From Sulfurospirillum sp. (GTDB lineage Bacteria; Campylobacterota; Campylobacteria; Campylobacterales; Sulfurospirillaceae): 64,000 nt of DNA. Positions 1 through 64,000 of this stretch are shown one piece after another. The notes under the pieces were generated by a model. That model was not told the origin of the DNA and made no database searches. It saw only the letters and a program-made list of their open reading frames with translations. A program made the position numbers and the translations under genes. The stretch is taken from contig JACUTU010000001.1 of assembly GCA_014859685.1 (NCBI GenBank), positions 335,416-399,415 on the forward strand. The letters run 5' to 3'. Positions within the stretch are counted from its first letter, which is position 1, and each line of letters starts with the position of its first letter.

Positions 1-1
1 T

Positions 2-1576
2 AAGATAGTTTTTGACAAGATAAAAGCAGTAGTCAAAGAAGAGATGGATAAAAGCGGTGCCAACGAGATCCAAATGGGCGTTGTAACCCCTGCTGATTTG
101 TGGCGTGAAAGTGGACGCTATAGCATTTTTGGAAAAGAGCTTTTGCGTTTTCAAGATCGTAAAAACAATGAATTTGTACTTGGACCCACACATGAAGAAG
201 TAGTTGTGGATATAGTAAAAAATCGAATCACCAGTTACAAACAATTACCGCTACATCTTTATCAAATTACTACAAAATTTCGTGATGAAGCAAGACCTAG
301 ATTTGGATTATTGCGAGGTCGTGAATTTACCATGAAAGATGGTTATAGCTTTCATAAAAATGAAGCAAGTATGCGAGAAGAATTTGCACATATGGAGCAA
401 ACTTATACAAAGATTTTTACAAGATTAGGACTTGATTTTAGAGCAGTTGATGCAGATAGTGGCGCTATTGGCGGTAGCGGTAGCAAAGAGTTTATGGTAT
501 TGGCTGATAATGGCGAAGATGATATAGTTGTGTGTGAAAAATGCTCGTATGCAGCGAATGTTGAAGCGGCCAAAAGAGCAAAACAAACTTGTCAGATTGA
601 GCCACCACAAGCAGAATTTGCGAAATTTCATACGCCAACACCTGTAAAAGATAGCATTGCACATATTGCAACATTTTTTAAAGTTGATCCATTTTATACG
701 ATCAAATCAGTTATAAAAAAAGCCATTTATGAAGATCGCGAAGAGATTATCGCATTTTTTATTCGCGGAAACGATACCTTGCAAGAAACAAAAGCACAAA
801 ATGCTTGTGGTTCGCTTGACCTTGTTGATGCGAGTGAAGAGGAGCTTTTAAGCATTGGGCTAATCGCTGGCTTTTGTGGCCCTTTGAAGCTACCAGAAGA
901 TGTGCAATTTTTTATTGATGAAGAGTTGCGAGATGAAAAAAATCTTATCTGCGGGGCAAATGAAGACCAGTACCATTTTGTAGGCGTACATGTAGTTAAC
1001 TTTAATGAAGCACGGTATAAAGATTTGGTTGCTGTTCGAATTGGTGATATTTGTCCTTGCTGTGGTGCGTCACTTGGCATAACTAAGGGAATTGAAGTTG
1101 GACATATATTTCAACTAGGACAAAAATACGCAAGTGCAATGCAAGCAACATTTTTAGATGAATTTGGTAAATCTCAAGCATTTTATATGGGATGTTACGG
1201 CATAGGTGTGAGCCGTTTGGTAGCTGTGATGATAGAAGCAAGTCATGATGAGGCTGGATGTATTTGGAATAAGCAAACTACACCATTTATGCTCGATATC
1301 ATCATCTCAAATATCAAAAACGAATCAGATGTACGCTTTGCTACAGATCTGTATGAAAATTTGTCTGCTAGCGGTTTTGAAGTATTGTTGGATGACAGAG
1401 CTGAGCGGTTTGGTGTGAAGATAAAAGATTTTGAACTTATGGGATTTCCTTATGCACTCATCGTTGGTAAAGGGCTTGCAGAGGGCAAAGTTGAATTGGT
1501 TGATCGAAAAACTTTAGAAAAAACAAGCTTACATGTAGAAGATTTGCAAGCACAACTTAAGGAACTACTCTCTTGA
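2..1576 (+). CDS. proS: Prolyl-tRNA synthetase, 5'-partial
   Basis: Class II aminoacyl-tRNA synthetase that charges tRNA-Pro in the cytoplasm. The frame is open from base 2 through the first in-window ATG at 44, and the residues before that ATG (KIVFDKIKAVVKEEMDKSGA) match the conserved region just after the usual start. The true start therefore lies upstream of the window, with roughly 50 residues missing. Motif 2 is seen in RFGLLRGREFTMKDGYSFH. An editing insertion domain occupies the middle (about residues 200-350 from the in-window ATG), as in bacterial-type ProRS. Motif 3 is GCYGIGVSRLVAVMIEA. A C-terminal anticodon-binding domain follows (DDRAERFGVKIKDFELMGFP). The stop codon overlaps the TTG start of fxsA (TTGA), so the genes are probably co-transcribed. 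Confidence 0.97.
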   Translation, partial: KIVFDKIKAVVKEEMDKSGANEIQMGVVTPADLWRESGRYSIFGKELLRFQDRKNNEFVLGPTHEEVVVDIVKNRITSYKQLPLHLYQITTKFRDEARPRFGLLRGREFTMKDGYSFHKNEASMREEFAHMEQTYTKIFTRLGLDFRAVDADSGAIGGSGSKEFMVLADNGEDDIVVCEKCSYAANVEAAKRAKQTCQIEPPQAEFAKFHTPTPVKDSIAHIATFFKVDPFYTIKSVIKKAIYEDREEIIAFFIRGNDTLQETKAQNACGSLDLVDASEEELLSIGLIAGFCGPLKLPEDVQFFIDEELRDEKNLICGANEDQYHFVGVHVVNFNEARYKDLVAVRIGDICPCCGASLGITKGIEVGHIFQLGQKYASAMQATFLDEFGKSQAFYMGCYGIGVSRLVAVMIEASHDEAGCIWNKQTTPFMLDIIISNIKNESDVRFATDLYENLSASGFEVLLDDRAERFGVKIKDFELMGFPYALIVGKGLAEGKVELVDRKTLEKTSLHVEDLQAQLKELLS

Positions 1577-2004
1577 GATACCTCCTTATCTATCTTTTTA
1601 TAGAAGTCTTTGTAAGTGTCAATATCGCTTCATCCATTGGTGCTATGGCAACTTTTTTGGAGATCATATTTACAGCGATTGCGGGGAGTATACTTTTGGC
1701 AAATTTTCGTGTAACTTTGTTTGAGAGTATGCAAGCATTACAAGAAAGAAGTATTAGTATGCGTGATTTTCAAAGGCTCAATGCTTTTACACTTTTAGGA
1801 GCAATATTATTACTTTTACCAGGTTTTTTCACAGATATAATTGGCGTGCTGTTGCAATTTAGCTTCTTTGCAACACTGTTTGCAAAAAAGTTCTTACATG
1901 TAAGACAGGAGCCAGATATTTATAATTCAAATCAAAGACAAATTGACGATGATATCATCGATGTTGAAATAATCGATGAGAGTAATGCACAGAAAAAAAA
2001 TTAA
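1573..2004 (+). CDS. fxsA: FxsA family membrane protein
   Basis: Small integral membrane protein of 143 residues. FxsA of E. coli, when overproduced, relieves exclusion of phage T7 by the F plasmid; its normal role is unclear. Three hydrophobic segments are visible (about residues 1-20, 25-45 and 72-100) with the family loop that follows the second, and the acidic C-terminus (DDDIIDVEIIDE) is typical. It starts with TTG overlapping the proS stop by four bases, with AAGGA upstream. One perfect copy of the TTACATGTAA palindrome lies inside the gene at 1894-1903, read as Leu-His-Val. The FxsA assignment rests on size, topology and the LLLPGFFTDIIG segment. Confidence 0.88.
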   Translation: MRYLLIYLFIEVFVSVNIASSIGAMATFLEIIFTAIAGSILLANFRVTLFESMQALQERSISMRDFQRLNAFTLLGAILLLLPGFFTDIIGVLLQFSFFATLFAKKFLHVRQEPDIYNSNQRQIDDDIIDVEIIDESNAQKKN

Positions 2005-2014
2005 AGGATTGAAA

Positions 2015-2959
2015 ATGCAAAAATTGATTATCGCAACCAGAGAGAGCAAACTTGCTATGTGGCAATCGCTACACATTAAAGAGCTACTTCAAAAAGCGTA
2101 TCCAGATCTTGAAATCATACTCAATCCTATGACTTCAAAAGGCGATCAAATTCTTGATACACCGCTTGCAAAGATTGGTGGCAAAGGGCTTTTTACAAAA
2201 GAACTTGAAGATTCTATGCTTAAAGGCGAATCACACATAGCAGTACATAGTCTCAAAGATGTTCCGATGGAATTTCCAGATGGACTGAAACTAGCAGTAA
2301 TCACAAAAAGAGAAGATGTTCGCGATGCACTTTTGAGCCAAAAATACAAAGATATTGATGATCTTCCAAATGGTGCCGTTGTTGGTACCACAAGCCTAAG
2401 AAGACGGATGCAGATTTTGCGTTACAGACCAGATCTTGTTATCAAAAATTTGCGTGGCAATGTCAATACAAGACTCAGAAAACTCAAAGATGGTGAGTAT
2501 GATGCTATTATTTTGGCAAGTGCTGGGATTAAACGATTGGGACTTGAGAATGAAGTAAACCATTTTACACCGATAAGCACACAAATTATGATTCCTGCGA
2601 TGGGACAAGCGGCGCTTGGCATAGAAATTATCGATACACCTGAAGTTGAACGCATAGTAAGCGTTTTACAAGATGAACAAGCACGCATCGAAACAACTAT
2701 TGAACGAGATTTTGTGCGAGTGCTAGAGGGCGGCTGTCAAGTGCCAATTGGTATCAATGCAAAAATGAGTGACAATCTTGTACATGTAGCATGTATAGTT
2801 GGGCTTCCTGATGGTAGTGAAATACTCCAAGAGAATGTTACATGTGAGGTTGATGAGTATGAAGTTATGGGAACAGAACTTGCAAATATGCTCGTTGAAA
2901 ACGGTGCAAAAGAACTTTTGGTACGCGCTGAAAGTATAGCAATGCACGAAGTTTTTTAA
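2015..2959 (+). CDS. hemC: Porphobilinogen deaminase (hydroxymethylbilane synthase)
   Basis: Cytoplasmic enzyme of tetrapyrrole synthesis: it joins four porphobilinogen units into hydroxymethylbilane for haem. The 314-residue length is normal. The N-terminus (KLIIATRESKLAMWQ), the Lys-rich substrate region (TSKGDQILDTPLAKIGGKGL) and the cofactor-attachment segment LEGGCQVPIGINA, whose Cys carries the dipyrromethane, are all present. A longer reading frame from 1976 exists, but the ATG at 2015 has an AAAGGA ribosome site six bases upstream and gives the standard N-terminus. The gene sits between fxsA and ubiD on the same strand. Haem is needed by the hydrogenase cytochrome b and the nos cytochromes further along. 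Confidence 0.97.
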   Translation: MQKLIIATRESKLAMWQSLHIKELLQKAYPDLEIILNPMTSKGDQILDTPLAKIGGKGLFTKELEDSMLKGESHIAVHSLKDVPMEFPDGLKLAVITKREDVRDALLSQKYKDIDDLPNGAVVGTTSLRRRMQILRYRPDLVIKNLRGNVNTRLRKLKDGEYDAIILASAGIKRLGLENEVNHFTPISTQIMIPAMGQAALGIEIIDTPEVERIVSVLQDEQARIETTIERDFVRVLEGGCQVPIGINAKMSDNLVHVACIVGLPDGSEILQENVTCEVDEYEVMGTELANMLVENGAKELLVRAESIAMHEVF

Positions 2960-2968
2960 GGGAAGATA

Positions 2969-4777
2969 ATGCAACGAATTCTTGATGCACTCAAAGAAAA
3001 AGATCTTTTGCGCGTGATCGATGAAGAGTTAGATATAGATCTTGAAATTCCTCATATCGCTTATGTTGAAGCAAAAAAACCAGATTCAAAAGCACTACTA
3101 TTTACCCATCCTATAAGCAAAAGACTCGATAAAAAATTTGATATTCCAGTGGCTATGAATATCTTTGGCTCCATGCAAGCTATGCAAATGATCTTTGAAA
3201 AACATCCAGATGATATAGCGCAGCAGATTGAAAAACTTTTGCATCTCAAGCCGCCATCTGGTTTTTTAAATAAAATGAATATGCTTGGTGAACTTTTTTC
3301 TTTAAAAAGTGTTTTTCCAAAAAGACTTTCAAGAAGAGGGGCATCGCAAGAAATTGTCTTTGAAGATCCAAATCTATTTGATTTGCCCATTCTCAAAACT
3401 TGGCCACAAGATGGGGGCGCATTTATAACAATGGGACAAGTTTACACGCAAAGTTTAGACGGAACATCGCAAAATCTAGGGATGTATCGATTGCAAGTGT
3501 ATGATGAAAAAAGACTTGGTATGCACTGGCAAATTCACAAAGATAGTGCGCATTTTTTTCATGAATACAAAGAAGCCGGTAAAAAAATGCCCGTATCCAT
3601 AGGTATAGGCGGTGATCCTTTGTATATCTGGTGCGGGCAAGCACCTATGCCAAATGGGATGTTTGAATTGATGCTTTATGGACTTGTACGGGGTAAAAAT
3701 GCAAAACTTGTAAAATCACTTACAAATCCAATTTTCATACCAAACGATGTTGATTTTGTGATTGAGGGGTGGGTTGATCCCGCTTTGAGTATGATTGAGG
3801 GCCCATTTGGTGATCATACTGGCTATTATACACTCAAAGAGCCATATCCAATGATGGCTGTTACTTGTATCACTTCTAAGAAAAATCCTATCTTTCAAGC
3901 TACGGTTGTTGGCAAACCACCACTTGAGGATAAATATATGGGATATGCAACTGAGCGGATATTTTTGCCACTTTTACGCACAACAGCACCCGATCTTATC
4001 GATTATGTGATGCCAGAAAATGGTGTTTTTCATAATCTTATCATTGCAAAGATGAAAACACTCTATCCGGGGCATGCAAAACAATTTATGCACGCTTTTT
4101 GGGGTGTAGGGCAGATGAGTTTTGTGAAGCACGCTTTTTTTGTACCAAAAGATGCACCAAAATTGAGTGATTATGAGGCATTGAGCGATTTTATCTGTGA
4201 TCGCATCAGTCTCAAAAATATCCTCATAAGTGAAGGTGTTTGCGATGCTCTTGATCATGCTAGTCCAAATGCTTGTTATGGCGGCAAGTTGGGAGTTGAT
4301 TGTACAGGCGATAAAGTTGCAAATCACAAAAAAAATTTACTAAAAGACGATGAACTTTATGCTAAAATAACGCTTTTGATTCCTGAGGCTAAAAATCTCA
4401 AACAATATAAACTATACACAAGAACCCCGATAGTAGTTATCTCTATTGAGAAACATCGCTCTACTAAAGTACTTTATGAAGCACTTGCAAGCCTTAAAGA
4501 GCATATAAAACTTGTTATCTTTGTTGATGATGCAAGCAATAGTGTAGATAATGCCTATATGCTTTTGTGGCGAGTTGTGAACAATATAGACGCATTAAGA
4601 GATATCTTTTTGCAAGAGGATTTTATAGGTATAGATGCTACCAACAAATCTCAAATAGACGGCTATACAAGAGAGTGGCCTGAAGATACAAACTGTGACC
4701 CACAGGTTATAAAAAGTCTTCAAGATAGAGGATTTATCACAAAAAACAAGGAGTTTTTAAAAAAATATCATGTCTGA
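2969..4777 (+). CDS. ubiD: UbiD family decarboxylase (probably menaquinone pathway)
   Basis: Prenyl-FMN-dependent (de)carboxylase of 602 residues. UbiD landmarks include an N-terminal domain of about 120 residues, EDPNLFDLPILKTWPQDGGAF, an MH-WQIHKDSA-HFF segment, the EGPFGDHTGYY motif with the catalytic acidic residue, and GGKLGVDCT. In Campylobacterota, menaquinone is made through futalosine, and the UbiD-like protein is thought to decarboxylate 1,4-dihydroxy-6-naphthoate (MqnL role). That specific role is inferred from lineage, not from residues. The start ATG has AAGGGAAG upstream, 9 bases after the hemC stop, suggesting one operon. The length is larger than E. coli UbiD (about 497), as is common in this phylum. 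Confidence 0.9.
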   Translation: MQRILDALKEKDLLRVIDEELDIDLEIPHIAYVEAKKPDSKALLFTHPISKRLDKKFDIPVAMNIFGSMQAMQMIFEKHPDDIAQQIEKLLHLKPPSGFLNKMNMLGELFSLKSVFPKRLSRRGASQEIVFEDPNLFDLPILKTWPQDGGAFITMGQVYTQSLDGTSQNLGMYRLQVYDEKRLGMHWQIHKDSAHFFHEYKEAGKKMPVSIGIGGDPLYIWCGQAPMPNGMFELMLYGLVRGKNAKLVKSLTNPIFIPNDVDFVIEGWVDPALSMIEGPFGDHTGYYTLKEPYPMMAVTCITSKKNPIFQATVVGKPPLEDKYMGYATERIFLPLLRTTAPDLIDYVMPENGVFHNLIIAKMKTLYPGHAKQFMHAFWGVGQMSFVKHAFFVPKDAPKLSDYEALSDFICDRISLKNILISEGVCDALDHASPNACYGGKLGVDCTGDKVANHKKNLLKDDELYAKITLLIPEAKNLKQYKLYTRTPIVVISIEKHRSTKVLYEALASLKEHIKLVIFVDDASNSVDNAYMLLWRVVNNIDALRDIFLQEDFIGIDATNKSQIDGYTREWPEDTNCDPQVIKSLQDRGFITKNKEFLKKYHV

Positions 4778-4855
4778 TATATCGTCGAAACAGCGGTATC
4801 CACATCTTTGGACGCCGCGTAACCCTATAAAAATACAACAAAAAGGATCAGCATT

Positions 4856-5917
4856 ATGAGCCTTTTGTTTGTTTATCTTTTTTTAGCAGTCGGAGTTTCT
4901 TTTCTTTGTTCTATATTGGAATCGGTTCTGCTTTCTATTAACCCCTCACATGTAAGCATAATAAAAAAAGACAATCCAAAAGCGGGCTTGCTTTTGGAAA
5001 AACTCAAAAATGAGATCAATATCTCAATTGCGGCTATTTTGATTCTCAACACCATCGCAAATACACTAGGAGCGGCTGGAGTTGGTGCAGAAGCATCAAA
5101 GATTTTTGGATCTGATTATGTTTTTTACATATCAGTTTTACTTACTTTATTGATTTTGTTTGTTTCAGAAATTATCCCCAAAACTATCGGAGCGATTTAT
5201 TATAAACAATTAGCACCCCGCATTGCTTATATCATACAGTTTTTTATTTATATTACTTATCCACTTATCAAGGTTTCTTTATTTGTAACTAAAAAAATAT
5301 CGCAAGGAAAAAAGGCAAACAAAATAACTCGCGAAGAGTTTATACAAACGATGTTGCTTGGTGAAGATGATGGCGTGATAGATGAGATGGAATCTGATGT
5401 TATAGAAAATCTTCTTAGTCTTGACAAGAGTAAAATTTTTGATATATTGACTCCAAGAAGTGTTGTTTTTGCAATAGATGCCAATACAAAACTCAAAGAT
5501 ATCATTGAAAAAGATGATATTATGCGATTTTCAAGAATTCCTGTATATGAAGAAACTATCGATAATATCATAGGTATAGCTTTTGCAAAGCAGATCTTTC
5601 AAGGCGCCATCTATGATAAATCGATGTTTGTAAAAGAGCTTGTACATCCCGTGTTTTCACTCCATGAAAATATCCCCGTTTCTTATGCACTAGAGATGTT
5701 TATCAAAAGAAAAGAACATATGTTTATAGTAACTGATAGCTACGGACAAACGGAGGGTATCGTTACGCTTGAGGATTGTATCGAAACACTCTTAGGACTT
5801 GAAATCATGGATGAGTGTGATACGACAGATGATATGCAAAGGCTTGCAAAAGAGAAGATGAAGCAAAGAAAAAAAGAGAAAAAAATAATCAAAAAAATTA
5901 CGAAACAAACCCCTTAA
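4856..5917 (+). CDS. CNNM/CorC (hemolysin-like) membrane protein with CBS domains
   Basis: Membrane protein of 353 residues of the family linked to Mg2+/Co2+ efflux or homeostasis. The N-terminal DUF21 domain (residues 1-150) has about four hydrophobic segments, including LFVSEIIPKTIGAIYYKQLAPRIA with the conserved EIIPK. A cytosolic pair of CBS repeats follows (about 190-320: IFDILTPRS, RIPVYEE, FIVTDSYGQTEGIVTLED). The chain ends in a strongly basic tail rather than the usual C-terminal CorC_HlyC transporter-associated domain, so this is a short form. It has a clear AAAAGGA ribosome site, and the next gene follows 15 bases downstream. The substrate is not evident from the sequence. Confidence 0.85.
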   Translation: MSLLFVYLFLAVGVSFLCSILESVLLSINPSHVSIIKKDNPKAGLLLEKLKNEINISIAAILILNTIANTLGAAGVGAEASKIFGSDYVFYISVLLTLLILFVSEIIPKTIGAIYYKQLAPRIAYIIQFFIYITYPLIKVSLFVTKKISQGKKANKITREEFIQTMLLGEDDGVIDEMESDVIENLLSLDKSKIFDILTPRSVVFAIDANTKLKDIIEKDDIMRFSRIPVYEETIDNIIGIAFAKQIFQGAIYDKSMFVKELVHPVFSLHENIPVSYALEMFIKRKEHMFIVTDSYGQTEGIVTLEDCIETLLGLEIMDECDTTDDMQRLAKEKMKQRKKEKKIIKKITKQTP

Positions 5918-5932
5918 AAGGAAAAATATACG

Positions 5933-6529
5933 ATGCGTTTTTCTTATAAAAATCTAATGCAGCGGTTTTTAATACCTAGACCAACGCTCATAGAGTGGCA
6001 GAAAAAAGCAAAAGATGATAAACAAAATTGGAGAGTAAAGCACTTGCAATATTTGCGTGATCAAACCATTATAGAAGAGCAAACAAAAGCTGAGATTCGC
6101 AATTTGCCTTTGGGACTTGAGGATCTCTTTTTGGTGAGCGTGTATCTCTTTTTTTATCCAAAAACTGATTATCTTGATAAGCAAAAACTCAAAAAAGGTT
6201 TGCGAGATTTTGGGCATTCTTGCAGATCTAGCATTGAGTATAAGCATGATTTTGCAAAGAAGATTTGGTCGGTGGATACGATAGATGGTACAGCTCGAAA
6301 AATAGCAAATTATCAAAAAGTTTTTGATATATTTGATAGTTTTACTGCCGCACAGTTTGGACTTTTTATGCACCATATAAGCAATTTTATCGAAACAATT
6401 AATCTTAAGATCTCGCCAACAAAAACAGATTTGCTTGATGGACTTTCATGGCAAGAGCTATACATGTACGATAAATACTTCAGTGACAAAGAGATAGAGA
6501 AATATTTTCACACTCAGGCACTTTTATAA
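5933..6529 (+). CDS. Hypothetical protein, 198 residues
   Basis: I do not recognise this family. The protein is basic and rich in aromatic residues, without a signal peptide or membrane segment. The first 25 residues (MRFSYKNLMQRFLIPRPTLI) look somewhat like a short helix-turn-helix, but that is weak. The middle holds a conserved-looking stretch RDFGHSCRSSIEYKHDFA, and the C-terminal third is predicted helical (FDIFDSFTAAQFGLFMHHIS). It follows the CorC-like gene by 15 bases with an AAAAGGA ribosome site, so it is probably the last gene of that transcript. An AT-rich 77-base gap then precedes tetR. Confidence 0.75.
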   Translation: MRFSYKNLMQRFLIPRPTLIEWQKKAKDDKQNWRVKHLQYLRDQTIIEEQTKAEIRNLPLGLEDLFLVSVYLFFYPKTDYLDKQKLKKGLRDFGHSCRSSIEYKHDFAKKIWSVDTIDGTARKIANYQKVFDIFDSFTAAQFGLFMHHISNFIETINLKISPTKTDLLDGLSWQELYMYDKYFSDKEIEKYFHTQALL

Positions 6530-6606
6530 ATTTTTTTATCAATTCTTAAGTAAAATACAATAAGTAAATGTTAAAATATTTTTAATTTAATTTTTAGGAT
6601 TTTTAT

Positions 6607-7254
6607 ATGGTCGATGCCTTCCAAAATACACATACATTTGATGCAAATGAACAAGTAATACCCAATAAAAAATCCAAAAAGATGGAGCAGATACTAGAAG
6701 TTGCACTTTTGCTTTTTTCAAAAAAAGGCTTTTTTGCAACTACTATGCCCGATATTGCTAAAGCTATGAAGATGAGTGTCGGCAACTTTTATAACTATTT
6801 TAGCTCCAAAGAATTTTTAGCAAAAGAGTTGTTGCGATACTCTTCAAATATCCTCGGCGCACAAATACGAAAAGTAAACGAGAGTGATTGTTCCACAAGA
6901 GAAAAAGTAAAAAGAATTGTGCATCTTTACTTTAAAATAATCGATCAAAAACCCCAACATATTAACTATTTTTTGCGTGTATATCTCACAAACAAAGAAA
7001 TTTTTAAAGATGGTTGCGAGGGGATGATATGCGTTTCTTCATTTGTTACAGAGATGATGATATTTTTTGAAGAAGGTGTGCGTAAGGGAGATTTACGCAA
7101 TCAAGATTTTTTTGTAGCATTTGGGCTTTTTATGGGATATCTTGGAGGATTTGCTTTTTTAAAAAGCGAAGATGTTCTAGAAAAAAATATCCTTGAATAT
7201 GTTGATGATATAGCCCAAAACATCTATTTTGCATTGTGTGTTCATGAGGATTAA
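6607..7254 (+). CDS. TetR family transcriptional regulator, first gene of the small-hydrogenase operon
   Basis: DNA-binding repressor-type protein of 215 residues. The TetR helix-turn-helix is clear at about residues 23-70: KMEQILEVALLLFSKKGFFA, then TTMPDIAKAMKMSVGNFYNY, then FSSKEFLAKELL. The C-terminal ligand domain carries several Cys residues (ESDCS, DGCEGMIC, FALCVH). A 20-residue N-terminal extension precedes the usual start of homology; the chosen ATG has TTAGGA seven bases upstream. Its 3' end overlaps the following hydrogenase small-subunit gene, so regulator and hydrogenase are translated from one message. This suggests it controls hydrogenase genes, perhaps through the palindrome at 9583. 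The ligand is unknown. Confidence 0.9.
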   Translation: MVDAFQNTHTFDANEQVIPNKKSKKMEQILEVALLLFSKKGFFATTMPDIAKAMKMSVGNFYNYFSSKEFLAKELLRYSSNILGAQIRKVNESDCSTREKVKRIVHLYFKIIDQKPQHINYFLRVYLTNKEIFKDGCEGMICVSSFVTEMMIFFEEGVRKGDLRNQDFFVAFGLFMGYLGGFAFLKSEDVLEKNILEYVDDIAQNIYFALCVHED

Positions 7255-8143
7255 AGCAAAAAGTACCATACTTTGGCTACAAGGGCTTACATGTAATGGT
7301 AACAGCCACTCCTTTTTTAATTATACGCATATGCAAAGTTTTTCAAAAAACTTCACATTTTTACACCATCCACAAATTGCTACAAGATATGAATTGCAAG
7401 AACTCATATCTACTGATATACAGATAGATTTTTTAGTTTTAGAAGGTGCTTTAAGTCACAATGAAGAGATACTTTCTCGCTTTGGTTTGGGATTTGATGT
7501 AATTTTGCAAAATCTCATACCACGAAGTCGTTATGTGATTTGTGCTGGAAGTTGTGCCTCTTTTGGGGGTATTTTTAGGCTCAATAATCCAAAAGAGATT
7601 TTCGGAGCTTGTTTCAGTGGCAAGCAAGAGGGTGGATATTTTGCACAAAAACAAGCCAATATCATCAATATTCCCGGTTGTCCTATGCATCCAAAATGGT
7701 TTGTTGATACACTGATGCAACTTCGCGTGCATGATACAATTTTGCTTGATAGTTATAACCGTCCAAAAGAGATTTTTGCGTATCTCGTGCATCATGGCTG
7801 CTTGCGAAATGAGTATTTTGAATGGAAAGTGGATTGTAAAGATTTTGGACTCAAGGAGGGATGTTTGTTTTATGAGCATGGTTGCCAAGGTCCTATGACA
7901 CATGCAAATTGCAATAAAATACTCTGGAATGAAACGAGTTCAAAAACGCGTGTTGGTTCTGCGTGTCTTGGCTGTACTGAGTTTGATTTTCCAAAACTTG
8001 CACTCTATGAAACACAAAAAAATATGTCACTCCCACAAACTCCATTTGGTATCTCTCGAAGGGCGTATTATTCTTTGGCAGGAGTTGCAAAGGGCTTTAA
8101 GATAGAGCGATTACAACAAAGGCTTATGTGTGAAGATAACTAA
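7244..8143 (+). CDS. [NiFe]-hydrogenase small subunit, cytoplasmic group 2-like
   Basis: Electron-transfer subunit, 299 residues from the ATG at 7244, with no Tat signal and no membrane anchor, so a soluble cytoplasmic protein. Iron-sulfur ligands: Cys17 (GLTCNGNSHSF), CAGSCASFGG, NIPGCPMHP, then HHGC, EGCLFYEHGCQGPMTHANC and GSACLGC for distal and medial clusters. The second proximal-cluster Cys expected at position 20 is Asn (CNGN instead of CxxC). A TTG start at 7229 is also open, but the ATG places Cys17 at the family number. The gene overlaps tetR by 11 bases and the large subunit by 14. The type resembles group 2 enzymes (HupU/HoxB sensors or the group 2d of Aquificae and Campylobacterota); sensing versus catalysis cannot be decided here. 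Confidence 0.9.
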   Translation: MRIKAKSTILWLQGLTCNGNSHSFFNYTHMQSFSKNFTFLHHPQIATRYELQELISTDIQIDFLVLEGALSHNEEILSRFGLGFDVILQNLIPRSRYVICAGSCASFGGIFRLNNPKEIFGACFSGKQEGGYFAQKQANIINIPGCPMHPKWFVDTLMQLRVHDTILLDSYNRPKEIFAYLVHHGCLRNEYFEWKVDCKDFGLKEGCLFYEHGCQGPMTHANCNKILWNETSSKTRVGSACLGCTEFDFPKLALYETQKNMSLPQTPFGISRRAYYSLAGVAKGFKIERLQQRLMCEDN

Positions 8144-9464
8144 AGAGATCATACAAAAGATTGAAGGCGAGGCGACGCTTGAGCTTGAATGGAAAGAGGG
8201 GAAGATTGCATTTGCAAAGATCAAATTCCTTAACTTTAGAGGTATTGAAAATATCCTCAAAAAAAGACCTTTTTTAGATGCTATAGCGATCACGCCCCGA
8301 GTTTGTGGCATATGTAGCACTTCTCATACACTAGCTTCCATAAGTGCAATAGAAGATGGCTATAAAAATGCGGGATATGCTATAGAAATTCCTCGTAAGG
8401 CACAACACATACGCGAAATAGTGCTTAATGCTGAGAAAATTCAGAACCATATAAAATGGTTTTATTTCAATATCTACCCAGAATTGATCGCCATTGATAG
8501 TGGAAAAAATGTTTATGCTTTTGAGGATTTTACATGGCAAAATGCCCAAAAAATCATCACAAAAACGATGCAGATGGCAGCTATCTTTTGCGGACAGTGG
8601 CCACATGCTTCTTTTTGTATCATAGGTGGCGTAACTACAGACCCGCTCAAAGAAGACTTACAAGAAGCTAGTATGCGGCTTGAAGAAATTATTACATTTT
8701 GTGAACAGGAGATTTTTGGCGTTTCATTGGAAGAATTTTTAGAAAATGATACAAATATGCAGATCATGGCAAGTTCTGCTATGCTCAAAAGAGCGATAGA
8801 ACTTTTACATAAAAACAACTTTGACTCACTTGGAAAGAGTTATGATAGATTCATAGCATTTGGCGAGAGTTTTTTATATGCAAGCCCCTCTAAATGCACA
8901 GGCACAATTGTGGCGAATGCAGATGTAAAATTTGTACGAGAAGATTTGCGTCACACTTTTTTTCAACCAGATGGTTATACTTATTCTAAAAGTGCTGTAT
9001 ATAAAGAAAAATTCTATGAAACAGGCCCGTTAGCCCGCTTGATGGTCGCTAAAAATCCTCTCATAAAAGATTTTCATCGAAGATACAAAGATGCTACGCT
9101 CACACGCATTGTGGCTAGAGTGAGTGAGATAGCACATCTTTTGCAAAGAGTGAGGGAGTTGCTACAAAAGATAGATATAAAAGAGTCTTCATGTAATTTT
9201 CCAAAGATAAAATACCAATCCATCACCACGCAAGGCACGGGAGTTATAGAAGCTGCTAGAGGTTCACTGATTCATACTATAGATATACAAAATGGGTTGA
9301 TTAGCAAATACGACATCATCACACCAACTGTCTGGAATTTGGGAAATGGCACGCCAAAAGAGCCTTCTGTTGCACAAAATGCTATCATCGGAATGGATTC
9401 TGTCACAAATGCAGATTTTATTTTTAAAAGCTTTGATGTCTGCTCCGTTTGCACGACACAATAG
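8130..9464 (+). CDS. [NiFe]-hydrogenase large subunit, cytoplasmic group 2-like, without C-terminal extension
   Basis: Catalytic subunit of 444 residues, about 140 shorter than HydB downstream. The N-terminal nickel motif RVCGICSTSH (Cys59, Cys62) and the C-terminal pair Cys438/Cys441 are present. The protein ends three residues after the last Cys (DVCSVCTTQ), so there is no peptide for a maturation protease to remove, as in regulatory HupV/HoxC-type subunits. The usual DPCxxC is DVCxxC, and the terminal His that helps bind a structural metal is Gln. It has a GTG start overlapping the small-subunit gene. Together with tetR it forms a three-gene operon directly before hydABC. Confidence 0.9.
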   Translation: MKITKEIIQKIEGEATLELEWKEGKIAFAKIKFLNFRGIENILKKRPFLDAIAITPRVCGICSTSHTLASISAIEDGYKNAGYAIEIPRKAQHIREIVLNAEKIQNHIKWFYFNIYPELIAIDSGKNVYAFEDFTWQNAQKIITKTMQMAAIFCGQWPHASFCIIGGVTTDPLKEDLQEASMRLEEIITFCEQEIFGVSLEEFLENDTNMQIMASSAMLKRAIELLHKNNFDSLGKSYDRFIAFGESFLYASPSKCTGTIVANADVKFVREDLRHTFFQPDGYTYSKSAVYKEKFYETGPLARLMVAKNPLIKDFHRRYKDATLTRIVARVSEIAHLLQRVRELLQKIDIKESSCNFPKIKYQSITTQGTGVIEAARGSLIHTIDIQNGLISKYDIITPTVWNLGNGTPKEPSVAQNAIIGMDSVTNADFIFKSFDVCSVCTTQ

Positions 9465-9582
9465 CTTAATTCATACATTTTTTATCTTCTTAATTTGCTA
9501 CTTTTTCACTCAAATTTTACTTTTTTTGTCTTGCGCATCTCTTTTATATACCACTATGAATAAAATTTTGTTTTAATATAAA

Positions 9583-9596
9583 TGAATAATCATTCA
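9583..9596. promoter_or_regulatory. Candidate TetR-type operator upstream of hydA
   Basis: The inverted repeat TGAAT-AATC-ATTCA lies 50-63 bases before the hydA ATG, inside the only sizeable AT-rich gap (9465-9645) of the hydrogenase island. Short TGAAT...ATTCA palindromes are typical TetR-family operators. The neighbouring TetR gene makes it the natural candidate regulator. No matching site was found before tetR itself. This is inference from form and place. Confidence 0.4.
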
Positions 9597-9645
9597 GTTG
9601 ATTAATTTTTGAAAAAAGTTACAAAATCACATTTAGGAGAAACTG

Positions 9646-10809
9646 ATGGAACACGCAGAACTCTATCAAAGGATTTCTGATCGTCTTGGAAATCTTGCGA
9701 AGTTTCCACAAGTCAAGGACAATGAGTCAATTACTGACTTATTGGACAACAAGGGCATTACTCGTCGTGACTTTATGAAATGGGCAGGTGCTATGACAGC
9801 TATGCTTTCGCTCCCATCTTCATTTACACCACTTGTTGCCAAGGCGGCCGAGCTTACAGATCGTTTGCCAGTTATCTGGTTGCATATGGCTGAATGTACC
9901 GGTTGTAGTGAAAGTTTACTACGAACTGACGCACCAACAATTGATGGTTTGATCTTTGATCATATCTCGCTTGAGTATCATGAAACTATCATGGTTGCTT
10001 GTGGCTGGCAAGCAGAACACAATCTTGAGAGTGCCATGGAGAAATACAAGGGCAAATACATCCTTATGGTTGAGGGCGGTATCCCAACAGGAGATAATGG
10101 CAATTTTCTTACTTTAGGGGCTCATGGAACCACAGGTCTTTCTTTGGCGCAAAAAGCATCACAAGATGCAGCGGCAATTTTTGCTATCGGCGCATGTTCT
10201 AGTTTCGGAGGCATACAAGCTGCCGCTCCAAATCCTACAAATGCTAAAGCTTTGAGTAAAGTTACAAATAAACCAGTGATCAATGTTCCAGGTTGTCCTC
10301 CTAGTGAAAAAAATATAGTCGGACAAGTGTTGCATTTTATACTTTTTGGTGCTTTGCCATCAGTGGATCCATATGGTCGTCCAAAATGGGCTTATGGACA
10401 CAGAATTCATGACCTTTGTGAACGCCGCGGACATTTTGATGCGGGTGAATTTGTTGAACAATTTGGTGATGAAAATGCAAAAAAAGGGTATTGTCTTTAC
10501 AAAGTTGGTTGTAAGGGGCCATATACTTTTAACAACTGTTCGAGGGAGCGATTTAACCAACACACTTCTTGGCCAATACAAGCAGGGCATGGTTGTATTG
10601 GATGTAGTGAACCTAGTTTTTGGGACACTATGGGGCCATTTGAAGAGCCGCTTGGCGATAGATTGTATCAAACTATCTTTGGTGAGGGCGCCGATAAAAC
10701 TGCCGATAAAATTGGTGTAGCTTTATTGAGCGCAACTGGAGTAGCTATAGCGGCACATGCGGCTATCGGTATTATAAAAAAAGCTACTTCTAAAAATGAA
10801 GAAGAATAG
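9646..10809 (+). CDS. hydA: Membrane-bound uptake [NiFe]-hydrogenase small subunit
   Basis: Periplasmic electron-transfer subunit of 387 residues. It has a twin-arginine signal (TRRDFMKWAG followed by a hydrophobic stretch, residues 40-67), so it is exported folded with HydB. Fe-S ligands include CTGCSES (proximal), GACSSFGG, NVPGCPPSE, then H, KVGCKGPYTFNNC and GHGCIGC (medial and distal). A C-terminal hydrophobic helix (ALLSATGVAIAAHAAIGII) anchors it to the membrane beside the cytochrome b subunit. It has a strong ribosome site (AGGAGA). It is the first gene of hydABCDE-hypF and matches the Wolinella succinogenes type (group 1b) that feeds electrons from H2 to menaquinone. Confidence 0.97.
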   Translation: MEHAELYQRISDRLGNLAKFPQVKDNESITDLLDNKGITRRDFMKWAGAMTAMLSLPSSFTPLVAKAAELTDRLPVIWLHMAECTGCSESLLRTDAPTIDGLIFDHISLEYHETIMVACGWQAEHNLESAMEKYKGKYILMVEGGIPTGDNGNFLTLGAHGTTGLSLAQKASQDAAAIFAIGACSSFGGIQAAAPNPTNAKALSKVTNKPVINVPGCPPSEKNIVGQVLHFILFGALPSVDPYGRPKWAYGHRIHDLCERRGHFDAGEFVEQFGDENAKKGYCLYKVGCKGPYTFNNCSRERFNQHTSWPIQAGHGCIGCSEPSFWDTMGPFEEPLGDRLYQTIFGEGADKTADKIGVALLSATGVAIAAHAAIGIIKKATSKNEEE

Positions 10810-10822
10810 GAAGGATGATTAG

Positions 10823-12571
10823 ATGAGTAAAAGAATCATAGTTGACCCAATTACAAGAATTGAGGGACACTTAAGAGTTGAAGTTATCGTTGATGATGAC
10901 AACAAGGTTACAGAAGCTTATGCATCATCCACTCTTTGGAGAGGAATTGAAACCATCTTAAAAGGCAGAGATCCACGAGATGCAGGCTTTTTTACACAAA
11001 GAATTTGCGGTGTTTGTACATATTCTCATTACAAAGCAGGTATTCAGGCAGTCGAAAATGCACTAGGAATAGATCCACCACTCAATGCAAAACTTACTAG
11101 AACACTTATGAATGCGGCACTTTTTTTGCATGACCATACAGTGCATTTTTACCATCTGCATGGACTCGATTGGGTAGATGTTGTTTCAGCTTTAAGTGCG
11201 GATCCACGAGCCGCTAGTCAAGAAGCTTTTAAGTACACAGATAGTCCAATTGCAACAGGCGAAGATGAACTTGCCGCGGTACAAAAAAGAGTGGCGGAAT
11301 TTGTAAAAAAAGGACACCTTGGGCCATTTGCCAATGCTTATTGGGGACATCCTACTTATAAACTTACACCAGAACAAAACCTCATCGCTGTTTCTCACTA
11401 TCTAAAAGCATTGCAGATGCAAAGAACAGCTGCACAAATGATGGCAGTATTTGGCGCAAAACAACCACACCCACAAAGCCTAAGTGTTGGTGGTGTTACA
11501 TGTATCATGGATCTCAAAACGCCAACAAGACTTGCTGAATACCTCCAAAAATTCCAAGAGATGGCTGATTTTGTGACAAGAGCCTATTATGCAGATGTTG
11601 TGATGGCTGGTGGTGCTTACGCAAACGAGCCTAGTGTTACGGGTGGTTTGGGCGTAGCAAACTTGTTTACACATGAAGAATTTCAGATCAATAGCCATGA
11701 ATTTTTATTTGAAAGTGGCGTGATGATGGCTGAAGATGTCATAAATCTTATCAACGGCGTAGCATATAATGTGCAAGATCTTGATGAAACAAAAATCACA
11801 GAAGAAGCCATCCATTCATGGTATGAAGATGATGAACCACTCCATCCGTACGATGGTAAAACAAATCCAAAATACACAGGTTTTAAAGACGCAGAAACAA
11901 TCAATGATAAGGGCGTGCTTGCACCATCAAAAGTGATCCGTGAAGATGGTAAATATTCGTGGGTAAAATCACCTCGTTATGATGGCAAACCACTTCAAGT
12001 TGGTCCTTTGGCAAATATCGTTGTAAATTATGCAAAAGGCAATAAAAGAGTTCAAAAAGCGGTTAATGATTTTCTTGCAAAAACAGGTTTACCGATCGCT
12101 ATAGTCGCTTCTACGCTTGGTAGAACTGCTTGCCGTATGCTTGAAACAAAGATCATTGCAGATCATGCGCTTGAAGCTTTTAACGCACTTATTGAAAATC
12201 TCAAAGTTGATGAATCTACTTTTACAACTTATGATATCGATCGAAACAAAGAATACAAAGGTCGTTATATCGGGCATGTTCCACGAGGAGTGCTTAGCCA
12301 TTGGGTTCGCATCAAAAATGGTGTGATTGAAAATTATCAAGCAGTTGTTCCAACTACATGGAATGCAAGTCCAAAAGATGCTCAAGGACAAAGAGGTTCT
12401 TATGAGGAATCACTTATCGGCTTAAAGATAGCAGATCTATCGCAACCTCTTGAAATTGTTCGTATTATCCACTCTTATGATCCATGTTTGGCATGTGCTG
12501 TACATGTAATGGACACAAAAGGCAATGAACTAAGCAATTATAAAGTAAATCCAAACGGTACTAGTTGCTAA
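10823..12571 (+). CDS. hydB: Membrane-bound uptake [NiFe]-hydrogenase large subunit
   Basis: Catalytic H2-splitting subunit of 582 residues. The nickel ligands are RICGVCTYSH (Cys62, Cys65) and DPCLACAVH (Cys555, Cys558). After the His there is a 21-residue C-terminal extension, expected to be removed by HydD once nickel is inserted; this contrasts with the extension-less large subunit at 8130. The N-terminal RIEGHLRVEV motif is canonical. It has no signal of its own and is exported with HydA. The gene lies 13 bases downstream of hydA with AGGAAGG as ribosome site. Confidence 0.97.
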   Translation: MSKRIIVDPITRIEGHLRVEVIVDDDNKVTEAYASSTLWRGIETILKGRDPRDAGFFTQRICGVCTYSHYKAGIQAVENALGIDPPLNAKLTRTLMNAALFLHDHTVHFYHLHGLDWVDVVSALSADPRAASQEAFKYTDSPIATGEDELAAVQKRVAEFVKKGHLGPFANAYWGHPTYKLTPEQNLIAVSHYLKALQMQRTAAQMMAVFGAKQPHPQSLSVGGVTCIMDLKTPTRLAEYLQKFQEMADFVTRAYYADVVMAGGAYANEPSVTGGLGVANLFTHEEFQINSHEFLFESGVMMAEDVINLINGVAYNVQDLDETKITEEAIHSWYEDDEPLHPYDGKTNPKYTGFKDAETINDKGVLAPSKVIREDGKYSWVKSPRYDGKPLQVGPLANIVVNYAKGNKRVQKAVNDFLAKTGLPIAIVASTLGRTACRMLETKIIADHALEAFNALIENLKVDESTFTTYDIDRNKEYKGRYIGHVPRGVLSHWVRIKNGVIENYQAVVPTTWNASPKDAQGQRGSYEESLIGLKIADLSQPLEIVRIIHSYDPCLACAVHVMDTKGNELSNYKVNPNGTSC

Positions 12572-12591
12572 GCCATGCGAAAGGAAATATT

Positions 12592-13272
12592 ATGATAAAG
12601 AAAAGATTATTATCGTATGAATTGTCTACGAGTTTACGCCTTACGCATTGGCTAAGAGCTGTTTCTATTGTCGTTTTGATAATGAGCGGATTTTATTTAG
12701 CATATGTATTTGTAACTCCAGGGCATTCAAATGAGCCGATTTTATTTCTCAATGCGAAAGTGAGGATGTGGCACATCATAGCTGGATTTTTGTTGATTTG
12801 TGTTACTATTTTTAAGATTTATTTAATCTTTACAGATAAGTATAGTATCCGTGAAAGAGTATCTTTTTTGGATTTTATCAATCCAAAAATATGGTTTTAT
12901 CAAATCAGATATTACCTCTTTTTAGGAAAGCATCCTGAATTAAAGGGAATTTATAATCCTTTACAATTTGCTACGTATGTTTTCTTATATTCTATGGTTA
13001 TTTTGATTGCACTTACTGGTTTGATTTTGTATATGCATGTGTACCATCACGGACTTGGGGGTTATTTGTACGATATCTTAAGACCTGTTGAAGCGTGGAT
13101 GGGTGGACTTGCTATGGTGCGACAAATCCATCATCTAGCTATGTGGCCGATCATTATCTTTACAGTTGTACATGTATATATGGCGGTATTTAACTCTGTT
13201 ATGGGTCGAGATGGATCAATCGATACGATCATCAGCGGCTATAGGTTTTACAAACCAGAAAAAAAACACTAA
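12592..13272 (+). CDS. hydC: Hydrogenase cytochrome b subunit
   Basis: Di-haem cytochrome b membrane anchor of the HydABC complex, 226 residues, passing electrons from the small subunit to menaquinone. Hydrophobic helices lie at about 18-40, 63-85, 130-150 and 185-205. Histidines fit haem ligation (TLRLTHW near the N-terminus as LRLTHWLRA, HIIAGF in helix 2, HHLAMWPIIIF and VVHVYMAVF in the last helix). An earlier TTG at 12565 is open, but the ATG at 12592 has AAGGAAA upstream and gives the family start. Downstream of hydB by 20 bases. Confidence 0.95.
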   Translation: MIKKRLLSYELSTSLRLTHWLRAVSIVVLIMSGFYLAYVFVTPGHSNEPILFLNAKVRMWHIIAGFLLICVTIFKIYLIFTDKYSIRERVSFLDFINPKIWFYQIRYYLFLGKHPELKGIYNPLQFATYVFLYSMVILIALTGLILYMHVYHHGLGGYLYDILRPVEAWMGGLAMVRQIHHLAMWPIIIFTVVHVYMAVFNSVMGRDGSIDTIISGYRFYKPEKKH

Positions 13273-13283
13273 AAAGGATTTTT

Positions 13284-13823
13284 TTGAAAATCTTAGTGTT
13301 AGGCATAGGCAATGTGATGTTCTCCGACGAAGGCGTCGGAGTGCATCTTTGCAGATTGATGGAAGAAAAATACAAGTTTACTTCAGGTACGCACACTCTT
13401 GATTTTATCGATGGCGGCACCCTCGCTCATGCACTTATCCCTATTATTGCGCAGTATGAATACTGTATCATTTTCGATACGGTTGATGTTGATAATGCAA
13501 ATATAGGCGATGTGTACTTTTTTGATTTTGAGCAAATTCCTGCTGGCGTGAAATTTCAAGGTAGCGTGCATGAGGTTGAAATGTTGCATACTTTAAGCAT
13601 GATGGATCTAGTTGGTGATCGACCGCCAACCAAAATCATCGGCATAGTCCCAGAAGTTATCGCTGAGACAACTTTACAAATGACACAAGCAATCATCAAG
13701 AGTTCAGCATTGATGGAACAAACATTTTTATCACATATGAAAGAACTAGGTTTTACATGTGAGTTACAAAAAGAGATAGGCATTCAAGAAGTCGCCAATA
13801 AATCCTGCCAACAAGAGAGATAA
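13284..13823 (+). CDS. hydD: Hydrogenase maturation protease
   Basis: Endopeptidase (HycI/HupD family), 179 residues, expected to cut the C-terminal extension of HydB after nickel insertion. The family opening VLGIGNVMFSDEGVGVHL contains the acidic nickel-binding Glu of GNxxxxDEGxG; a second acidic site (DFIDGGT) and VEMLHTLSMMD follow at the expected places. Start TTG with AAGGA five bases before it, 11 bases after hydC. The group 2-like large subunit in this island does not need it because it lacks an extension. Confidence 0.95.
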   Translation: MKILVLGIGNVMFSDEGVGVHLCRLMEEKYKFTSGTHTLDFIDGGTLAHALIPIIAQYEYCIIFDTVDVDNANIGDVYFFDFEQIPAGVKFQGSVHEVEMLHTLSMMDLVGDRPPTKIIGIVPEVIAETTLQMTQAIIKSSALMEQTFLSHMKELGFTCELQKEIGIQEVANKSCQQER

Positions 13824-13826
13824 GAT

Positions 13827-15500
13827 ATGATACTGTCCTTTGAATTTCATTACAATGCAAACAATGGTGTATTGGAAAATTTACTCCAGTGTATTTGTGA
13901 AGATTTTGTCATTGTTTATGCCATAAAACGCACAGGTGTGCTTGTACGGCTTGATGTGCAGGCTTCGCAAGAACAATTGATGGATTTTTCAGATTTTCTT
14001 GCACAAAGATTGCCTTTGTCTGTGTTTTTTAATGCTTCAATCGTGCAAGGCGTTTTACAAATGCAAGAACATACACAGATAGAAAAGTGCAATCTTGTAT
14101 TGCCTTTTACGCCAAAAACTTTGCAAAATGCACAAGGCAATCCTTTTTTTGCCAATGAAATCGGCATAAATCCTTATGAAAAGGTCGAAAGATTATTATT
14201 AAGAGACAAGGTTGGCAAAACACTTGCAAAAGCAGATGATACAACAAGTTTTGAAAGTCTTTTTGAAAATGTTGCCACCTTGCTTGATGCTGGAAAAAGT
14301 GTAGCGATCTGTAGTGCTAGCGGGGATTTTGTTTATACAAAAGTGGATGTAAGCACCAAAAAGAGAGTAGGGCAACTTGATGATATACTCGCTACTGATT
14401 TAAGTGTGGTCGAAAAGATGGTTGTGATTTATGACAATGAGATCAAAGCACTCGCATCGCTTGAAAAACCATCATTGCGTCTAAGACTTAATTCGCTCTA
14501 TGAGGCAAAAGAGATTTTACAAACTACACGCGTAAACTTGTCCCTTCCAAAAGATATGGTTATCTATCTGCTTTGTGTTGCGCTTATGAATCGAGGCATT
14601 GGATTTTTAGCGATGGAACACTTAGGAGGTGAGAATTTTGATGTGCAGCTTAGATGCGATGGGATTATCACAAAAATTCCACAACTATGCGTAAGCGTTT
14701 TGGAAAATGGTGTTATCATCATACGAGATGGAGATGGTTATGCCAATGCAAATCTCAAAGAAAACCTCAAAAAATTTGAACACAGAGCGTACGCACAGTT
14801 TTCAAGTATTTTGCAAGAACATAACTTGTTTGCTCAACCTAGTATCTGCTTTTATCACAGCAAAACGCACGATGATATGATTATGCATTTTAATGATGCC
14901 ATAGGACTTGTGGAGCTTGTGAAGTTTTCTATACAGTTTTCAAATATACAAGAGATTTTTGATGCTATAAGCTCAAGTGCGACTGGCAAAAAAATGGTTG
15001 CAAATTATAAAGAACAGTTTGCTTCTATCTACGCAAATGCTGCCAATACGCAGTTGCACGCATTGCCACAAAATATCTATAGCATGTGGGGTGTGCTTGC
15101 GGTTATATTGGGTATCGCTCAAAGTGTAGAGCAAGGAAGTATGGCTGTGATGGAAAATGCGGAGGATTTTGGCGGTGATAGGGGACCTCGGATAGATTAT
15201 TTTCGCAATGATGAAAATGCTCTATTGAGTCAATTTAATTTTGTAGCTTTTGTGCGGAGTGCTATGAGTTTCAAACTCGCTGGTGCGCAAAAGATGGTAC
15301 TCAGTTTTGGAATTGTTGAAGCGATGAGCTTTTTTATCGGTGATTTGAGTGATTATTTTGTTCAAAAACTCAATGCAAAAGATATCTTACTTGCAGGTTC
15401 ACTTTTTGGTTCAAAAAGATTTACGACACTTACATGTAAGAATGTTGGCGCAAATCATCAGATCCGCTTCAACAAAGAACTTCCGATTGATTGTCCATAA
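13827..15500 (+). CDS. hydE: HydE-like hydrogenase accessory protein, HypF/Kae1-related C-terminus
   Basis: A 557-residue protein in the position of Wolinella hydE. I do not recognise strong catalytic motifs. The C-terminal part (about residues 390-557) has weak resemblance to the Kae1/TsaD-like end of HypF: KDILLAGSLFGSKRFTTLT compares with [12 protein letters not shown] of HypF. A middle stretch (EIKALASLEKPSLRLRL) resembles part of the HypF YrdC region. No zinc-finger Cys pairs are present. It could be a degenerate HypF paralogue used as a scaffold in maturation or quinone reactivity. One perfect TTACATGTAA copy is at 15430-15439. The spacing of 3 bases after hydD implies coupling. Confidence 0.7.
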   Translation: MILSFEFHYNANNGVLENLLQCICEDFVIVYAIKRTGVLVRLDVQASQEQLMDFSDFLAQRLPLSVFFNASIVQGVLQMQEHTQIEKCNLVLPFTPKTLQNAQGNPFFANEIGINPYEKVERLLLRDKVGKTLAKADDTTSFESLFENVATLLDAGKSVAICSASGDFVYTKVDVSTKKRVGQLDDILATDLSVVEKMVVIYDNEIKALASLEKPSLRLRLNSLYEAKEILQTTRVNLSLPKDMVIYLLCVALMNRGIGFLAMEHLGGENFDVQLRCDGIITKIPQLCVSVLENGVIIIRDGDGYANANLKENLKKFEHRAYAQFSSILQEHNLFAQPSICFYHSKTHDDMIMHFNDAIGLVELVKFSIQFSNIQEIFDAISSSATGKKMVANYKEQFASIYANAANTQLHALPQNIYSMWGVLAVILGIAQSVEQGSMAVMENAEDFGGDRGPRIDYFRNDENALLSQFNFVAFVRSAMSFKLAGAQKMVLSFGIVEAMSFFIGDLSDYFVQKLNAKDILLAGSLFGSKRFTTLTCKNVGANHQIRFNKELPIDCP

Positions 15501-15502
15501 AA

Positions 15503-17713
15503 ATGACGCATTTAAGTTACCGTTTTGAGGGAATTGTACAAGGTGTTGGCTTCCGTCCTTTTATCTATATGCTCGCACTTAAACACAATCTTACGGGTTT
15601 TGTACTGAATGATTCTATGGGCGTAGAAGCTTCAATCGAGGGTGAAATTCTTGATATTGAGGCTTTTGAGCAAGATATACTTACCAAACTTCCGCCATTA
15701 GCTCGCATCGATAAAATGGCTAAAAGTGTTAAAGTGTGTGAGTATTTTGAGAGTTTTAGTATCCATGAAAGCTTACATGTAAGTGCAAAATATTCTTTTG
15801 TGAGTCCTGATTTTGCGATGTGTGCGGATTGTTTAAATGAATTAAGAGATCCACAAAATAGACGCCATAACTATTTTTTTATCAACTGTACAAATTGCGG
15901 CCCTCGCTATAGTATCATCAAAACAGTTCCTTACGATAGATCAAATACTTCGATGAAAAACTTTGTGATGTGTGAGGAGTGCGAGAAAGAGTATACAAAC
16001 CCACAAAATCGTCGCTACCACGCACAGCCTATAAGTTGCGAAAAATGCGGTCCAACATTGAGCCTTTATCATATCGATGGAAAAAAAATTGCCACAAACT
16101 ATGAAGCTATAAAAAGATTGGCAATGCTCATCAAAACAGGTCACATTGTTGCAATGAAAGGTATGGGTGGGTTTCATTTGATGTGTGATGCGAAAAATTC
16201 AGATACGATAGCTTTGTTGCGAGAGAAAAAACATAGACCGACAAAACCATTTGCCCTGATGTTTGCAAGTATCGCTCAAATTGCACAAGTATGCCAGATG
16301 AGTGAGGCAGAAAAAGCAAAAATATGCTCACAAGAGCGACCAATTGTACTTGTCAAAAAAGATATGCAAAACTATGATTTGAGTGAACTGATCGCTCCAA
16401 ATATAGACAGATTAGGCGTTTTTTTAGCCTATACTCCCTTACATGTATTGCTTTTAGAGTATTTGCAAAACCCCATCATAGCTACAAGTGCAAACCATAC
16501 GGGAGAGCCTATCATTACACAAGCCAAAGGCATACAAGAAAAACTCACAGGAATCGTAGAATATTTTTTAGATTACAACAGAGAGATTCTCAATGCAAGT
16601 GATGATAGTGTTTTGCAGATGATAGGTGAAAAAACTTTAATGATGCGATCTTCACGGGGAATTACACCGCTGAGTATGCACTATCCTAATGCTTGTACGC
16701 AAAAAGTGCTAGCACTTGGAGCCCATCAAAAAAATGCCATCGCTTTGTATATGAATGAACAAATTATTCTCAGCCCTTATATCGGCGACCTTGACAATAT
16801 TGCTACAGTTGATTTTTTTGAAAAAACATTGCAAACTTTTAAAAGTTTTTATGATTTTGAGCCAGATATAATCATATGTGATAAGCATCCATTGTATGAA
16901 ACAACAAAATGGGCAAAGAAGCAAAACAAGCCAATCGTGCAAGTGCAACACCATTATTCGCATATTCTTTCTGGTATGCTTGAACACAATTTGGATGAAA
17001 AAGTTTTGGGTATCGCTTGGGATGGAACTGGCTATGGAGATGATGGTACGATTTGGGGCGGGGAATTTTTTCTCTGTGATAGAGTTTCTTATGAACGCGT
17101 GGCACGATTTGAATCATTTGCCCTACTTGGAGGCGAAGCGAGTATTAAAGATATCAAGCGAATAGCACTCAGCGTGATTTTAGATCTTGCATATGAGCCA
17201 ATTTTTGAGCAGATTTTCAAGCGTTTTGAACAAAAAGAGTTGGCACTTTTACGCCAAATGCACCAAAAAAAGATCAATTCCCCACAATGCAATGCCGTTG
17301 GTAGATTGTTTGATCTTGTGAGCGTGATTTGTGGCGTGTGTGATAAAGTGAGTTACGATGGAGAAAGTGGGCTTATACTAGAAAATCTCTATGATGTTCG
17401 CATCACTCAATCGTATGATTTTTATCTTCAAGAGGGTATTATTTATTATAAACATACTGTAAAAGAGATGTTTAAAGATGCAGAACCTTCGCTTATTGCT
17501 TCAAAATTTATCAATGCTCTCATAAACTGTTGCTTACATGTAAGTACAAAATACGATTTAGCGATCGTACTCTCTGGTGGCGTTTTTCAAAACAGAACGA
17601 TAGTTACAGCGCTTGAAATAAAACTTAAAAGATTATATTTTCAAAATCGATTTGCCATCAATGATGGCGGTATAGCACTTGGACAATTGACCCATTTTCT
17701 CGCAAAGTTTTAA
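15503..17713 (+). CDS. hypF: Carbamoyltransferase HypF
   Basis: Makes thiocarbamoyl on HypE from carbamoyl phosphate, the first step to the CN ligands of the NiFe site. Domains of the 736 residues: acylphosphatase ([15 protein letters not shown], residues 5-90), two zinc fingers (CADC...CTNCGPRYS and CEEC...CEKCGP, about 108-185), YrdC-like domain (about 200-380), and a Kae1-like carbamoyltransferase domain ([13 protein letters not shown] with the metal His pair, [28 protein letters not shown]). The ATG at 15503 is preferred to a TTG at 15491; neither has a good ribosome site, so translation is probably coupled to hydE. Contains two perfect TTACATGTAA copies. Confidence 0.96.
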
Positions 17714-17772
17714 AGAATTATTTACTCTTTCGTGATAATATTTTCACAGAAAATAATTTTAAAGGATCAAAA

Positions 17773-18189
17773 ATGGAAAACAATGTCATAAGATTTAGCG
17801 TTTCTTTGCCAGAGAAACTTCTCGCTGCACTTGATAAAAAAGTTGTTGAGCAAGGCTACGCTTCTCGTAGCGAATTTACTAGAGATCTTATCCGTGAAAA
17901 GATTGTAAAAGATAGTTGGAAAGATGAAGATAAAGATGTTATCGGTGTGCTTACTATGATTTACACACACCACCAAAATGAACTTGTAGAAAAAATACTT
18001 ACCATCCAACACGACGCACAAATCACCATCATGTGCAATACGCATGTACATATTGATCATGAAAATTGCCTTGAAACCGTGATGATTCAAGGAAAAGTTG
18101 CCAAGATTAAGGATTTTGCCCAAAAAATAGGCGGCTTAAAGGGTGTAAAATTTTCAAAACTTGTAGAAGCAGCTGTTCCAAACTCTTAA
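17773..18189 (+). CDS. nikR: Nickel-responsive regulator NikR
   Basis: Ribbon-helix-helix nickel sensor of 138 residues. The N-terminal DNA-binding strand-helix-helix is [20 protein letters not shown] plus [12 protein letters not shown]. The nickel site is complete: His80, His91, His93 and Cys99 match the E. coli ligands His76, His87, His89 and Cys95 with an offset of four. It is placed between hypF and the IS1595-like gene. Likely targets are the nickel transporter (candidate box at 50885) and perhaps hydrogenase or urease-type genes elsewhere. AAAGGA ribosome site. Confidence 0.96.
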
Positions 18190-18232
18190 AAATAAACGGG
18201 AAATAGGGATTGTATTGCGTAGTTCTTATTTC

Positions 18233-18910
18233 TCACACAAACCATAATTCCTTGAGTATTTGTTCTCTTTTTTGCCTTTCAAAATTAAAACTAAACTCGC
18301 ATTCCTTGAGATAAAAGATAAAATTTTTATACGAAACACCTTTGAATTGCCGCATAGATTTCTCTACATGTAACCAAAAACGAACAAGTATATTGTCAAA
18401 TTTTTCATAATGAATGATCTTGTAACGGTTGAAGTATTTTGCGTATTCTATGAGTGTGAGCGGGTCTATAGTGTGATCATTTTTGGCATAAGCAAAAGGA
18501 TTTTGCAACAATAGCGTGTAGATATTTGTGCCATAAGACATCCCGAGGATACAAATAGCATCGCTTATGTAAGTGATATTTGTGCGTTTATTTGCATCAA
18601 GATAATAATACTCCTCATATTCATCAAATTCTTCCTTGCGATTTTGATACTGCTGTTCTAAAAAATTGGTGATAAGCAAGCGAAAATCTTTGTAGCGAGA
18701 TTGTACTGTTTTATAGTTTACTCCCAAGATTTGGCTTGCTTTTTGTGCATTTATGCCATCGCAAAAAGTGGCGATAACTTGCAAGTCAAATTGCACTTTT
18801 TTGGCACTAAATTTTTTTCTACATGTAACGCATTTATATTGTGTTGCAGAGACTTTATAGAGGTGTTGGCTACTGCAATAAACGCATTTGTATATAGAGA
18901 GATTTTTCAT
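18233..18910 (-). CDS. IS1595-like transposase-derived protein, possibly domesticated
   Basis: Protein of 225 residues. The N-terminus has a zinc ribbon (CVYCSS...CVTCRKKFSAKK, residues 9-38), followed by a helix-turn-helix (ATFCDGINAQKASQILGVNY). The C-terminal part resembles the end of IS1595/ISXO2-type transposases (HVEKSMRQFKGVSYKNFIFYL, then a fold-back segment ending FSFNFERQ), but the catalytic core is short and I cannot place a full acidic triad. No terminal inverted repeats flank the gene. It sits alone, convergent with nikR and divergent from hypB, sharing a 170-base promoter region. Either a decayed insertion sequence or a regulator derived from one; the second is speculative. Two TACATGTA cores lie inside. 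Confidence 0.65.
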   Translation of the reverse strand: MKNLSIYKCVYCSSQHLYKVSATQYKCVTCRKKFSAKKVQFDLQVIATFCDGINAQKASQILGVNYKTVQSRYKDFRLLITNFLEQQYQNRKEEFDEYEEYYYLDANKRTNITYISDAICILGMSYGTNIYTLLLQNPFAYAKNDHTIDPLTLIEYAKYFNRYKIIHYEKFDNILVRFWLHVEKSMRQFKGVSYKNFIFYLKECEFSFNFERQKREQILKELWFV

Positions 18911-18974
18911 ACGATATTTTTCCCAAAAATAACTAAGAAAAAGCTTTTTTTATCCCCCTTTTACACAAATTCTC

Positions 18975-18980
18975 TATAAT
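18975..18980 (+). promoter_or_regulatory. Candidate -10 element for hypBCDEA
   Basis: TATAAT lies 100 bases before the hypB ATG and directly abuts the left end of the MITE-like repeat. If used, the transcript would start about seven bases inside the repeat, placing nearly the whole repeat in the hypB leader. No strong -35 was identified. Promoter call by consensus only. Confidence 0.35.
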
Positions 18981-19055
18981 AACTGATCTTACGCACTTTT
19001 GTAAAAATTTAGTAAATACCTCTAATTTTCTCGAAAAGTACCCGTAACATCAGTT
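18981..19055 (+). repeat. MITE-like element, short copy (copy A), in the hypB leader
   Basis: A 75-base element bounded by inverted ends AACTGATCTTAC and GTAACATCAGTT (12 bases, one mismatch). Its 55-base core (18989-19043) recurs in reverse orientation at 33711-33766 with only about five differences, including one indel. It has no coding potential and lies 25 bases before the hypB ATG. The matched ends could fold the transcribed leader into a long hairpin. No clear target duplication is visible. Two copies in 64 kb argue for a dispersed repeat. Confidence 0.75.
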
Positions 19056-19080
19056 GATAAGAAAAACAAAGGAGTCAAAA

Positions 19081-19833
19081 ATGTGTAAAGATTGCGGATG
19101 TAGTATCACACCACACACACATGATAGTGAAACACATGTACACGAACACACACATAACGAGCATGCAAATCCACAACTCAATGATGCAAAAACGATAGCG
19201 GTCATCACAAAAATTCTTGATGTCAATGATAAACAAGCAGAACACAATAGGGAGCATTTTACCTCGCATGGTGTTTTGGCAATAAATCTTATGAGTTCTC
19301 CAGGTTCAGGAAAAACCGCATTACTTGAAGCGACTATCGATCATGGTGGCTTGAAATTAGGTGTTATAGAGGGAGATTTGGAGACAAATCAAGATGCTGA
19401 TCGTATATTGGCAAAAGGCGCTCCTGCATATCAAATCTCAACAGGACAAGCGTGCCATTTGGATGCGCATATGGTGCATGAGGGTTTGCATCATATGCCT
19501 ATCGAAGGGCTTGATGTTGTATTTGTAGAAAATGTTGGTAACCTTGTTTGTCCTGCAAGCTATGATGTAGGCACACACCTCAATGTGGTTTTGCTTTCAG
19601 TCCCTGAGGGAGATGATAAGCCAGCAAAATATCCTGTGATGTTCCGCGCAGCTGATGTTTTGCTCATCACAAAATGTGATCTTTTGCCGTATTTTGATTT
19701 TAATATCGAAAAAGCAATTCAAGAGACTAGAAAGCTCAATCCAAAAGTAGATATCATCCAAATCGATTCAAAAAGTGGCAAGGGAATTGAGCAATGGGTT
19801 GCGTATCTTCGTATGAAAAAATCACTCAGATAA
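19081..19833 (+). CDS. hypB: Hydrogenase nickel incorporation GTPase HypB
   Basis: GTPase of 250 residues that delivers nickel to hydrogenase precursors with HypA. The N-terminal CKDCGC motif is the high-affinity nickel site of E. coli-type HypB, and a short His-rich stretch (HTHDSETHVHEHTHNEH) may store nickel. The P-loop is SSPGSGKTALLE; the metal site region has ACHLDAHMVHEGL; guanine specificity is TKCD. An earlier TTG at 19054 is open, but the ATG at 19081 has AAAGGAG upstream and starts with the nickel motif. First gene of hypBCDEA. Confidence 0.97.
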   Translation: MCKDCGCSITPHTHDSETHVHEHTHNEHANPQLNDAKTIAVITKILDVNDKQAEHNREHFTSHGVLAINLMSSPGSGKTALLEATIDHGGLKLGVIEGDLETNQDADRILAKGAPAYQISTGQACHLDAHMVHEGLHHMPIEGLDVVFVENVGNLVCPASYDVGTHLNVVLLSVPEGDDKPAKYPVMFRAADVLLITKCDLLPYFDFNIEKAIQETRKLNPKVDIIQIDSKSGKGIEQWVAYLRMKKSLR

Positions 19834-19842
19834 GGGGTAAAA

Positions 19843-20121
19843 ATGTGTCTTTCTATACCATCAAAAGTAATAGCCATAGATGAAAATAACTACGCCACAG
19901 TTGATACTTTAGGCGTAAGACGGCAAGTGACGCTTGATCTTATCGATGAAGCAGTGAAAATCGGTGATTTTGTACTCATACATGTAGGTTTTGCGATGAA
20001 TAAAATCAGCCAAGAAGAAGCGCAAGAGAGTTTGCAACTTTATACTCAGATCGTAGAGCAGATGCAAAATGGTGAGATAGAGCCTGAGGTTGGAGATATA
20101 AATTATGCAAAGCAAGGTTGA
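19843..20121 (+). CDS. hypC: Hydrogenase assembly chaperone HypC
   Basis: Small chaperone of 92 residues that carries the Fe(CN)2CO unit with HypD and holds the large-subunit precursor. The N-terminal MCLSIPSKV with essential Cys2 is intact, and the OB-like core (VDTLGVRRQVTLDLIDEAVKIGD, FVLIHVGFAMNKI) matches the family. It lies 9 bases after hypB with AAGGGG as ribosome site and overlaps hypD by 17 bases, implying coupled translation. Confidence 0.97.
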   Translation: MCLSIPSKVIAIDENNYATVDTLGVRRQVTLDLIDEAVKIGDFVLIHVGFAMNKISQEEAQESLQLYTQIVEQMQNGEIEPEVGDINYAKQG

Positions 20122-21229
20122 TCTTATCGAGGGTTTTCGCAATCCCTCGCATATAAAAGCACTCGCAGCAATCATCAAACAAGAGTGTAAACGCAAGATA
20201 AACATCATGGAAGTTTGTGGCGGGCATACTCATACCATCATGAAGTTCGGTTTACCGCAAATTTTGCCTGATCTCATCGAGTTTATCCACGGTCCGGGTT
20301 GTCCTGTTTGTATTATGCCAAAAGAACGAATCGACCATGCCATCGCACTTGCAAGTATGCCAGATACGATTTTAGCAACCCTTGGCGATATGATTCGCAT
20401 TCCAGGAAGTGCCACGAGTTTGCAAAAACTGAGAGCCGATGGAAAAGATATCCGCTCATTGTATTCACCGCTTGATGTACTCAAGATAGCAAAAGAAAAT
20501 CCAGATAAAAAAGTCATTTTTTTTGCTATAGGTTTTGAAACAACTACGCCTATGAGTGCTGTTTTGATCGATACTGTGATAAAAGAAAACATACAAAACA
20601 TCTTTTTTCATATCAACCATGTAACCGTTCCAGAGCCAATAGATGTCATCATGAGTGGCAAAGATGTAAAGATAGATGCGTTTTTAGGCCCCTCACATGT
20701 GAGCGTAATTACTGGCTATAAGATCTATGAGCCTATCGTTCAAAAGTACGCTACACCAATCGTTGTTGCTGGATTTGAACCAAGTGATGTGATGGAGTCT
20801 ATCTTACGAATTGTGCGACAATTTAATGCTGGTGAAAAGAGATTTGTAGATAACCAATACGCAAGAGCCGTGAGCCGCGATGGCAATCTCAAAGCACAAG
20901 CACTTGTGCAAAAGTATATGCACAAACGGGATCATTTTAGATGGCGAGGCATTGGCGATATCGCAAATAGTGCCTTAAAACTCAAAACACAATTTGCTCA
21001 CATTGATGCAGAAGTGGTTTTTGCTGACTTGTTGCCGACACAGGAACTTGATGATCACAAATTATGTATCTGTGGAAAGATACTCAGTGGCAATGCAAAA
21101 CCATTTGATTGTAAGGTTTTTGGCAAAGCATGTATCCCCGCTAATCCTATGGGTTCATGCATGGTTTCAAGTGAAGGTGCGTGTGCGGCGTATTTCAAAT
21201 ATGGCAAATTAGCGTCAAAGGGTGCATGA
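20105..21229 (+). CDS. hypD: Hydrogenase formation protein HypD
   Basis: Iron-sulfur scaffold of 374 residues on which the Fe(CN)2CO unit is assembled. Family motifs are MEVCGGHTHTIMKFG with the key Cys, HGPGCPVCIMP, GFETTTP and the C-terminal cluster Cys residues (CICGKILSGNAKPFDCKVFG followed by CIPANPMGSCMVSSEGAC). Its start lies inside hypC, and its stop overlaps the hypE start. It acts with HypC, HypE and HypF; all are in this island. Confidence 0.97.
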   Translation: MQSKVDLIEGFRNPSHIKALAAIIKQECKRKINIMEVCGGHTHTIMKFGLPQILPDLIEFIHGPGCPVCIMPKERIDHAIALASMPDTILATLGDMIRIPGSATSLQKLRADGKDIRSLYSPLDVLKIAKENPDKKVIFFAIGFETTTPMSAVLIDTVIKENIQNIFFHINHVTVPEPIDVIMSGKDVKIDAFLGPSHVSVITGYKIYEPIVQKYATPIVVAGFEPSDVMESILRIVRQFNAGEKRFVDNQYARAVSRDGNLKAQALVQKYMHKRDHFRWRGIGDIANSALKLKTQFAHIDAEVVFADLLPTQELDDHKLCICGKILSGNAKPFDCKVFGKACIPANPMGSCMVSSEGACAAYFKYGKLASKGA

Positions 21230-22230
21230 TGGATAAAAAGATACTTCTCTCGCACGGTGGTGGTGGCGAAGAAACACAATCACTGATAAAAGACCTTTTC
21301 TTCAAATACTTTGAAAATGAGATTTTACTCAAATTAGAAGATGCAGCAAGCTTACATGTAAGCGAAAATATCGCTTTCACTACAGATTCTTTTACCGTTT
21401 CTCCACTTTTTTTCAATGGTGGCAATATCGGTAAACTCTCCATTGCAGGAACGATCAATGATCTTGTGATGATGGGGGCAAAACCCTTGTATCTTACATG
21501 CTCTTTTATGATTGAAGAGGGTTTTGGCTATGGAGATTTGGAAACTATAGTGCAAAGTATGCAACAAGAGATGGCAAAAAGCGGTGTATTGATCGTTGCT
21601 GGTGACACAAAAGTTGTGCCAAAGGGTGGAGTTGATGGGCTTTTTATCAACACTTCAGGAATTGGCGAAATCATCTATAAAGGTATTTCAGCACATAATC
21701 TCAAGCCAAATCATAGCATTATCGTATCTCATGAAGTGGGAAACCATGGTGCTTGTATCTTGGCTTTGAGAGAAGATTTGCAGCTTGAAACAGAGCTTAA
21801 AACTGATTGTGCAAGTCTGTGGAAACCGGTGGAAGCACTCATACAAGCGGGCATCAAGATAGTTGCACTCAGGGATGCTACAAGAGGAGGGCTTTCAGCA
21901 GTACTCAATGAGTGGGCGCAAACTTCTGGTGTGTGCATCGAAGTTGATGAGGCAAAAATTCCTGTAGCACCGCAAGTTAGAGGCATTTGCGAAATGCTAG
22001 GATTTGAACCATATGAATTTGCAAACGAAGGAACGATGCTCATCTGTGTGGAAGCCGGAGAAGAAGAAAAAACACTTGAGGTGCTTGCGAGATTTGAAGA
22101 AACAAAAAAAGCAGCACTCATAGGAAGTGTCAATGACAAATACAAAAACAGAGTCATTCTCAACACACCATGGGGAAGCAGTCGATTTTTAGAGCCACCA
22201 AAAGGTGAACTGTTGCCGAGGATCTGCTAA
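21229..22230 (+). CDS. hypE: Carbamoyl dehydratase HypE
   Basis: ATP-dependent dehydratase that turns thiocarbamate on its C-terminal Cys into thiocyanate. The 333-residue chain ends LLPRIC, the required terminal Cys. PurM-like domains show LSHGGGGEETQSLI at the start, FTTDSFTVSPLFFNGGNIGK, and AGDTKVVPKGGVDG. Two ATGs (21226, 21229) follow the ribosome site AAAGGG; the second has better spacing, the first overlaps the hypD stop. The 21181 start in the same frame is too far upstream. One perfect TTACATGTAA at 21352-21361. Confidence 0.96.
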   Translation: MDKKILLSHGGGGEETQSLIKDLFFKYFENEILLKLEDAASLHVSENIAFTTDSFTVSPLFFNGGNIGKLSIAGTINDLVMMGAKPLYLTCSFMIEEGFGYGDLETIVQSMQQEMAKSGVLIVAGDTKVVPKGGVDGLFINTSGIGEIIYKGISAHNLKPNHSIIVSHEVGNHGACILALREDLQLETELKTDCASLWKPVEALIQAGIKIVALRDATRGGLSAVLNEWAQTSGVCIEVDEAKIPVAPQVRGICEMLGFEPYEFANEGTMLICVEAGEEEKTLEVLARFEETKKAALIGSVNDKYKNRVILNTPWGSSRFLEPPKGELLPRIC

Positions 22231-22568
22231 TGCACGAATTTTCTATCGTACAATCCTTGCTTGATCTGTGTGAAAAAAATGCCAAAGAACATAATGCTAC
22301 AAAAATCACCAAAGTTGAAGTAAAGATAGGCAAACTCAGCGGCGTTGAGCCTTATCTTTTGGAAACTGCGTTCAATACTTTCAAAGAAAAAACACTCTGT
22401 GAATCGGCAGATTTTGTGATGCATCTGCAAGATCTTGTAGTGCGTTGCAAAAACTGCGGTTATGAGCGAGTGCTTGAACAAAATATCTTTATCTGCCCTA
22501 CATGTGAGTGCGGACTCGAAGTTTTAGACGGTGAGGATATGTTTTTGATGAGACTGGAAATGGAATAA
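22230..22568 (+). CDS. hypA: Hydrogenase nickel incorporation protein HypA
   Basis: Nickel metallochaperone of 112 residues. The N-terminal MHEFSIVQSLLD has the nickel-binding His2; the zinc site is formed by CKNCGYERV and CPTCECG. The start overlaps the hypE stop by one base (TAATG). Last gene of hypBCDEA; downstream 90 bases are AT-rich with a TATAAT but no clear terminator. Confidence 0.97.
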   Translation: MHEFSIVQSLLDLCEKNAKEHNATKITKVEVKIGKLSGVEPYLLETAFNTFKEKTLCESADFVMHLQDLVVRCKNCGYERVLEQNIFICPTCECGLEVLDGEDMFLMRLEME

Positions 22569-22657
22569 TATTTTTACATTTTTAAAAAAACTATTATAAT
22601 CAATACATAAATCAAGATAATAAGATTTATACATGAGTTAAATCAACCACTAGTGCA

Positions 22658-22950
22658 ATGCCAAGCAACCAGCAACGAGCTGAATTACAACGCCAAATTT
22701 GGCAAATAGCAAATGAAGTAAGGGGCTCAGTTGATGGTTGGGACTTTAAACAGTATGTGCTAGGGGCTTTATTTTATCGATTTATTAGTGAAAACTTTGC
22801 TCTTTATATCAATGGCGACGATGAGAATGTGCATTATGCAGTCTTGAGCGATGATGTCATTAGCTCTGAGATAAAAGATGATGCTATCAAGACAAAAGGC
22901 TACTTTATCTATCCAAGCCAACTATTTAGCAATGTTGCTAAAAATTTGGA
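22658..22950 (+). pseudogene. hsdM: Type I restriction-modification methyltransferase HsdM, N-terminal remnant
   Basis: About 95 residues match the start of HsdM (QRAELQRQIWQIANEVRGSV, then DGWDFKQYVLGALFYRFISE, then IKTKGYFIYPSQLF). After about base 22945 the frame runs into unrelated sequence and ends at 23023. HsdM proteins are about 500 residues, so more than 80% is missing, together with hsdS and hsdR. No good ribosome site precedes the ATG. The break coincides with the tail of the inverted ydjM fragment, indicating a deletion or recombination junction. No methyltransferase motifs remain, so it should be inactive. Confidence 0.85.
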
Positions 22951-23181
22951 AATTTTGAAGACAATCACCAGGATAAAAAGCGAAAAAACGATGCTAAAGA
23001 TTTTAAGTTTATTGCCAATATAACTATCACTTTCATCTATATCAGGGAAGAGGGTACCAACAAAATAAGCTATTGCAATTATAGTCGTCTCTGTTATGTC
23101 TATCTTTTTGAATAGTTCGGTTTGGCTTTCAAAGAGCAATATACCAGTTGCCGCCAACATAACATGTCCCTTTGCTGTCAT
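22909..23181 (-). pseudogene. YdjM-like (DUF457) membrane hydrolase, truncated at its C-terminus
   Basis: The 90-residue frame has the family N-terminus MTAKGHVMLAATGILLF, the GTLFPDIDESDS metal-type motif and a hydrophobic helix (IFSIVFSLFILVIVFKI). YdjM-family proteins are usually about 150-200 residues, and the last dozen codons here are read from antisense hsdM sequence, so the gene was cut at about 22945. The 5' end is intact with a good GGAGG ribosome site. It lies 2 bases after the 78-residue gene on the same strand. Function in E. coli is obscure (LexA-controlled membrane protein). Confidence 0.75.
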
Positions 23182-23183
23182 TT

Positions 23184-23420
23184 TTATTCCTCCACCTTAA
23201 TTTGTTTTGGAACAAAAAACTCTGTCTCTTTTTTTCGTGCAGCAGCATCAGAATCATTTAATAGCTGCATCAAATGTCCAACATTTTCTTGTGGACATGT
23301 ATGGTGGTTGTTGATAGTTGTGGTAATTGTGCTCAAAAATGTTGTGTGAAATTTATATTTATGTAAAAATATTTCTGCTAAAGTTGCACTATTAGCTTTT
23401 GAGTAAGGACTCTTTTTCAT
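23184..23420 (-). CDS. Hypothetical small protein, 78 residues
   Basis: I do not recognise this protein. It is soluble, with a His/Thr-rich middle (TTTINNHHTCPQENVGHLMQ) and a charged C-terminus. Its ATG overlaps the restored stop of the upstream response regulator (ATGA), and its stop is 2 bases before the ydjM fragment, so it looks like a coupled member of that transcript. No independent ribosome site is obvious. Length and coupling support a real gene; function unknown. Confidence 0.55.
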   Translation of the reverse strand: MKKSPYSKANSATLAEIFLHKYKFHTTFLSTITTTINNHHTCPQENVGHLMQLLNDSDAAARKKETEFFVPKQIKVEE

Positions 23421-24051
23421 ATTTTTTCAAGTTTGTAACCAATTCCTCGTATATTTTGGATGTTGATGTTAAGTGCTTTTTTAATTTTGGATATATGTAC
23501 TCTCAGAGCAAGTTCAGTTGGTTTTTCCATCAATTCAAAAATATCATTTTTGTCTATAATCTTACCACTATTTTTTAAAAATGTATAAGTATCTGTTTAT
23601 CTGATTGCTGCATTACGATAGGTTCGTTTGCTTTTGTAAGTGTTTCTGTTTTGAAATCAAATGTTATATCTCCATAAATAACAAGATGTGCTTTTATTTT
23701 CAGTTTTGCATTAATACGGATAAGGAGTTCATCAAAATCAAATGGTTTTTTAATGTAATCATCACAGCCAACCTCAAAACCGCGAGAAAGAGAGTGTTTA
23801 TCAATAAGTGCAGTGATAAAAAATGCAGGTGTTTCATCTCCACTTTCTCTGAGCTCTTTTAGAAAATCAAAGCCATTAATAAATGGAACATTGACATCTA
23901 AAAGCATCAAATCAAAGCTATATTCAAAACTTCTTTCCAGCGCTTCATTGCCATTTTTTGCCTTTAAGACTTCATACCCCTCAAGCTCTAAGAGTTCTGT
24001 CAAAGTATTTGCAAGAATGCTATCATCTTCTAGTAAAAGTATCTTCATCAT
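23417..24051 (-). pseudogene. OmpR/PhoB-type response regulator, frameshifted in a T4A6 tract
   Basis: The receiver domain is intact (residues 1-118): acidic pair EDD at 8-10, phospho-acceptor Asp52 in LMLLDVNVP, Thr of FFITAL and Lys of IKKPF. The winged-helix output domain begins, but the frame stops at 23575 just inside a TTTTAAAAAA run (coding strand). Adding one base restores KNSGKIIDKNDIFELMEKPT and HISKIKKALNIN ending NIRGIGYKLEKI, a complete winged helix, with stop at 23417. So either a single-base deletion, a phase-variable switch, or a homopolymer error. The start overlaps the glycosyltransferase gene by 29 bases. No partner kinase is adjacent. Confidence 0.85.
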
Positions 24052-25288
24052 ATGGGTACTCCTTTGTTTGCATGTAGCATTCTAACTTTTCAAAGAGGCC
24101 TTTCCAAGTTTTGTCTTGCAAGCTTTCTTGAAGCATCTTATGTTCTATGGATTTATTTGCTTTGATAGCGTGAATTTGAGTTTGGAGAGCTTTTTTTATG
24201 TCTGTTTCAAATTTTTCTATGCCATCTATGTGGGGCTTATCTATGCTTTGCATTTTTGGTAAATCAACATAGGAGATAAGACCTAGATCTTCAAAACTTT
24301 GTCCTAAAAATGCTTCAAGTCCAGCGAGTTTTGTTACAACAACACGCATACCGCACGCTAAAGCTTCAATCACAACAAGTGGTAAACCCTCATAAAAAGA
24401 GGGGAGGACAAAGATGTGTGCGTTTTGAAATTTTTTGGCTAACTCCTTTTGTTCGATTAAGCCAAGATAAGAGACATTAGTTTGCATAGATTTTGCGTAC
24501 GCAAGTATCTCTTCACTTTCGTTTCCAGCGCCACCACCGATGAGTTCTAACACGAGCGTATCATGATTATAAGCCAAATTTTCAAAAGCTCTTAAGAGAT
24601 GCAAAACCCCTTTTGCATGGCTTATCTTTCCAGCATAGATGATTCTAATTGGGTCTGGTTTTGGCTTTTGAGTGAGGTAAAAACGCGATGGATCGTACCC
24701 CGTGCCGCTGATGATTACTCTTTGCGCATCAAAACCGTATTTTTCTATGATAGTTTGTTTTTGTATATCATTGAGTGCAAATACAAAGTCACATTTTGTG
24801 ATATTTTGTTGCACAATTTTGTAGAGATTTGGCGCGAGTTCTATCTGCCTGAGATCTGTTCCGTGACACAGACATAAAACTTTGATTTCAGGAAATAACT
24901 CTTTGATAAGAGCACTCATAAACCACAAATGATGTGCGATAATGACTGTTGGTCGAAAAGTTGCAATCGCTTCTTTGATCTTACATGTAAAAGCTATTTT
25001 GTATTGTTTTAGCATTTTTTCGTTCATATCGCTGTATCGCGTGCTTGGATATGGCATAACATCACTCATACCAACAACACAAAATGGCAGAGCTTTACTC
25101 TCAAAATGCACAGGAAAAAAGTTATCACTTTTGAGGTTTGCTATATCGGAATGCGTTTGCATTTGGGGAATTCCAGCCAAAACAGCTTGTTCATATCCTT
25201 TTGCAAATCCAGCTTGAAAAAGCTGCTGCAAAAATACCCCACTGCCTGTTTGCCCTGGTTTTTGAGCAAGGGCATGCAAGATACGCAT
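24023..25288 (-). CDS. Glycosyltransferase, GT4-like
   Basis: Predicted retaining GT-B glycosyltransferase of 421 residues. The N-terminal domain has the Gly-rich loop (QKPGQTGSGVFLQQLFQAG) and HHLWFMSALI. The C-terminal domain shows IIYAGKISHAKGVLHLLRAF and the EX7E nucleotide-sugar motif in LPSFYEGLPLVVIEALACGM. No membrane segment is present, so it acts at the cytosolic side. The acceptor is unknown; no other envelope polysaccharide genes are adjacent. It is coupled to the frameshifted response regulator downstream and lies 2 bases after the ABC permease gene. Contains one perfect TTACATGTAA at 24981-24990. Confidence 0.9.
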   Translation of the reverse strand: MRILHALAQKPGQTGSGVFLQQLFQAGFAKGYEQAVLAGIPQMQTHSDIANLKSDNFFPVHFESKALPFCVVGMSDVMPYPSTRYSDMNEKMLKQYKIAFTCKIKEAIATFRPTVIIAHHLWFMSALIKELFPEIKVLCLCHGTDLRQIELAPNLYKIVQQNITKCDFVFALNDIQKQTIIEKYGFDAQRVIISGTGYDPSRFYLTQKPKPDPIRIIYAGKISHAKGVLHLLRAFENLAYNHDTLVLELIGGGAGNESEEILAYAKSMQTNVSYLGLIEQKELAKKFQNAHIFVLPSFYEGLPLVVIEALACGMRVVVTKLAGLEAFLGQSFEDLGLISYVDLPKMQSIDKPHIDGIEKFETDIKKALQTQIHAIKANKSIEHKMLQESLQDKTWKGLFEKLECYMQTKEYPYDEDTFTRR

Positions 25289-25290
25289 AT

Positions 25291-26085
25291 TTAGTCTTTC
25301 ATCTTTTCTTCAAGTCTTTTTGCCCAAAATGAAATTGGGTAAGTGAGCGCAAGATAACCAAGCGCCAACGGAATGTAACTCTCAAGTGTTGAATAAGTAT
25401 AGGCGTTTACCTCTTGGGCATTCATGGTAAATTCGGCAATCGAAATAACAGAAAGGAGCGAAGAGTCCTTGATGATAGAAGCAAATTGCCCAGTGAGAGG
25501 CGGCAAGATTCTCTTGTATGCTTGCGGCAATATGATGTAACGGTAAGTTTGAAAAGAGGTAAACCCCAAGGATTTTGCTGATTCGTACTGTCCATTATCT
25601 ATACTTTTTATGCCAGCTCTGATGATTTCACTCACATACGCACCTGAAAACATAGCAAGGATTACAGTACCCACGACATAGCGATTATCAAGTCCTAAAT
25701 TGTTGGCAAAGACATAAAAAAAGATGAGAATTTGTACCAGAAGCGGTGTGCCTCTGATGATTTCGATGAAAAAACGAGCAAAAAAACGAAACGATATGAA
25801 TTTTGAGTTTTGTCCATACGCCAGCACTATTCCGATCACAAGGCTGAGAATGAGTGCAAAAAAAGAGATATAGATAGTGATGAAAAAACCATCTATAAAT
25901 TTTTGTCGGTACGCATAGATACTTTCCCAGTGAAATTCATAAGCAACAGCACTGAACATATAGTATGCAAATAAAAATATAAAAAAAGCTATGAGTAAAA
26001 AGTTGAAGGCATAAACACTTTTTGCAGTTTTTATGCCTTGTTTTTGGTCAATTTCTTGAATGAAAAAATCTTTTAATCGTAAAAT
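25291..26085 (-). CDS. Polar amino-acid ABC transporter permease, probably starting at AUU
   Basis: HisM/GlnP-type inner-membrane permease. The core (from the ATG at 25959, 222 residues) has the family GFFITIYISFFALILSLVIG, FIEIIRGTPLLVQI and the ATPase-contact EAA loop ESAKSLGFTSFQTYRYIILP. The frame is open for 45 further codons upstream to the stop of the binding-protein gene and encodes a credible basic stretch plus a membrane helix (FNFLLIAFFIFLFAYYMF). No ATG, GTG or TTG occurs there. An ATT at 26085 has AAGGTG five bases before it, so AUU initiation fits best; otherwise the protein starts at 25959. An ATPase gene is not in the window. Confidence 0.85.
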   Translation of the reverse strand: MLRLKDFFIQEIDQKQGIKTAKSVYAFNFLLIAFFIFLFAYYMFSAVAYEFHWESIYAYRQKFIDGFFITIYISFFALILSLVIGIVLAYGQNSKFISFRFFARFFIEIIRGTPLLVQILIFFYVFANNLGLDNRYVVGTVILAMFSGAYVSEIIRAGIKSIDNGQYESAKSLGFTSFQTYRYIILPQAYKRILPPLTGQFASIIKDSSLLSVISIAEFTMNAQEVNAYTYSTLESYIPLALGYLALTYPISFWAKRLEEKMKD

Positions 26086-26094
26086 AACTACACC

Positions 26095-26877
26095 TTAAAA
26101 GAAAAAAGGAATACCAAGTGCGTCAAAAGTGGCTCTTGCTTCTGTGAGGTATTTTTTTGATAAAGCATCAAAAGTTCCGTCACTTTTTGCTTGTGTGATG
26201 AAGGCATCAACTTTTGTTTTGAGTTCGTTATTGCCTTTTTTGATGGCTGCTCCCCAATACTCTGGATTTTTTTGAAAAGGTTTAAGCAGTGCTATGGTCG
26301 TGTCTTTGTGATTGTTCCAATTTTTATAGATAGTGAGCTGGTCATATAAAAATCCATCTGCTTTTTTCTGGATAACTTCAAGTACCGCTGCGTTTTCTTT
26401 ATCAAATACTAAAAGTTCAGCATTTTTGAGATGTGCATTTGCATATATATGACCGGTTGTACCTTTTTTAACCGCTATCTTTTTACCTTTTTGGTTCAAA
26501 TCATTGATACTTTTTACACCACTACTTGGGTTTGTCAATATAGCGAGGTTTGATTGAGCATATGGGATAGAAAAATCTATCGTCTTTTTTCGCTCCTCAG
26601 TGATAGTCATAGAAGAGATAATGAGGTCTATTTTGTTTGTTTTGAGCGATGGTATCAACCCGTCCCACGCGATATTTTCAATCTTTACTTCACGATTGAG
26701 GTATTTGCCTAGTGCATATGCTAGATCCACGCTCACACCACTTGGGTTACCATTTACATCACTCATTTCAAATGGAGGATATTGGAGTTCCATACCAACA
26801 ATTAGTGGTTTTTCTGTGGCATTTGCCGAACCAATTAAAAATAAAAACGCCATGATTTGTACAAATAATTTTTTCAT
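26095..26877 (-). CDS. Periplasmic amino-acid-binding protein of ABC transporter
   Basis: Solute-binding protein (SBP family 3), 260 residues. Signal peptide MKKLFVQIMAFLFLIGSANA is cleaved before the mature chain, which has PLIVGMELQYPPFEM, the family signature of the ligand pocket and SMTITEERKKTIDFSIPYAQ. Ligand is probably a polar amino acid such as Glu, Gln or His; it cannot be fixed. A longer frame to 27006 exists, but the ATG at 26877 gives the signal peptide and has AAAGGA upstream. Directly upstream of the permease and in the same frame, separated by a single stop codon. Confidence 0.95.
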   Translation of the reverse strand: MKKLFVQIMAFLFLIGSANATEKPLIVGMELQYPPFEMSDVNGNPSGVSVDLAYALGKYLNREVKIENIAWDGLIPSLKTNKIDLIISSMTITEERKKTIDFSIPYAQSNLAILTNPSSGVKSINDLNQKGKKIAVKKGTTGHIYANAHLKNAELLVFDKENAAVLEVIQKKADGFLYDQLTIYKNWNNHKDTTIALLKPFQKNPEYWGAAIKKGNNELKTKVDAFITQAKSDGTFDALSKKYLTEARATFDALGIPFFF

Positions 26878-26944
26878 AATATCTGTATCCTTTCTTAAAA
26901 TATTACTAAATAGTACCAATTCTTTTCTTTTATTCTGGTAAGAT

Positions 26945-28633
26945 TTATCTTTTTTTGACCACGATATCTTTTTGTCGTTCTTTTTTTCGGACATCTTTTT
27001 CAACAAAAAGTGGCTTTCTAGTTTTGGGATCCAATCCAGTATAGTACATGAGAGAAGAGTAAGTTGATGGAGTTGGAGTGAAGATCTGCGCTTGTTCTGG
27101 ATTGATTTTTAACACATTTGAAGCAAAGTTTTTGAGGTTGTGCATATTTTCATCCTTACATCCAGGATGTGCCGCGATGAGATAATATGTTAAAAATTGG
27201 TTTTTGCCAGATTGTGCATTGAGTTTGTCAAAAAGTGTTTTAAATCGCACTAGAGAATCTTTACCAGGTTTTCCCATATAGGCTAAAACTTCGTCATCTA
27301 TATGTTCAGGCGCAATTTTTAACTGTCCACTTGTATGGTGATCGACGATCTCTTTGAGGTACGCTTCTCCATAGATTTTATCATCATTGATAAGATCATA
27401 GCGGATACCGCTTGCAACAAAAGCTTTTTTGATTCCCTTGATAGCTCTTATTTTTCTTAGAAGCTCAATCTGTCTTTTGTGTGTCGGTCGCAGAGCCTTA
27501 CATGTAAGTGGAAAAATACAAGATTTATCCTCACATGTACCTTTTTTGAGCTTTTTATCGCACTCAAAACCGTACATATTAGCACTTGCACCCCCGACAT
27601 CTGCAATGATACCTTTGAAATCTTTACATGTAGTAAAAAGTTTTGCTTCCTCAAGAATGGATGCTTCGCTACGACTTCTAATCGTTCTGCCTTGATGCAC
27701 GCCTATGGCACAAAAACTACATTCTCCATAGCATCCTTGATGTGTCGTGATGGAAAATTTTATAGTTTCAAGTGCCTTGATGTGACCCCGCTTTTTATCC
27801 AAAGGGTGCGCGTCTCTTTCATAATGCAAAGCACTGATTTTATCGTATTCTTCAGTGCTTAAGTAGTAGGCGGGCGGATTTTGCACCAAATATCTTTGAT
27901 CTATTTTTTGGCAAAGCCCGCGAGCGCTCATCGGATCATTGTTTTGATAAAACGCATCAAACATATCGATAAATTTATTTTTATCCCTTACGCACTCCTC
28001 GTGACTTGGAAGTTGCAAATACTCAAGTTTTGGCTCTTGTGCGATGTAACTTAAACCTCGTACATGTAAAGGGATTTGACCATTTGCAAGTGTGTCGGCA
28101 AATTCAAGGATGCTTCGTTCGGCCATTCCATAGATAAGATAATCCGCTTTTGCATCAAAGATGATAGGTTTTCGAAGTTTGTCGCACCAAAAATCATAAT
28201 GCGTAACACGACGCAACGAAGCTTCAATACCACCGATAAGAATCGGAGCTGTATTTTTAAAATACTGACGGATAAGATTGCAGTATACGAGCGTTGCACG
28301 ATCTGGTCTTTTATTGTTTTTGCCACCAGGCGTATAGTCGTCATCATTGCGAAATTTTTTCGTCGCTGTGTAGTTGGAAACAAGCGAATCTACGCTACCA
28401 CCACTCACGCCCCAAAACAATCTAGGTTCCCCAAGTCGGGTTATATCTAGCTTACATGTAACATCAGGTTGTGCGATAATGCCCACTTTATAGCCCGCAT
28501 TTTCAAGTATTCGCCCGATAACTGCGATTCCCATGTAGGGTGAATCTATGTACGCATCGCTTGTTACAAGTATAATATCACACCGATCCCATCCCTGTTG
28601 TTTAAGTTCGTGCATAGTTGTTGGTAAAAACAT
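26945..28633 (-). CDS. YgiQ family radical SAM protein (UPF0313)
   Basis: Radical SAM protein of 562 residues of unknown substrate. The cluster motif is GECSFCAIGVHQGR (CxxxCxxC: YGECSFCAI), preceded by a B12-binding-like N-terminal region (FLPTTMHELKQQGWDRCDII). A further Cys set, CDKKLKKGTCEDKSC, is typical for the family, as is the extended C-terminal region (LKIAPEHIDDEVLAYMGKPG). The ATG at 28633 is chosen over 28681 because a TATAAT lies between them and family members start MFLPTT. The gene holds five ACATGT-core sites, two of them perfect TTACATGTAA. Confidence 0.93.
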   Translation of the reverse strand: MFLPTTMHELKQQGWDRCDIILVTSDAYIDSPYMGIAVIGRILENAGYKVGIIAQPDVTCKLDITRLGEPRLFWGVSGGSVDSLVSNYTATKKFRNDDDYTPGGKNNKRPDRATLVYCNLIRQYFKNTAPILIGGIEASLRRVTHYDFWCDKLRKPIIFDAKADYLIYGMAERSILEFADTLANGQIPLHVRGLSYIAQEPKLEYLQLPSHEECVRDKNKFIDMFDAFYQNNDPMSARGLCQKIDQRYLVQNPPAYYLSTEEYDKISALHYERDAHPLDKKRGHIKALETIKFSITTHQGCYGECSFCAIGVHQGRTIRSRSEASILEEAKLFTTCKDFKGIIADVGGASANMYGFECDKKLKKGTCEDKSCIFPLTCKALRPTHKRQIELLRKIRAIKGIKKAFVASGIRYDLINDDKIYGEAYLKEIVDHHTSGQLKIAPEHIDDEVLAYMGKPGKDSLVRFKTLFDKLNAQSGKNQFLTYYLIAAHPGCKDENMHNLKNFASNVLKINPEQAQIFTPTPSTYSSLMYYTGLDPKTRKPLFVEKDVRKKERQKDIVVKKR

Positions 28634-28657
28634 TTTTTGCCTTGTATATTTGCCATC

Positions 28658-28663
28658 ATTATA
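28658..28663 (-). promoter_or_regulatory. Candidate -10 element for the YgiQ gene
   Basis: TATAAT on the minus strand, 25 bases before the chosen ATG at 28633 and downstream of the alternative start at 28681, which supports the shorter protein. No clear -35. Consensus match only. Confidence 0.4.
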
Positions 28664-28758
28664 CGCAAGTGTTTCTAACAAGAAGATAACTTTCGTATAA
28701 AGCAGATATAAATCAAGAAAATATTACAATACTTGAAATTTTTTTAAGGGTATTTTTT

Positions 28759-29736
28759 ATGCTATTTTTTTTACTTGCAATTATTGCTGGGTTTGTGCTT
28801 TTGGTTTGGAGTGCGGATCGTTTTGTTGAGGGTGCGGCTGCTACTGCGAAGCATCTAGGAATGCCATCTTTGCTAATAGGGATTTTGATAGTGGGTTTTG
28901 GTACGAGTGCTCCTGAGATGGTTGTCTCAGCGGTAGCAGCATTTGGAGGAAATCCTTCGCTTGCACTTGGAAATGCGATAGGCTCAAATATCGTCAATAT
29001 ATCGCTTATTTTGGGTGTAACGGCGATGTTAGCACCCATTGCTGTAAATTCTGGAATCATCAAAAAAGAGTTGCCATTGCTTCTTTTTATCGTTTTTGTC
29101 TCAGGATATATGCTTTTAGATGCTCAGATCACATTTATCGAAGGAATAGTTTTGCTTGCTGGATTTTTTTCACTCATAGCATGGTCTGTGTATGCGGCGA
29201 TGCAACACAAAAATGATGCGTTGGAAAAAGAGTTCGATGCAGAAATTGTGATACATAAGATGAGTTTACAACAAGGTATTTTTTGGCTTGTATTTGGTTT
29301 AGTTTTATTGGTTATAAGTTCACGCATCCTTGTTTGGGGAGCTGTCGGTGTGGCACATATTTTTGGCGTGAGTGATCTCATCATCGGGCTTACTATCGTA
29401 GCACTTGGCACTTCTTTGCCTGAACTTGCAGCTTCAATTACTGCTACGAGAAAAGGAGAACACGACATCGCTGTTGGCAATGTAGTAGGCTCAAATATGT
29501 TTAATATCCTTGCGGTTATCGGTATCGCAGCTGTTATCAAACCGCTTGAACAGATTCAAAGTGAGGTTTTATCTAGAGATTGGTTGGTGATGCTTGTTTT
29601 AACACTCGTATTGATGGCTTTTGCATATGGATTTCGCGGAAGATTGCCTAAAATCAGTCGCCTTGAGGGGGTTGGATTGTTTGCGTGTTATATTGCTTAT
29701 AACTCTTATATCGGATATCAATTATTGGGTTACTGA
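28759..29736 (+). CDS. CaCA-family Na+(K+)/Ca2+ antiporter
   Basis: Cation exchanger of 325 residues with ten hydrophobic segments in two inverted halves. The two alpha repeats carry the ion-binding motifs GFGTSAPEMVVSAVAAF with GNAIGSNIVNISLILG, and ALGTSLPELAASITATRKGE with GNVVGSNMFNILAVIG. A cytosolic loop at residues 140-165 separates the halves. YrbG-type, probably calcium export. Own AAGGG ribosome site after an AT-rich promoter region shared divergently with the YgiQ gene; its 3' end overlaps the converging NosL-like gene by 7 bases. Confidence 0.93.
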   Translation: MLFFLLAIIAGFVLLVWSADRFVEGAAATAKHLGMPSLLIGILIVGFGTSAPEMVVSAVAAFGGNPSLALGNAIGSNIVNISLILGVTAMLAPIAVNSGIIKKELPLLLFIVFVSGYMLLDAQITFIEGIVLLAGFFSLIAWSVYAAMQHKNDALEKEFDAEIVIHKMSLQQGIFWLVFGLVLLVISSRILVWGAVGVAHIFGVSDLIIGLTIVALGTSLPELAASITATRKGEHDIAVGNVVGSNMFNILAVIGIAAVIKPLEQIQSEVLSRDWLVMLVLTLVLMAFAYGFRGRLPKISRLEGVGLFACYIAYNSYIGYQLLGY

Positions 29737-30800
29737 TTGATATCAAGTTCGTACACCATTGATTCTGTGATTTGATCAAAGCTGAGTATCTTTTTGCCTC
29801 GATGTTCATTTTTGAAAGTAGTGGCTTCTTCAAAGCTTGCAAAGGGGATAAATTCATGCCCCATAGGACCATAAATATCACTTCTGATCACATAAAAAGC
29901 TTTTGTGCCATCTATGCCAATTCCAGAGTAATAATCGCTCACTAATATTTTATTTATATTTTTTCTTTGTGATGTTGTGTAATTACCCCACTTAAGAGGA
30001 TTGAAATAAAATTTCATCATATCTTTTACGCCATCAAAAGAAAGTCTATGCTCATGATCTTCGTGTTGAAAATAGATCTGTGCCGCCCATTTTGGGTATT
30101 TGTAAACAAACATTCCACAAACAGGGCATTTCTCACTCTCCTCTACACTTATTTGTCCAATAACTTCACCTAAATCTCCTTTTCGTTTTACATCCCATAG
30201 ATACAAAGAAAGTGCATGTAGATGCTCCGCATCAAGTTCGCCACACACAAGTTCATCAGCTATAAATGCTTTGAGATCACCAAGTTGCATAAAATCTGTT
30301 GGATCAATACGCCCATCGCAGCGTTTTTCATAAATTTTCTTACCCATGGGATAGGCTCTTTTTTGAAATCTTTTTTGCATAAAACTCGTGTTATTTTGCA
30401 AGATTTGCGACGCTTGTGCCAAGAGATCTTCATAAGTGATAATTTTACCTCTTTTTGTATTTACATGTATGTTTGCATTTTTTTCAAAATGAAATGCTAC
30501 AAGAGATTTTTTGCCATAACTTGGGGCTACATGTGAGCCATAAACGAGATAAGCGGTTGCTATATCTTCATAGGTGCGTGTATCTTGAGTAAAGATTTTT
30601 ATATCTTCTATGCCGTAATTTACTCTATCCAAAAGCATAGAGTAAAAGCTTGCATATGATCTTTGCATTTGATTCGCTTGCAAGTTTGACTTGAGTGATT
30701 GTTCCTTATGAGTTTCTATATCAAGACCTAGAAACGGATCAAGACTCGCAAAAAGAAATTGCAATAAAAAAGAAAGTAGTATAATAATTTTCATAAGCAA
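29730..30800 (-). CDS. NosL-domain protein with N-terminal haem-less cytochrome-like module
   Basis: Exported protein of 356 residues with signal peptide MKIIILLSFLLQFLFA from the second Met. The C-terminal third is a NosL domain: KCPVCGMFVYKYPKWAAQIY (Cys225, Cys228, Met230), then FDGVKDMMKFYFNP. Residues about 150-210 form a module GKKIYEKRCDGR with LVCGELDAEHLHALSLYLWD, resembling a class I cytochrome c that has lost CxxCH. The same module is found C-terminally in the neighbour at 30893. NosL binds Cu(I) for NosZ in other bacteria. The gene is divergent from 30893 (92-base gap), about 6 kb before nosZ. Confidence 0.8.
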   Translation of the reverse strand: MLMKIIILLSFLLQFLFASLDPFLGLDIETHKEQSLKSNLQANQMQRSYASFYSMLLDRVNYGIEDIKIFTQDTRTYEDIATAYLVYGSHVAPSYGKKSLVAFHFEKNANIHVNTKRGKIITYEDLLAQASQILQNNTSFMQKRFQKRAYPMGKKIYEKRCDGRIDPTDFMQLGDLKAFIADELVCGELDAEHLHALSLYLWDVKRKGDLGEVIGQISVEESEKCPVCGMFVYKYPKWAAQIYFQHEDHEHRLSFDGVKDMMKFYFNPLKWGNYTTSQRKNINKILVSDYYSGIGIDGTKAFYVIRSDIYGPMGHEFIPFASFEEATTFKNEHRGKKILSFDQITESMVYELDINQ

Positions 30801-30892
30801 GAGTTTAGCAAAATAGAATTAAATATCTGTTAATTAACGCATATTTAACACAAACATTATAAAATATACATTATTTTTCAAAAGGAGTTTTT

Positions 30893-31606
30893 ATGAGTAC
30901 ACGAAGAGAAGCCTTAGGGTTAGTTGGAAAGTTTGTGTTGGTAGCAGGAACAATAAACTTAGCAAGCAAAAGCGTACTTTTTGCAAATCAAGATTTTCGG
31001 GTTGTTGCAGATAAAAAAGCCACAATCTTGCAAGAGGGAAAAGCAAAAATGTTTTGTCCAATATGTGGTATGACATTGCCAATGTTTTACAAAACAAATC
31101 ATGCAGCAGATGTAGATGGAAAAACGCACCAATACTGCTCGATTCATTGTATGTTCGAAGAAGCGATGTTGAAAAATGTGCCGATAAGCAATCCACAAGT
31201 TGTGGCAGTAGATACACTTCTATTTATGCCAGCTAGCAATGCGTATTATGTTATGGGATCAAGTAAACCAGCCACAATGGCAACTGTGAGTAAATACGCA
31301 TTCAGTACACAACAAAACGCTCAAGCGTTTGCAAAAGAATTTGGCGGAGAAATTCTCTCTTATGAGGCAGTTTCGCAAAAAGTTACAACAGCACTAGCAG
31401 CTGATATTGCGATGATTCAAAAACGACAGGCAAAATCAGCAAAGATGGGTGAGAAGATTTACAATCAAATGTGTAAAAATACACAGCAACGATTTGATAA
31501 TCCAGCCGATGCAAAAGTTTTCTTGCAAGAAAGTGAAATCTGCGGTAAATTAAAAGGTAAAGAGTTTCAGCAAGTCGCACTTTTTCTAGCAAATAAGGGG
31601 ATGTAG
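30893..31606 (+). CDS. NosL-like exported protein with C-terminal haem-less cytochrome-like module
   Basis: Protein of 237 residues beginning MSTRREALGLVGKFVLVAG, a possible twin-arginine signal ending at about residue 32. The NosL copper motif is MFCPICGMTLPMFY (Cys55, Cys58, Met60), and a second Cys pair, HQYCSIHCMFEE, follows, giving a metal-site look. A C-terminal module (residues 185-237, GEKIYNQMC and ICGKLKGKEFQQVALFLANK) matches the N-terminal module of the divergent neighbour. Good ribosome site AAAAGGAG. Proposed copper handling for NosZ or another periplasmic cuproenzyme; not proven by sequence. The end overlaps pheA by 21 bases on the other strand. Confidence 0.8.
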   Translation: MSTRREALGLVGKFVLVAGTINLASKSVLFANQDFRVVADKKATILQEGKAKMFCPICGMTLPMFYKTNHAADVDGKTHQYCSIHCMFEEAMLKNVPISNPQVVAVDTLLFMPASNAYYVMGSSKPATMATVSKYAFSTQQNAQAFAKEFGGEILSYEAVSQKVTTALAADIAMIQKRQAKSAKMGEKIYNQMCKNTQQRFDNPADAKVFLQESEICGKLKGKEFQQVALFLANKGM

Positions 31607-32443
31607 ATCTCTATAGGGGTGTTTTTGATACACCCCAAGATACTTGATATCTTTTGCAAAATACTGCAATTCATCAAGTGCAAAGATGAGACTTTTTTGT
31701 TGCGGATGTCCATCTATGTCAATGTGAAATTGGCTCACCTGCAATGATCCGCCAAGCGAATAACTTTCAAGTTTGATGAGATTCACACTGTTTGTAGCAA
31801 AACCACCAAGTGCCTTGTACAATGCGGCTGGAATATCGCGAACTTCAAAGACAAGCGAAGTGATGTAGGAATTTTGTGGATCAAAGGCTGGGATAGATGT
31901 TTCTTTTGAGAGGACTACAAATCTTGTTGTATTGCCGTCCATATCGCCAAAATTTTCACTTAAAATTTCAAGATTGTAAAGCTTTGCAGCAAGTTTTGAT
32001 GCGATGGCGGTGAATTGTTTATCTTCTTGTTCGCTGATCTCTTGAGCAGAACCTGCGGTGTCAAATTTTGCTCTTGCTTGGAGTTTGAGTTTTTGGATAT
32101 TTTTATGGCATTGTGCGAGTGCTTGTGGATGAGAAGCAACATACCTTATATCTTCAATTTTTGCACCTTTGATACCCAATAAACAGTGATTTACCGGCTC
32201 AAAATGTTCAGCTACGATATGCAAAGAAAGTTTTGGAATGAGTCTGTAAATCTCCTCCACTCTGCCTGCTGTTGAATTTTCTAAGGGAATCATTGCAAGA
32301 TTTGCACTGCCAGATTCCACAAGTTTCATAGCATCTTCAAAGCTTTCACACGCTATGGTTATAGAGCGAGGAAAAGCATTTTTACATGCAAGATTTGAGT
32401 ATGCGCCCTCGACTCCTTGGTACGCTATAATAGGATCATTCAA
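31586..32443 (-). CDS. pheA: Prephenate dehydratase (with ACT domain)
   Basis: Converts prephenate to phenylpyruvate in Phe synthesis; 285 residues. The catalytic domain starts IIAYQGVEGAYSNLACKNAF and includes the NSTAGRVEE motif and the signature GDMDGNTTRFVVLSK, with the key Thr-Arg-Phe. The C-terminal ACT domain has the Phe-feedback motif region ALYKALGGFATNSVNLIKLE and ESYSLGG. No chorismate mutase domain is seen at the N-terminus. The frame extends to 32524, but the TTG at 32443 has AAAGGA upstream, overlaps the previous stop (TTGA) and gives the family start. Confidence 0.93.
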   Translation of the reverse strand: MNDPIIAYQGVEGAYSNLACKNAFPRSITIACESFEDAMKLVESGSANLAMIPLENSTAGRVEEIYRLIPKLSLHIVAEHFEPVNHCLLGIKGAKIEDIRYVASHPQALAQCHKNIQKLKLQARAKFDTAGSAQEISEQEDKQFTAIASKLAAKLYNLEILSENFGDMDGNTTRFVVLSKETSIPAFDPQNSYITSLVFEVRDIPAALYKALGGFATNSVNLIKLESYSLGGSLQVSQFHIDIDGHPQQKSLIFALDELQYFAKDIKYLGVYQKHPYRDLHPLIC

Positions 32444-33318
32444 GAGTTTTTCCTTTGATAAATTGTTATAAGTCCATAAGCAAAGATAAAAGCAAAAATA
32501 ACACGAAGTACTATGATCACCCAAAGATTTGCTCCAAAAATGACAAAAAGTAGCGTATCTTCCACGATAGCGTGACAGATCATCAAAAAAGTACCGATAA
32601 AAAGAATATCTTTTTTGCTTAGCGTATTTTTCTCATATTCACTGATAAGGATTCCAGCACCATAAGTGATGCCCAACATAACGCCTATGCTTATCGAAAA
32701 AGCACTACTCACTTTTTCAGAATAGTTTTTGATAAATGCAAGTGATTTTATAAAATCCATCACAAATATCAGTATGCTAATAAGAGCGATAACCTGCATG
32801 CTTAAAATGAGCGACTCATATAGTGAATTTTGTAATAGTGCGGGGAGTGAGTCATACGGTATTTTTTCTTGCGTAGCGTTTACATGTAAGGGGCTAAAAA
32901 GTGAATGGGGCAAAAGTGTCGTGATAAATCCTATAAAAAGTCCAGCTCCGATACGCAGCGAAACCGAATACAGTTTTGAGATCCCAATCCTTTGCATTAC
33001 AGCGGTTTCAACAAGCAATGAATGACAGATGCCCAAATATACACCAAGAATAGTCCATTCTCGAGGGCTGAGATCAAGCGGTGCTGCAAATGCGATCGCT
33101 GCATAGATATTGAGTAACATGCCACTGATAAGTGAAAGAGCAACCGCAGAAGGCAGGTCAAGAAAATAGGTAATAGGCTCAAGTATAAAGCTTACATGTG
33201 AGAGTAGATTGTAATAAAAAAGCAGATCAGCGAGGATATAGATAGGGATAATGAGCTTTAAAATGATCATAGAACTCTTTAGCGAAGTTTTCAATGAATT
33301 TCGCAATGTGCTACCCAT
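32440..33318 (-). CDS. Gate-domain (nucleoside recognition-like) membrane protein
   Basis: Polytopic membrane protein of 292 residues with about eight hydrophobic segments and two Gate-type halves: residues 15-125 (LIIPIYILADLLFYYN, LGICHSLLVETAVMQRIGI) and about 165-285 (LMICHAIVEDTLLFVIFGAN). The paired CH-(S/A)-(L/I)-(L/V)-E motifs are characteristic of the YjiH/SpmAB-like Gate family. The substrate is unknown. The stop overlaps the pheA start, so the two are co-translated. One perfect TTACATGTAA at 32880-32889. Confidence 0.8.
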   Translation of the reverse strand: MGSTLRNSLKTSLKSSMIILKLIIPIYILADLLFYYNLLSHVSFILEPITYFLDLPSAVALSLISGMLLNIYAAIAFAAPLDLSPREWTILGVYLGICHSLLVETAVMQRIGISKLYSVSLRIGAGLFIGFITTLLPHSLFSPLHVNATQEKIPYDSLPALLQNSLYESLILSMQVIALISILIFVMDFIKSLAFIKNYSEKVSSAFSISIGVMLGITYGAGILISEYEKNTLSKKDILFIGTFLMICHAIVEDTLLFVIFGANLWVIIVLRVIFAFIFAYGLITIYQRKNS

Positions 33319-33365
33319 GGTGCCTCTTTATTTTTAAAATTTTAAAATCTTATCCAAAAAAAGCT

Positions 33366-33393
33366 TTGTTTTTTCAATAAAATAAGGTATAAT
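33366..33393 (+). promoter_or_regulatory. Promoter of tRNA-Arg
   Basis: TTGTTT at 33366-33371 and TATAAT at 33388-33393, spacing 16 bases, place a start about 12 bases before the tRNA. Matches the vegetative sigma consensus well at -10, moderately at -35. Confidence 0.6.
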
Positions 33394-33412
33394 TCCAGCC
33401 TCAATAAAATGT

Positions 33413-33489
33413 GCGCTCGTAGCTCAGCTGGATAGAGCACTGGTTTGCGGTACCAGCGGTCAGGGATTCGAATTCCTTCGGGCGCACCA
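33413..33489 (+). tRNA. tRNA-Arg, anticodon GCG
   Basis: A 77-base cloverleaf with encoded CCA. Acceptor GCGCTCG pairs with CGGGCGC (one G-U); D arm AGCTCAGCTGGATAGAGC; anticodon stem CTGGT/ACCAG closes the loop TTGCGGT, so the anticodon is GCG and reads CGC and CGU; variable loop CGGTC; T loop TTCGAAT on a stem with one G-U; discriminator A. G37 next to the anticodon suits an Arg CGN tRNA. Many bacteria use ACG (edited to ICG) instead, so this choice is mildly unusual. Confidence 0.93.
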
Positions 33490-33628
33490 CTTATATCGAT
33501 GTTTAAACAACTTTTGTGATCATATCTGTGCAATTTAACTTACTTTAAACTTTTTACTATCTAAGGCGTGAATCGCAAAAATTGATACTGAATTCAAATC
33601 TTTAAATAAACGATGTACTTTATGAGTT

Positions 33629-33782
33629 AACTGATGTTACCCACTAAAACGAACTCGTCCGTTTTAGTGGCAGGGACAAATATCCCTACAACCCCCTAAA
33701 GCTACAAAAAGGGTACTTTTCGAGAAAATGAGAGGTATTTACGAACTTTTTTACAAAAGTGCGTAAGGTCAATTAATCAGTT
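33629..33782 (-). repeat. MITE-like element, long copy (copy B)
   Basis: About 154 bases bounded by AACTGATGTTAC and a right end GTAAG...ATCAGTT that is interrupted by eight extra bases. The core 33711-33766, read on the minus strand, is nearly identical to copy A at 18989-19043. Relative to copy A it carries about 80 extra bases between the core and the left end, including a perfect hairpin (33641-33651 with 33660-33670). Copy A is either an internal deletion of this form or the original form before insertion. Confidence 0.72.
33641..33670 (+). repeat. Perfect hairpin inside MITE-like copy B
   Basis: The arms CCACTAAAACG and CGTTTTAGTGG (11 bp) enclose an 8-base loop. A smaller stem (AGGGA/TCCCT) follows. 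No T-run is present, so it is not a standard terminator. It may be the structured part of the element or a small structured transcript. Confidence 0.6.
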
Positions 33783-33967
33783 ATCGCTACATGTAGATTC
33801 ATTTGCTGTATTATTTGGTGAACTTCTCGAATAAAAATTTTCTTATGTCAAAGCTTTAGCCATACTTTGGGTTCTATTTTTAGCACTTTGGTATTTTACA
33901 ACTATATTTGTTAGATTTGCCATGCATAATAAGTCACTAAATCCCTAAATATAACTTGAATTTATAC

Positions 33968-34657
33968 CTATTTTTCTATACTATAACCTAAATTTCCAAC
34001 GGTTTTTATGATCTTGTTTCCTATCTTTTTTCGTAGTTTAAAGACAAGATTTTTAAGTGCAGATGGTGGAGCTTCTTCATAGATATAAAGTTTATCTTCG
34101 ATCATTTGTCTTGTAACTAAGTTTCCTCTGTGAGCAAGAAGCATTTCAAAAAAATCCACCTCTTTATTGGTAAGTATAATGCAATTTTCTTTGTGTTTTA
34201 ATACCTTGTTTGTAAAATCATAGATATAATTTTCATCCACTTTTAAATAAGTTTGAGATTTTTCTAAAATGAGTTTGGCGCATGTTTCAAGAAGTCTTAT
34301 GAGATCAGTTTCTCGCATGGGTTTCACTATGTATTCTACGAGAGAGAGTTTTATAGATTCAAGTAAAAAATCTCTATCAGTATAAGCGCTTGTGACGATG
34401 ATGGGGATAGTACGATCTTTTTCTCTGACTTTTTTTATAAATGTCACGCCGTTGAGCTTGGGCATCTTTATGTCAGAGATAATGATATCTGGTTGTTTTT
34501 CTTCATAGAGCTGTAAGGCTTCTTCTCCATCTGCGGCACTTATCACATTGCCCACATAAAATAACAAAACTTTTACAAAACTTTCTCGTAGATTTTGGTC
34601 ATCTTCTGCCAATAAAACAGTACTATTTTTGAGAATAAAGCGAAGCTTTTCTTGCAT
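33968..34657 (-). CDS. Response regulator, OmpR/PhoB type, divergent from the nos-side histidine kinase
   Basis: Two-domain regulator of 229 residues. Receiver (about 12-125): AEDD at 17-20, phospho-acceptor Asp62 in IIISDIKMPKLNG, Thr/Ser of IIVTSAY and Lys of IVKPM. A winged-helix output follows (ILTNKEVDFFEMLLAHRGNL, ALKNLVFKLRKKIG, IIKTVGNLGYSIEK). It is complete, unlike the regulator at 23417. The partner is almost certainly the kinase at 34744, divergently transcribed across an 86-base AT-rich gap. Probable targets are the nos genes just beyond; this is from position only. Confidence 0.93.
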   Translation of the reverse strand: MQEKLRFILKNSTVLLAEDDQNLRESFVKVLLFYVGNVISAADGEEALQLYEEKQPDIIISDIKMPKLNGVTFIKKVREKDRTIPIIVTSAYTDRDFLLESIKLSLVEYIVKPMRETDLIRLLETCAKLILEKSQTYLKVDENYIYDFTNKVLKHKENCIILTNKEVDFFEMLLAHRGNLVTRQMIEDKLYIYEEAPPSALKNLVFKLRKKIGNKIIKTVGNLGYSIEK

Positions 34658-34743
34658 TTTCTACCTTTGGGAGCATTTTTCTTTTAAATGAAAATTATTG
34701 TAACATATTTTTTTATTTCTATCTTCGATATAAAAGGTTTATA

Positions 34744-36378
34744 ATGTTGAAAATTCGTAATATGAGTTTTACAAGAAGATATATTTTTGCTTTATCAATT
34801 ATCGCCATGCTCTCAGCATTTGCTTATTTTAATCTCAATCACCTCATTAGTAGTCAGGCCAATGATGGAAAAATCATCAATCTCAGTAGTAAGCAAGGTC
34901 TTTTATCTCAACAAATAGCCTTATATGCCATCTATTATAAAACAGAAAATCTCAAAATTACCATAGAAGATATGGAAAGAGCACATGAACTTTTGATGTC
35001 TTTTCCCATGTCAGCTGAGCTTAAAAAGATATATTTTGAAAAGCCAAAAGGGCTCGATCAAAGTATAAGGGATTATCTTTTTCACGCTAAAAGATTTGAA
35101 GAAAATCGTGATGGAAGAAGCTTAACATATATCTTACAGAATTCTCAAAATCTCCTCAAAGAGCTTGATTTGGCAACTTCAATTTTTATCAAAACAACAG
35201 AAGAGAGTATTGTAAATTTACAAAATGTAGAGTTGTTTATCTTTTTATTTACCCTTTTGACTTTGGTATTTGAAGCGCTCTTTATTTTTAGGCCTGCAAC
35301 AAAAAAAATCATAGAAACAACCAATGAAGCCTTGCGTGAAAAAAACTACTCAAACACTATTGTTGAGTCAAATACAAATGCTATCATAACACTTGATAAA
35401 AATCTCAATATCCAAACTTACAACAAGATGGCTCACAAATTGTTTGGATTTAGTAAAGAGGAAATTTTCAATGAACCTTTTTTTACAACATTTATTGTTG
35501 AAGAAGACATTAGCCAAGAGTTTTTAAATTATGATGCATTCATCAATATCCAAAATAAAGAAGAGCCTAGGGAGTTGAAAGCTAAAAATAAAAATGAAGA
35601 AAACTTTCCTATGCGTATGTCTATAGGAATTAGTGGTGAGATGGATGAGGCGATTATTATCATTAGCATTCAAGATATCTCAAAAGATCGTCTCAAAGAC
35701 AAAATCATGATGCAGCAAGCAAAATTTGCAGCCCTTGGGGAGATGATAGCCATCATTGCTCACCAATGGAGACAACCTTTGGCTCAGCTTAATTTTAACT
35801 GCATGTATATGCGCAATAAACTCACAGATCCAGAACTTATAATAGAGGCAGAGAAAAATGAAGAGATTATACAGTTTATGTCTGAAACCATTACAAACTT
35901 TGAAAATTTTTACAGGCATACTGAGAGTGAACTTTTCGAGATCAAACACTCCATCAATCAAGCTTTAAAAATTCTTGACTCTTCTTTTAAGCAAAATAAC
36001 ATTAGTATATCAAAAGAGATAGCTCCAGCTCTTAAAGTTTATGGAAACCTCAATAGCCTTGCTCAGGTGATTCTTTCTATCATGCAAAATAGTGTAGATA
36101 TTATGAAAAGCACTCTTATTGCTTCTGCTTGCATTGATATAGTGCTTAAAAAAGTTGATGAAAATATTTTCATCATTATTTCCGATAACGCAGGTGGAAT
36201 TAAAGCCTCTTATATAGAAGATATCTTTAAACCTTTTCATAGCAATAAAGTAAAACCCTCAACAGGTATAGGACTATACATGACAAAGCTCATTATTGAG
36301 AACCAATTTCATGGTAGCATAAGTGCTTCAAACACCAGCATTGGGGCTCAATTTACTATACAACTCTCCAATAATTAA
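34744..36378 (+). CDS. Sensor histidine kinase with NarX-like periplasmic region and PAS domain
   Basis: Membrane kinase of 544 residues: transmembrane helix 1 (about 13-31), a periplasmic four-helix region starting NLSSKQGLLSQQIALYAIYY that resembles the PilJ/NarX nitrate-sensor type, helix 2 (about 163-183), a PAS domain (about 205-320; NAIITLDKNLNIQTYNKMAH), a phospho-acceptor helix AIIAHQWRQPLAQLN with His340, and an ATPase domain (N box IMQNSVDIM, G1 ISDNAGGI, G2 STGIGLYM). It sits between its regulator and nosZ. A nitrogen-oxide signal is plausible but not shown. Confidence 0.92.
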   Translation: MLKIRNMSFTRRYIFALSIIAMLSAFAYFNLNHLISSQANDGKIINLSSKQGLLSQQIALYAIYYKTENLKITIEDMERAHELLMSFPMSAELKKIYFEKPKGLDQSIRDYLFHAKRFEENRDGRSLTYILQNSQNLLKELDLATSIFIKTTEESIVNLQNVELFIFLFTLLTLVFEALFIFRPATKKIIETTNEALREKNYSNTIVESNTNAIITLDKNLNIQTYNKMAHKLFGFSKEEIFNEPFFTTFIVEEDISQEFLNYDAFINIQNKEEPRELKAKNKNEENFPMRMSIGISGEMDEAIIIISIQDISKDRLKDKIMMQQAKFAALGEMIAIIAHQWRQPLAQLNFNCMYMRNKLTDPELIIEAEKNEEIIQFMSETITNFENFYRHTESELFEIKHSINQALKILDSSFKQNNISISKEIAPALKVYGNLNSLAQVILSIMQNSVDIMKSTLIASACIDIVLKKVDENIFIIISDNAGGIKASYIEDIFKPFHSNKVKPSTGIGLYMTKLIIENQFHGSISASNTSIGAQFTIQLSNN

Positions 36379-36481
36379 AAAGTCACATAAATATAATTAT
36401 AGAAGTATTTCTTATAATTTTCATAATAGCGACCAAAAAGAAACTAGGGATATTATAAAATTCTTTTCAAGGTTGCGAGTG

Positions 36482-36515
36482 TTAAATAAATGTTAAATGT
36501 TTAATATTTATTTAA
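36482..36515. promoter_or_regulatory. Palindromic region upstream of nosZ, candidate operator
   Basis: A perfect 10-bp inverted repeat TTAAATAAAT and ATTTATTTAA is separated by 14 bases that themselves hold TTAAA-TG-TTTAA. It lies 29-62 bases before the nosZ ATG. The TTAA...TTAA form is reminiscent of CRP/FNR-family sites of Campylobacterota or of a response-regulator site. AT-richness raises the chance of accidental symmetry. Confidence 0.4.
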
Positions 36516-36543
36516 TTTAGCACTTACATTTAAGGAGGCAATC

Positions 36544-39144
36544 ATGAAAAAAGGCTTTAGGCTTTTTTCATCACTACTTGTTTCAAGCGCACTGTTTAGT
36601 TCAGCATCTTTTGGTGCTGGTGAACCTGCGTTAGAAAAAGTGATGAAAGAGAGAGGTTTAACCGAAGCAGATGTTGTTCGTGCTGCAAAAACCTATAATC
36701 CAACAGGTGTGCATGACAAATATTTTATCTTCAGCTCAGGTGGGCAATCAGGTCAGATAATGGTATATGGTGTTCCATCTATGAGACTGTTAAAATACAT
36801 CGGTGTATTTACTCCGGAACCTTGGCAAGGATATGGATTTGATGAGGAGAGTAAAAAAGTACTTGCTCAAGGTAAAATCCGTGGTAAAGAGATCACATGG
36901 GGAGATACACACCACCCATCACTTTCAGAAACAAAAGGTGCTGTGGATGGAAAATGGCTTGTTATTAATGATAAAGCAAATCCACGCATAGCTGTTATTG
37001 ATTTGCATGACTTTGAAACAAAACAGATAGTAGTCAATCCTGTTTTCAAATCAGAACATGGTGGATCTTTCTTTACTCAAGATTCAGAATACATCATAGA
37101 AGCAGCACAATATGCAGCTCCGTTTGACAATGAGTACCATCCGATAGAAGATTATAAAGAGACATACCGTGGTGGTGTGACTATGTGGAAATTTGATCCA
37201 AAAATTGGACGAATCCAAGCAAAAGATTCATTTACAATCGAGCTTCCACCTTACATGCAAGACTTAAGTGATGCTGGCAAAAACTTGAGCCATGGTTGGG
37301 GTTTTACAAACTCATTTAACTCAGAGATGTATACAGGCGGTATCGAAGTTGGTATGCCACCAAATGAAGCTGGCATGAGTAGAAATGATACAGACTATTT
37401 ACATGTATACAATTGGAAAAAATTAGCAGAACTTGCAAAAGATCCAAAAAATGTAAAAATAGTAAATGACCACAGAGTTATTCCAATGGATATTGCTATT
37501 AAAAACGATGCGTTGTTTTTGATTCCTGAACCAAAATCACCACATGGTGTTGATATTGACCCAACGGGTGAATTTATCGTAGTTTGTGGTAAGCTCGATA
37601 CGCATGCATCTGTTTATAGTTTTTCAAAGATTCAAGATTTGATTAAAAAGAAAGATTATGCTGCAAAAGATCCATATGGTATACCAATTCTTGATATGAA
37701 AAAAGCATTATATGGTCAAGTAGAATTAGGTCTTGGGCCTTTGCATAATCAGTATTCAAATGTTGATGGTGAAATCTATACTTCATTGTATGTTGATTCA
37801 CAAATTGTAAAGTGGAATTTTAAAACTTTAAAAGTACTCGATAGAGTCAATGTTCACTATAACATTGGACACTTAGCGGGTATGGAAAGTAATACAGTCG
37901 ATCCTCAGGGTGAGTATATCATTGCACTTAATAAGCTTTCTATTGATAGATTTGCAAATGTTGGACCATTACATCCGCAAAACCACCAACTAATAGATAT
38001 CAGTGGTAATAAGATGGATATGCTTGTAGATATGCCTATTCCTCTTGGTGAGCCACATGACGCTGTTGGTATTCGAATAAGCAAAGTACAACCAGAAGTT
38101 CGATATGCAATGGGAACAAATACGCGAACAGGTGAAGTCCATGAAGGTAAAACACTTGCTGGACAAGAGAGAATTGAAAGAAAAGGCAATGATGTAAAAG
38201 TTTATGCAACGCTAGTGAGATCCCACATAAATCCAGAACGCATCACCGTAAATAAGGGTGATAATGTTACGATTTATATGACAAACTTAGAACGAGCAGA
38301 AGACGAAACGCATGGTTTTACGGTCGATAACTATAATGTCCATGCTTCAGTTGAACCGGGTAAAACTTCGACTGTAAAGTTTAAAGCTGATTTAGAGGGT
38401 GTTTTTCCATTCTACTGTACAGAGTTTTGTTCAGCACTTCACCTAGAGATGATGGGTTATTTGATGGTAAAAGATCCAAATAAGAAGTATGAGAGCGTTC
38501 AAAAGCTGAAAATGGCGACAATGACACCAGAGCAACTAAAAGCAGAATATGACAAGACAGTAGCGGTCAATAAAGCAACAGATGATGTTATCCAAAGTGT
38601 TGTGAAATTCTTAAAAGAAAACCACTACGAAAAGCATGAAATTGTTAAAAATCTTGTTGTAGATGCACTTGATCAATATGGCAAAATTCCTGAGCAAAAG
38701 AAACTAGCAGACGCAGCATTGAAAGCTGGAGACATTGAAAAAGCAGTTCTTTTTGAAAATATGATCTGGCAGTATATGGTTAAGACAGCTGATGTCGGAA
38801 TTCGAGCAAAAGATCTACTTGTTAAATTTGTTGCGACAAAGCAAACTCCAGAAATTGCAAGAGGTGAGATGGCATTTAATGAAGGTGGATGTTCAGGATG
38901 CCATGTTATTGGCAAGGTAAGTTCTGGTCCTGACCTTACAGGTGTTCTTGATCGCCATGAAAATGGGGAGCAATGGGTTGCAAATTTTATCAAAAATCCG
39001 CAACACCTTTATAGTGATCCTTATGTGAAGGCAATGATAGATTATTTTAATCTTCGAATGCCTAACCAAAATATGAAAGATAATGAGATTAAAGATATTG
39101 TCGAGTATCTGAAATGGATAGATAAAAACGCTAATCTATTTTAG
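36544..39144 (+). CDS. nosZ: Nitrous-oxide reductase, clade II with C-terminal cytochrome c
   Basis: Periplasmic copper enzyme reducing N2O to N2; 866 residues. Sec signal (MKKGFRLFSSLLVSSALFSS, cleaved near residue 24) rather than a twin-arginine one, as in clade II. The propeller domain has CuZ histidines in WGDTHHPS, HGWGF, PHGVDIDP, GPLHNQYS and NIGHLAG. The cupredoxin domain has the CuA site in FYCTEFCSALHLEMMGY. A C-terminal monohaem cytochrome c domain (about 775-866) has CSGCH and a distal Met (LRMPNQNM), typical for Campylobacterota. AAGGAGG ribosome site. First gene of the nos cluster. Confidence 0.98.
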   Translation: MKKGFRLFSSLLVSSALFSSASFGAGEPALEKVMKERGLTEADVVRAAKTYNPTGVHDKYFIFSSGGQSGQIMVYGVPSMRLLKYIGVFTPEPWQGYGFDEESKKVLAQGKIRGKEITWGDTHHPSLSETKGAVDGKWLVINDKANPRIAVIDLHDFETKQIVVNPVFKSEHGGSFFTQDSEYIIEAAQYAAPFDNEYHPIEDYKETYRGGVTMWKFDPKIGRIQAKDSFTIELPPYMQDLSDAGKNLSHGWGFTNSFNSEMYTGGIEVGMPPNEAGMSRNDTDYLHVYNWKKLAELAKDPKNVKIVNDHRVIPMDIAIKNDALFLIPEPKSPHGVDIDPTGEFIVVCGKLDTHASVYSFSKIQDLIKKKDYAAKDPYGIPILDMKKALYGQVELGLGPLHNQYSNVDGEIYTSLYVDSQIVKWNFKTLKVLDRVNVHYNIGHLAGMESNTVDPQGEYIIALNKLSIDRFANVGPLHPQNHQLIDISGNKMDMLVDMPIPLGEPHDAVGIRISKVQPEVRYAMGTNTRTGEVHEGKTLAGQERIERKGNDVKVYATLVRSHINPERITVNKGDNVTIYMTNLERAEDETHGFTVDNYNVHASVEPGKTSTVKFKADLEGVFPFYCTEFCSALHLEMMGYLMVKDPNKKYESVQKLKMATMTPEQLKAEYDKTVAVNKATDDVIQSVVKFLKENHYEKHEIVKNLVVDALDQYGKIPEQKKLADAALKAGDIEKAVLFENMIWQYMVKTADVGIRAKDLLVKFVATKQTPEIARGEMAFNEGGCSGCHVIGKVSSGPDLTGVLDRHENGEQWVANFIKNPQHLYSDPYVKAMIDYFNLRMPNQNMKDNEIKDIVEYLKWIDKNANLF

Positions 39145-39153
39145 ATTCTAAAT

Positions 39154-39187
39154 TCTTTGATAGGTGGGTTTTCCTATCTGTCAAAGA
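39154..39187 (+). terminator. Hairpin downstream of nosZ (attenuator or 3'-end stabiliser)
   Basis: TCTTTGA-TAGG pairs with CCTA-TCTG-TCAAAGA (7 plus 4 bp with a 4-base bulge) starting 10 bases after the nosZ stop. There is no good T-run, so full termination is unlikely. Such hairpins between a highly needed first gene and the rest of an operon often lower downstream expression or protect the upstream mRNA. Confidence 0.45.
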
Positions 39188-39284
39188 GTTAATTTGTGTC
39201 AATGATAAAACTTAAATTTATTGATAATATAACTTTATTTTAGTATGTATAAACATTTTAAAACAAGGTTATTAGGAGGAATAT

Positions 39285-40070
39285 ATGCATTCAAGTTTTT
39301 TAAAATCTAAAATTTTTACAGGAATTGCTTTAGTTGTTTTGACACTAGCATTTACCTTGCCTATGATAAGTTTTCATGGAGTTCTCAGTAAGATTGATGA
39401 TGGGAAAAAAGAGGAGATATCATCTTTTTCTAAATCTATTTGGAATTTTTATAATCAAGGTAGATATAAAAGTACAACCACAAACAAAGAGGCACATAAT
39501 AATTTAGATGAGATGATCAAATCTTCTGCTGAAATAGGAGTTGCTTCAATGCCAATCTGGTTTGTTTCTCTAGAAGCACCAAACTACCCAAAAGAGGCTT
39601 TTCCTGAGGGAATTCCTGTTTTTTTTCACTTTGATGGATTTAGTGGAGAGGTGCATGAGATGAACACAATCAACCACTATATAGGAATGGATCCTATGTG
39701 GATAGGTGGTATTTTAGAGCGAGAAATCGGCATCTATGCTTTGTTGTTTTTGAGTTTGATTATGGTCTATTTTATCGCGTATAACAATAAGATTTTAAAT
39801 TATCTCATGTTCATACCAGTTTCTATGCCTTTACTTTTTATCGCTGATTATTCTTATTGGCTCTATTGGTTTGGACACAATTTACATGATTGGGGTGCTT
39901 TTAAAATCAAACCTTTTATGCCTACTGTTTTTGGTGATGGCAAAGTGGCTCAGTTTACGACACATTCGTATCCAACTATAGGTTTTTATCTTTTAGTTGC
40001 TATTAGTCTATTTTCACTGTTAGCCATACTTGCAAAAAGTAAAGCTCTCAAAGAAAGTGCTACAAACTAA
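39285..40070 (+). CDS. nosB: NosB membrane protein
   Basis: Membrane protein of 261 residues found after nosZ in clade II clusters; function unknown. Hydrophobic helices at about 12-32, 150-168, 172-192, 195-212 and 238-256, with a periplasmic segment of about 110 residues after the first (includes PIWFVSLEAPNYPKEAFPEG). Histidines (FHFDGFSGEVHEMNTINHYI, FGHNLHDWG) could bind metal. AGGAGG ribosome site. Call rests on position and topology. Confidence 0.85.
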   Translation: MHSSFLKSKIFTGIALVVLTLAFTLPMISFHGVLSKIDDGKKEEISSFSKSIWNFYNQGRYKSTTTNKEAHNNLDEMIKSSAEIGVASMPIWFVSLEAPNYPKEAFPEGIPVFFHFDGFSGEVHEMNTINHYIGMDPMWIGGILEREIGIYALLFLSLIMVYFIAYNNKILNYLMFIPVSMPLLFIADYSYWLYWFGHNLHDWGAFKIKPFMPTVFGDGKVAQFTTHSYPTIGFYLLVAISLFSLLAILAKSKALKESATN

Positions 40071-40074
40071 CATC

Positions 40075-41376
40075 ATGAAAACACTCTTTTTTTTCTGTAT
40101 CATGCTACTTGTGAGTCTCAATGCTGCAGATGAAAAATTTATATACGATACTACGCAAGAGGTTAAACCCTATACAGGTCCCATAAGAGAGCTTACTCGA
40201 AGCCCTTTGCAAGATGTTATAGATAGTGCAAAAGAGGGCTCTATCATAAAACTCAAAGCGGGAGTTTATGAGGGAAATATAGTTATCAATAAGCCTTTAA
40301 CCCTAGAGGGTGTTGAAGATGGAGTTATTTTTGATGGTTTGGGTGTTGGAAGTGTTGTTACGATAAAAAGCTCTTATGTAACACTTAAAAATCTCACCAT
40401 AAGAAATAGTGGTGAGCGTGCAGATATACTTGATGCGGGGATAAATATAAATGGAGATACACAAACAGGTGCTATAAAGCAATGCGAGATAAGTAATTGC
40501 CGCATTGTTGATTCACTTTTGGGCATCAATGCGGAGATGGTAAATAACTCTCTCATTTATGGCAATTTCATAAGCTCAAAGAATTATTCGCTCGGTCTTA
40601 GAGGAGATGGAGTGCGATTGTGGTACAGCAATGATAATATTATCCGTAAAAATCATCTCTATAGATCTCGAGATATGGTTGTTTGGTACTCGCATGGAAA
40701 TACTATAGAGGAAAATTTAGGCGAATATGGAAGATACTCTTTGCATTTTATGTATGCTGGAAAAAATTATGTAAAAAATAATGTTTATCAGTATAATTCA
40801 GTGGGTATTTTCTTTATGTATTCAAATGACACTATTGCTACAGATAACCTCATTAAAAGTGCCGTGGGTGCTACAGGTATGGGAATAGGCTTAAAAGATG
40901 CAACAAATTTTGTGATTGAAAACAATACTATTGTGTATAACTCTCAAGGCATGTATATTGACAGATCACCTTTTGAGCCTGATACACATAACTGGATACG
41001 AAATAATAAAATTATGTACAACGCAGAAGCAATGCATTTTCACTCTTTGTGTGAAAATAATATTGTTTCTGAAAACAAGATTATGGGAAATATTGAAGAT
41101 ATTGTCAATGATTCGCAAAATGAAAATAAATTTAATAACGAATTTGATAAAAACTATTGGGATAATTATGAGGGATTTGATAGAGATAAAGATGGGATTG
41201 GAGATAACCCCTATCAAATTTTCCAATATGCAGATAAGCTTTGGACTTATAATCCATCGGTAAAGTTTTTTTACGGCTCACCTGTTTTATCACTTCTAAA
41301 TTTTTTGTCAAAATTGGCTCCATTTTCAGAGCCTTTATTTTTGTTAGAGGATAAAAATCCTCGTTTTACTAACTGA
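40075..41376 (+). CDS. nosD: NosD periplasmic copper-site maturation protein
   Basis: Exported right-handed beta-helix protein of 433 residues required for CuZ assembly with NosFY. Signal peptide MKTLFFFCIMLLVSLNA. Many parallel-helix repeats follow (IVINKPLTLEGVEDGVIFDG, SYVTLKNLTIRNSG, NNIIRKNHLYRSRDMVVWYS). An upstream extension to 40030 overlaps nosB and would bury the signal, so the ATG at 40075 is chosen, 4 bases after nosB. The C-terminal LLNFLSKLAPFSEPLFLLED is the expected end. Confidence 0.95.
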   Translation: MKTLFFFCIMLLVSLNAADEKFIYDTTQEVKPYTGPIRELTRSPLQDVIDSAKEGSIIKLKAGVYEGNIVINKPLTLEGVEDGVIFDGLGVGSVVTIKSSYVTLKNLTIRNSGERADILDAGININGDTQTGAIKQCEISNCRIVDSLLGINAEMVNNSLIYGNFISSKNYSLGLRGDGVRLWYSNDNIIRKNHLYRSRDMVVWYSHGNTIEENLGEYGRYSLHFMYAGKNYVKNNVYQYNSVGIFFMYSNDTIATDNLIKSAVGATGMGIGLKDATNFVIENNTIVYNSQGMYIDRSPFEPDTHNWIRNNKIMYNAEAMHFHSLCENNIVSENKIMGNIEDIVNDSQNENKFNNEFDKNYWDNYEGFDRDKDGIGDNPYQIFQYADKLWTYNPSVKFFYGSPVLSLLNFLSKLAPFSEPLFLLEDKNPRFTN

Positions 41377-41388
41377 TTGGAGAAAAAT

Positions 41389-42126
41389 ATGGCTTTACAT
41401 GTAAAGAAGGAAAGAAGAGAATTTATGCAGTATTCTACTCTGGGAATCTTAGGCTTGGTACTTGGTGGAGGATTTTTTGTTGCACCGTATCTCAAGGCAG
41501 ATGAAAAAAGACTCAGACCGCCTGGAGCTATTCGCGAAGATCTTTTTTTGTCTTTGTGTATAAAATGTGGGCAATGTTTACAAGTTTGTCCATATCACTC
41601 TATCCATTTGGCTGATTTTGCAAAGGGTTATGGAATGGGAACGCCATATATTCAAGCAAGAAATCGAGGTTGCTATCTGTGTGGAGCGCTTCCTTGTATT
41701 TTGGCTTGTCCAACGGGTGCGCTTGATCATCATACGGAAAAGCCTGAAGATGTAAAAATGGGCATTGCTGTGCTTGCATCGCCTAAAATATGTCTAGCTG
41801 TGACACGAATGCCCGTACCGAAAAAGAGTATAGAAAGAATTCACAACCATCCTTATACAAGAGAAGTAGAAAAAGAAATGCTCCAGAAACTTTCTGCATT
41901 TGAAGGAAAACCTTGTAGCATCTGTGCAGACATGTGCCCATTGCCAAATCCTTTGAGTGCGATAGAAATGGTGACAACTGAAATGGGAATTAGAAAACCT
42001 CTTGTGAAAAGTGGATGCGTTGGTTGTGGTGCTTGTGAAGAATTGTGCCCGGCGGAGAAAGCTGCGATAATCATTATGCCGCGTGAAAATTACGAATCAT
42101 TTTATGAAAAAGGAACAATCTCGTGA
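41389..42126 (+). CDS. nosG: NosG ferredoxin-type electron carrier (NapG-like)
   Basis: Iron-sulfur protein of 245 residues. It has a hydrophobic N-terminal segment (STLGILGLVLGGGFFVAPYL) preceded by KKERREFMQY, a possible twin-arginine-like export signal. Cys clusters for four [4Fe-4S] centres: CIKCGQCLQVCP, CYLCGALPCILACP, CSICADMCPLP and CVGCGACEELCP. Proposed to pass electrons from menaquinol via NosH to NosC1/C2 and NosZ. The ATG at 41389 with GGAGA is preferred to TTG at 41377. Holds the only perfect TTACATGTAA in the nos cluster (41395-41404). Confidence 0.95.
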   Translation: MALHVKKERREFMQYSTLGILGLVLGGGFFVAPYLKADEKRLRPPGAIREDLFLSLCIKCGQCLQVCPYHSIHLADFAKGYGMGTPYIQARNRGCYLCGALPCILACPTGALDHHTEKPEDVKMGIAVLASPKICLAVTRMPVPKKSIERIHNHPYTREVEKEMLQKLSAFEGKPCSICADMCPLPNPLSAIEMVTTEMGIRKPLVKSGCVGCGACEELCPAEKAAIIIMPRENYESFYEKGTIS

Positions 42127-42707
42127 GTACAATAAAATATATAACAGTATCGTTATGTTTGGCATTATTCTTTTTTGGATGCGGTGAAAAAAAAGAAGAG
42201 AAAAAAGCACAACAATTTACTCAAAAACAAGCTCCAATGGCAAGCGTAGAAGTTGTTGAAAATAAAAATTATAAAGAAGAAAAGGTGGCCATCAAAGCCA
42301 AAGATACAAATGAAAGTAAAGTGTTTTATTATGATTATAATGATGAAAAATTAAAAATTCAAATCGCTACCGAAGAAAAAAATTTTACACCACTTGGTGC
42401 AGCTTTGAGCGTGCGAAGCCCTTATGAACATGTAGAAATTAGTATGCTTGTGAATAAATTAAGTAAAAATTTCATAGTTAAATGCTCAGCTTGTCACGAT
42501 GATTATGCTAATGGTATCATTGGACCATCTTTATTGAGCAAAGATAGCAAATATATTTACGAGACGATTATGCAATACAAAAATGGTACAAAAGAGAATG
42601 TTTTGATGAAAGAACTCGTGGAAAATTTAGATGAAAAAGAGATTCAATCTTTAGCTGATGAGATTTATGTTTTCAACCAACAAATAAAAAAAATTAAAGA
42701 GAGATAG
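42123..42707 (+). CDS. nosC1: NosC1 monohaem cytochrome c lipoprotein
   Basis: Cytochrome of 194 residues. The N-terminus has a lipobox (LALFFFGC, Cys at about 20), so a membrane-anchored lipoprotein, followed by a Lys/Glu-rich linker. The haem motif is CSACH at about residues 121-125, with GPSLL after it. A GTG start overlaps the nosG stop by 4 bases. Expected to carry electrons to the cytochrome domain of NosZ. Confidence 0.9.
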   Translation: MSTIKYITVSLCLALFFFGCGEKKEEKKAQQFTQKQAPMASVEVVENKNYKEEKVAIKAKDTNESKVFYYDYNDEKLKIQIATEEKNFTPLGAALSVRSPYEHVEISMLVNKLSKNFIVKCSACHDDYANGIIGPSLLSKDSKYIYETIMQYKNGTKENVLMKELVENLDEKEIQSLADEIYVFNQQIKKIKER

Positions 42708-42709
42708 CA

Positions 42710-43189
42710 ATGAAAAGAAATATTTTAGTAGGAATTGCAACTTTATTGATAGCAAGCTTGATGGCATATACAGTGAGCCAAGGAAGGGCATTTCAAGGGG
42801 GTGAGGCAGCACGAGTTATAGAAAATATAGCACAAAAATCAAAGATTTTTTCACCAAAGCAAAGTGAAGATAAAGCTAAAAATAATATTGAAGCAGAAAA
42901 GCTCAAAGCACTCAAGGATAAGGCTGGAAATATTGCAACTTTTAAAGTAAGTGACAACTACAAACGCCGTTGCGCCTCATGTCATGGCATAGATGGTAAA
43001 GGTGCTGTTGGCTTGTCGCTCTTTGGTCAAAGTGCCGAAGCAATCTATACAAAAGTGTTAGCATACAAACAAGGTGAGAAACAAAATCCTATCATGAGAA
43101 GTGCAATTGCACATGTAAGCGATGAAGATATTAAAGAGTTAGCTACAGAAATTAGCGAATTTAAATCTAGAGAAGATGCATCGAACTAA
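42710..43189 (+). CDS. nosC2: NosC2 monohaem cytochrome c
   Basis: Cytochrome c of 159 residues with an N-terminal hydrophobic anchor (ILVGIATLLIASLMAYTVSQ), a charged linker and haem motif CASCHGIDGKGAVGLSLFGQ at about 87-91. The distal Met is probably in NPIMRSAIAHVSD. Two bases after nosC1. Partner of NosC1 in electron delivery to NosZ. Confidence 0.9.
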   Translation: MKRNILVGIATLLIASLMAYTVSQGRAFQGGEAARVIENIAQKSKIFSPKQSEDKAKNNIEAEKLKALKDKAGNIATFKVSDNYKRRCASCHGIDGKGAVGLSLFGQSAEAIYTKVLAYKQGEKQNPIMRSAIAHVSDEDIKELATEISEFKSREDASN

Positions 43190-43200
43190 AAGGATAATTT

Positions 43201-44106
43201 GTGAATAAATATGCAACTAGAAAAACCATAGCAAGGACTACATTTTTTGAAACTTTTCTTGATCAAACAGCAGATGGTAAAAGAAAATTAAGCATAAGAG
43301 CAAAACGATGGATAAGCGTCATAAGCTTGCATATGCTATTTTTTCTATCTTTTCAGATAGATATTCAGATCTTAGAGGGAACATTGAATGGTTCAAGACT
43401 TTTGGGATTTCATCTTATAGATGTGTTTACTACACTAGAAGTTTTTTTAGCAACTCACCATTTGCCTATAAATATGATTATTGGAACTACAACCATAGCG
43501 ATAATTTATATTCTCATCGGAGGAAGAACCTATTGCTCTTGGGTTTGTCCTTATGGTATCATCAGTGAAGTTGGTGAGAAAATCCATAATACGCTTATAA
43601 AGAAAAAAATTATTAAAGAACGAAATTTTGACCACAGGGTTCGCAATGTATTTTGGGCTATCTTTTTGATTTTAGCTTTTACGAGCGAATATCTTGTTTT
43701 TGAGCTCATCAATGTTGTGGGAATTTTGAGTCGTTTCATAGCTTACGGTTGGAGCGTAGCACTCTCTTGGGTTGTTGCGGTATTTTTAGTTGAAGTTTTC
43801 TTTGCTCGTCGGGCGTGGTGTAGGTATCTTTGTCCGATAGGTACAACCTATGGATATCTTGGTAAAGTAAGTGCTCTTCGCGTTGAATGGAATGATAATT
43901 GTGACCATTGCATGGTTTGTCATGATGTCTGTTTTGAAAATCAAGTGCTAGAACTCACAAAATCAAAGTATGATAAACAGCGTGAAGAGTTAGGAATAAA
44001 AAGAGAAATAGTCGCTGGAGCTGATTGTACGCTTTGTGGAAGATGTATAGATGTTTGCCATTCTGATGCTCTTGGTTACACTTTTAGATTAAAGTCTTTA
44101 GTATGA
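43201..44106 (+). CDS. nosH: NosH membrane polyferredoxin (NapH-like)
   Basis: Menaquinol-side electron-transfer protein of 301 residues with about four membrane helices. Paired CxxxCP motifs of the NapH type (TYCSWVCPYGI and AWCRYLCPIGT) lie near the membrane, and two ferredoxin-type clusters (CDHCMVCHDVC, CTLCGRCIDVC) near the C-terminus. GTG start with AAGGA. Its end overlaps nosF by 4 bases. Confidence 0.93.
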   Translation: MNKYATRKTIARTTFFETFLDQTADGKRKLSIRAKRWISVISLHMLFFLSFQIDIQILEGTLNGSRLLGFHLIDVFTTLEVFLATHHLPINMIIGTTTIAIIYILIGGRTYCSWVCPYGIISEVGEKIHNTLIKKKIIKERNFDHRVRNVFWAIFLILAFTSEYLVFELINVVGILSRFIAYGWSVALSWVVAVFLVEVFFARRAWCRYLCPIGTTYGYLGKVSALRVEWNDNCDHCMVCHDVCFENQVLELTKSKYDKQREELGIKREIVAGADCTLCGRCIDVCHSDALGYTFRLKSLV

Positions 44107-44741
44107 TACAAATCGAAAATCTTACTAAAAAATTTGGGAATGCCATCTCTTTAGATGCTATCAATTTGAAGATACAAAGTGGAGATTGTGTAGCGCTTAT
44201 GGGTCCTAATGGTGCTGGTAAGACTACACTTATTCGCTTAATTTTAGGATATTATCATCCTACAAATGGACAAGTGCTTATCAATGGCAAAAATCCTATA
44301 AAAGAGCGTGTGGATGTTTTACAAAATATCAGTTTTGTTCCCCAGCTCCCTCCTCCGATAAAACTAAGTTTAGAAGAACTTATTGCATATGTATGCAAAA
44401 GTACGCAAGTACAAAAAGAGAAAATCTTACACTTTGCGCAAGAGATGGAGCTTGATATCGAGCCAAATCTTAAAAAATCTTTTTTTAAATTGAGTGGCGG
44501 TATGAAACAAAAAATGCTCATAGCTATAAGTCTTGCAAGAAGAGGGGAAATTATCATCTATGATGAGCCAACAGCAAATCTTGATCCAAAGGCAAGAGAT
44601 AATTTTCACAGATTATTGCAGACTCAAAATCATCCAAATATTTCACTTTTTGTAACACATCGAATTGATGAAATGCGAGATATTGTTAATCGCCAAATCT
44701 ATATGGACTTAGGAAAAATAATAAATGATGAAAAAATTTAG
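44103..44741 (+). CDS. nosF: NosF ABC transporter ATPase
   Basis: ATPase of 212 residues powering the NosFY-NosD system for NosZ copper-site assembly. Walker A GPNGAGKTT, signature LSGGMKQK, Walker B IIIYDEPTANLDP, switch His in FVTHR. Shorter than many NosF (about 300) but complete for a nucleotide-binding domain. Overlaps nosH upstream and the NosL-like gene downstream. Confidence 0.95.
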   Translation: MIQIENLTKKFGNAISLDAINLKIQSGDCVALMGPNGAGKTTLIRLILGYYHPTNGQVLINGKNPIKERVDVLQNISFVPQLPPPIKLSLEELIAYVCKSTQVQKEKILHFAQEMELDIEPNLKKSFFKLSGGMKQKMLIAISLARRGEIIIYDEPTANLDPKARDNFHRLLQTQNHPNISLFVTHRIDEMRDIVNRQIYMDLGKIINDEKI

Positions 44742-45168
44742 TCTATTTTTTATTATAATGGTGGTATTTTTTATAGGATGTGAAAAAAAAGTAGATTTTA
44801 CTGCTAAAGAGGTTCATTGGGATCGCGACATGTGTGAGCGTTGCAAAATGGTACTCAGTGATAGAAAATTTTCCGCACAAGTTATAAATCCAAAAAATGG
44901 AAGAACCTATTTCTTTGATGATATCGGATGTGCTATACTTTGGTTTCAAGAGGAAAAAATAGCTTGGGCAAATGAAGCGATAATTTGGGTGAATGATGCT
45001 AAAAATGGAGCGTGGATTGACGCAAGAAAAGCATCATTTAGCACAAAAAATATAACCCCGATGGCGTACGGTTTTGGTGCACATGCTAGGAGAGAGGATA
45101 TAGTGGAAAACCAAGAAATTATTGATTTTGAAGCTATGCGTAAAAGAATCATAGAGATAGGAAAATAG
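44725..45168 (+). CDS. nosL: NosL copper chaperone-like lipoprotein (first of three in the cluster)
   Basis: Lipoprotein of 147 residues (lipobox FFIGC, Cys19). The NosL copper site is DMCERCKMVLSDRKF (Cys37, Cys40, Met42). The two-domain NosL fold is suggested by YFFDDIGCAILWFQ and the C-terminal TPMAYGFGAHAR. It overlaps nosF by 17 bases. NosL binds Cu(I) in the periplasm and passes it to NosZ in well studied species. Confidence 0.9.
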   Translation: MMKKFSLFFIIMVVFFIGCEKKVDFTAKEVHWDRDMCERCKMVLSDRKFSAQVINPKNGRTYFFDDIGCAILWFQEEKIAWANEAIIWVNDAKNGAWIDARKASFSTKNITPMAYGFGAHARREDIVENQEIIDFEAMRKRIIEIGK

Positions 45169-45170
45169 AG

Positions 45171-45671
45171 ATGAAGCGTTCAAATATATTTCTCATTATC
45201 TTCCCAATTATTGCCATCGCATTGCTCTTGTATTTTGTGAATACAACAAATACAAGAGCTGATCAGATCATCAATAAAAAGCAAAAGCCATTAGAATTCA
45301 AAGACAATACGCTCCAATGCCCACAATGTCACATGTATCTAGTGGGTAAAAAAGATACTGCTCAAATCATTACAGCTGATTATAAGACTCATTTTTTTGA
45401 TGATGTAGGGTGTGCTATTTTATGGATGAGAGATCAAAATATTGAGCTTGAAAGTGTAAAATTTTGGGTATTTACTCGAGATACGAAAGAATATATTAAT
45501 GCTTATGATGCTTTTTATTCACTCATCGATGATACGCCGATGCACTATGGTTTTGGTGCTTATGCAAAAAATCAAAGCAATTTGATTGATTTTAATGCAA
45601 TGCGGCTGAAAATGCTTCGAGGAGAAAATCTGAGTGATCCAAAAATTAGAAAAAATTTACTAGGAAGTTAG
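45171..45671 (+). CDS. NosL-like membrane-anchored protein (second in the cluster)
   Basis: Protein of 166 residues with an N-terminal membrane anchor (IIFPIIAIALLLYFV) instead of a lipobox. Copper motif CPQCHMYLVGKKDTAQ (Cys50, Cys53, Met55) and HFFDDVGCAILWM parallel the preceding gene, so the two look like an old tandem duplication. TPMHYGFGAYAK near the C-terminus matches too. Two bases separate it from its neighbours on each side. Confidence 0.88.
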   Translation: MKRSNIFLIIFPIIAIALLLYFVNTTNTRADQIINKKQKPLEFKDNTLQCPQCHMYLVGKKDTAQIITADYKTHFFDDVGCAILWMRDQNIELESVKFWVFTRDTKEYINAYDAFYSLIDDTPMHYGFGAYAKNQSNLIDFNAMRLKMLRGENLSDPKIRKNLLGS

Positions 45672-45673
45672 AT

Positions 45674-46501
45674 ATGAATAATTTATTTCTCATTGCATTT
45701 TTAGATGTAAAAGAGTCTATTAGGGCAAAATGGTTTTTAATCTATACTATAGTTTTTGGAGGTTTGATAGCTCTATTTTTCATAGCAGGGGTAACCGAGT
45801 CTCAGGTTATGGGATTTAGTGGTTTAAGTAGGTTGCTTCTTATGTATATACAAGTCACTATTGTTATACTTCCAATTTTTATTCTTATTACAACAGTTAG
45901 ATCAATTTCAGGAGATAGGGATAATCACATCTTAGAGTATATGCTCTCTTTTCCTATATCATTGCATCACTACTACTGGGGAAAGGTTATCGGTAGGTTT
46001 GCTACTGTTTTTTTACCAGTTTTATTTGCGATGATTTTAGCTCTTTTTATAGGACTTTTTAAAGGAAGCGGAATTCCTTGGAATATCTTCATCCTCTATT
46101 CAGGCTTACTTTTTGCTCTTTGTTCCTCTTTTTTGGGCATCGCTTTTTTGATTTCCTCGATTGTAAAATCCTCAGAGATTGCCCTAGGGTTCTCTTTTTT
46201 TATATGGATATTTTTACTTGCTTTTATAGATATCGCACTCATTAGTCTTATGATGCAAAATAGACTTAGTGAAGAGCTTATCATTGGCATTTCGCTCATA
46301 AATCCAATGGAAGTATTTCGAGTAGCTGCCATCAGTCTTTTTGACCCACAACTCACAGTTATGGGTCCTGTGGCTTATTATATACTTGATAATATTGCCT
46401 TGCCTTTATTTATACTATTTTCAATTGCATATCCAACTTTGGTTGGTGTATTGTTTGCGTTTTTAGGCTTTAAAATATTTAAAAAAACAGATCTTGTTTA
46501 G
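45674..46501 (+). CDS. nosY: NosY ABC transporter permease
   Basis: Membrane permease of 275 residues with six hydrophobic segments (about 15-38, 55-80, 105-128, 138-165, 172-200, 240-268). Partner of NosF; the NosDFY complex moves an as yet debated sulfur or copper-related species. The ISGDRDNHILEYMLSFPIS loop is typical of ABC-2-type NosY. Positioned between NosL-like genes. Confidence 0.93.
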   Translation: MNNLFLIAFLDVKESIRAKWFLIYTIVFGGLIALFFIAGVTESQVMGFSGLSRLLLMYIQVTIVILPIFILITTVRSISGDRDNHILEYMLSFPISLHHYYWGKVIGRFATVFLPVLFAMILALFIGLFKGSGIPWNIFILYSGLLFALCSSFLGIAFLISSIVKSSEIALGFSFFIWIFLLAFIDIALISLMMQNRLSEELIIGISLINPMEVFRVAAISLFDPQLTVMGPVAYYILDNIALPLFILFSIAYPTLVGVLFAFLGFKIFKKTDLV

Positions 46502-46512
46502 GAGATAAATTG

Positions 46513-46980
46513 ATGAGAAAACTTATATTACTACTATTTTCAGCACTGCTTTTAATGGCTGCTACAGTAAGCATACCAAAAGATGCAAAATGCTTTATGA
46601 GAAATCTAATGGTTTATGAACACCCTGAATGGGCAAGTACTATAGAGTTAAAAGATGGAAAAATTCTCTATTTTTCCTCTCCAAAATCTATGTTTGAGTT
46701 CTATTTTGAAACTCCAAGATGGCCTGAATTCAATATCAAAGAAGATAAGCAGATGAATATCTATATCACTGATTTTGAAACACTAGAAGCTATTCCTGCT
46801 AAAGAGGCGCATTATGTGTATGGCAGTAGCAAAACAAGTCCAGCGGGAGATGATTTGCCAGCATTTGCAAGAAAAAAATCAGCCCAAGCTTTTATGCTCA
46901 GATATGGTGGAAGCAGGGTATTGGATTTTTATCAAGTATCGCATGGTTTGATAAATCTACTCAATGGACGCACCCGTTAA
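46513..46980 (+). CDS. Degenerate NosL-like protein (third in the cluster)
   Basis: Exported protein of 155 residues with signal MRKLILLLFSALLLMAATVS. It aligns with NosL around KCFMRNLMVYEHPEWASTI, but the second copper Cys is absent: CxxC is C-F-M-R, while a downstream Met (Met33) remains. Later regions (YITDFETLEAIPAKEAHYVY, AFARKKSAQAFMLRYGG) match NosL. ATG at 46513 with GGAGAT is chosen over the TTG at 46510. Last gene of the nos operon. It may bind metal differently or act as a partner. Confidence 0.82.
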   Translation: MRKLILLLFSALLLMAATVSIPKDAKCFMRNLMVYEHPEWASTIELKDGKILYFSSPKSMFEFYFETPRWPEFNIKEDKQMNIYITDFETLEAIPAKEAHYVYGSSKTSPAGDDLPAFARKKSAQAFMLRYGGSRVLDFYQVSHGLINLLNGRTR

Positions 46981-46987
46981 CACATAT

Positions 46988-47016
46988 TTAACACTTTTTA
47001 GTTAGAATATTATACT
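46988..47016 (+). promoter_or_regulatory. Promoter of the ABC export cassette
   Basis: TTAACA (46988-46993) and TATACT (47011-47016) with 17 bases between, 18 bases before the GTG at 47034. The -35 lies inside CATATTTAACAC, a 12-mer also found at 30840-30851 before the NosL-like gene. Marks a separate transcript after nos. Confidence 0.5.
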
Positions 47017-47033
47017 TTTTTAAGGATAAGTCT

Positions 47034-47342
47034 GTGATAACAAAAACAATAGCAAGAACTTCTTTGTTTTTGCTGCTTTTACTTGTGCTTTTTTTTGTGA
47101 GCGAACTTTGTTTTTTATATATTTACAAAGAAAATAACTTACATGTAAAGCAAAATTTTGTGCAGTTTTCCAGCTTGGGTGACCTTGCTATCTCAAATGA
47201 GGCGCATTTTATAAGGCATAGAACTTATGCAGATACTTTTTCGATTTTTGCAATTTCCCCAGAACTTTTAGAGAATTTTCCATCTACATTTGTCTATCAT
47301 TATCCTACCATACAAAATACATCAAAGATGTACCGTGAATAG
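47034..47342 (+). CDS. Hypothetical single-pass membrane protein, 102 residues
   Basis: Unrecognised protein: one N-terminal membrane helix (SLFLLLLLVLFFVSELCFLY), then about 70 residues probably outside the membrane (NLHVKQNFVQFSSLGDLAIS). GTG start with AAGGA. Overlaps the FtsX-like permease by 8 bases, so it is probably a subunit or small exported partner of that ABC system. One perfect TTACATGTAA at 47139-47148. Confidence 0.7.
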   Translation: MITKTIARTSLFLLLLLVLFFVSELCFLYIYKENNLHVKQNFVQFSSLGDLAISNEAHFIRHRTYADTFSIFAISPELLENFPSTFVYHYPTIQNTSKMYRE

Positions 47343-48510
47343 AATTTTCAATCTTTTACTTTTCGCGTATGCACTCAATTCGCTCAAAAGAAGAGGATTT
47401 AAGAGCTTTTTTACTTTTTTTGTTTTGAGTTTGATAGTGTTTTTGCTCTCATCGATTCTTTTTATAGCAAATTCAATTCGCTACGAACTTGAACGAACGC
47501 TTAATTCTTTACCGCCTATCACTGTGCAAAAACTTCAAGCTGGAAGACATGAGCTTATAAGCTTGCAAAAGTTAGATAAACTGCTTGATATAGATGGGGT
47601 ACAAAGTGCAATTCCGAGATATTGGGGGTATTATTATTTTGCAAATGCTGGGGTGAATTTTTCTATCGTCGGAGTAGATATTTTTGATAAAGCTTATAGT
47701 GACATCTTGCATAATTTGCTTGAAAATGGTACTTTTGGCAATGATGGAATGCTCGTTGGACAAGGCGTTGCAAAGATATTGCGAGAGAACTATTATAAAG
47801 AGTATTTCAATTTTGTCAAAAGTGATGGTAGCTTAAAGCAGGTTAATCTTGCTGGTGTTTTTGATGCAAAAACATCTCTCGAGTCAAACGATATGATTTT
47901 TATGCCAAAAGCCTTGGTGCAAGAGATATTTGATTTGCCACAAGATAAAGCTACAGATATCGTGCTACAGGTTGCAAACAAGGATGAGATTCCAAATATC
48001 ATCGCGAAAGTAAAAGAAATTTATCCAGATAGCAGAGTCATTACAAAAGATGATATGCGTATAAGTTATCAAAATATTTTTGATTATAAGAGTGGACTTT
48101 TTTTGGCACTTTTTATTGTTGCTATTTTTACATTTTTTATGATTATTTATGATCGCGCAAGTGGTTTGAGCGGCAATGAAAAAAAAGAGATCGGAATTTT
48201 AAAAGCACTTGGTTGGCGGATAGAAGATATACTGCAAGAGAAGTTTTATGAAGCTTTCATCATCTCCTTTTTTGCTTTTATAACGGCACTTATTGCCGCA
48301 CTTTCTTTTGTATATCTTTTGCAAGCCCCACTTTTACGAGATATCTTTATGGGATATTCTGTTTTAAAATCTGATTTTGACCTGCCTTTTACAATTGATT
48401 TTAGAATGCTTTCCGTCGTCTTTTTCTTAAGTGTACCTATTTACATAGCGGCAATTATTATCCCATCGTGGAGAGTTGCAAGTATGGACGCTGATGAGGT
48501 GATGCGATGA
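47335..48510 (+). CDS. FtsX/MacB-like ABC transporter permease
   Basis: Permease of 391 residues: a membrane helix near the N-terminus (SFFTFFVLSLIVFLLSSILF), a periplasmic domain of about 210 residues, and three C-terminal helices (about 262-285, 310-335, 362-385) of FtsX type with the loop KKEIGILKALGWRIEDILQE. Such proteins transduce energy across the periplasm or export lipids and peptides. Start GTG at 47335 overlapping the previous gene; the ATG-like start at 47290 would extend too far into it. Confidence 0.88.
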   Translation: MNRIFNLLLFAYALNSLKRRGFKSFFTFFVLSLIVFLLSSILFIANSIRYELERTLNSLPPITVQKLQAGRHELISLQKLDKLLDIDGVQSAIPRYWGYYYFANAGVNFSIVGVDIFDKAYSDILHNLLENGTFGNDGMLVGQGVAKILRENYYKEYFNFVKSDGSLKQVNLAGVFDAKTSLESNDMIFMPKALVQEIFDLPQDKATDIVLQVANKDEIPNIIAKVKEIYPDSRVITKDDMRISYQNIFDYKSGLFLALFIVAIFTFFMIIYDRASGLSGNEKKEIGILKALGWRIEDILQEKFYEAFIISFFAFITALIAALSFVYLLQAPLLRDIFMGYSVLKSDFDLPFTIDFRMLSVVFFLSVPIYIAAIIIPSWRVASMDADEVMR

Positions 48511-49163
48511 TAAAACTAGAAAATATCAATAAAATCTTTGCAAATAATTTTTATGCACTCAAGGATATAAGCTTACATGTAAGTAAAGGTGAGCTTGTTT
48601 TGCTCAAAAGTGCAAGTGGTGGTGGCAAAAGTACGATTCTCTCACTCATAGCTGGGTTGAGTAAGCCAAGTAGTGGCGAAGTACTTGTAAAAGATGAGCG
48701 TATTTCAAAACTGCCAGATGATTTTGCTTCACTTTTTCGCAGGCAAAATATAGGCTTTATCTTTCAAAAATTCAATCTCATAGAAGATCTTAGTGTGAGA
48801 GACAATATAATTGTCCCGCTTATTCCATCAGATTTTGATGAAGATTTGATTGAAAAGAGAGTAGCAAGACTACTTCAAAGGTTTGATTTGAGTGAGAAAA
48901 AAGAAGAGATCGTACGCAATCTCTCAGGAGGTCAGCAACAAAGAGTCGTTATAGCAAGGGCTTTGATAAATGAACCATCCATTATCATAGCCGATGAGCC
49001 AACGGCAAATCTTGATGAAAAACTTTCGCTTGATTTTGTAGCATTCTTGCAGGAACTTCAAAATGAGGGAAAAACCATCGTTGTGGCAACGCATGATCCA
49101 CTCTTTTTTAACTTACCATTTGTTGATAGAATCATTGAGATACACAAAGGTGTATTGCTATGA
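48507..49163 (+). CDS. ABC transporter ATPase (LolD/MacB type)
   Basis: ATPase of 218 residues pairing with the FtsX-like permease. Walker A KSASGGGKST (Gly-rich, unusual Ser at the second position), signature LSGGQQQR, Walker B IIIADEPTANLDE, switch His in ATHDP. Overlaps the permease and the following membrane gene by 4 bases each. One perfect TTACATGTAA at 48573-48582. Confidence 0.93.
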   Translation: MIKLENINKIFANNFYALKDISLHVSKGELVLLKSASGGGKSTILSLIAGLSKPSSGEVLVKDERISKLPDDFASLFRRQNIGFIFQKFNLIEDLSVRDNIIVPLIPSDFDEDLIEKRVARLLQRFDLSEKKEEIVRNLSGGQQQRVVIARALINEPSIIIADEPTANLDEKLSLDFVAFLQELQNEGKTIVVATHDPLFFNLPFVDRIIEIHKGVLL

Positions 49164-50125
49164 GTTATACTCCAGAAGTTATCACGCTATTGGCACTTAA
49201 TGTTCTGTTTTTTTGCATCGCTACACTATGTCTTTTTATAAGTATCAATATACTCAAAAATTGGGATATGAACACAACAACATCTTTGCAGTATAGATTG
49301 GAAAAACAGAGTGTTTTAGTGGCTACTTTTATCAAATATATATTTATCTTAAAACTCCCACTTTTTTTATTTTTTATCTTCAGTGTTGATAAGATTTCTG
49401 GTGTCATAACAGGTGCAATGTGTGCTGCTGGTGTGGTTAATTCTGTTGATTTTGGGATGTACCTAGTGGTTTTAAAATTATTTAATCTCTATCTTTTTGG
49501 CTTTTGGCTAGTCTTACATGTAAAAGATCAAAAGAGCAAAAAAAGAGAGTTTACGAAAATAAAATTTTGGTTTTTTGCGGTGGCTTATATTTTTTTAATT
49601 CTTGAGGTAGTTTATGAATTTAGTTTTTTCAACGCTTTGGAAATTGATAAGATTGTAAGCTGTTGTGGTACACTGTTTTCGGCCGCTTCAAGCTCCTCTT
49701 TGGCAGTTGTTTTTAGCCTCACGAACACACAGGTACTTGTTCTTTTTTATGGAATGTTTTTACTGCATATATTTGCACTCTTTCGCCAAGATACTATCTT
49801 GTCACTTTTCAGTAGCATTATATTTTTGATCATTTCCATCATAGCACTCATACTTTTTTTTGGAACTTACATTTATGAATTACCAACACATCATTGCCCG
49901 TTTTGTTTTTTACAAAAAGAGTATTATTATATTGGCTATATTATCTATATTACTTTATTTTTAGCAACATTCTTCTCATTTTCCGCTGCACTTATGGAGC
50001 GCATCAAAGAATCTAGAAGCTATAAAAAATACTACATGATCTCGCTTATTTTTACACTCATTTTTACACTCATCATCAGCGGGTATCCACTTGTATATTT
50101 TCTAAAAAATGGAGTTTGGCTTTAG
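49160..50125 (+). CDS. Polytopic membrane protein with CPFC motif
   Basis: Unrecognised membrane protein of 321 residues with about eight hydrophobic segments. Several Cys stand out: GAMCAAGV, VSCCGTLF and HHCPFCFLQKEY. The CxxC next to His at a predicted membrane boundary suggests thiol redox or metal binding (compare DsbB/VKOR-type proteins), but there is no clear match. It is coupled to the ABC ATPase by a 4-base overlap and ends the cassette. One perfect TTACATGTAA at 49514-49523. Confidence 0.8.
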   Translation: MSYTPEVITLLALNVLFFCIATLCLFISINILKNWDMNTTTSLQYRLEKQSVLVATFIKYIFILKLPLFLFFIFSVDKISGVITGAMCAAGVVNSVDFGMYLVVLKLFNLYLFGFWLVLHVKDQKSKKREFTKIKFWFFAVAYIFLILEVVYEFSFFNALEIDKIVSCCGTLFSAASSSSLAVVFSLTNTQVLVLFYGMFLLHIFALFRQDTILSLFSSIIFLIISIIALILFFGTYIYELPTHHCPFCFLQKEYYYIGYIIYITLFLATFFSFSAALMERIKESRSYKKYYMISLIFTLIFTLIISGYPLVYFLKNGVWL

Positions 50126-50419
50126 AACATGACACTAAGGCTTTCTCGGCTGGGGAACTCTTAGGATAACTTTATCTACAAGATGTACATTTCTTAAACA
50201 AACATTTGTTTTACTAGTGTTGCGAGTGTGAGATTTCTTGATCGAGGTATTTACTCTAAAGTGAGTAATTTTCATAAATTTTGTCAAAAACTGCCTTATC
50301 TATTTCTTTGTGCCATGAGATTTTATCCGCTCTTGTGTAGCATAGTAACCCAAGCAAAAACCCCTAAAATAGCCACTTTGTAGATATAATTTTATTATAA
50401 CTATCTAAAGGGCAACTCC
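50126..50419. other. Intergenic stretch with remnants
   Basis: No gene seen. Contains small hairpins (AAACAAA-CA-TTTGTTT near 50197; TTACTC-N6-GAGTAA near 50255) and short words shared with the MITE-like copies (GAGGTATTTAC, AACCCCTAAA), which may mark a decayed element. An AT-rich promoter-like end precedes the gene at 50420. Confidence 0.5.
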
Positions 50420-50734
50420 ATGAGCAAACATCCATTCTATAATCAAACAGGTCTCAAAAGAGATAATAAATCGCATGTCCTCTACGCCTTAGCAAACAAA
50501 CAGATGGAGCTGAAGCTTATTGAAGAGGAGTATGAAGCGAAAATCTCAAAAATTAGAGTTGATTTATCGGCTTTAGAGACTACTATCTGTCTTTTTGATG
50601 GGGATTGTGGTAAAACTATTGAGAAATTAAATGTAAAGACATCAAAAACAAGAGCCTCACAGCACCGCTATTTTAAAAATGGTGAAGGGATGAAACTGAT
50701 TTTAGAGACTAGAGGGCATAAATTAATGGCTTAA
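50420..50734 (+). CDS. Small coiled-coil protein of a mobile-element-associated type
   Basis: Protein of 104 residues: a helical coiled-coil-like stretch (ANKQMELKLIEEEYEAKISK), then VDLSALETTICLFDGD, a short basic linker and HRYFKNGEGMKLILETRG. From memory this pattern (LxxLxATIxLFDPD ... RYFxxGExxRLVLExLR) is shared with small proteins found beside transposons and recombinases in other Proteobacteria, where the chain usually runs on to about 130 residues. Here it stops early, so it may be truncated. No transposase is adjacent. Function unknown. Confidence 0.6.
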   Translation: MSKHPFYNQTGLKRDNKSHVLYALANKQMELKLIEEEYEAKISKIRVDLSALETTICLFDGDCGKTIEKLNVKTSKTRASQHRYFKNGEGMKLILETRGHKLMA

Positions 50735-50884
50735 ATAGAAATATTCTTTGTTATATCAAGGGATATCAATTTTTTATAGTGTACAATGAATTGTATTTTA
50801 AGAATTATTTAAGTGATTTGGCACCATTTAGTACCTTTATACAGAAGTACTCAATTTCAGTACATTTTTATTTTTCTTGTGAAA

Positions 50885-50909
50885 TAATACTAAATCATAA
50901 ATTATATTA
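50885..50909. promoter_or_regulatory. Candidate NikR operator upstream of nikK
   Basis: TAATA-N15-TATTA, 16-40 bases before the nikK ATG. It fits the degenerate Helicobacter NikR consensus as I recall it (TRWYA-N15-TRWYA) exactly in spacing and symmetry. nikR is in the same window at 17773. Nickel-loaded NikR would block transcription here. AT-rich context means the match needs testing. Confidence 0.5.
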
Positions 50910-50924
50910 TATAAAAGGATAAAT

Positions 50925-51674
50925 ATGAGATTTGTATTATTCTTGTTGCTCATCGTACCATTCACACTTTTTGCACATTTTCAAGTGCTATTGCCATCAA
51001 GTGCTATCATCACAGATCAAAACAATGCAAAGATAACTTTGTTATATGAATTTACCCATCCTTTTCAACAGATGCGTATGCAGATGCAAAAACCATTTCG
51101 TTTGGGTGTTTTTTATGATGGAAAAAGTTACGATATGCTTCCAACAATTCAAGAGGTAAAAAAGGATGGATACACAACTTGGATAAATGAGTTTCACTTT
51201 ATGGCTCCAGCGGTATACCAGTTTTTTGTTGATCCAAAACCCTCTTTTGAACCAGCAGAAGAAAAATTTATACACCATCAAACAAAAGTAATCATTGATG
51301 CCTTCGAAAGTGGTGAAAATTGGGATGTGCCTATTGGACTGAAAGCTGAGATTATCCCACTCACTAGACCTTATGGTCTGTATAGTGGCAATATCTTCAG
51401 TGCAAAAGTTCTTTACAAAGGAAAAGTTGCAAGTGGTGTGAATGTCGAAGTGGAACTCTACAATACAGAGGGGTACAAAGCAGCAAGCAACTTACATGTA
51501 ACGCAAGTTATGAAAACGGACGCAAATGGAATTTTTCATTTTGTGATGCCAAAAGCTGGATGGTGGGGCTTTGCGGCATTGATTGAAGATGATGAAATGA
51601 TCACAAAACAGGACAAAAAATACCCAGTTGAGCTTGGTGCTGTTTTGTGGATCTACGCCAATGAGGGGTACTAG
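50925..51674 (+). CDS. nikK: NikK periplasmic component of nickel ECF-type transporter
   Basis: Exported protein of 249 residues (signal MRFVLFLLLIVPFTLFA, mature chain starts HFQVLLPSS) of the DUF4198 / NikK type, which accompanies nickel CbiMQO-like transporters. It starts with a His right after the cleavage site, a possible metal ligand, and ends in an Ig-like domain (TDANGIFHFVMPKAGWWGFA). First gene of nikKMLQO. AAAAGGA ribosome site. One perfect TTACATGTAA at 51492-51501. Confidence 0.88.
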   Translation: MRFVLFLLLIVPFTLFAHFQVLLPSSAIITDQNNAKITLLYEFTHPFQQMRMQMQKPFRLGVFYDGKSYDMLPTIQEVKKDGYTTWINEFHFMAPAVYQFFVDPKPSFEPAEEKFIHHQTKVIIDAFESGENWDVPIGLKAEIIPLTRPYGLYSGNIFSAKVLYKGKVASGVNVEVELYNTEGYKAASNLHVTQVMKTDANGIFHFVMPKAGWWGFAALIEDDEMITKQDKKYPVELGAVLWIYANEGY

Positions 51675-52267
51675 TGCATATTAGTGAGGGCGTTTTAAGT
51701 GCAAATATTCTTATAGCTAGTGATGTAATCGCCTTAGGTATATTGGCTTATGCTTTTTGGCGTTTGCAAAGAGAACAGATGGTGTTCGCTGCGGTACTTT
51801 CAGCGCTTTTTTTTGTTGCTTCTTTTGTACATATTCCTATAGGTCCAACTGCTACACATTTGTTGATGAGTGGCATTGTTGGTTTGTTCTTGGGTGTGGG
51901 GGCATTTGTAGCTATATTTGTAGGACTTTTGTTGCAGGCTCTTTTGTTTGGTTATGGTGGCGTGAGTGTTTTAGGGGTAAATTTGCTTATTATCGCAACT
52001 CCAGCACTCATTGCTCGTTTTTTATTTCAACTTAAATTACAAACAATAGGCACACAATTATTGGTGGATTTTTTAATGGGTGCCTTACCTATTTTGGTTT
52101 CTAGCTTGTTGCTTGCCGGTGTTTTAGCTTTGGATAATGAAGCCTTTTTGAGTGTTGCGATACTCAGTTTGTTAACAAATCTTCCTATTGTGTTGCTTGA
52201 GGGCATTTTTATGGTGATGATTTTGCGTTATTTGCGTAAAGTATCACCACGGCTTTTGGAGATATGA
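51674..52267 (+). CDS. nikM: NikM nickel-specific substrate-binding membrane component
   Basis: CbiM/NikM-family S component of 197 residues. The diagnostic N-terminus MHISEGVLS (GTG start) has His2, which with the N-terminal amine binds Ni(II). About six membrane helices follow, with HIPIGPTATHLL carrying further His ligands. Shares one base with the nikK stop (TAGTG). Confidence 0.93.
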   Translation: MHISEGVLSANILIASDVIALGILAYAFWRLQREQMVFAAVLSALFFVASFVHIPIGPTATHLLMSGIVGLFLGVGAFVAIFVGLLLQALLFGYGGVSVLGVNLLIIATPALIARFLFQLKLQTIGTQLLVDFLMGALPILVSSLLLAGVLALDNEAFLSVAILSLLTNLPIVLLEGIFMVMILRYLRKVSPRLLEI

Positions 52268-52671
52268 TGTATAAAATTATCATAGTGCTTTTTACATGTA
52301 CGCAAATTTTGTTTGCACATTCACTGAAGATATTTGTGAGTGAACTAGAAAACGGAAAAATAGAAGTGTATGCGTATTTTACAAAATCTTCCGTATGTAA
52401 GGCTTGTGAAGTGCAAGTAAAAAATGCGGACAAGATATTGGCACAAGTTCTCACGGATAATTTTGGTAAAGCTGAAATTTTACTCAAACAAAAAAGCGTT
52501 GAGATAGTCGTGCAAGCATCTTTAGGACATAGAGGACAAGTAAGTTTTACAGCAACACAACCTACAGAGCAAACCAAAGACGACAATCCTTTCATAAAAA
52601 TACTCATCGCATTGAGCGTAATAGCTTTAATATTTTTACTGCTTTATAATGTAAAAAGGAGTAAAAATTAA
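52264..52671 (+). CDS. nikL: NikL membrane-anchored component
   Basis: Protein of 135 residues: signal or first helix (MYKIIIVLFTCTQILFAHS), a small extracellular domain with a Cys pair (SSVCKACEVQVK), and a C-terminal membrane helix (ILIALSVIALIFLLLYNV). This matches NikL, the small subunit replacing NikN in NikKMLQO transporters. Overlaps nikM by 4 bases. Confidence 0.85.
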   Translation: MMYKIIIVLFTCTQILFAHSLKIFVSELENGKIEVYAYFTKSSVCKACEVQVKNADKILAQVLTDNFGKAEILLKQKSVEIVVQASLGHRGQVSFTATQPTEQTKDDNPFIKILIALSVIALIFLLLYNVKRSKN

Positions 52672-53314
52672 TACTCCATTCTTGCTCGTAATCGTTTGCA
52701 TATATAGCTTTTTTATCAGTTTGCAAACCACTATTTTTGTGAGTTTTTTGCCTCTGTGTCTTTTTTCGTTGTACTATGCAAAATATAATTTAGCGCAGGT
52801 TGTAAAAAGAGTTTTATTGTTTAATATCTTCATAATTTTTGTGGTAATAAGCACGCTTATCGCTGGAAATTTAGAGCTTGCTTTGTTAGTTTTTATCCGC
52901 TCAAATCTCATCTTTATTACACTCACGGCATTTTTTTGCAAAACAGATATGTTTCAAATCGCACTTGCTATGCAAATCCTACGATTGCCGCGTGTGTTTG
53001 TGAGTGTTTTTTATCTCAGTGCCAAAGCAATATTTTTACTTAAAATGGAGTTAAAACGATTTATAAAAACACTTAAAGTCAGAGGATTTCAGGCAAAAAC
53101 TTCACTCTTTAGTTACCAAATCTATAGCAATTTTTTTGGTTTACTCATCATCAAATCCTTTCAAAATGCTAACTCTATACAAAAAATGTTACTCATAAAA
53201 GGCTTTAATGATAGGCTTTTTAGTTTAAGCGAAACAAAGCAAATCAGCATGCAAGAATGGCTAACACTCTTACTTTTATGTACAAGTTTTTTATCCTATG
53301 GAGCCTTACTATGA
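52667..53314 (+). CDS. nikQ: NikQ transmembrane (T) component, probable AUU start
   Basis: CbiQ/EcfT-type protein linking NikM to the ATPase. Hydrophobic helices lie at about 5-45, 50-75 and 80-100, and the ATPase-coupling loop has KTLKVRGFQAKTS with the Arg-Gly motif; a second, LLIKGFNDR, follows. The first canonical start, TTG at 52682, is 20 bases from the strong ribosome site AAAAAGGAG (52653-52661), whereas ATT at 52667 is 5 bases away and adds Asn-Thr-Pro-Phe-Leu, the usual CbiQ opening. The ATT overlaps the nikL stop. 215 residues from ATT. Confidence 0.88.
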   Translation: MNTPFLLVIVCIYSFFISLQTTIFVSFLPLCLFSLYYAKYNLAQVVKRVLLFNIFIIFVVISTLIAGNLELALLVFIRSNLIFITLTAFFCKTDMFQIALAMQILRLPRVFVSVFYLSAKAIFLLKMELKRFIKTLKVRGFQAKTSLFSYQIYSNFFGLLIIKSFQNANSIQKMLLIKGFNDRLFSLSETKQISMQEWLTLLLLCTSFLSYGALL

Positions 53315-53964
53315 GTTGTTCGCTTGATTTGAAAAATGTTAGTGTTGCAAATGAGGGCGTAATCCTTTTTGAAAATATATCTTTACATGTAGGACATAAA
53401 GAAAAAATTGCCATAGTCGGGGCAAATGGTTGTGGCAAAACAACGCTACTTGAAGTATTGGCGGGCTTGAGAGAAAAAACGAGTGGCAGGCTTGAACTTT
53501 TTCATCATACCATAGAAAAAAAATCAGATTACCAACCTTTTCGCAGTATGGTAGGCTATCTTTTTCAAGATTCTAACGACCAATTTCTTTGCCCTATAGT
53601 AAAAGACGATATCGCTTTTTCACTTCTTGCTAGAGGTATGCAAAAATCAATGGCCGCAAAACGAGTTGCTATGATACTGGAAGATTTACACATAACACAT
53701 TTGAGTGAAAAAGTTGTTTATAGCCTCTCAGGAGGTGAAAAAAAACTTGTCGCACTTGCTGGTGTGCTTGTGTGCGAGCCAAAACTTTTACTTCTCGATG
53801 AGCCTACTAATGCACTTGATGAGCTGATGCAAACAAGACTTACACAAATTCTTTTAGAACTTGAAAAAAGCATCGTAGTAGTTTCTCACGATAAGGATTT
53901 TGTAAAAGAGTTTAGTCAAAGTATCTACACAGTAAAAGAGCGATCACTTGTTCGCATCGCTTAG
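53311..53964 (+). CDS. nikO: NikO nickel transporter ATPase
   Basis: ECF-type ATPase of 217 residues. Walker A VGANGCGKTT, Q loop LFQDSNDQFL (typical of CbiO), signature LSGGEKKL, Walker B LLLLDEPTNALDE, switch His VVSHDKDF. The frame opens at 53257, but the ATG at 53311 overlaps the nikQ stop (ATGA) and gives the normal start. Converges on pdxA with a 21-base overlap. Confidence 0.95.
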   Translation: MSCSLDLKNVSVANEGVILFENISLHVGHKEKIAIVGANGCGKTTLLEVLAGLREKTSGRLELFHHTIEKKSDYQPFRSMVGYLFQDSNDQFLCPIVKDDIAFSLLARGMQKSMAAKRVAMILEDLHITHLSEKVVYSLSGGEKKLVALAGVLVCEPKLLLLDEPTNALDELMQTRLTQILLELEKSIVVVSHDKDFVKEFSQSIYTVKERSLVRIA

Positions 53965-54867
53965 CAATAACGCTTCATCTATGGCATTGAGATAACTAAC
54001 ACTTGATGGTGTAATGCCCTTATAAGCTATGTCATATGCCGTACCATGATCAACGGAAGTACGGATAATTTTATCGTTGAGTGATACATTGATACTTTCT
54101 TCAAAATAGAGTGTTTTTAGCGGGATAAGTCCCTGATCATGGTACATACAAACAAAGTATGTATAATTTTGTGTATTATTGTATGTAAATGCTGTATCTG
54201 GTACCATTGGACCATTGAAAACATCGGCACCAAGGGCTTTATTGGCTTTTTGTATCGCTTTTTTGATTGCTTTGTCTTCATGCCCTATGACACCATTGTC
54301 ACCCGCATGGGGATTATAGCCTAACACAGCGATTTTGCTTACATGTAGATGTTCTTGAACTGCTAACAAAAATGCTTGTAGCTCCTTTACATGTAAGTGT
54401 TTACTGACATCTTTCATGGGAATATGGTGGGTGTAAAGAATGATAAAAAGTTTTTGACAGCCGAGCATCATAATCGTTTGTGTATTCAAAATATCTGCCA
54501 AAGCATCAGTGTGACCCTTATAGGGAACTTTTGCTTTTTGCCAAGCTTCTTTGTTGATGGGTAGTGTAACTATCGCATCTGCTTGTGCATTTTGAGTAAG
54601 TTCTATGGCTTTTTGAAAAGAAGCAAATGCATATGCACCACTTTTTTTAGTTGGCATAGACGGCTTTATTTTGAAGTCTTTTCCACAAGGTATACATGTA
54701 AAATCTTGCGGCACTTCTTTGTTTAAAAGCAACGCACCTTGTGTGAGCATAGTTTCTTTGATGCAATACAATGGTTTGCACTTTGTTTTGATGATCGCAT
54801 GTGCTTCAAGTGCGATTTGTAATCCGATACCATTGAGATCGCCTATACTTATAGCAAGCGTTTTCAT
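53944..54867 (-). CDS. pdxA: 4-hydroxythreonine-4-phosphate dehydrogenase
   Basis: Pyridoxal 5'-phosphate synthesis enzyme of 307 residues, oxidising 4-phosphohydroxythreonine. The opening LAISIGDLNGIGLQIALEA, metal-binding region GYNPHAGDNGVIGHEDKAI, VPDTAF and CMYHDQGLIPLKTL are present, as is the C-terminal RTSVDHGTAYDIAYKG. Its ATG at 54867 overlaps the pdxJ stop (ATGA), so pdxJ-pdxA are one operon. Holds a perfect TTACATGTAA at 54387-54396 and one near-copy. Confidence 0.96.
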   Translation of the reverse strand: MKTLAISIGDLNGIGLQIALEAHAIIKTKCKPLYCIKETMLTQGALLLNKEVPQDFTCIPCGKDFKIKPSMPTKKSGAYAFASFQKAIELTQNAQADAIVTLPINKEAWQKAKVPYKGHTDALADILNTQTIMMLGCQKLFIILYTHHIPMKDVSKHLHVKELQAFLLAVQEHLHVSKIAVLGYNPHAGDNGVIGHEDKAIKKAIQKANKALGADVFNGPMVPDTAFTYNNTQNYTYFVCMYHDQGLIPLKTLYFEESINVSLNDKIIRTSVDHGTAYDIAYKGITPSSVSYLNAIDEALLLSDANK

Positions 54868-55643
54868 ACTAAAAGATCCCGCATATCTTTGATCGCTTGC
54901 TCTAGCCCACAAAAAATACTACGAGCGATAATGCTTTGTCCAATATTGAGCTCGGTTATCTCTTTGATGGCACAAATATTGGTAACATTTTGATAATTCA
55001 GTCCATGACCAGCTGCGACTTTCAATCCTAAAGAGCAAGCACTTTTAGCACTTTGATCTAACTCTTCAAGAGCATTTTTAAGCTTTATATGTAAAGCATC
55101 TCGGGGCAATTCAAGTTCATCTATAGAGTGTTTGGTTTTGGCTAGATTGCTAAAAAGCATAGCATAGATATTTGCATAGCTTCCTGTATGCAACTCAATC
55201 CAATTTGCTTGTAAGCTTTTTGCCATTTTGATTTGATAGGCGTTTGGATCAATAAATACGGAGAGTTCGATGTGTGCATCTTTAAGTTGTTTTGCTATGG
55301 TATCGACTTTTTGAAAATTTTTGATAAGATCAAGTCCACCCTCTGTGGTGACTTCTTCCCTTTTTTCAGGCACTAGCGTAACCCTATACGGATTGAGTTT
55401 GCATGCAATTTCTATCATCGCTTCATCACAAGCACATTCTAAATTGATTGGAAGCGTTGCATTTTCCATAATGCGTCTTGCATCATCGTCATTGATATGT
55501 CGTCTATCTTCTCGCAGATGGATGGTGATCTGATCACCACCAGCTCGCTTCACTATACCAACCGCATCAAGTGGATCTGGATCATTGATCTTTCGAGCCT
55601 CTCGTAAAACCGCTATATGGTCTATATTTACTCCAAGTTGCAT
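54864..55643 (-). CDS. pdxJ: Pyridoxine 5'-phosphate synthase
   Basis: Condenses the PdxA product with 1-deoxyxylulose 5-phosphate; 259 residues, TIM barrel. Motifs: LGVNIDHIAVLREARKINDP, GGDQITIHLREDRRHI, INLECACDEAM, LVPEKREEVTTEGG, ELHTGSYA, and LKVAAGHGLNY. ATG at 55643 with AAAGGA; a TTG just before it is ignored. Upstream gene of pdxA. Confidence 0.97.
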   Translation of the reverse strand: MQLGVNIDHIAVLREARKINDPDPLDAVGIVKRAGGDQITIHLREDRRHINDDDARRIMENATLPINLECACDEAMIEIACKLNPYRVTLVPEKREEVTTEGGLDLIKNFQKVDTIAKQLKDAHIELSVFIDPNAYQIKMAKSLQANWIELHTGSYANIYAMLFSNLAKTKHSIDELELPRDALHIKLKNALEELDQSAKSACSLGLKVAAGHGLNYQNVTNICAIKEITELNIGQSIIARSIFCGLEQAIKDMRDLLV

Positions 55644-55727
55644 CAAATATCCTTTAACTTTTTAATGATTGTAACAAAGATTGCTTTATAATGTTATAAT
55701 TTTTTAACAAATATTTTTGGAGTGAGC

Positions 55728-55757
55728 ATGTATAACGAGTTTGGTAAAATTCTATGA
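55728..55757 (+). CDS. Nine-codon leader peptide candidate before ppx
   Basis: ATG at 55728 begins MYNEFGKIL and ends with a TGA that overlaps the ppx/gppA ATG (ATGA). A GGAG ribosome site lies seven bases upstream, while the ppx ATG has none of its own, so ppx translation probably depends on this mini-ORF. TATAAT-like sequences precede it. Could equally be the relic of a longer upstream gene. Confidence 0.45.
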   Translation: MYNEFGKIL

Positions 55758-56662
55758 TAACCTGTGATTTAGGTTCTAACACATTGCGGGTGCTAGAATT
55801 TGATTGTAAGCATAAAAAACGGGTGCTAGAATTTGAAAGAGTTGTGCGAACGGCGTATGATTTGGACAAAACAAACAAGATCTCAGACGCATCTATACAA
55901 AGAATTTTCGATGCACTCACAGAGGCACAAGGTATCTTTGATTTTGCAAATCATAGTGTTTTTGCAGTTACTACTGAAGCGATGCGAAGAGCTAACAATG
56001 CACAAAAACTTGTCCAAGCTATCAAACAAAAATTTGGTATAACATTTGAAATTATCGATGGCTTAGAAGAGGCAAGATTGACGATTTTGGGGATAGAAAG
56101 CGGCTTAGATGATGCGAGTATTTCCAAAGAGCGTTACTGTATGATGGATCTAGGTGGTGCATCCACGGAGATCAGTTTTAAAAAAGATGGTGATATTTTG
56201 AGCAAAAGTTTTCCTTTTGGCATCCTCACAACAGCACAAAAATATGAAAATTTAGAAGCAATCACCCAAAATGTACCTCAAATAACCGCATGCGTTCGTT
56301 CGTTTATGGATGCAAATCACATCAAGCCTCACATGTATGAAAAATTTGTAGCAACAGCAGGTACACCAACAACTGTTGCCGCATTTATCGAAGCAATGCC
56401 TTATGCAAGTTATGATTATAAAAAGATTAATGGCAAGATGCTTAGCTTGCAAGATTTTACACAAACACTCCAAGCACTTTTGCAAATGCCAAATGAAAGA
56501 CGAGAGTTTTGGGTGGGTACAAACAGAGCAGATCTTGTTTGTACTGGAATTTTAATCATCCAAGAGGTGATGCAAATGATGAATTTTACTACATGTATAG
56601 TCATAGACAATGGTTTGCGAGAGGGTTTAGCCTTGTTAAAATGTGACGAATTAGTCATTTAA
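55754..56662 (+). CDS. Ppx/GppA-type phosphatase
   Basis: ASKHA-fold exopolyphosphatase / pppGpp phosphohydrolase family protein of 302 residues. Phosphate-1 motif ITCDLGSNTLRVLEFD, the catalytic Glu region FAVTTEAMRRANN, IIDGLEEARL, phosphate-2 MMDLGGASTEISF and adenosine-like FVATAGTPTTVAA are present. Polyphosphate versus (p)ppGpp specificity cannot be told. It lacks the C-terminal HD-like domain of long Ppx. Not part of the ilv operon; 71 bases separate it. Confidence 0.92.
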   Translation: MITCDLGSNTLRVLEFDCKHKKRVLEFERVVRTAYDLDKTNKISDASIQRIFDALTEAQGIFDFANHSVFAVTTEAMRRANNAQKLVQAIKQKFGITFEIIDGLEEARLTILGIESGLDDASISKERYCMMDLGGASTEISFKKDGDILSKSFPFGILTTAQKYENLEAITQNVPQITACVRSFMDANHIKPHMYEKFVATAGTPTTVAAFIEAMPYASYDYKKINGKMLSLQDFTQTLQALLQMPNERREFWVGTNRADLVCTGILIIQEVMQMMNFTTCIVIDNGLREGLALLKCDELVI

Positions 56663-56733
56663 TTTGTGATTAAAACTTAATTTTATCTTCATTTGGGTAA
56701 AATGTTTCACTTTAAAATAGCAAAGGAGTAGTC

Positions 56734-58425
56734 ATGGAATTAAACGGTTCGCAGATGGTCATAGAAGCATTGCGAAGAGAGAATGTCAGTGTTGTCTTTG
56801 GCTATCCTGGGGGCGCTATAATGAATGTGTATGATGAAGTTTATAAACAAAATCATTTTGAACATATTTTGACAAGACACGAGCAAGCTGCTATTCATGC
56901 AGCTGATGGATATGCGAGATGTAGTGGAAAAGTGGGTGTTGCATTTGTTACGAGTGGTCCTGGTTTTACAAACGCGGTTACAGGAATCGCAACAGCTTAT
57001 ATGGACTCAATTCCAATGGTTGTCATCAGCGGTCAAGTACCAATAAGTATGATAGGAACGGATGCGTTCCAAGAGATTGATGCTGTGGGAATCTCCCGTC
57101 CTTGCGTGAAGCATAACTATCTTGTAAAAGATATCAAAGATTTACCGCGCATACTCAAAGAAGCTTTTTATATCGCAAGAAGTGGTAGGCCTGGACCTGT
57201 ACATGTAGATCTTCCAAAAGATATTTCGGCTCAAATCGGTAAATTTGAATATCCCGAGAGCATCACTATGCAAACTTACAAGCCAACATACAAAGGCAAT
57301 GTTCGCCAGATAAAAAAAGCTATCGATGCAATCGCTGAGTCAAAAAGACCGGTGCTTTATATCGGCGGCGGCGCCATTAGTTCAGGTGCGAGTGAGAGTA
57401 TTCAAGAATTTGCACGAATTACTGGTATTCCTGCCGTGGAAACACTTATGGCTCGTGGCGTTATGGGTGATGATAATCCACTTAATTTTAAAATGCTAGG
57501 CATGCATGGAAGTTACGCCGCTAATATGTCAATGAGTGAAGCTGATCTTATGATCTCTTTTGGTCCAAGGTTTGATGATAGAGTTACGGGAAAATTAAGC
57601 GAATTTGCAAAGCATGCACAAATCATACATGTAGACATAGATCCAAGCAGTATCGGCAAGATCGTTAGCGTTGATTTTCCTATAGTTGGGGATTTGAAAA
57701 ATGTTGTAGAAGCAATGATTCCACTTGCAAAAGAGAAGATAAATCCTGAAAAATATAAAAGTTGGCGAGATCTACTCAATAGATACAATGAGATCCATCC
57801 ACTCAAATATGAAGATTCAGATACTGTTTTAAAACCACAATGGGTTATACAGCGCGTTGGACAAACTCTTGGCGATAAAGCTTTTATCACGACAGATGTT
57901 GGACAGCATCAAATGTGGGCGGCGCAATTTTATCCATTTTCTTTTCCAAGACAGTGGGTTACAAGTGGCGGTTTAGGAACGATGGGGTTTGGTTTGCCAG
58001 CAGCGATGGGCGTAAAACGAGCATTTCCAGATAAAATCTCCATAAATTTTACAGGTGATGGTTCTATCATGATGAATATTCAAGAGCTTATGACCGCTGT
58101 TGAGTTTGATATGCCGGTTATAAATATCATCTTAAACAACCAATACTTAGGTATGGTACGCCAATGGCAGACATTTTTTTACGACAAACGATATTCTTCA
58201 ACAGATATCAATATGCAACCAGATTTTGTAAAACTTGCTGAGAGTTTTGGCGGCGTTGGTTATAGAGTAAAAACAAAAGAAGAGTTTGACAAGGCACTCA
58301 AAGATGCTATTGAGAGTAAAAAAGTAGCACTTATTGATGTAAATATCGATAGACTCGAAAATGTTTTACCTATGGTTCCAGCCGGTGGAACACTTTACAA
58401 TATGATGTTAGAGTACAAGGAGTAA
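56734..58425 (+). CDS. ilvB: Acetolactate synthase large subunit
   Basis: Thiamine-diphosphate enzyme of 563 residues at the entry of branched-chain amino-acid synthesis. The TPP-activating Glu is in TRHEQAAIHAADGYAR; the Mg/TPP motif is FTGDGSIMMNIQELMTAVEF with LNNQYLGMVRQW. FAD-binding middle domain with GMHGSYAANMSMSEADLMI. AAAGGAG ribosome site. Forms a complex with the small subunit 3 bases downstream. Confidence 0.97.
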   Translation: MELNGSQMVIEALRRENVSVVFGYPGGAIMNVYDEVYKQNHFEHILTRHEQAAIHAADGYARCSGKVGVAFVTSGPGFTNAVTGIATAYMDSIPMVVISGQVPISMIGTDAFQEIDAVGISRPCVKHNYLVKDIKDLPRILKEAFYIARSGRPGPVHVDLPKDISAQIGKFEYPESITMQTYKPTYKGNVRQIKKAIDAIAESKRPVLYIGGGAISSGASESIQEFARITGIPAVETLMARGVMGDDNPLNFKMLGMHGSYAANMSMSEADLMISFGPRFDDRVTGKLSEFAKHAQIIHVDIDPSSIGKIVSVDFPIVGDLKNVVEAMIPLAKEKINPEKYKSWRDLLNRYNEIHPLKYEDSDTVLKPQWVIQRVGQTLGDKAFITTDVGQHQMWAAQFYPFSFPRQWVTSGGLGTMGFGLPAAMGVKRAFPDKISINFTGDGSIMMNIQELMTAVEFDMPVINIILNNQYLGMVRQWQTFFYDKRYSSTDINMQPDFVKLAESFGGVGYRVKTKEEFDKALKDAIESKKVALIDVNIDRLENVLPMVPAGGTLYNMMLEYKE

Positions 58426-58428
58426 ACG

Positions 58429-58899
58429 ATGAAAACAGAAAGAAAAGTACTCTCAGTGGTTGTACTCAATGAAGATGGTGTTCTCTCAAGAATTTCAGGT
58501 CTTTTTGCAGGTCGAGGATACAATATCGATACACTTACAGTTGCCCCAGTGCCAAACACAAATCTTTCTCGCTTAAGTATCGTAACCTCTGGCAATACAC
58601 GCGTACTTGAGCAGATAGTAAAGCAGTTGCACAAACTAATTCCAACTTATAAAGTTATTGAATCTAATCAATTTGTAGAAAAAGAGATGGCGCTCATAAA
58701 AATACCACTCAATGAGGACTTCAACGGACTCGATGCCATGCTCAAAGCTTACAACGGCACAGTTGCAAATAGTGGTGATGATTTTATCGTAATTATGGTA
58801 GCAGATGATGCAAATCGTATAGAAAACTTTCTAAAAGCAGTCAAAAAATATAACCCGATAGACATTGTACGAAGTGGTTCTGTTGCTATGGATATATGA
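58429..58899 (+). CDS. ilvH: Acetolactate synthase small (regulatory) subunit
   Basis: Valine-feedback subunit of 156 residues. N-terminal ACT domain (SVVVLNEDGVLSRISGLFAG, RGYNIDTLTV) and a C-terminal domain (VEKEMALIKIPL, FIVIMVADDANRIENFLKAV). Start 3 bases after ilvB; its stop overlaps lpxD (ATGATGA), so amino-acid and lipid A genes share the transcript, as in Campylobacter. Confidence 0.97.
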   Translation: MKTERKVLSVVVLNEDGVLSRISGLFAGRGYNIDTLTVAPVPNTNLSRLSIVTSGNTRVLEQIVKQLHKLIPTYKVIESNQFVEKEMALIKIPLNEDFNGLDAMLKAYNGTVANSGDDFIVIMVADDANRIENFLKAVKKYNPIDIVRSGSVAMDI

Positions 58900-59849
58900 T
58901 GAGAATCAGCAAAATAGCAAAGATTCTTGAGGTCGAATTTGTTGGAAAAGACATAATCGTAAATTCTTTTGCAAATTTAGAAGAAGGCACGAGCAAGCAA
59001 ATAGCATACATTGATCACGAGAAGTATCTTGAAAAGCTTAAAATTACAAATGTTGGAGCAGTGATTGTTCCAAAAAAATTTTTGGAATTTGTACCAAAAA
59101 CAAGTACAGCACTCATCGATGAAAATCCACACCTAGCGATGGCTAGAATAAGCAAATATTTTGCAAAAGATCCTTTTGTAAATGATGGTATCGGTAGAGA
59201 CATTAGTCTCACAGCAAGCATCGACAAGAGCGCTACTATTTGTGACTATGTAAAAATATCCAAAGGTGTGCGGATCATGGCAGGTGCTATCATAGGTGCG
59301 CATGTAAGCATAGGAAAAAATTCAATTATTTATCCAAATGCTGTGATCTATGACAATTCGCAGATCGGTGAAAACTGCATTATTCACGCTGGTGTTTGCA
59401 TCGGTAGCGATGGCTACGGATATGCCCCAACAAGCGAGGGAGAACATATCAAAATCTATCATTTTGGCACAGTCATTCTTGGGAACAATGTTGAAATAGG
59501 TGCGAATTCTGCAATTGATAGGGGCGTATTTGGTGCAACCATCATAGAAGATGGTACAAAGATAGACAATCTTGTTCATATTGCCCATAATTGCCAAATA
59601 GGACAAAGATGTATCATGGTGGCTCAATCTGGACTTGCTGGATCTACAAAACTTGGTCGCAATGTGACTATGGGTGGACAAAGTGGCTGCGCTGGTCATC
59701 TGGAAGTGGGCGATTTTGCAACGATAGCCGCAAGAGGAGGGGTGACAAAATCCATACAAGGTGGTCAAATTTATGCTGGATTTCCATTGATGCTGCATAA
59801 AGATTGGCTCAAATCACAAGTAAAAATGACAAGATTTTTTAAAAACTAA
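58896..59849 (+). CDS. lpxD: UDP-3-O-acylglucosamine N-acyltransferase
   Basis: Lipid A synthesis enzyme of 317 residues. N-terminal uridine-binding domain (NLEEGTSKQIAYIDHEKYLE), then a left-handed hexapeptide-repeat helix (SIGKNSIIYPNAVIYDNSQI, NVEIGANSAIDRGVFGATII). Catalytic His in NLVHIAHNCQIG. The C-terminal helical tail PLMLHKDWLKSQVKMTRFF is present. Two ATGs (58896, 58899) are possible. Confidence 0.97.
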   Translation: MMRISKIAKILEVEFVGKDIIVNSFANLEEGTSKQIAYIDHEKYLEKLKITNVGAVIVPKKFLEFVPKTSTALIDENPHLAMARISKYFAKDPFVNDGIGRDISLTASIDKSATICDYVKISKGVRIMAGAIIGAHVSIGKNSIIYPNAVIYDNSQIGENCIIHAGVCIGSDGYGYAPTSEGEHIKIYHFGTVILGNNVEIGANSAIDRGVFGATIIEDGTKIDNLVHIAHNCQIGQRCIMVAQSGLAGSTKLGRNVTMGGQSGCAGHLEVGDFATIAARGGVTKSIQGGQIYAGFPLMLHKDWLKSQVKMTRFFKN

Positions 59850-59873
59850 ACTAAAAAAATAGGAGAAAATAAA

Positions 59874-60116
59874 ATGGGTGGAAAAAGCACAATTATAGAA
59901 ACATTTGCACTTGCAGATACAAAAAAAGGTAAAATTACAGTTTCTCATCTTGATGAACCATATGGAACAGGCTCAATTCCAGTAGTAAGCATAGGAATTT
60001 CACTGAAAGGTGATGCAACAAATCCAGATTGGAAGGCACATATCCCTTATGAAAATCTCCAACAACTCATAGAATCTTTACAAAAAGCAAACGAACAATT
60101 TGAAGCTTCAAAATAA
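59874..60116 (+). CDS. Conserved-looking hypothetical protein, 80 residues
   Basis: Unrecognised small soluble protein. It begins MGGKSTIIETFALADTKKGK, is mixed alpha/beta with a basic N-terminal half, and ends in a helix (LQQLIESLQKANEQFEASK). Good ribosome site (AGGAGA), 24 bases after lpxD, followed by a strong terminator, so it is a properly expressed gene. No cofactor motif; GGKST is not a full P-loop. No function proposed. Confidence 0.8.
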   Translation: MGGKSTIIETFALADTKKGKITVSHLDEPYGTGSIPVVSIGISLKGDATNPDWKAHIPYENLQQLIESLQKANEQFEASK

Positions 60117-60123
60117 CACATGT

Positions 60124-60159
60124 AAACTCTACATATAAGCTTACATGTAGAGTTTTTTT
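60124..60159 (+). terminator. Rho-independent terminator after the ilvBH-lpxD transcript
   Basis: AAACTCTACAT pairs perfectly with ATGTAGAGTTT (11 bp, 10-base loop), followed by a T-run. Its right arm and loop contain TTACATGTAG, a near-copy of the dispersed palindrome. Placed between the convergent 80-residue gene and the aminotransferase gene. Confidence 0.85.
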
Positions 60160-60162
60160 AAA

Positions 60163-61335
60163 TTATTTATAATTTTTAGTAAAGTCTGCGATACGGTTAA
60201 TGCCATCTATGATGCTAATTTCATCGGTTGCAAAAGAAAATCGAAAATATCCCTCAGTACCAAATCCGGCACCTGGAACAAGAGCAACACCTTTTTGCTC
60301 AAGAAGTTTTTTACAAAATTCGACAGACGAATCATCTGTAAGAGCTTTGAAATTTACAAAAAGATAAAAAGCGCCACTAGGCTTAACAACGCTCAAACCA
60401 TCGATTGCATTAAACATTTTAAAACCTATATCTCGTCTTCGCTCAAAAGCTTGTCGCATCATCTCTATGGCCTCATCAGCTTCACCCAAAAGTGCTGGAA
60501 TGGCAGCTTTTTGTGTTATAGAATTAATATTTGAAGTGCTTTGACTTTGCAAATTTTTCATAGCAGTTGTGAGTTCTTTGATAGGCGTTGCAAGATAGCC
60601 AAATCTCCAACCAGTCATAGCCACAGATTTGCTGAGCCCGTTTATGGTGATGGTTCTTTGATACATATCATCGCTTACGCTTGCAAATGAAGTAAAAATA
60701 GTGCCATCATACATCAATTTTTCATACATCTCATCTGAAATGACTAACACATCTGTGCCTTTTAAAACTGTAGCAAGGGCTATGATCTCCTCTTTTGTAT
60801 AGACAGATCCAGTCGGATTAGATGGTGTGTTTATGATAAGTGCTTTTGTTTTGCTTGTTATAGCGTTTTTGAGTTGTTCTGGTGTTATCTTGAACTCTGT
60901 TGAATCGTCAGTATCGATGTAAACTGGTATGCCACCGCTATACTTTACAATCTCAGGGTAAGTCACCCAATAAGGTGCTGGAATGATAACCTCATCTCCA
61001 TGATCTAAGATAGCCTGAAAAACATTGAAGAGTGAATGTTTTGCACCAACATTGGTGATGATATCGCTTGTTGCATATGTAAGTCCATTTTCTTTTTGGA
61101 GCTTTGCCTTGATAGCTTGCAATACTTCGGGTGTTCCGGGAACGGCTGTGTATTTTGAATTGCCTTCTTGTATAGCTTTGATGGCAGCTTGTTTGATCAC
61201 CTCCGGAGTTTCAAAATCTGGCTCACCAGCTGAAAAACTCAACACATCTTTGCCTTCAGCCTTCATCTGTCTTGCCAAAGCAGTAATTGCCATAGTAAGA
61301 GATTCTGAAAGTACCTGTACTCTTTGAGATAGCAT
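60163..61335 (-). CDS. aspC: Class I aminotransferase (aspartate aminotransferase type)
   Basis: PLP enzyme of 390 residues, fold type I, subgroup I-gamma. Landmarks are SFSAGEPDFETPEVIKQAAI, NVGAKHSLFN, INTPSNPTGSVYTKEEI, VISDEMYEKL and the PLP lysine in TINGLSKSVAMTGWRFGYLA, with the substrate-carboxylate Arg near the end (YFRFSFA). Most likely aspartate/prephenate-type specificity. Aminotransferase-cysE-speA-hisS order agrees with Campylobacter as I recall it. 43 bases downstream of cysE. Confidence 0.93.
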   Translation of the reverse strand: MLSQRVQVLSESLTMAITALARQMKAEGKDVLSFSAGEPDFETPEVIKQAAIKAIQEGNSKYTAVPGTPEVLQAIKAKLQKENGLTYATSDIITNVGAKHSLFNVFQAILDHGDEVIIPAPYWVTYPEIVKYSGGIPVYIDTDDSTEFKITPEQLKNAITSKTKALIINTPSNPTGSVYTKEEIIALATVLKGTDVLVISDEMYEKLMYDGTIFTSFASVSDDMYQRTITINGLSKSVAMTGWRFGYLATPIKELTTAMKNLQSQSTSNINSITQKAAIPALLGEADEAIEMMRQAFERRRDIGFKMFNAIDGLSVVKPSGAFYLFVNFKALTDDSSVEFCKKLLEQKGVALVPGAGFGTEGYFRFSFATDEISIIDGINRIADFTKNYK

Positions 61336-61378
61336 AGTAGTATCCTTAAAAATATTTTGCGAAATTATAGCAGAAAAT

Positions 61379-62107
61379 TTAATCGTTTATTGTTTTTAAA
61401 TATTGCTCATAAATTTTTTCAAGATCATCATCTTTTTGAGTGATATCTTTATTGCACGCACTAAGATTACATTGTGTAATCGCGTCTTCGAGTATCTTAA
61501 CCCGCTTGAAGAGATAAGAAAAAAGCTCTTTGTTGATATCTGGAATTTTATTGTGTGCCATTGGGTTTTTATCGCGTCCTTTTGTTATAACCCGCGCAGG
61601 AATTCCGATAGCAGTTGAGTTATCAGGAACGGGTTTTACAACAACAGAGTTTGAGCCTATACGACAATTGCATCCGATAATGATATCACCCAAAATTTTT
61701 GCACCTGCACCTACAACAGTACCACTTTTTATCGTTGGATGTCTTTTTACGCCACGATTGAGATTGACTCCGCCTAATGTTACGCCTTGATATATCAAGA
61801 CATCATCTTCTATGACGGCCGTTTCACCAACAACAACACCAAAAGCATGATCAAAGAAAACTCTTCTTCCTATCGTGGCTGCTGGATGGATGTCAAGATT
61901 TGTTACAAACTGAGTAAAACCCATGATAATTCGTGCTAAAAGTTTGAATCCCTTGAGGTATAAACTATGTGCGATACGATAATGCACAAGAGCCCAAACA
62001 CCTGGATAATTGAAAAAAAGCTCAAATTTTGAATTTAAAGCTGGATCATTGTTGATAGGTTGTGAAAAATCCTCTTTTATTTTTTTCCATATTGAAATAT
62101 CACTCAT
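61379..62107 (-). CDS. cysE: Serine O-acetyltransferase
   Basis: Makes O-acetylserine for cysteine synthesis; 242 residues. A helical N-terminal domain precedes the hexapeptide-repeat helix: DIHPAATIGRRVFFDHAFGV, VVGETAVIEDDVLIYQGVTL, GGVNLNRGVKRHPTIKSGTV, and GIPARVITKG. Catalytic His/Asp are in DIHPAA and FDHAFG. The C-terminal tail is longer than in E. coli. The start overlaps the speA stop by 4 bases. Confidence 0.96.
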   Translation of the reverse strand: MSDISIWKKIKEDFSQPINNDPALNSKFELFFNYPGVWALVHYRIAHSLYLKGFKLLARIIMGFTQFVTNLDIHPAATIGRRVFFDHAFGVVVGETAVIEDDVLIYQGVTLGGVNLNRGVKRHPTIKSGTVVGAGAKILGDIIIGCNCRIGSNSVVVKPVPDNSTAIGIPARVITKGRDKNPMAHNKIPDINKELFSYLFKRVKILEDAITQCNLSACNKDITQKDDDLEKIYEQYLKTIND

Positions 62108-63945
62108 TTATGGTTCTCGCTTTTAATGGTTTTAAGATAGCCGTTATCGTTGAGTAAAAGATAAATCTCTCCTAAGATATGTTTTCGTTCGCTATCTTCA
62201 ATCAGATTTGAATTTTCTATTTTTTCCTTAAGATTTTCTTGAATTTCTTTCACATCATAATCTAAATCTTCTAAGATATCATTAATGCTTTGAGATTCTA
62301 ATATATTTTCAATTTTATAACCTTTATCATCAACAAAAACTGTCATTTCGGTTGGATGGGTAAAAAGATTGTGTTTCATACCAAGCACTTCCTGATAAGC
62401 TCCGACAAGAAAAAATCCTAAAAAATAATCATCCTTGCTCAAATCTACATCGTGCAAGAAGAGGGGTTTTTTTGGATTGAAGCTAAACTCTCCATCACTA
62501 TCACATGTAATATCCCAAATTGAAGCTGAACGAGTAGGTTTTTCATCCAATCTATCAAGTGGCATGATAGGAAAATGTTGCCCCAATCCCCAAAAATCAG
62601 GCAGACTTTGAAAGATAGAAAAGTTTACAAGGTATCGTTCTTGTACCCGCTCTTGAATAGAGAGTAACTCTTTATACTGCTTGTCTTTAAGTAAATCAAC
62701 CGCTTTTTTTATAATCAGATTTACAAATATCTCTGTGTTTGAACGATCTTGCAGATCTACATATCCTAGATCAAAAAGTGTCAATAAAGATTCCATATGA
62801 TCAATGCTATCATGGAGATATTCAAGTGCATTGCGTGCATTTATTGTATGATAGAGATCAAAAAGCTCTTGAATGAGTGGCGGATTGATCTCTTTTAAAT
62901 CAAGTTTTTCTTCTGTATATTCTTGAGAAAAAAGCTCAAGTACAGGTGCTACTAAAACAGCATGGTGCGCTGCTATATAACGACCAGATTCTATGAAAAT
63001 ATTTGGCTCTTTGACCCCTTTAGCAAGAGCAACTTCTCGTAAAAGATAGACAACATCGTTTGCATATTCTTGCAAAGTGTAGTTCCTGTGAAGTTTATTT
63101 TCATATTGTGAATATTCTACAGCTAAACCACCGCCTAGATTGATAGATTGGAGATTTGTAGCCCCCATTTTGATGAGTTCTGCATAAATATTCCCAGCTT
63201 CTCTAAGTGCTTTTTTCAAAGGAGCTATTTCGCTGATTTGTGAACCTATATGGAAGTGAATCATAGAAAAATGATCAAGTAACTTTGCTTCTTTGAGTGC
63301 ATTTACAGCAACGATAAGTTCGGTGGAAGTAAGCCCAAATTTTGAATTTATGCCTCCACTTTTTGCCCATATACCAGTACCTGAACTGTGCAATCTGATG
63401 CGAAGTCCAATATTTGGCACCGTTCCAAAGCGTTTTTTGGCGATCTCTATGATGCTCTCAAGTTCATTAAGCCCCTCTATAGTCAAAGTGATGTTATAGC
63501 CCATCTCTGAGGCTATAAAACCAAGAGCAATCATCTCTCGATCTTTAAAACCATTGACCGTAATAGGTGCTTTTGGATTGTTGTATGCCATCGCCAAAAT
63601 GAGTTCCGCTTTACTCCCAGCTTCTAAACCATAGTTGTATTTTTCACCAAGTTTCACAAGGTTTTTTACAAAATTTGGAAACTGGTTTACCTTAAGTGGA
63701 TACACAGCTTGAAATTTACCTTTGTATTGAAACTCTTTAATCGCTTGATTGAAGAGGCTATACATAAAATGTATTTGTTTTTTGATAAGATGTGGAAAAC
63801 GCAGAAGAAGTGGTCCTGTGTAGCCTTCGCTTCGTATTTCTTTGACTATATCAATGATTGCTGGCTGTGAGAGTGTAGTAAGTTTTACCTTGCCATCTCT
63901 TATGATAAAATTATCATTTCCCCAAATATCTATACCGTAGCTCAA
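62104..63945 (-). CDS. speA: Biosynthetic arginine decarboxylase
   Basis: PLP enzyme of 613 residues converting arginine to agmatine for polyamine synthesis. Barrel domain with the PLP lysine in QAVYPLKVNQFPNFV and GLEAGSKAEL; HFHIGSQIS and NLGGGLAVEYSQ are PLP-phosphate and ring contacts; the C-terminal beta domain has ITCDSDGEF (active-site Cys-Asp-Ser). TTG start overlapping the upstream stop (TTGA). Confidence 0.96.
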   Translation of the reverse strand: MSYGIDIWGNDNFIIRDGKVKLTTLSQPAIIDIVKEIRSEGYTGPLLLRFPHLIKKQIHFMYSLFNQAIKEFQYKGKFQAVYPLKVNQFPNFVKNLVKLGEKYNYGLEAGSKAELILAMAYNNPKAPITVNGFKDREMIALGFIASEMGYNITLTIEGLNELESIIEIAKKRFGTVPNIGLRIRLHSSGTGIWAKSGGINSKFGLTSTELIVAVNALKEAKLLDHFSMIHFHIGSQISEIAPLKKALREAGNIYAELIKMGATNLQSINLGGGLAVEYSQYENKLHRNYTLQEYANDVVYLLREVALAKGVKEPNIFIESGRYIAAHHAVLVAPVLELFSQEYTEEKLDLKEINPPLIQELFDLYHTINARNALEYLHDSIDHMESLLTLFDLGYVDLQDRSNTEIFVNLIIKKAVDLLKDKQYKELLSIQERVQERYLVNFSIFQSLPDFWGLGQHFPIMPLDRLDEKPTRSASIWDITCDSDGEFSFNPKKPLFLHDVDLSKDDYFLGFFLVGAYQEVLGMKHNLFTHPTEMTVFVDDKGYKIENILESQSINDILEDLDYDVKEIQENLKEKIENSNLIEDSERKHILGEIYLLLNDNGYLKTIKSENHK

Positions 63946-64000
63946 TTTTTTTCCTTGAAATTATTTATAAGAAGTGTTTGTTCCTCTTTAGTTTCTAAAT
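63942..64000 (-). CDS. hisS: C-terminal end of an upstream gene, probably histidyl-tRNA synthetase
   Basis: An open frame enters from the right edge and ends at 63942 with LETKEEQTLLINNFKEKN, overlapping the speA start by 3 bases (TTGA). Only 19 codons are visible, too few to identify by sequence. The hisS-speA-cysE-aminotransferase order remembered from Campylobacter jejuni, and the LETKEE tail form, suggest hisS. Confidence 0.5.
   Translation of the reverse strand, partial: LETKEEQTLLINNFKEKN

Follow-up and report, generated by a model that had tools for sequence, protein, structure and literature searches.

The window, a stretch of 64,000 nucleotides from a Sulfurospirillum sp. genome, carries a gene cluster in the order tetR, hupS, hupL, hydABCD(E) and hypF, in which the end of each gene of the tetR-hupSL part overlaps the start of the next and a gap of 181 nt follows hupL (Table 1). 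The ATG of hupS overlaps tetR by 11 nt and the GTG of hupL overlaps hupS by 14 nt, so that the overlap between regulator and hydrogenase genes described in the first-pass annotation, which had been made from the sequence alone, is borne out. Among the loci compared, that of Sulfurospirillum sp. UBA12182 (L034) is the closest named relative. HydC is presumably the cytochrome b subunit, a family name taken from its position. Two ORFs of the region, one at 5933-6529 (198 aa) and one at 13827-15500 (557 aa, HydE-like by position), matched no Pfam or NCBIfam family at the threshold applied. The same annotation had placed tetR upstream of hydABC and in the same message; the upstream position stands, but since the 181-nt gap contains a predicted operator of its own, hydABC probably has its own promoter and is likely to form a transcript separate from tetR-hupSL. 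As a sigma-70 scan of the window revealed no consensus promoter before hydA, the position of this promoter is uncertain.

Table 1. Genes and predicted elements of the tetR-hupSL-hydABCD region (positions within the window)
Feature	Description	Position	Strand	Basis
tetR	TetR-family regulator, 215 aa, FadR-like fold	6607..7254	+	TetR_N E=7e-14; AlphaFold; Foldseek; ortholog position
Cys137 and Cys142 codons	motif GCEGMxCV, alpha6-alpha7 loop / start of helix alpha7	7015..7032	+
hupS	soluble [NiFe] hydrogenase small subunit, 299 aa	7244..8143	+	NiFe_hyd_SSU_C E=5e-23; Oxidored_q6 E=4e-19
hupL	[NiFe] hydrogenase large subunit, 444 aa	8130..9464	+	NiFeSe_Hases E=4e-46
predicted TetR operator	TAAATGAATAATCATTCA, upstream of hydA	9579..9596	.	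sole exact genome match to TRAATGANTANTCATTYA; PWM score 23.3
hydA	periplasmic uptake hydrogenase small subunit, Tat signal; predicted target operon	9646..10809	+	TIGR00391 E=5e-160
hydB	uptake hydrogenase large subunit, with C-terminal extension	10823..12571	+
hydC	presumed cytochrome b subunit; predicted target operon	12592..13272	+	position, sequence, conserved order
hydD	maturation protease-like gene (name inferred), target operon	13284..13823	+	position, conserved order

The hupSL products have the hallmarks of a [NiFe] hydrogenase, namely a large subunit with four nickel-binding Cys residues, which are kept in all full-length orthologs, and a small subunit with conserved Fe-S ligands, in which one proximal-cluster Cys position is occupied by Asn (CNGN) in the window protein. 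A Tat motif is present in HydA and absent from HupS, in agreement with the soluble enzyme proposed in the first-pass annotation. The large subunit had likewise been said to lack a processing peptide, and HupL indeed ends (SFDVCSVCTTQ) immediately behind the CxxC nickel ligands, an ending shared by every full-length ortholog examined, indicating that it is made without a maturation peptide. A soluble heterodimer with such a large subunit is characteristic of group 2b sensory hydrogenases, and the trait is common to group 2d too. HupL is related to the Aquifex and Campylobacterota HupL proteins and can thus be referred to as group 2d, a name taken from the designation of its relatives in PMC12286921 and not from HydDB. 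In a quick HupL tree, the Aquifex and Hydrogenobacter proteins that lack a TetR partner cluster together beside the TetR-linked ones. Outside the Sulfurospirillaceae, median identity to the window proteins is 60% for TetR, 46% for HupS and 40% for the fast-evolving HupL, which in Nautiliaceae (L065-L076, L107-L111) is cut down to about 385 aa with all active-site Cys retained.

The regulator possesses the N-terminal helix-turn-helix (TetR_N) and the all-helical fold of the TetR family; the AlphaFold model is confident (pLDDT 87.5), and FadR of Bacillus subtilis and B. halodurans are among its best Foldseek matches. The protein contains four Cys residues (95, 137, 142 and 211) rather than the five or so counted at first, and solely Cys137 and Cys142 are conserved. 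This pair occurs in 78 of 79 ortholog rows, the remaining row being gapped there, and in all 36 sequences of alignment A1. In the model it lies at the start of helix alpha7 (residues 138-159), beside the least certain loop. Most TetR paralogs (37-48% identity) are devoid of one or both residues. Invariance among orthologs together with the frequent absence from paralogs points to a role in thiol, metal or redox chemistry that may be specific to the hydrogenase-linked TetR, and the earlier idea of a redox-TetR link gains from it. Among the TetR paralogs of L182 (G052 C21:19787) and L176 (G065), one is accompanied by an operator-like site next to its gene and two are arranged in tandem behind hydE.

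The first-pass annotation had made its reading dependent on the conservation of tetR beside this hydrogenase, and the pair is kept across the Campylobacterota. TetR orthologs (54-76% identity) are encoded directly 5' of hupSL in Sulfurospirillaceae, Arcobacteraceae-type genomes, Sulfurovum, Nitratiruptor, Nautiliaceae and further families. The Hydrogenothermaceae locus L054 has the same arrangement; the Aquificaceae locus L053 starts too near hupS to contain a whole tetR. The spacing of tetR and hupS is -34 to +6 nt, an overlap or direct abutment, in 79 of 82 loci, far beyond chance. Among 120 relatives, 62 have both tetR and hupL and 55 have neither; hupL occurs alone in a single fragmented MAG (G027) and tetR alone in two genomes, G012 and G098, the contig of the latter ending inside hupS. 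A similar distribution was found in 104 genomes from the family to which G109 belongs, which we infer to be the Arcobacteraceae (both genes, 63; tetR only, 3; hupL only, 1; neither, 37). In four related vent genomes (G011, G017, G020 and G023; L169-L172) an apparent loss of tetR was rejected, as the gene is still present and has been relocated directly upstream of hypF. In G012 (L173, about 8600-8700), hupSL has been deleted naturally, leaving tetR, a 3' remnant of hupL and the hydA operator; the possibility that tetR is broken there was discarded, since the TAG codon precedes an open frame holding the conserved protein and only hupSL is deleted.

Comparison of the regions upstream of hydA revealed an 18-bp palindrome, TRAATGANTANTCATTYA, which is present in 78 of 79 non-redundant hydA upstream regions, the only exception being a second, distant hydA-like gene in L107. 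The null rate in Markov shuffles was 0.7%. Upstream of the other genes the palindrome was found rarely (tetR, 5/66; hupS, 1/80) or not at all (hydB, 0/77; hydD, 0/56), so that autoregulation of tetR through this site was rejected for most loci. A 17-bp seed for the position weight matrix (PWM) mixed two palindrome registers and gave weaker results, and 18 bp were used instead. No exact match other than the hydA site exists in the 2.1-Mb genome to which the window belongs; sites with one or two mismatches elsewhere in this genome are near chance (6 versus 3 for the reversed control), and the two that were inspected lie inside coding regions. When no more than one mismatch is allowed, Sulfurospirillaceae genomes nearly always have one site, located at hydA.

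Since the PWM was trained on tetR-linked loci, three tests were made on other sequences. The site precedes hydA in 58/58 loci with tetR and in 3/31 genomes without it (Fisher p=4e-20, a value that ignores shared ancestry). The three exceptions are close Sulfurospirillaceae; in G006 the site is intact, and in G010 and G035 one half has decayed, a pattern to be expected if the regulator was lost recently. Of 20 held-out Arcobacteraceae loci, one of which (L256) duplicates a training-set genome, 18 show a site upstream of hydA with a score of 12.5 or more. Where such loci have two hydA genes, the site precedes each of them (8/8), and hydA copies distant from tetR (L214, L227, L228 and L230) have it as well. 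Loci L237 and L240, which exhibit the palindrome at both hydA genes, resemble the A. butzleri genome, where a single cluster contains hupSL and two membrane hydrogenases (PMC2147049). Within the Aquificota, the tetR-positive locus L054 has sites before hydA, before hypD and at the head of an operon (1141-6493) in which nickel-transport-like genes are followed by nikR, hypB and then tetR-hupSL; L053 has one site between hypD and a nickel-transport-like gene, and seven loci without tetR have no site above 10. G026 contains both the tetR-hupSL module and the operator.

The close tracking of the predicted operator with tetR strongly supports a link between TetR and hydABC, and TetR very probably regulates the uptake hydrogenase operon through the palindrome. 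The placement of the site is suited to repression: where promoters are clear, it occupies the -35/-10 spacer in some Nautiliaceae and the start point (+1) in other Nautiliaceae, Nitratiruptor and the Hydrogenothermaceae. For S. multivorans, a tetR gene preceding hupSL has been described and its product proposed to repress hupSL (PMC5357620), the only publication retrieved by a full-text search for TetR and hydrogenase in this group; the arrangement in this species was thus already known, and for the operator, the breadth of the linkage and the Cys pair no paper was found. That TetR mainly represses its own hupSL operon, the hydA palindrome belonging to another factor, would account for the silent hupSL of S. 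multivorans and for the few loci with operator-like sites upstream of tetR, but it is improbable given that 61 of 66 loci, the window included, have no palindrome upstream of tetR and that the hydA palindrome is missing where tetR is.

Following from regulation of hydABC by TetR is the question of the signal. According to the model considered here, dimers of TetR would bind the palindrome at the hydA promoter and repress hydABC, and HupSL, produced from the same operon as tetR, which lacks an operator, would serve as the H2 input. When H2 is present, HupSL would oxidize it and act on TetR by contact or by passing electrons to Cys137/Cys142; TetR would then release the operator, allowing hydABC to be transcribed. 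We moderately favor HupSL as the H2 input, a role suggested by gene linkage and co-occurrence. A direct step from HupSL to TetR, by contact or by electrons to the Cys pair and with no intermediate, is proposed more tentatively and is somewhat doubtful. For the model as a whole, with tetR-hupSL as a regulatory module for hydABC in which HupSL senses H2 and TetR represses, the balance is close to even and tips slightly in its favor.

Published data bear on the model from both sides. H2 sensing or a link to ferredoxin has been attributed, without proof, to the group II/2d enzymes of these bacteria (PMC4584964, PMC2628731). In S. denitrificans, no soluble H2 uptake is observed although the 2d gene is transcribed (PMC4584964), which we count in favor of HupSL as a sensor. 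The transcriptome of A. butzleri hDNRA1 also fits the model: with H2, transcripts of both group 1b sets rise 2-6-fold and those of the 2d genes decrease (PMC12286921); in this comparison, however, electron donor metabolism changed as well as H2, which counts against the sensor model. Expression of hynAB in Sulfurospirillum hDNRA2 showed no difference between H2 and formate, and formate itself yields H2 (PMC12286921). The main counter-evidence comes from S. multivorans, in which hydB is constitutive, with no significant effect of H2, and hupL is almost untranscribed (PMC5357620). A silent tetR-hupSL would leave hydABC unrepressed, which is in line with TetR as a repressor and lends no support to H2 sensing.

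It might also be considered that TetR regulates hydABC but that its Cys pair senses a thiol oxidant, persulfide or sulfide, nickel or another small ligand, HupSL being an ordinary low-potential hydrogenase in a shared operon that, for example, reduces ferredoxin for the reverse TCA cycle. All operator evidence fits this explanation equally well, redox TetR repressors acting through Cys residues are known (RcrR, CssR), nickel uptake belongs to the predicted Aquificota regulon, and HupSL has kept its catalytic residues and clusters. G012, which has kept tetR and the operator after deletion of hupSL, and the Aquifex and Hydrogenobacter HupSL, which lack a TetR partner, are regarded as catalytic enzymes and have been proposed to reduce ferredoxin, likewise count against the sensor model. 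Still, we regard this explanation as rather doubtful, since in complete genomes tetR almost never occurs without hupSL, nor Campylobacterota hupSL without tetR, and since the tetR-hupSL promoter has no operator, as expected of a constitutive sensor; the missing soluble H2 uptake in S. denitrificans (PMC4584964) points the same way.

The first-pass annotation had also remarked that no kinase is encoded in the cluster, and neither a HupT/HoxJ kinase nor a HupR/HoxA regulator gene was identified in that of the window. The genome holds 37 HATPase_c domains, all of them elsewhere and none within about 25 kb of hupL, through one of which HupSL might signal to a response regulator, with tetR as an independent layer; as no kinase gene accompanies the cluster, this is highly improbable. 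Taken together, the initial interpretation is partly supported. Its furthest extension, that a group 2d hydrogenase exerts direct control over a TetR repressor, through complex formation or electrons to Cys137/Cys142 and with no kinase, across two phyla, and so governs the uptake hydrogenase genes and in Aquificota also hyp and nickel uptake genes, is a possibility that we hold at less than even weight. If a hydrogenase does signal straight to a repressor, this would represent a new, portable way of reading H2 that might be useful for biosensors.

Several known systems resemble parts of this module. The classical sensor HoxBC acts with the kinase HoxJ and requires continuing H2 oxidation (PMC10073562). 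Like the group 2b sensors of HoxBC-HoxJ-HoxA (Cupriavidus necator) and HupUV-HupT-HupR, HupSL is a soluble heterodimer without a C-terminal maturation peptide; those sensors control uptake hydrogenase synthesis, a role only proposed for HupSL. In contrast to them, HupSL has no adjacent kinase, its candidate output is a one-component TetR protein, its relatives are classed as group 2d, and HupL, as judged from the alignment, carries a Glu in place of the Asp found near the active site of the sensor. The Aquifex-type group 2d HupSL (hydrogenase III) has a large subunit about 40% identical, the same hupS-hupL order and no maturation peptide, but neither a TetR neighbor nor operator sites in the loci examined, and its proposed role is to supply the reverse TCA cycle with electrons, whereas the window HupSL is proposed as H2 input. 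Bacillus FadR, which binds an operator of the form TGAATGAnTAnTCATTCA with the same architecture as the hydA palindrome, is similar to TetR in fold (Foldseek TM 0.66-0.85) and weakly in HMM comparison; the window TetR differs in its predicted regulon and its invariant Cys pair and scores far below the curated FadR cut-off. Finally, control through Cys residues is established for other TetR repressors such as RcrR, CssR and NemR; these proteins respond to oxidants, whereas in the case of the window TetR the electrons would be supplied by a hydrogenase.
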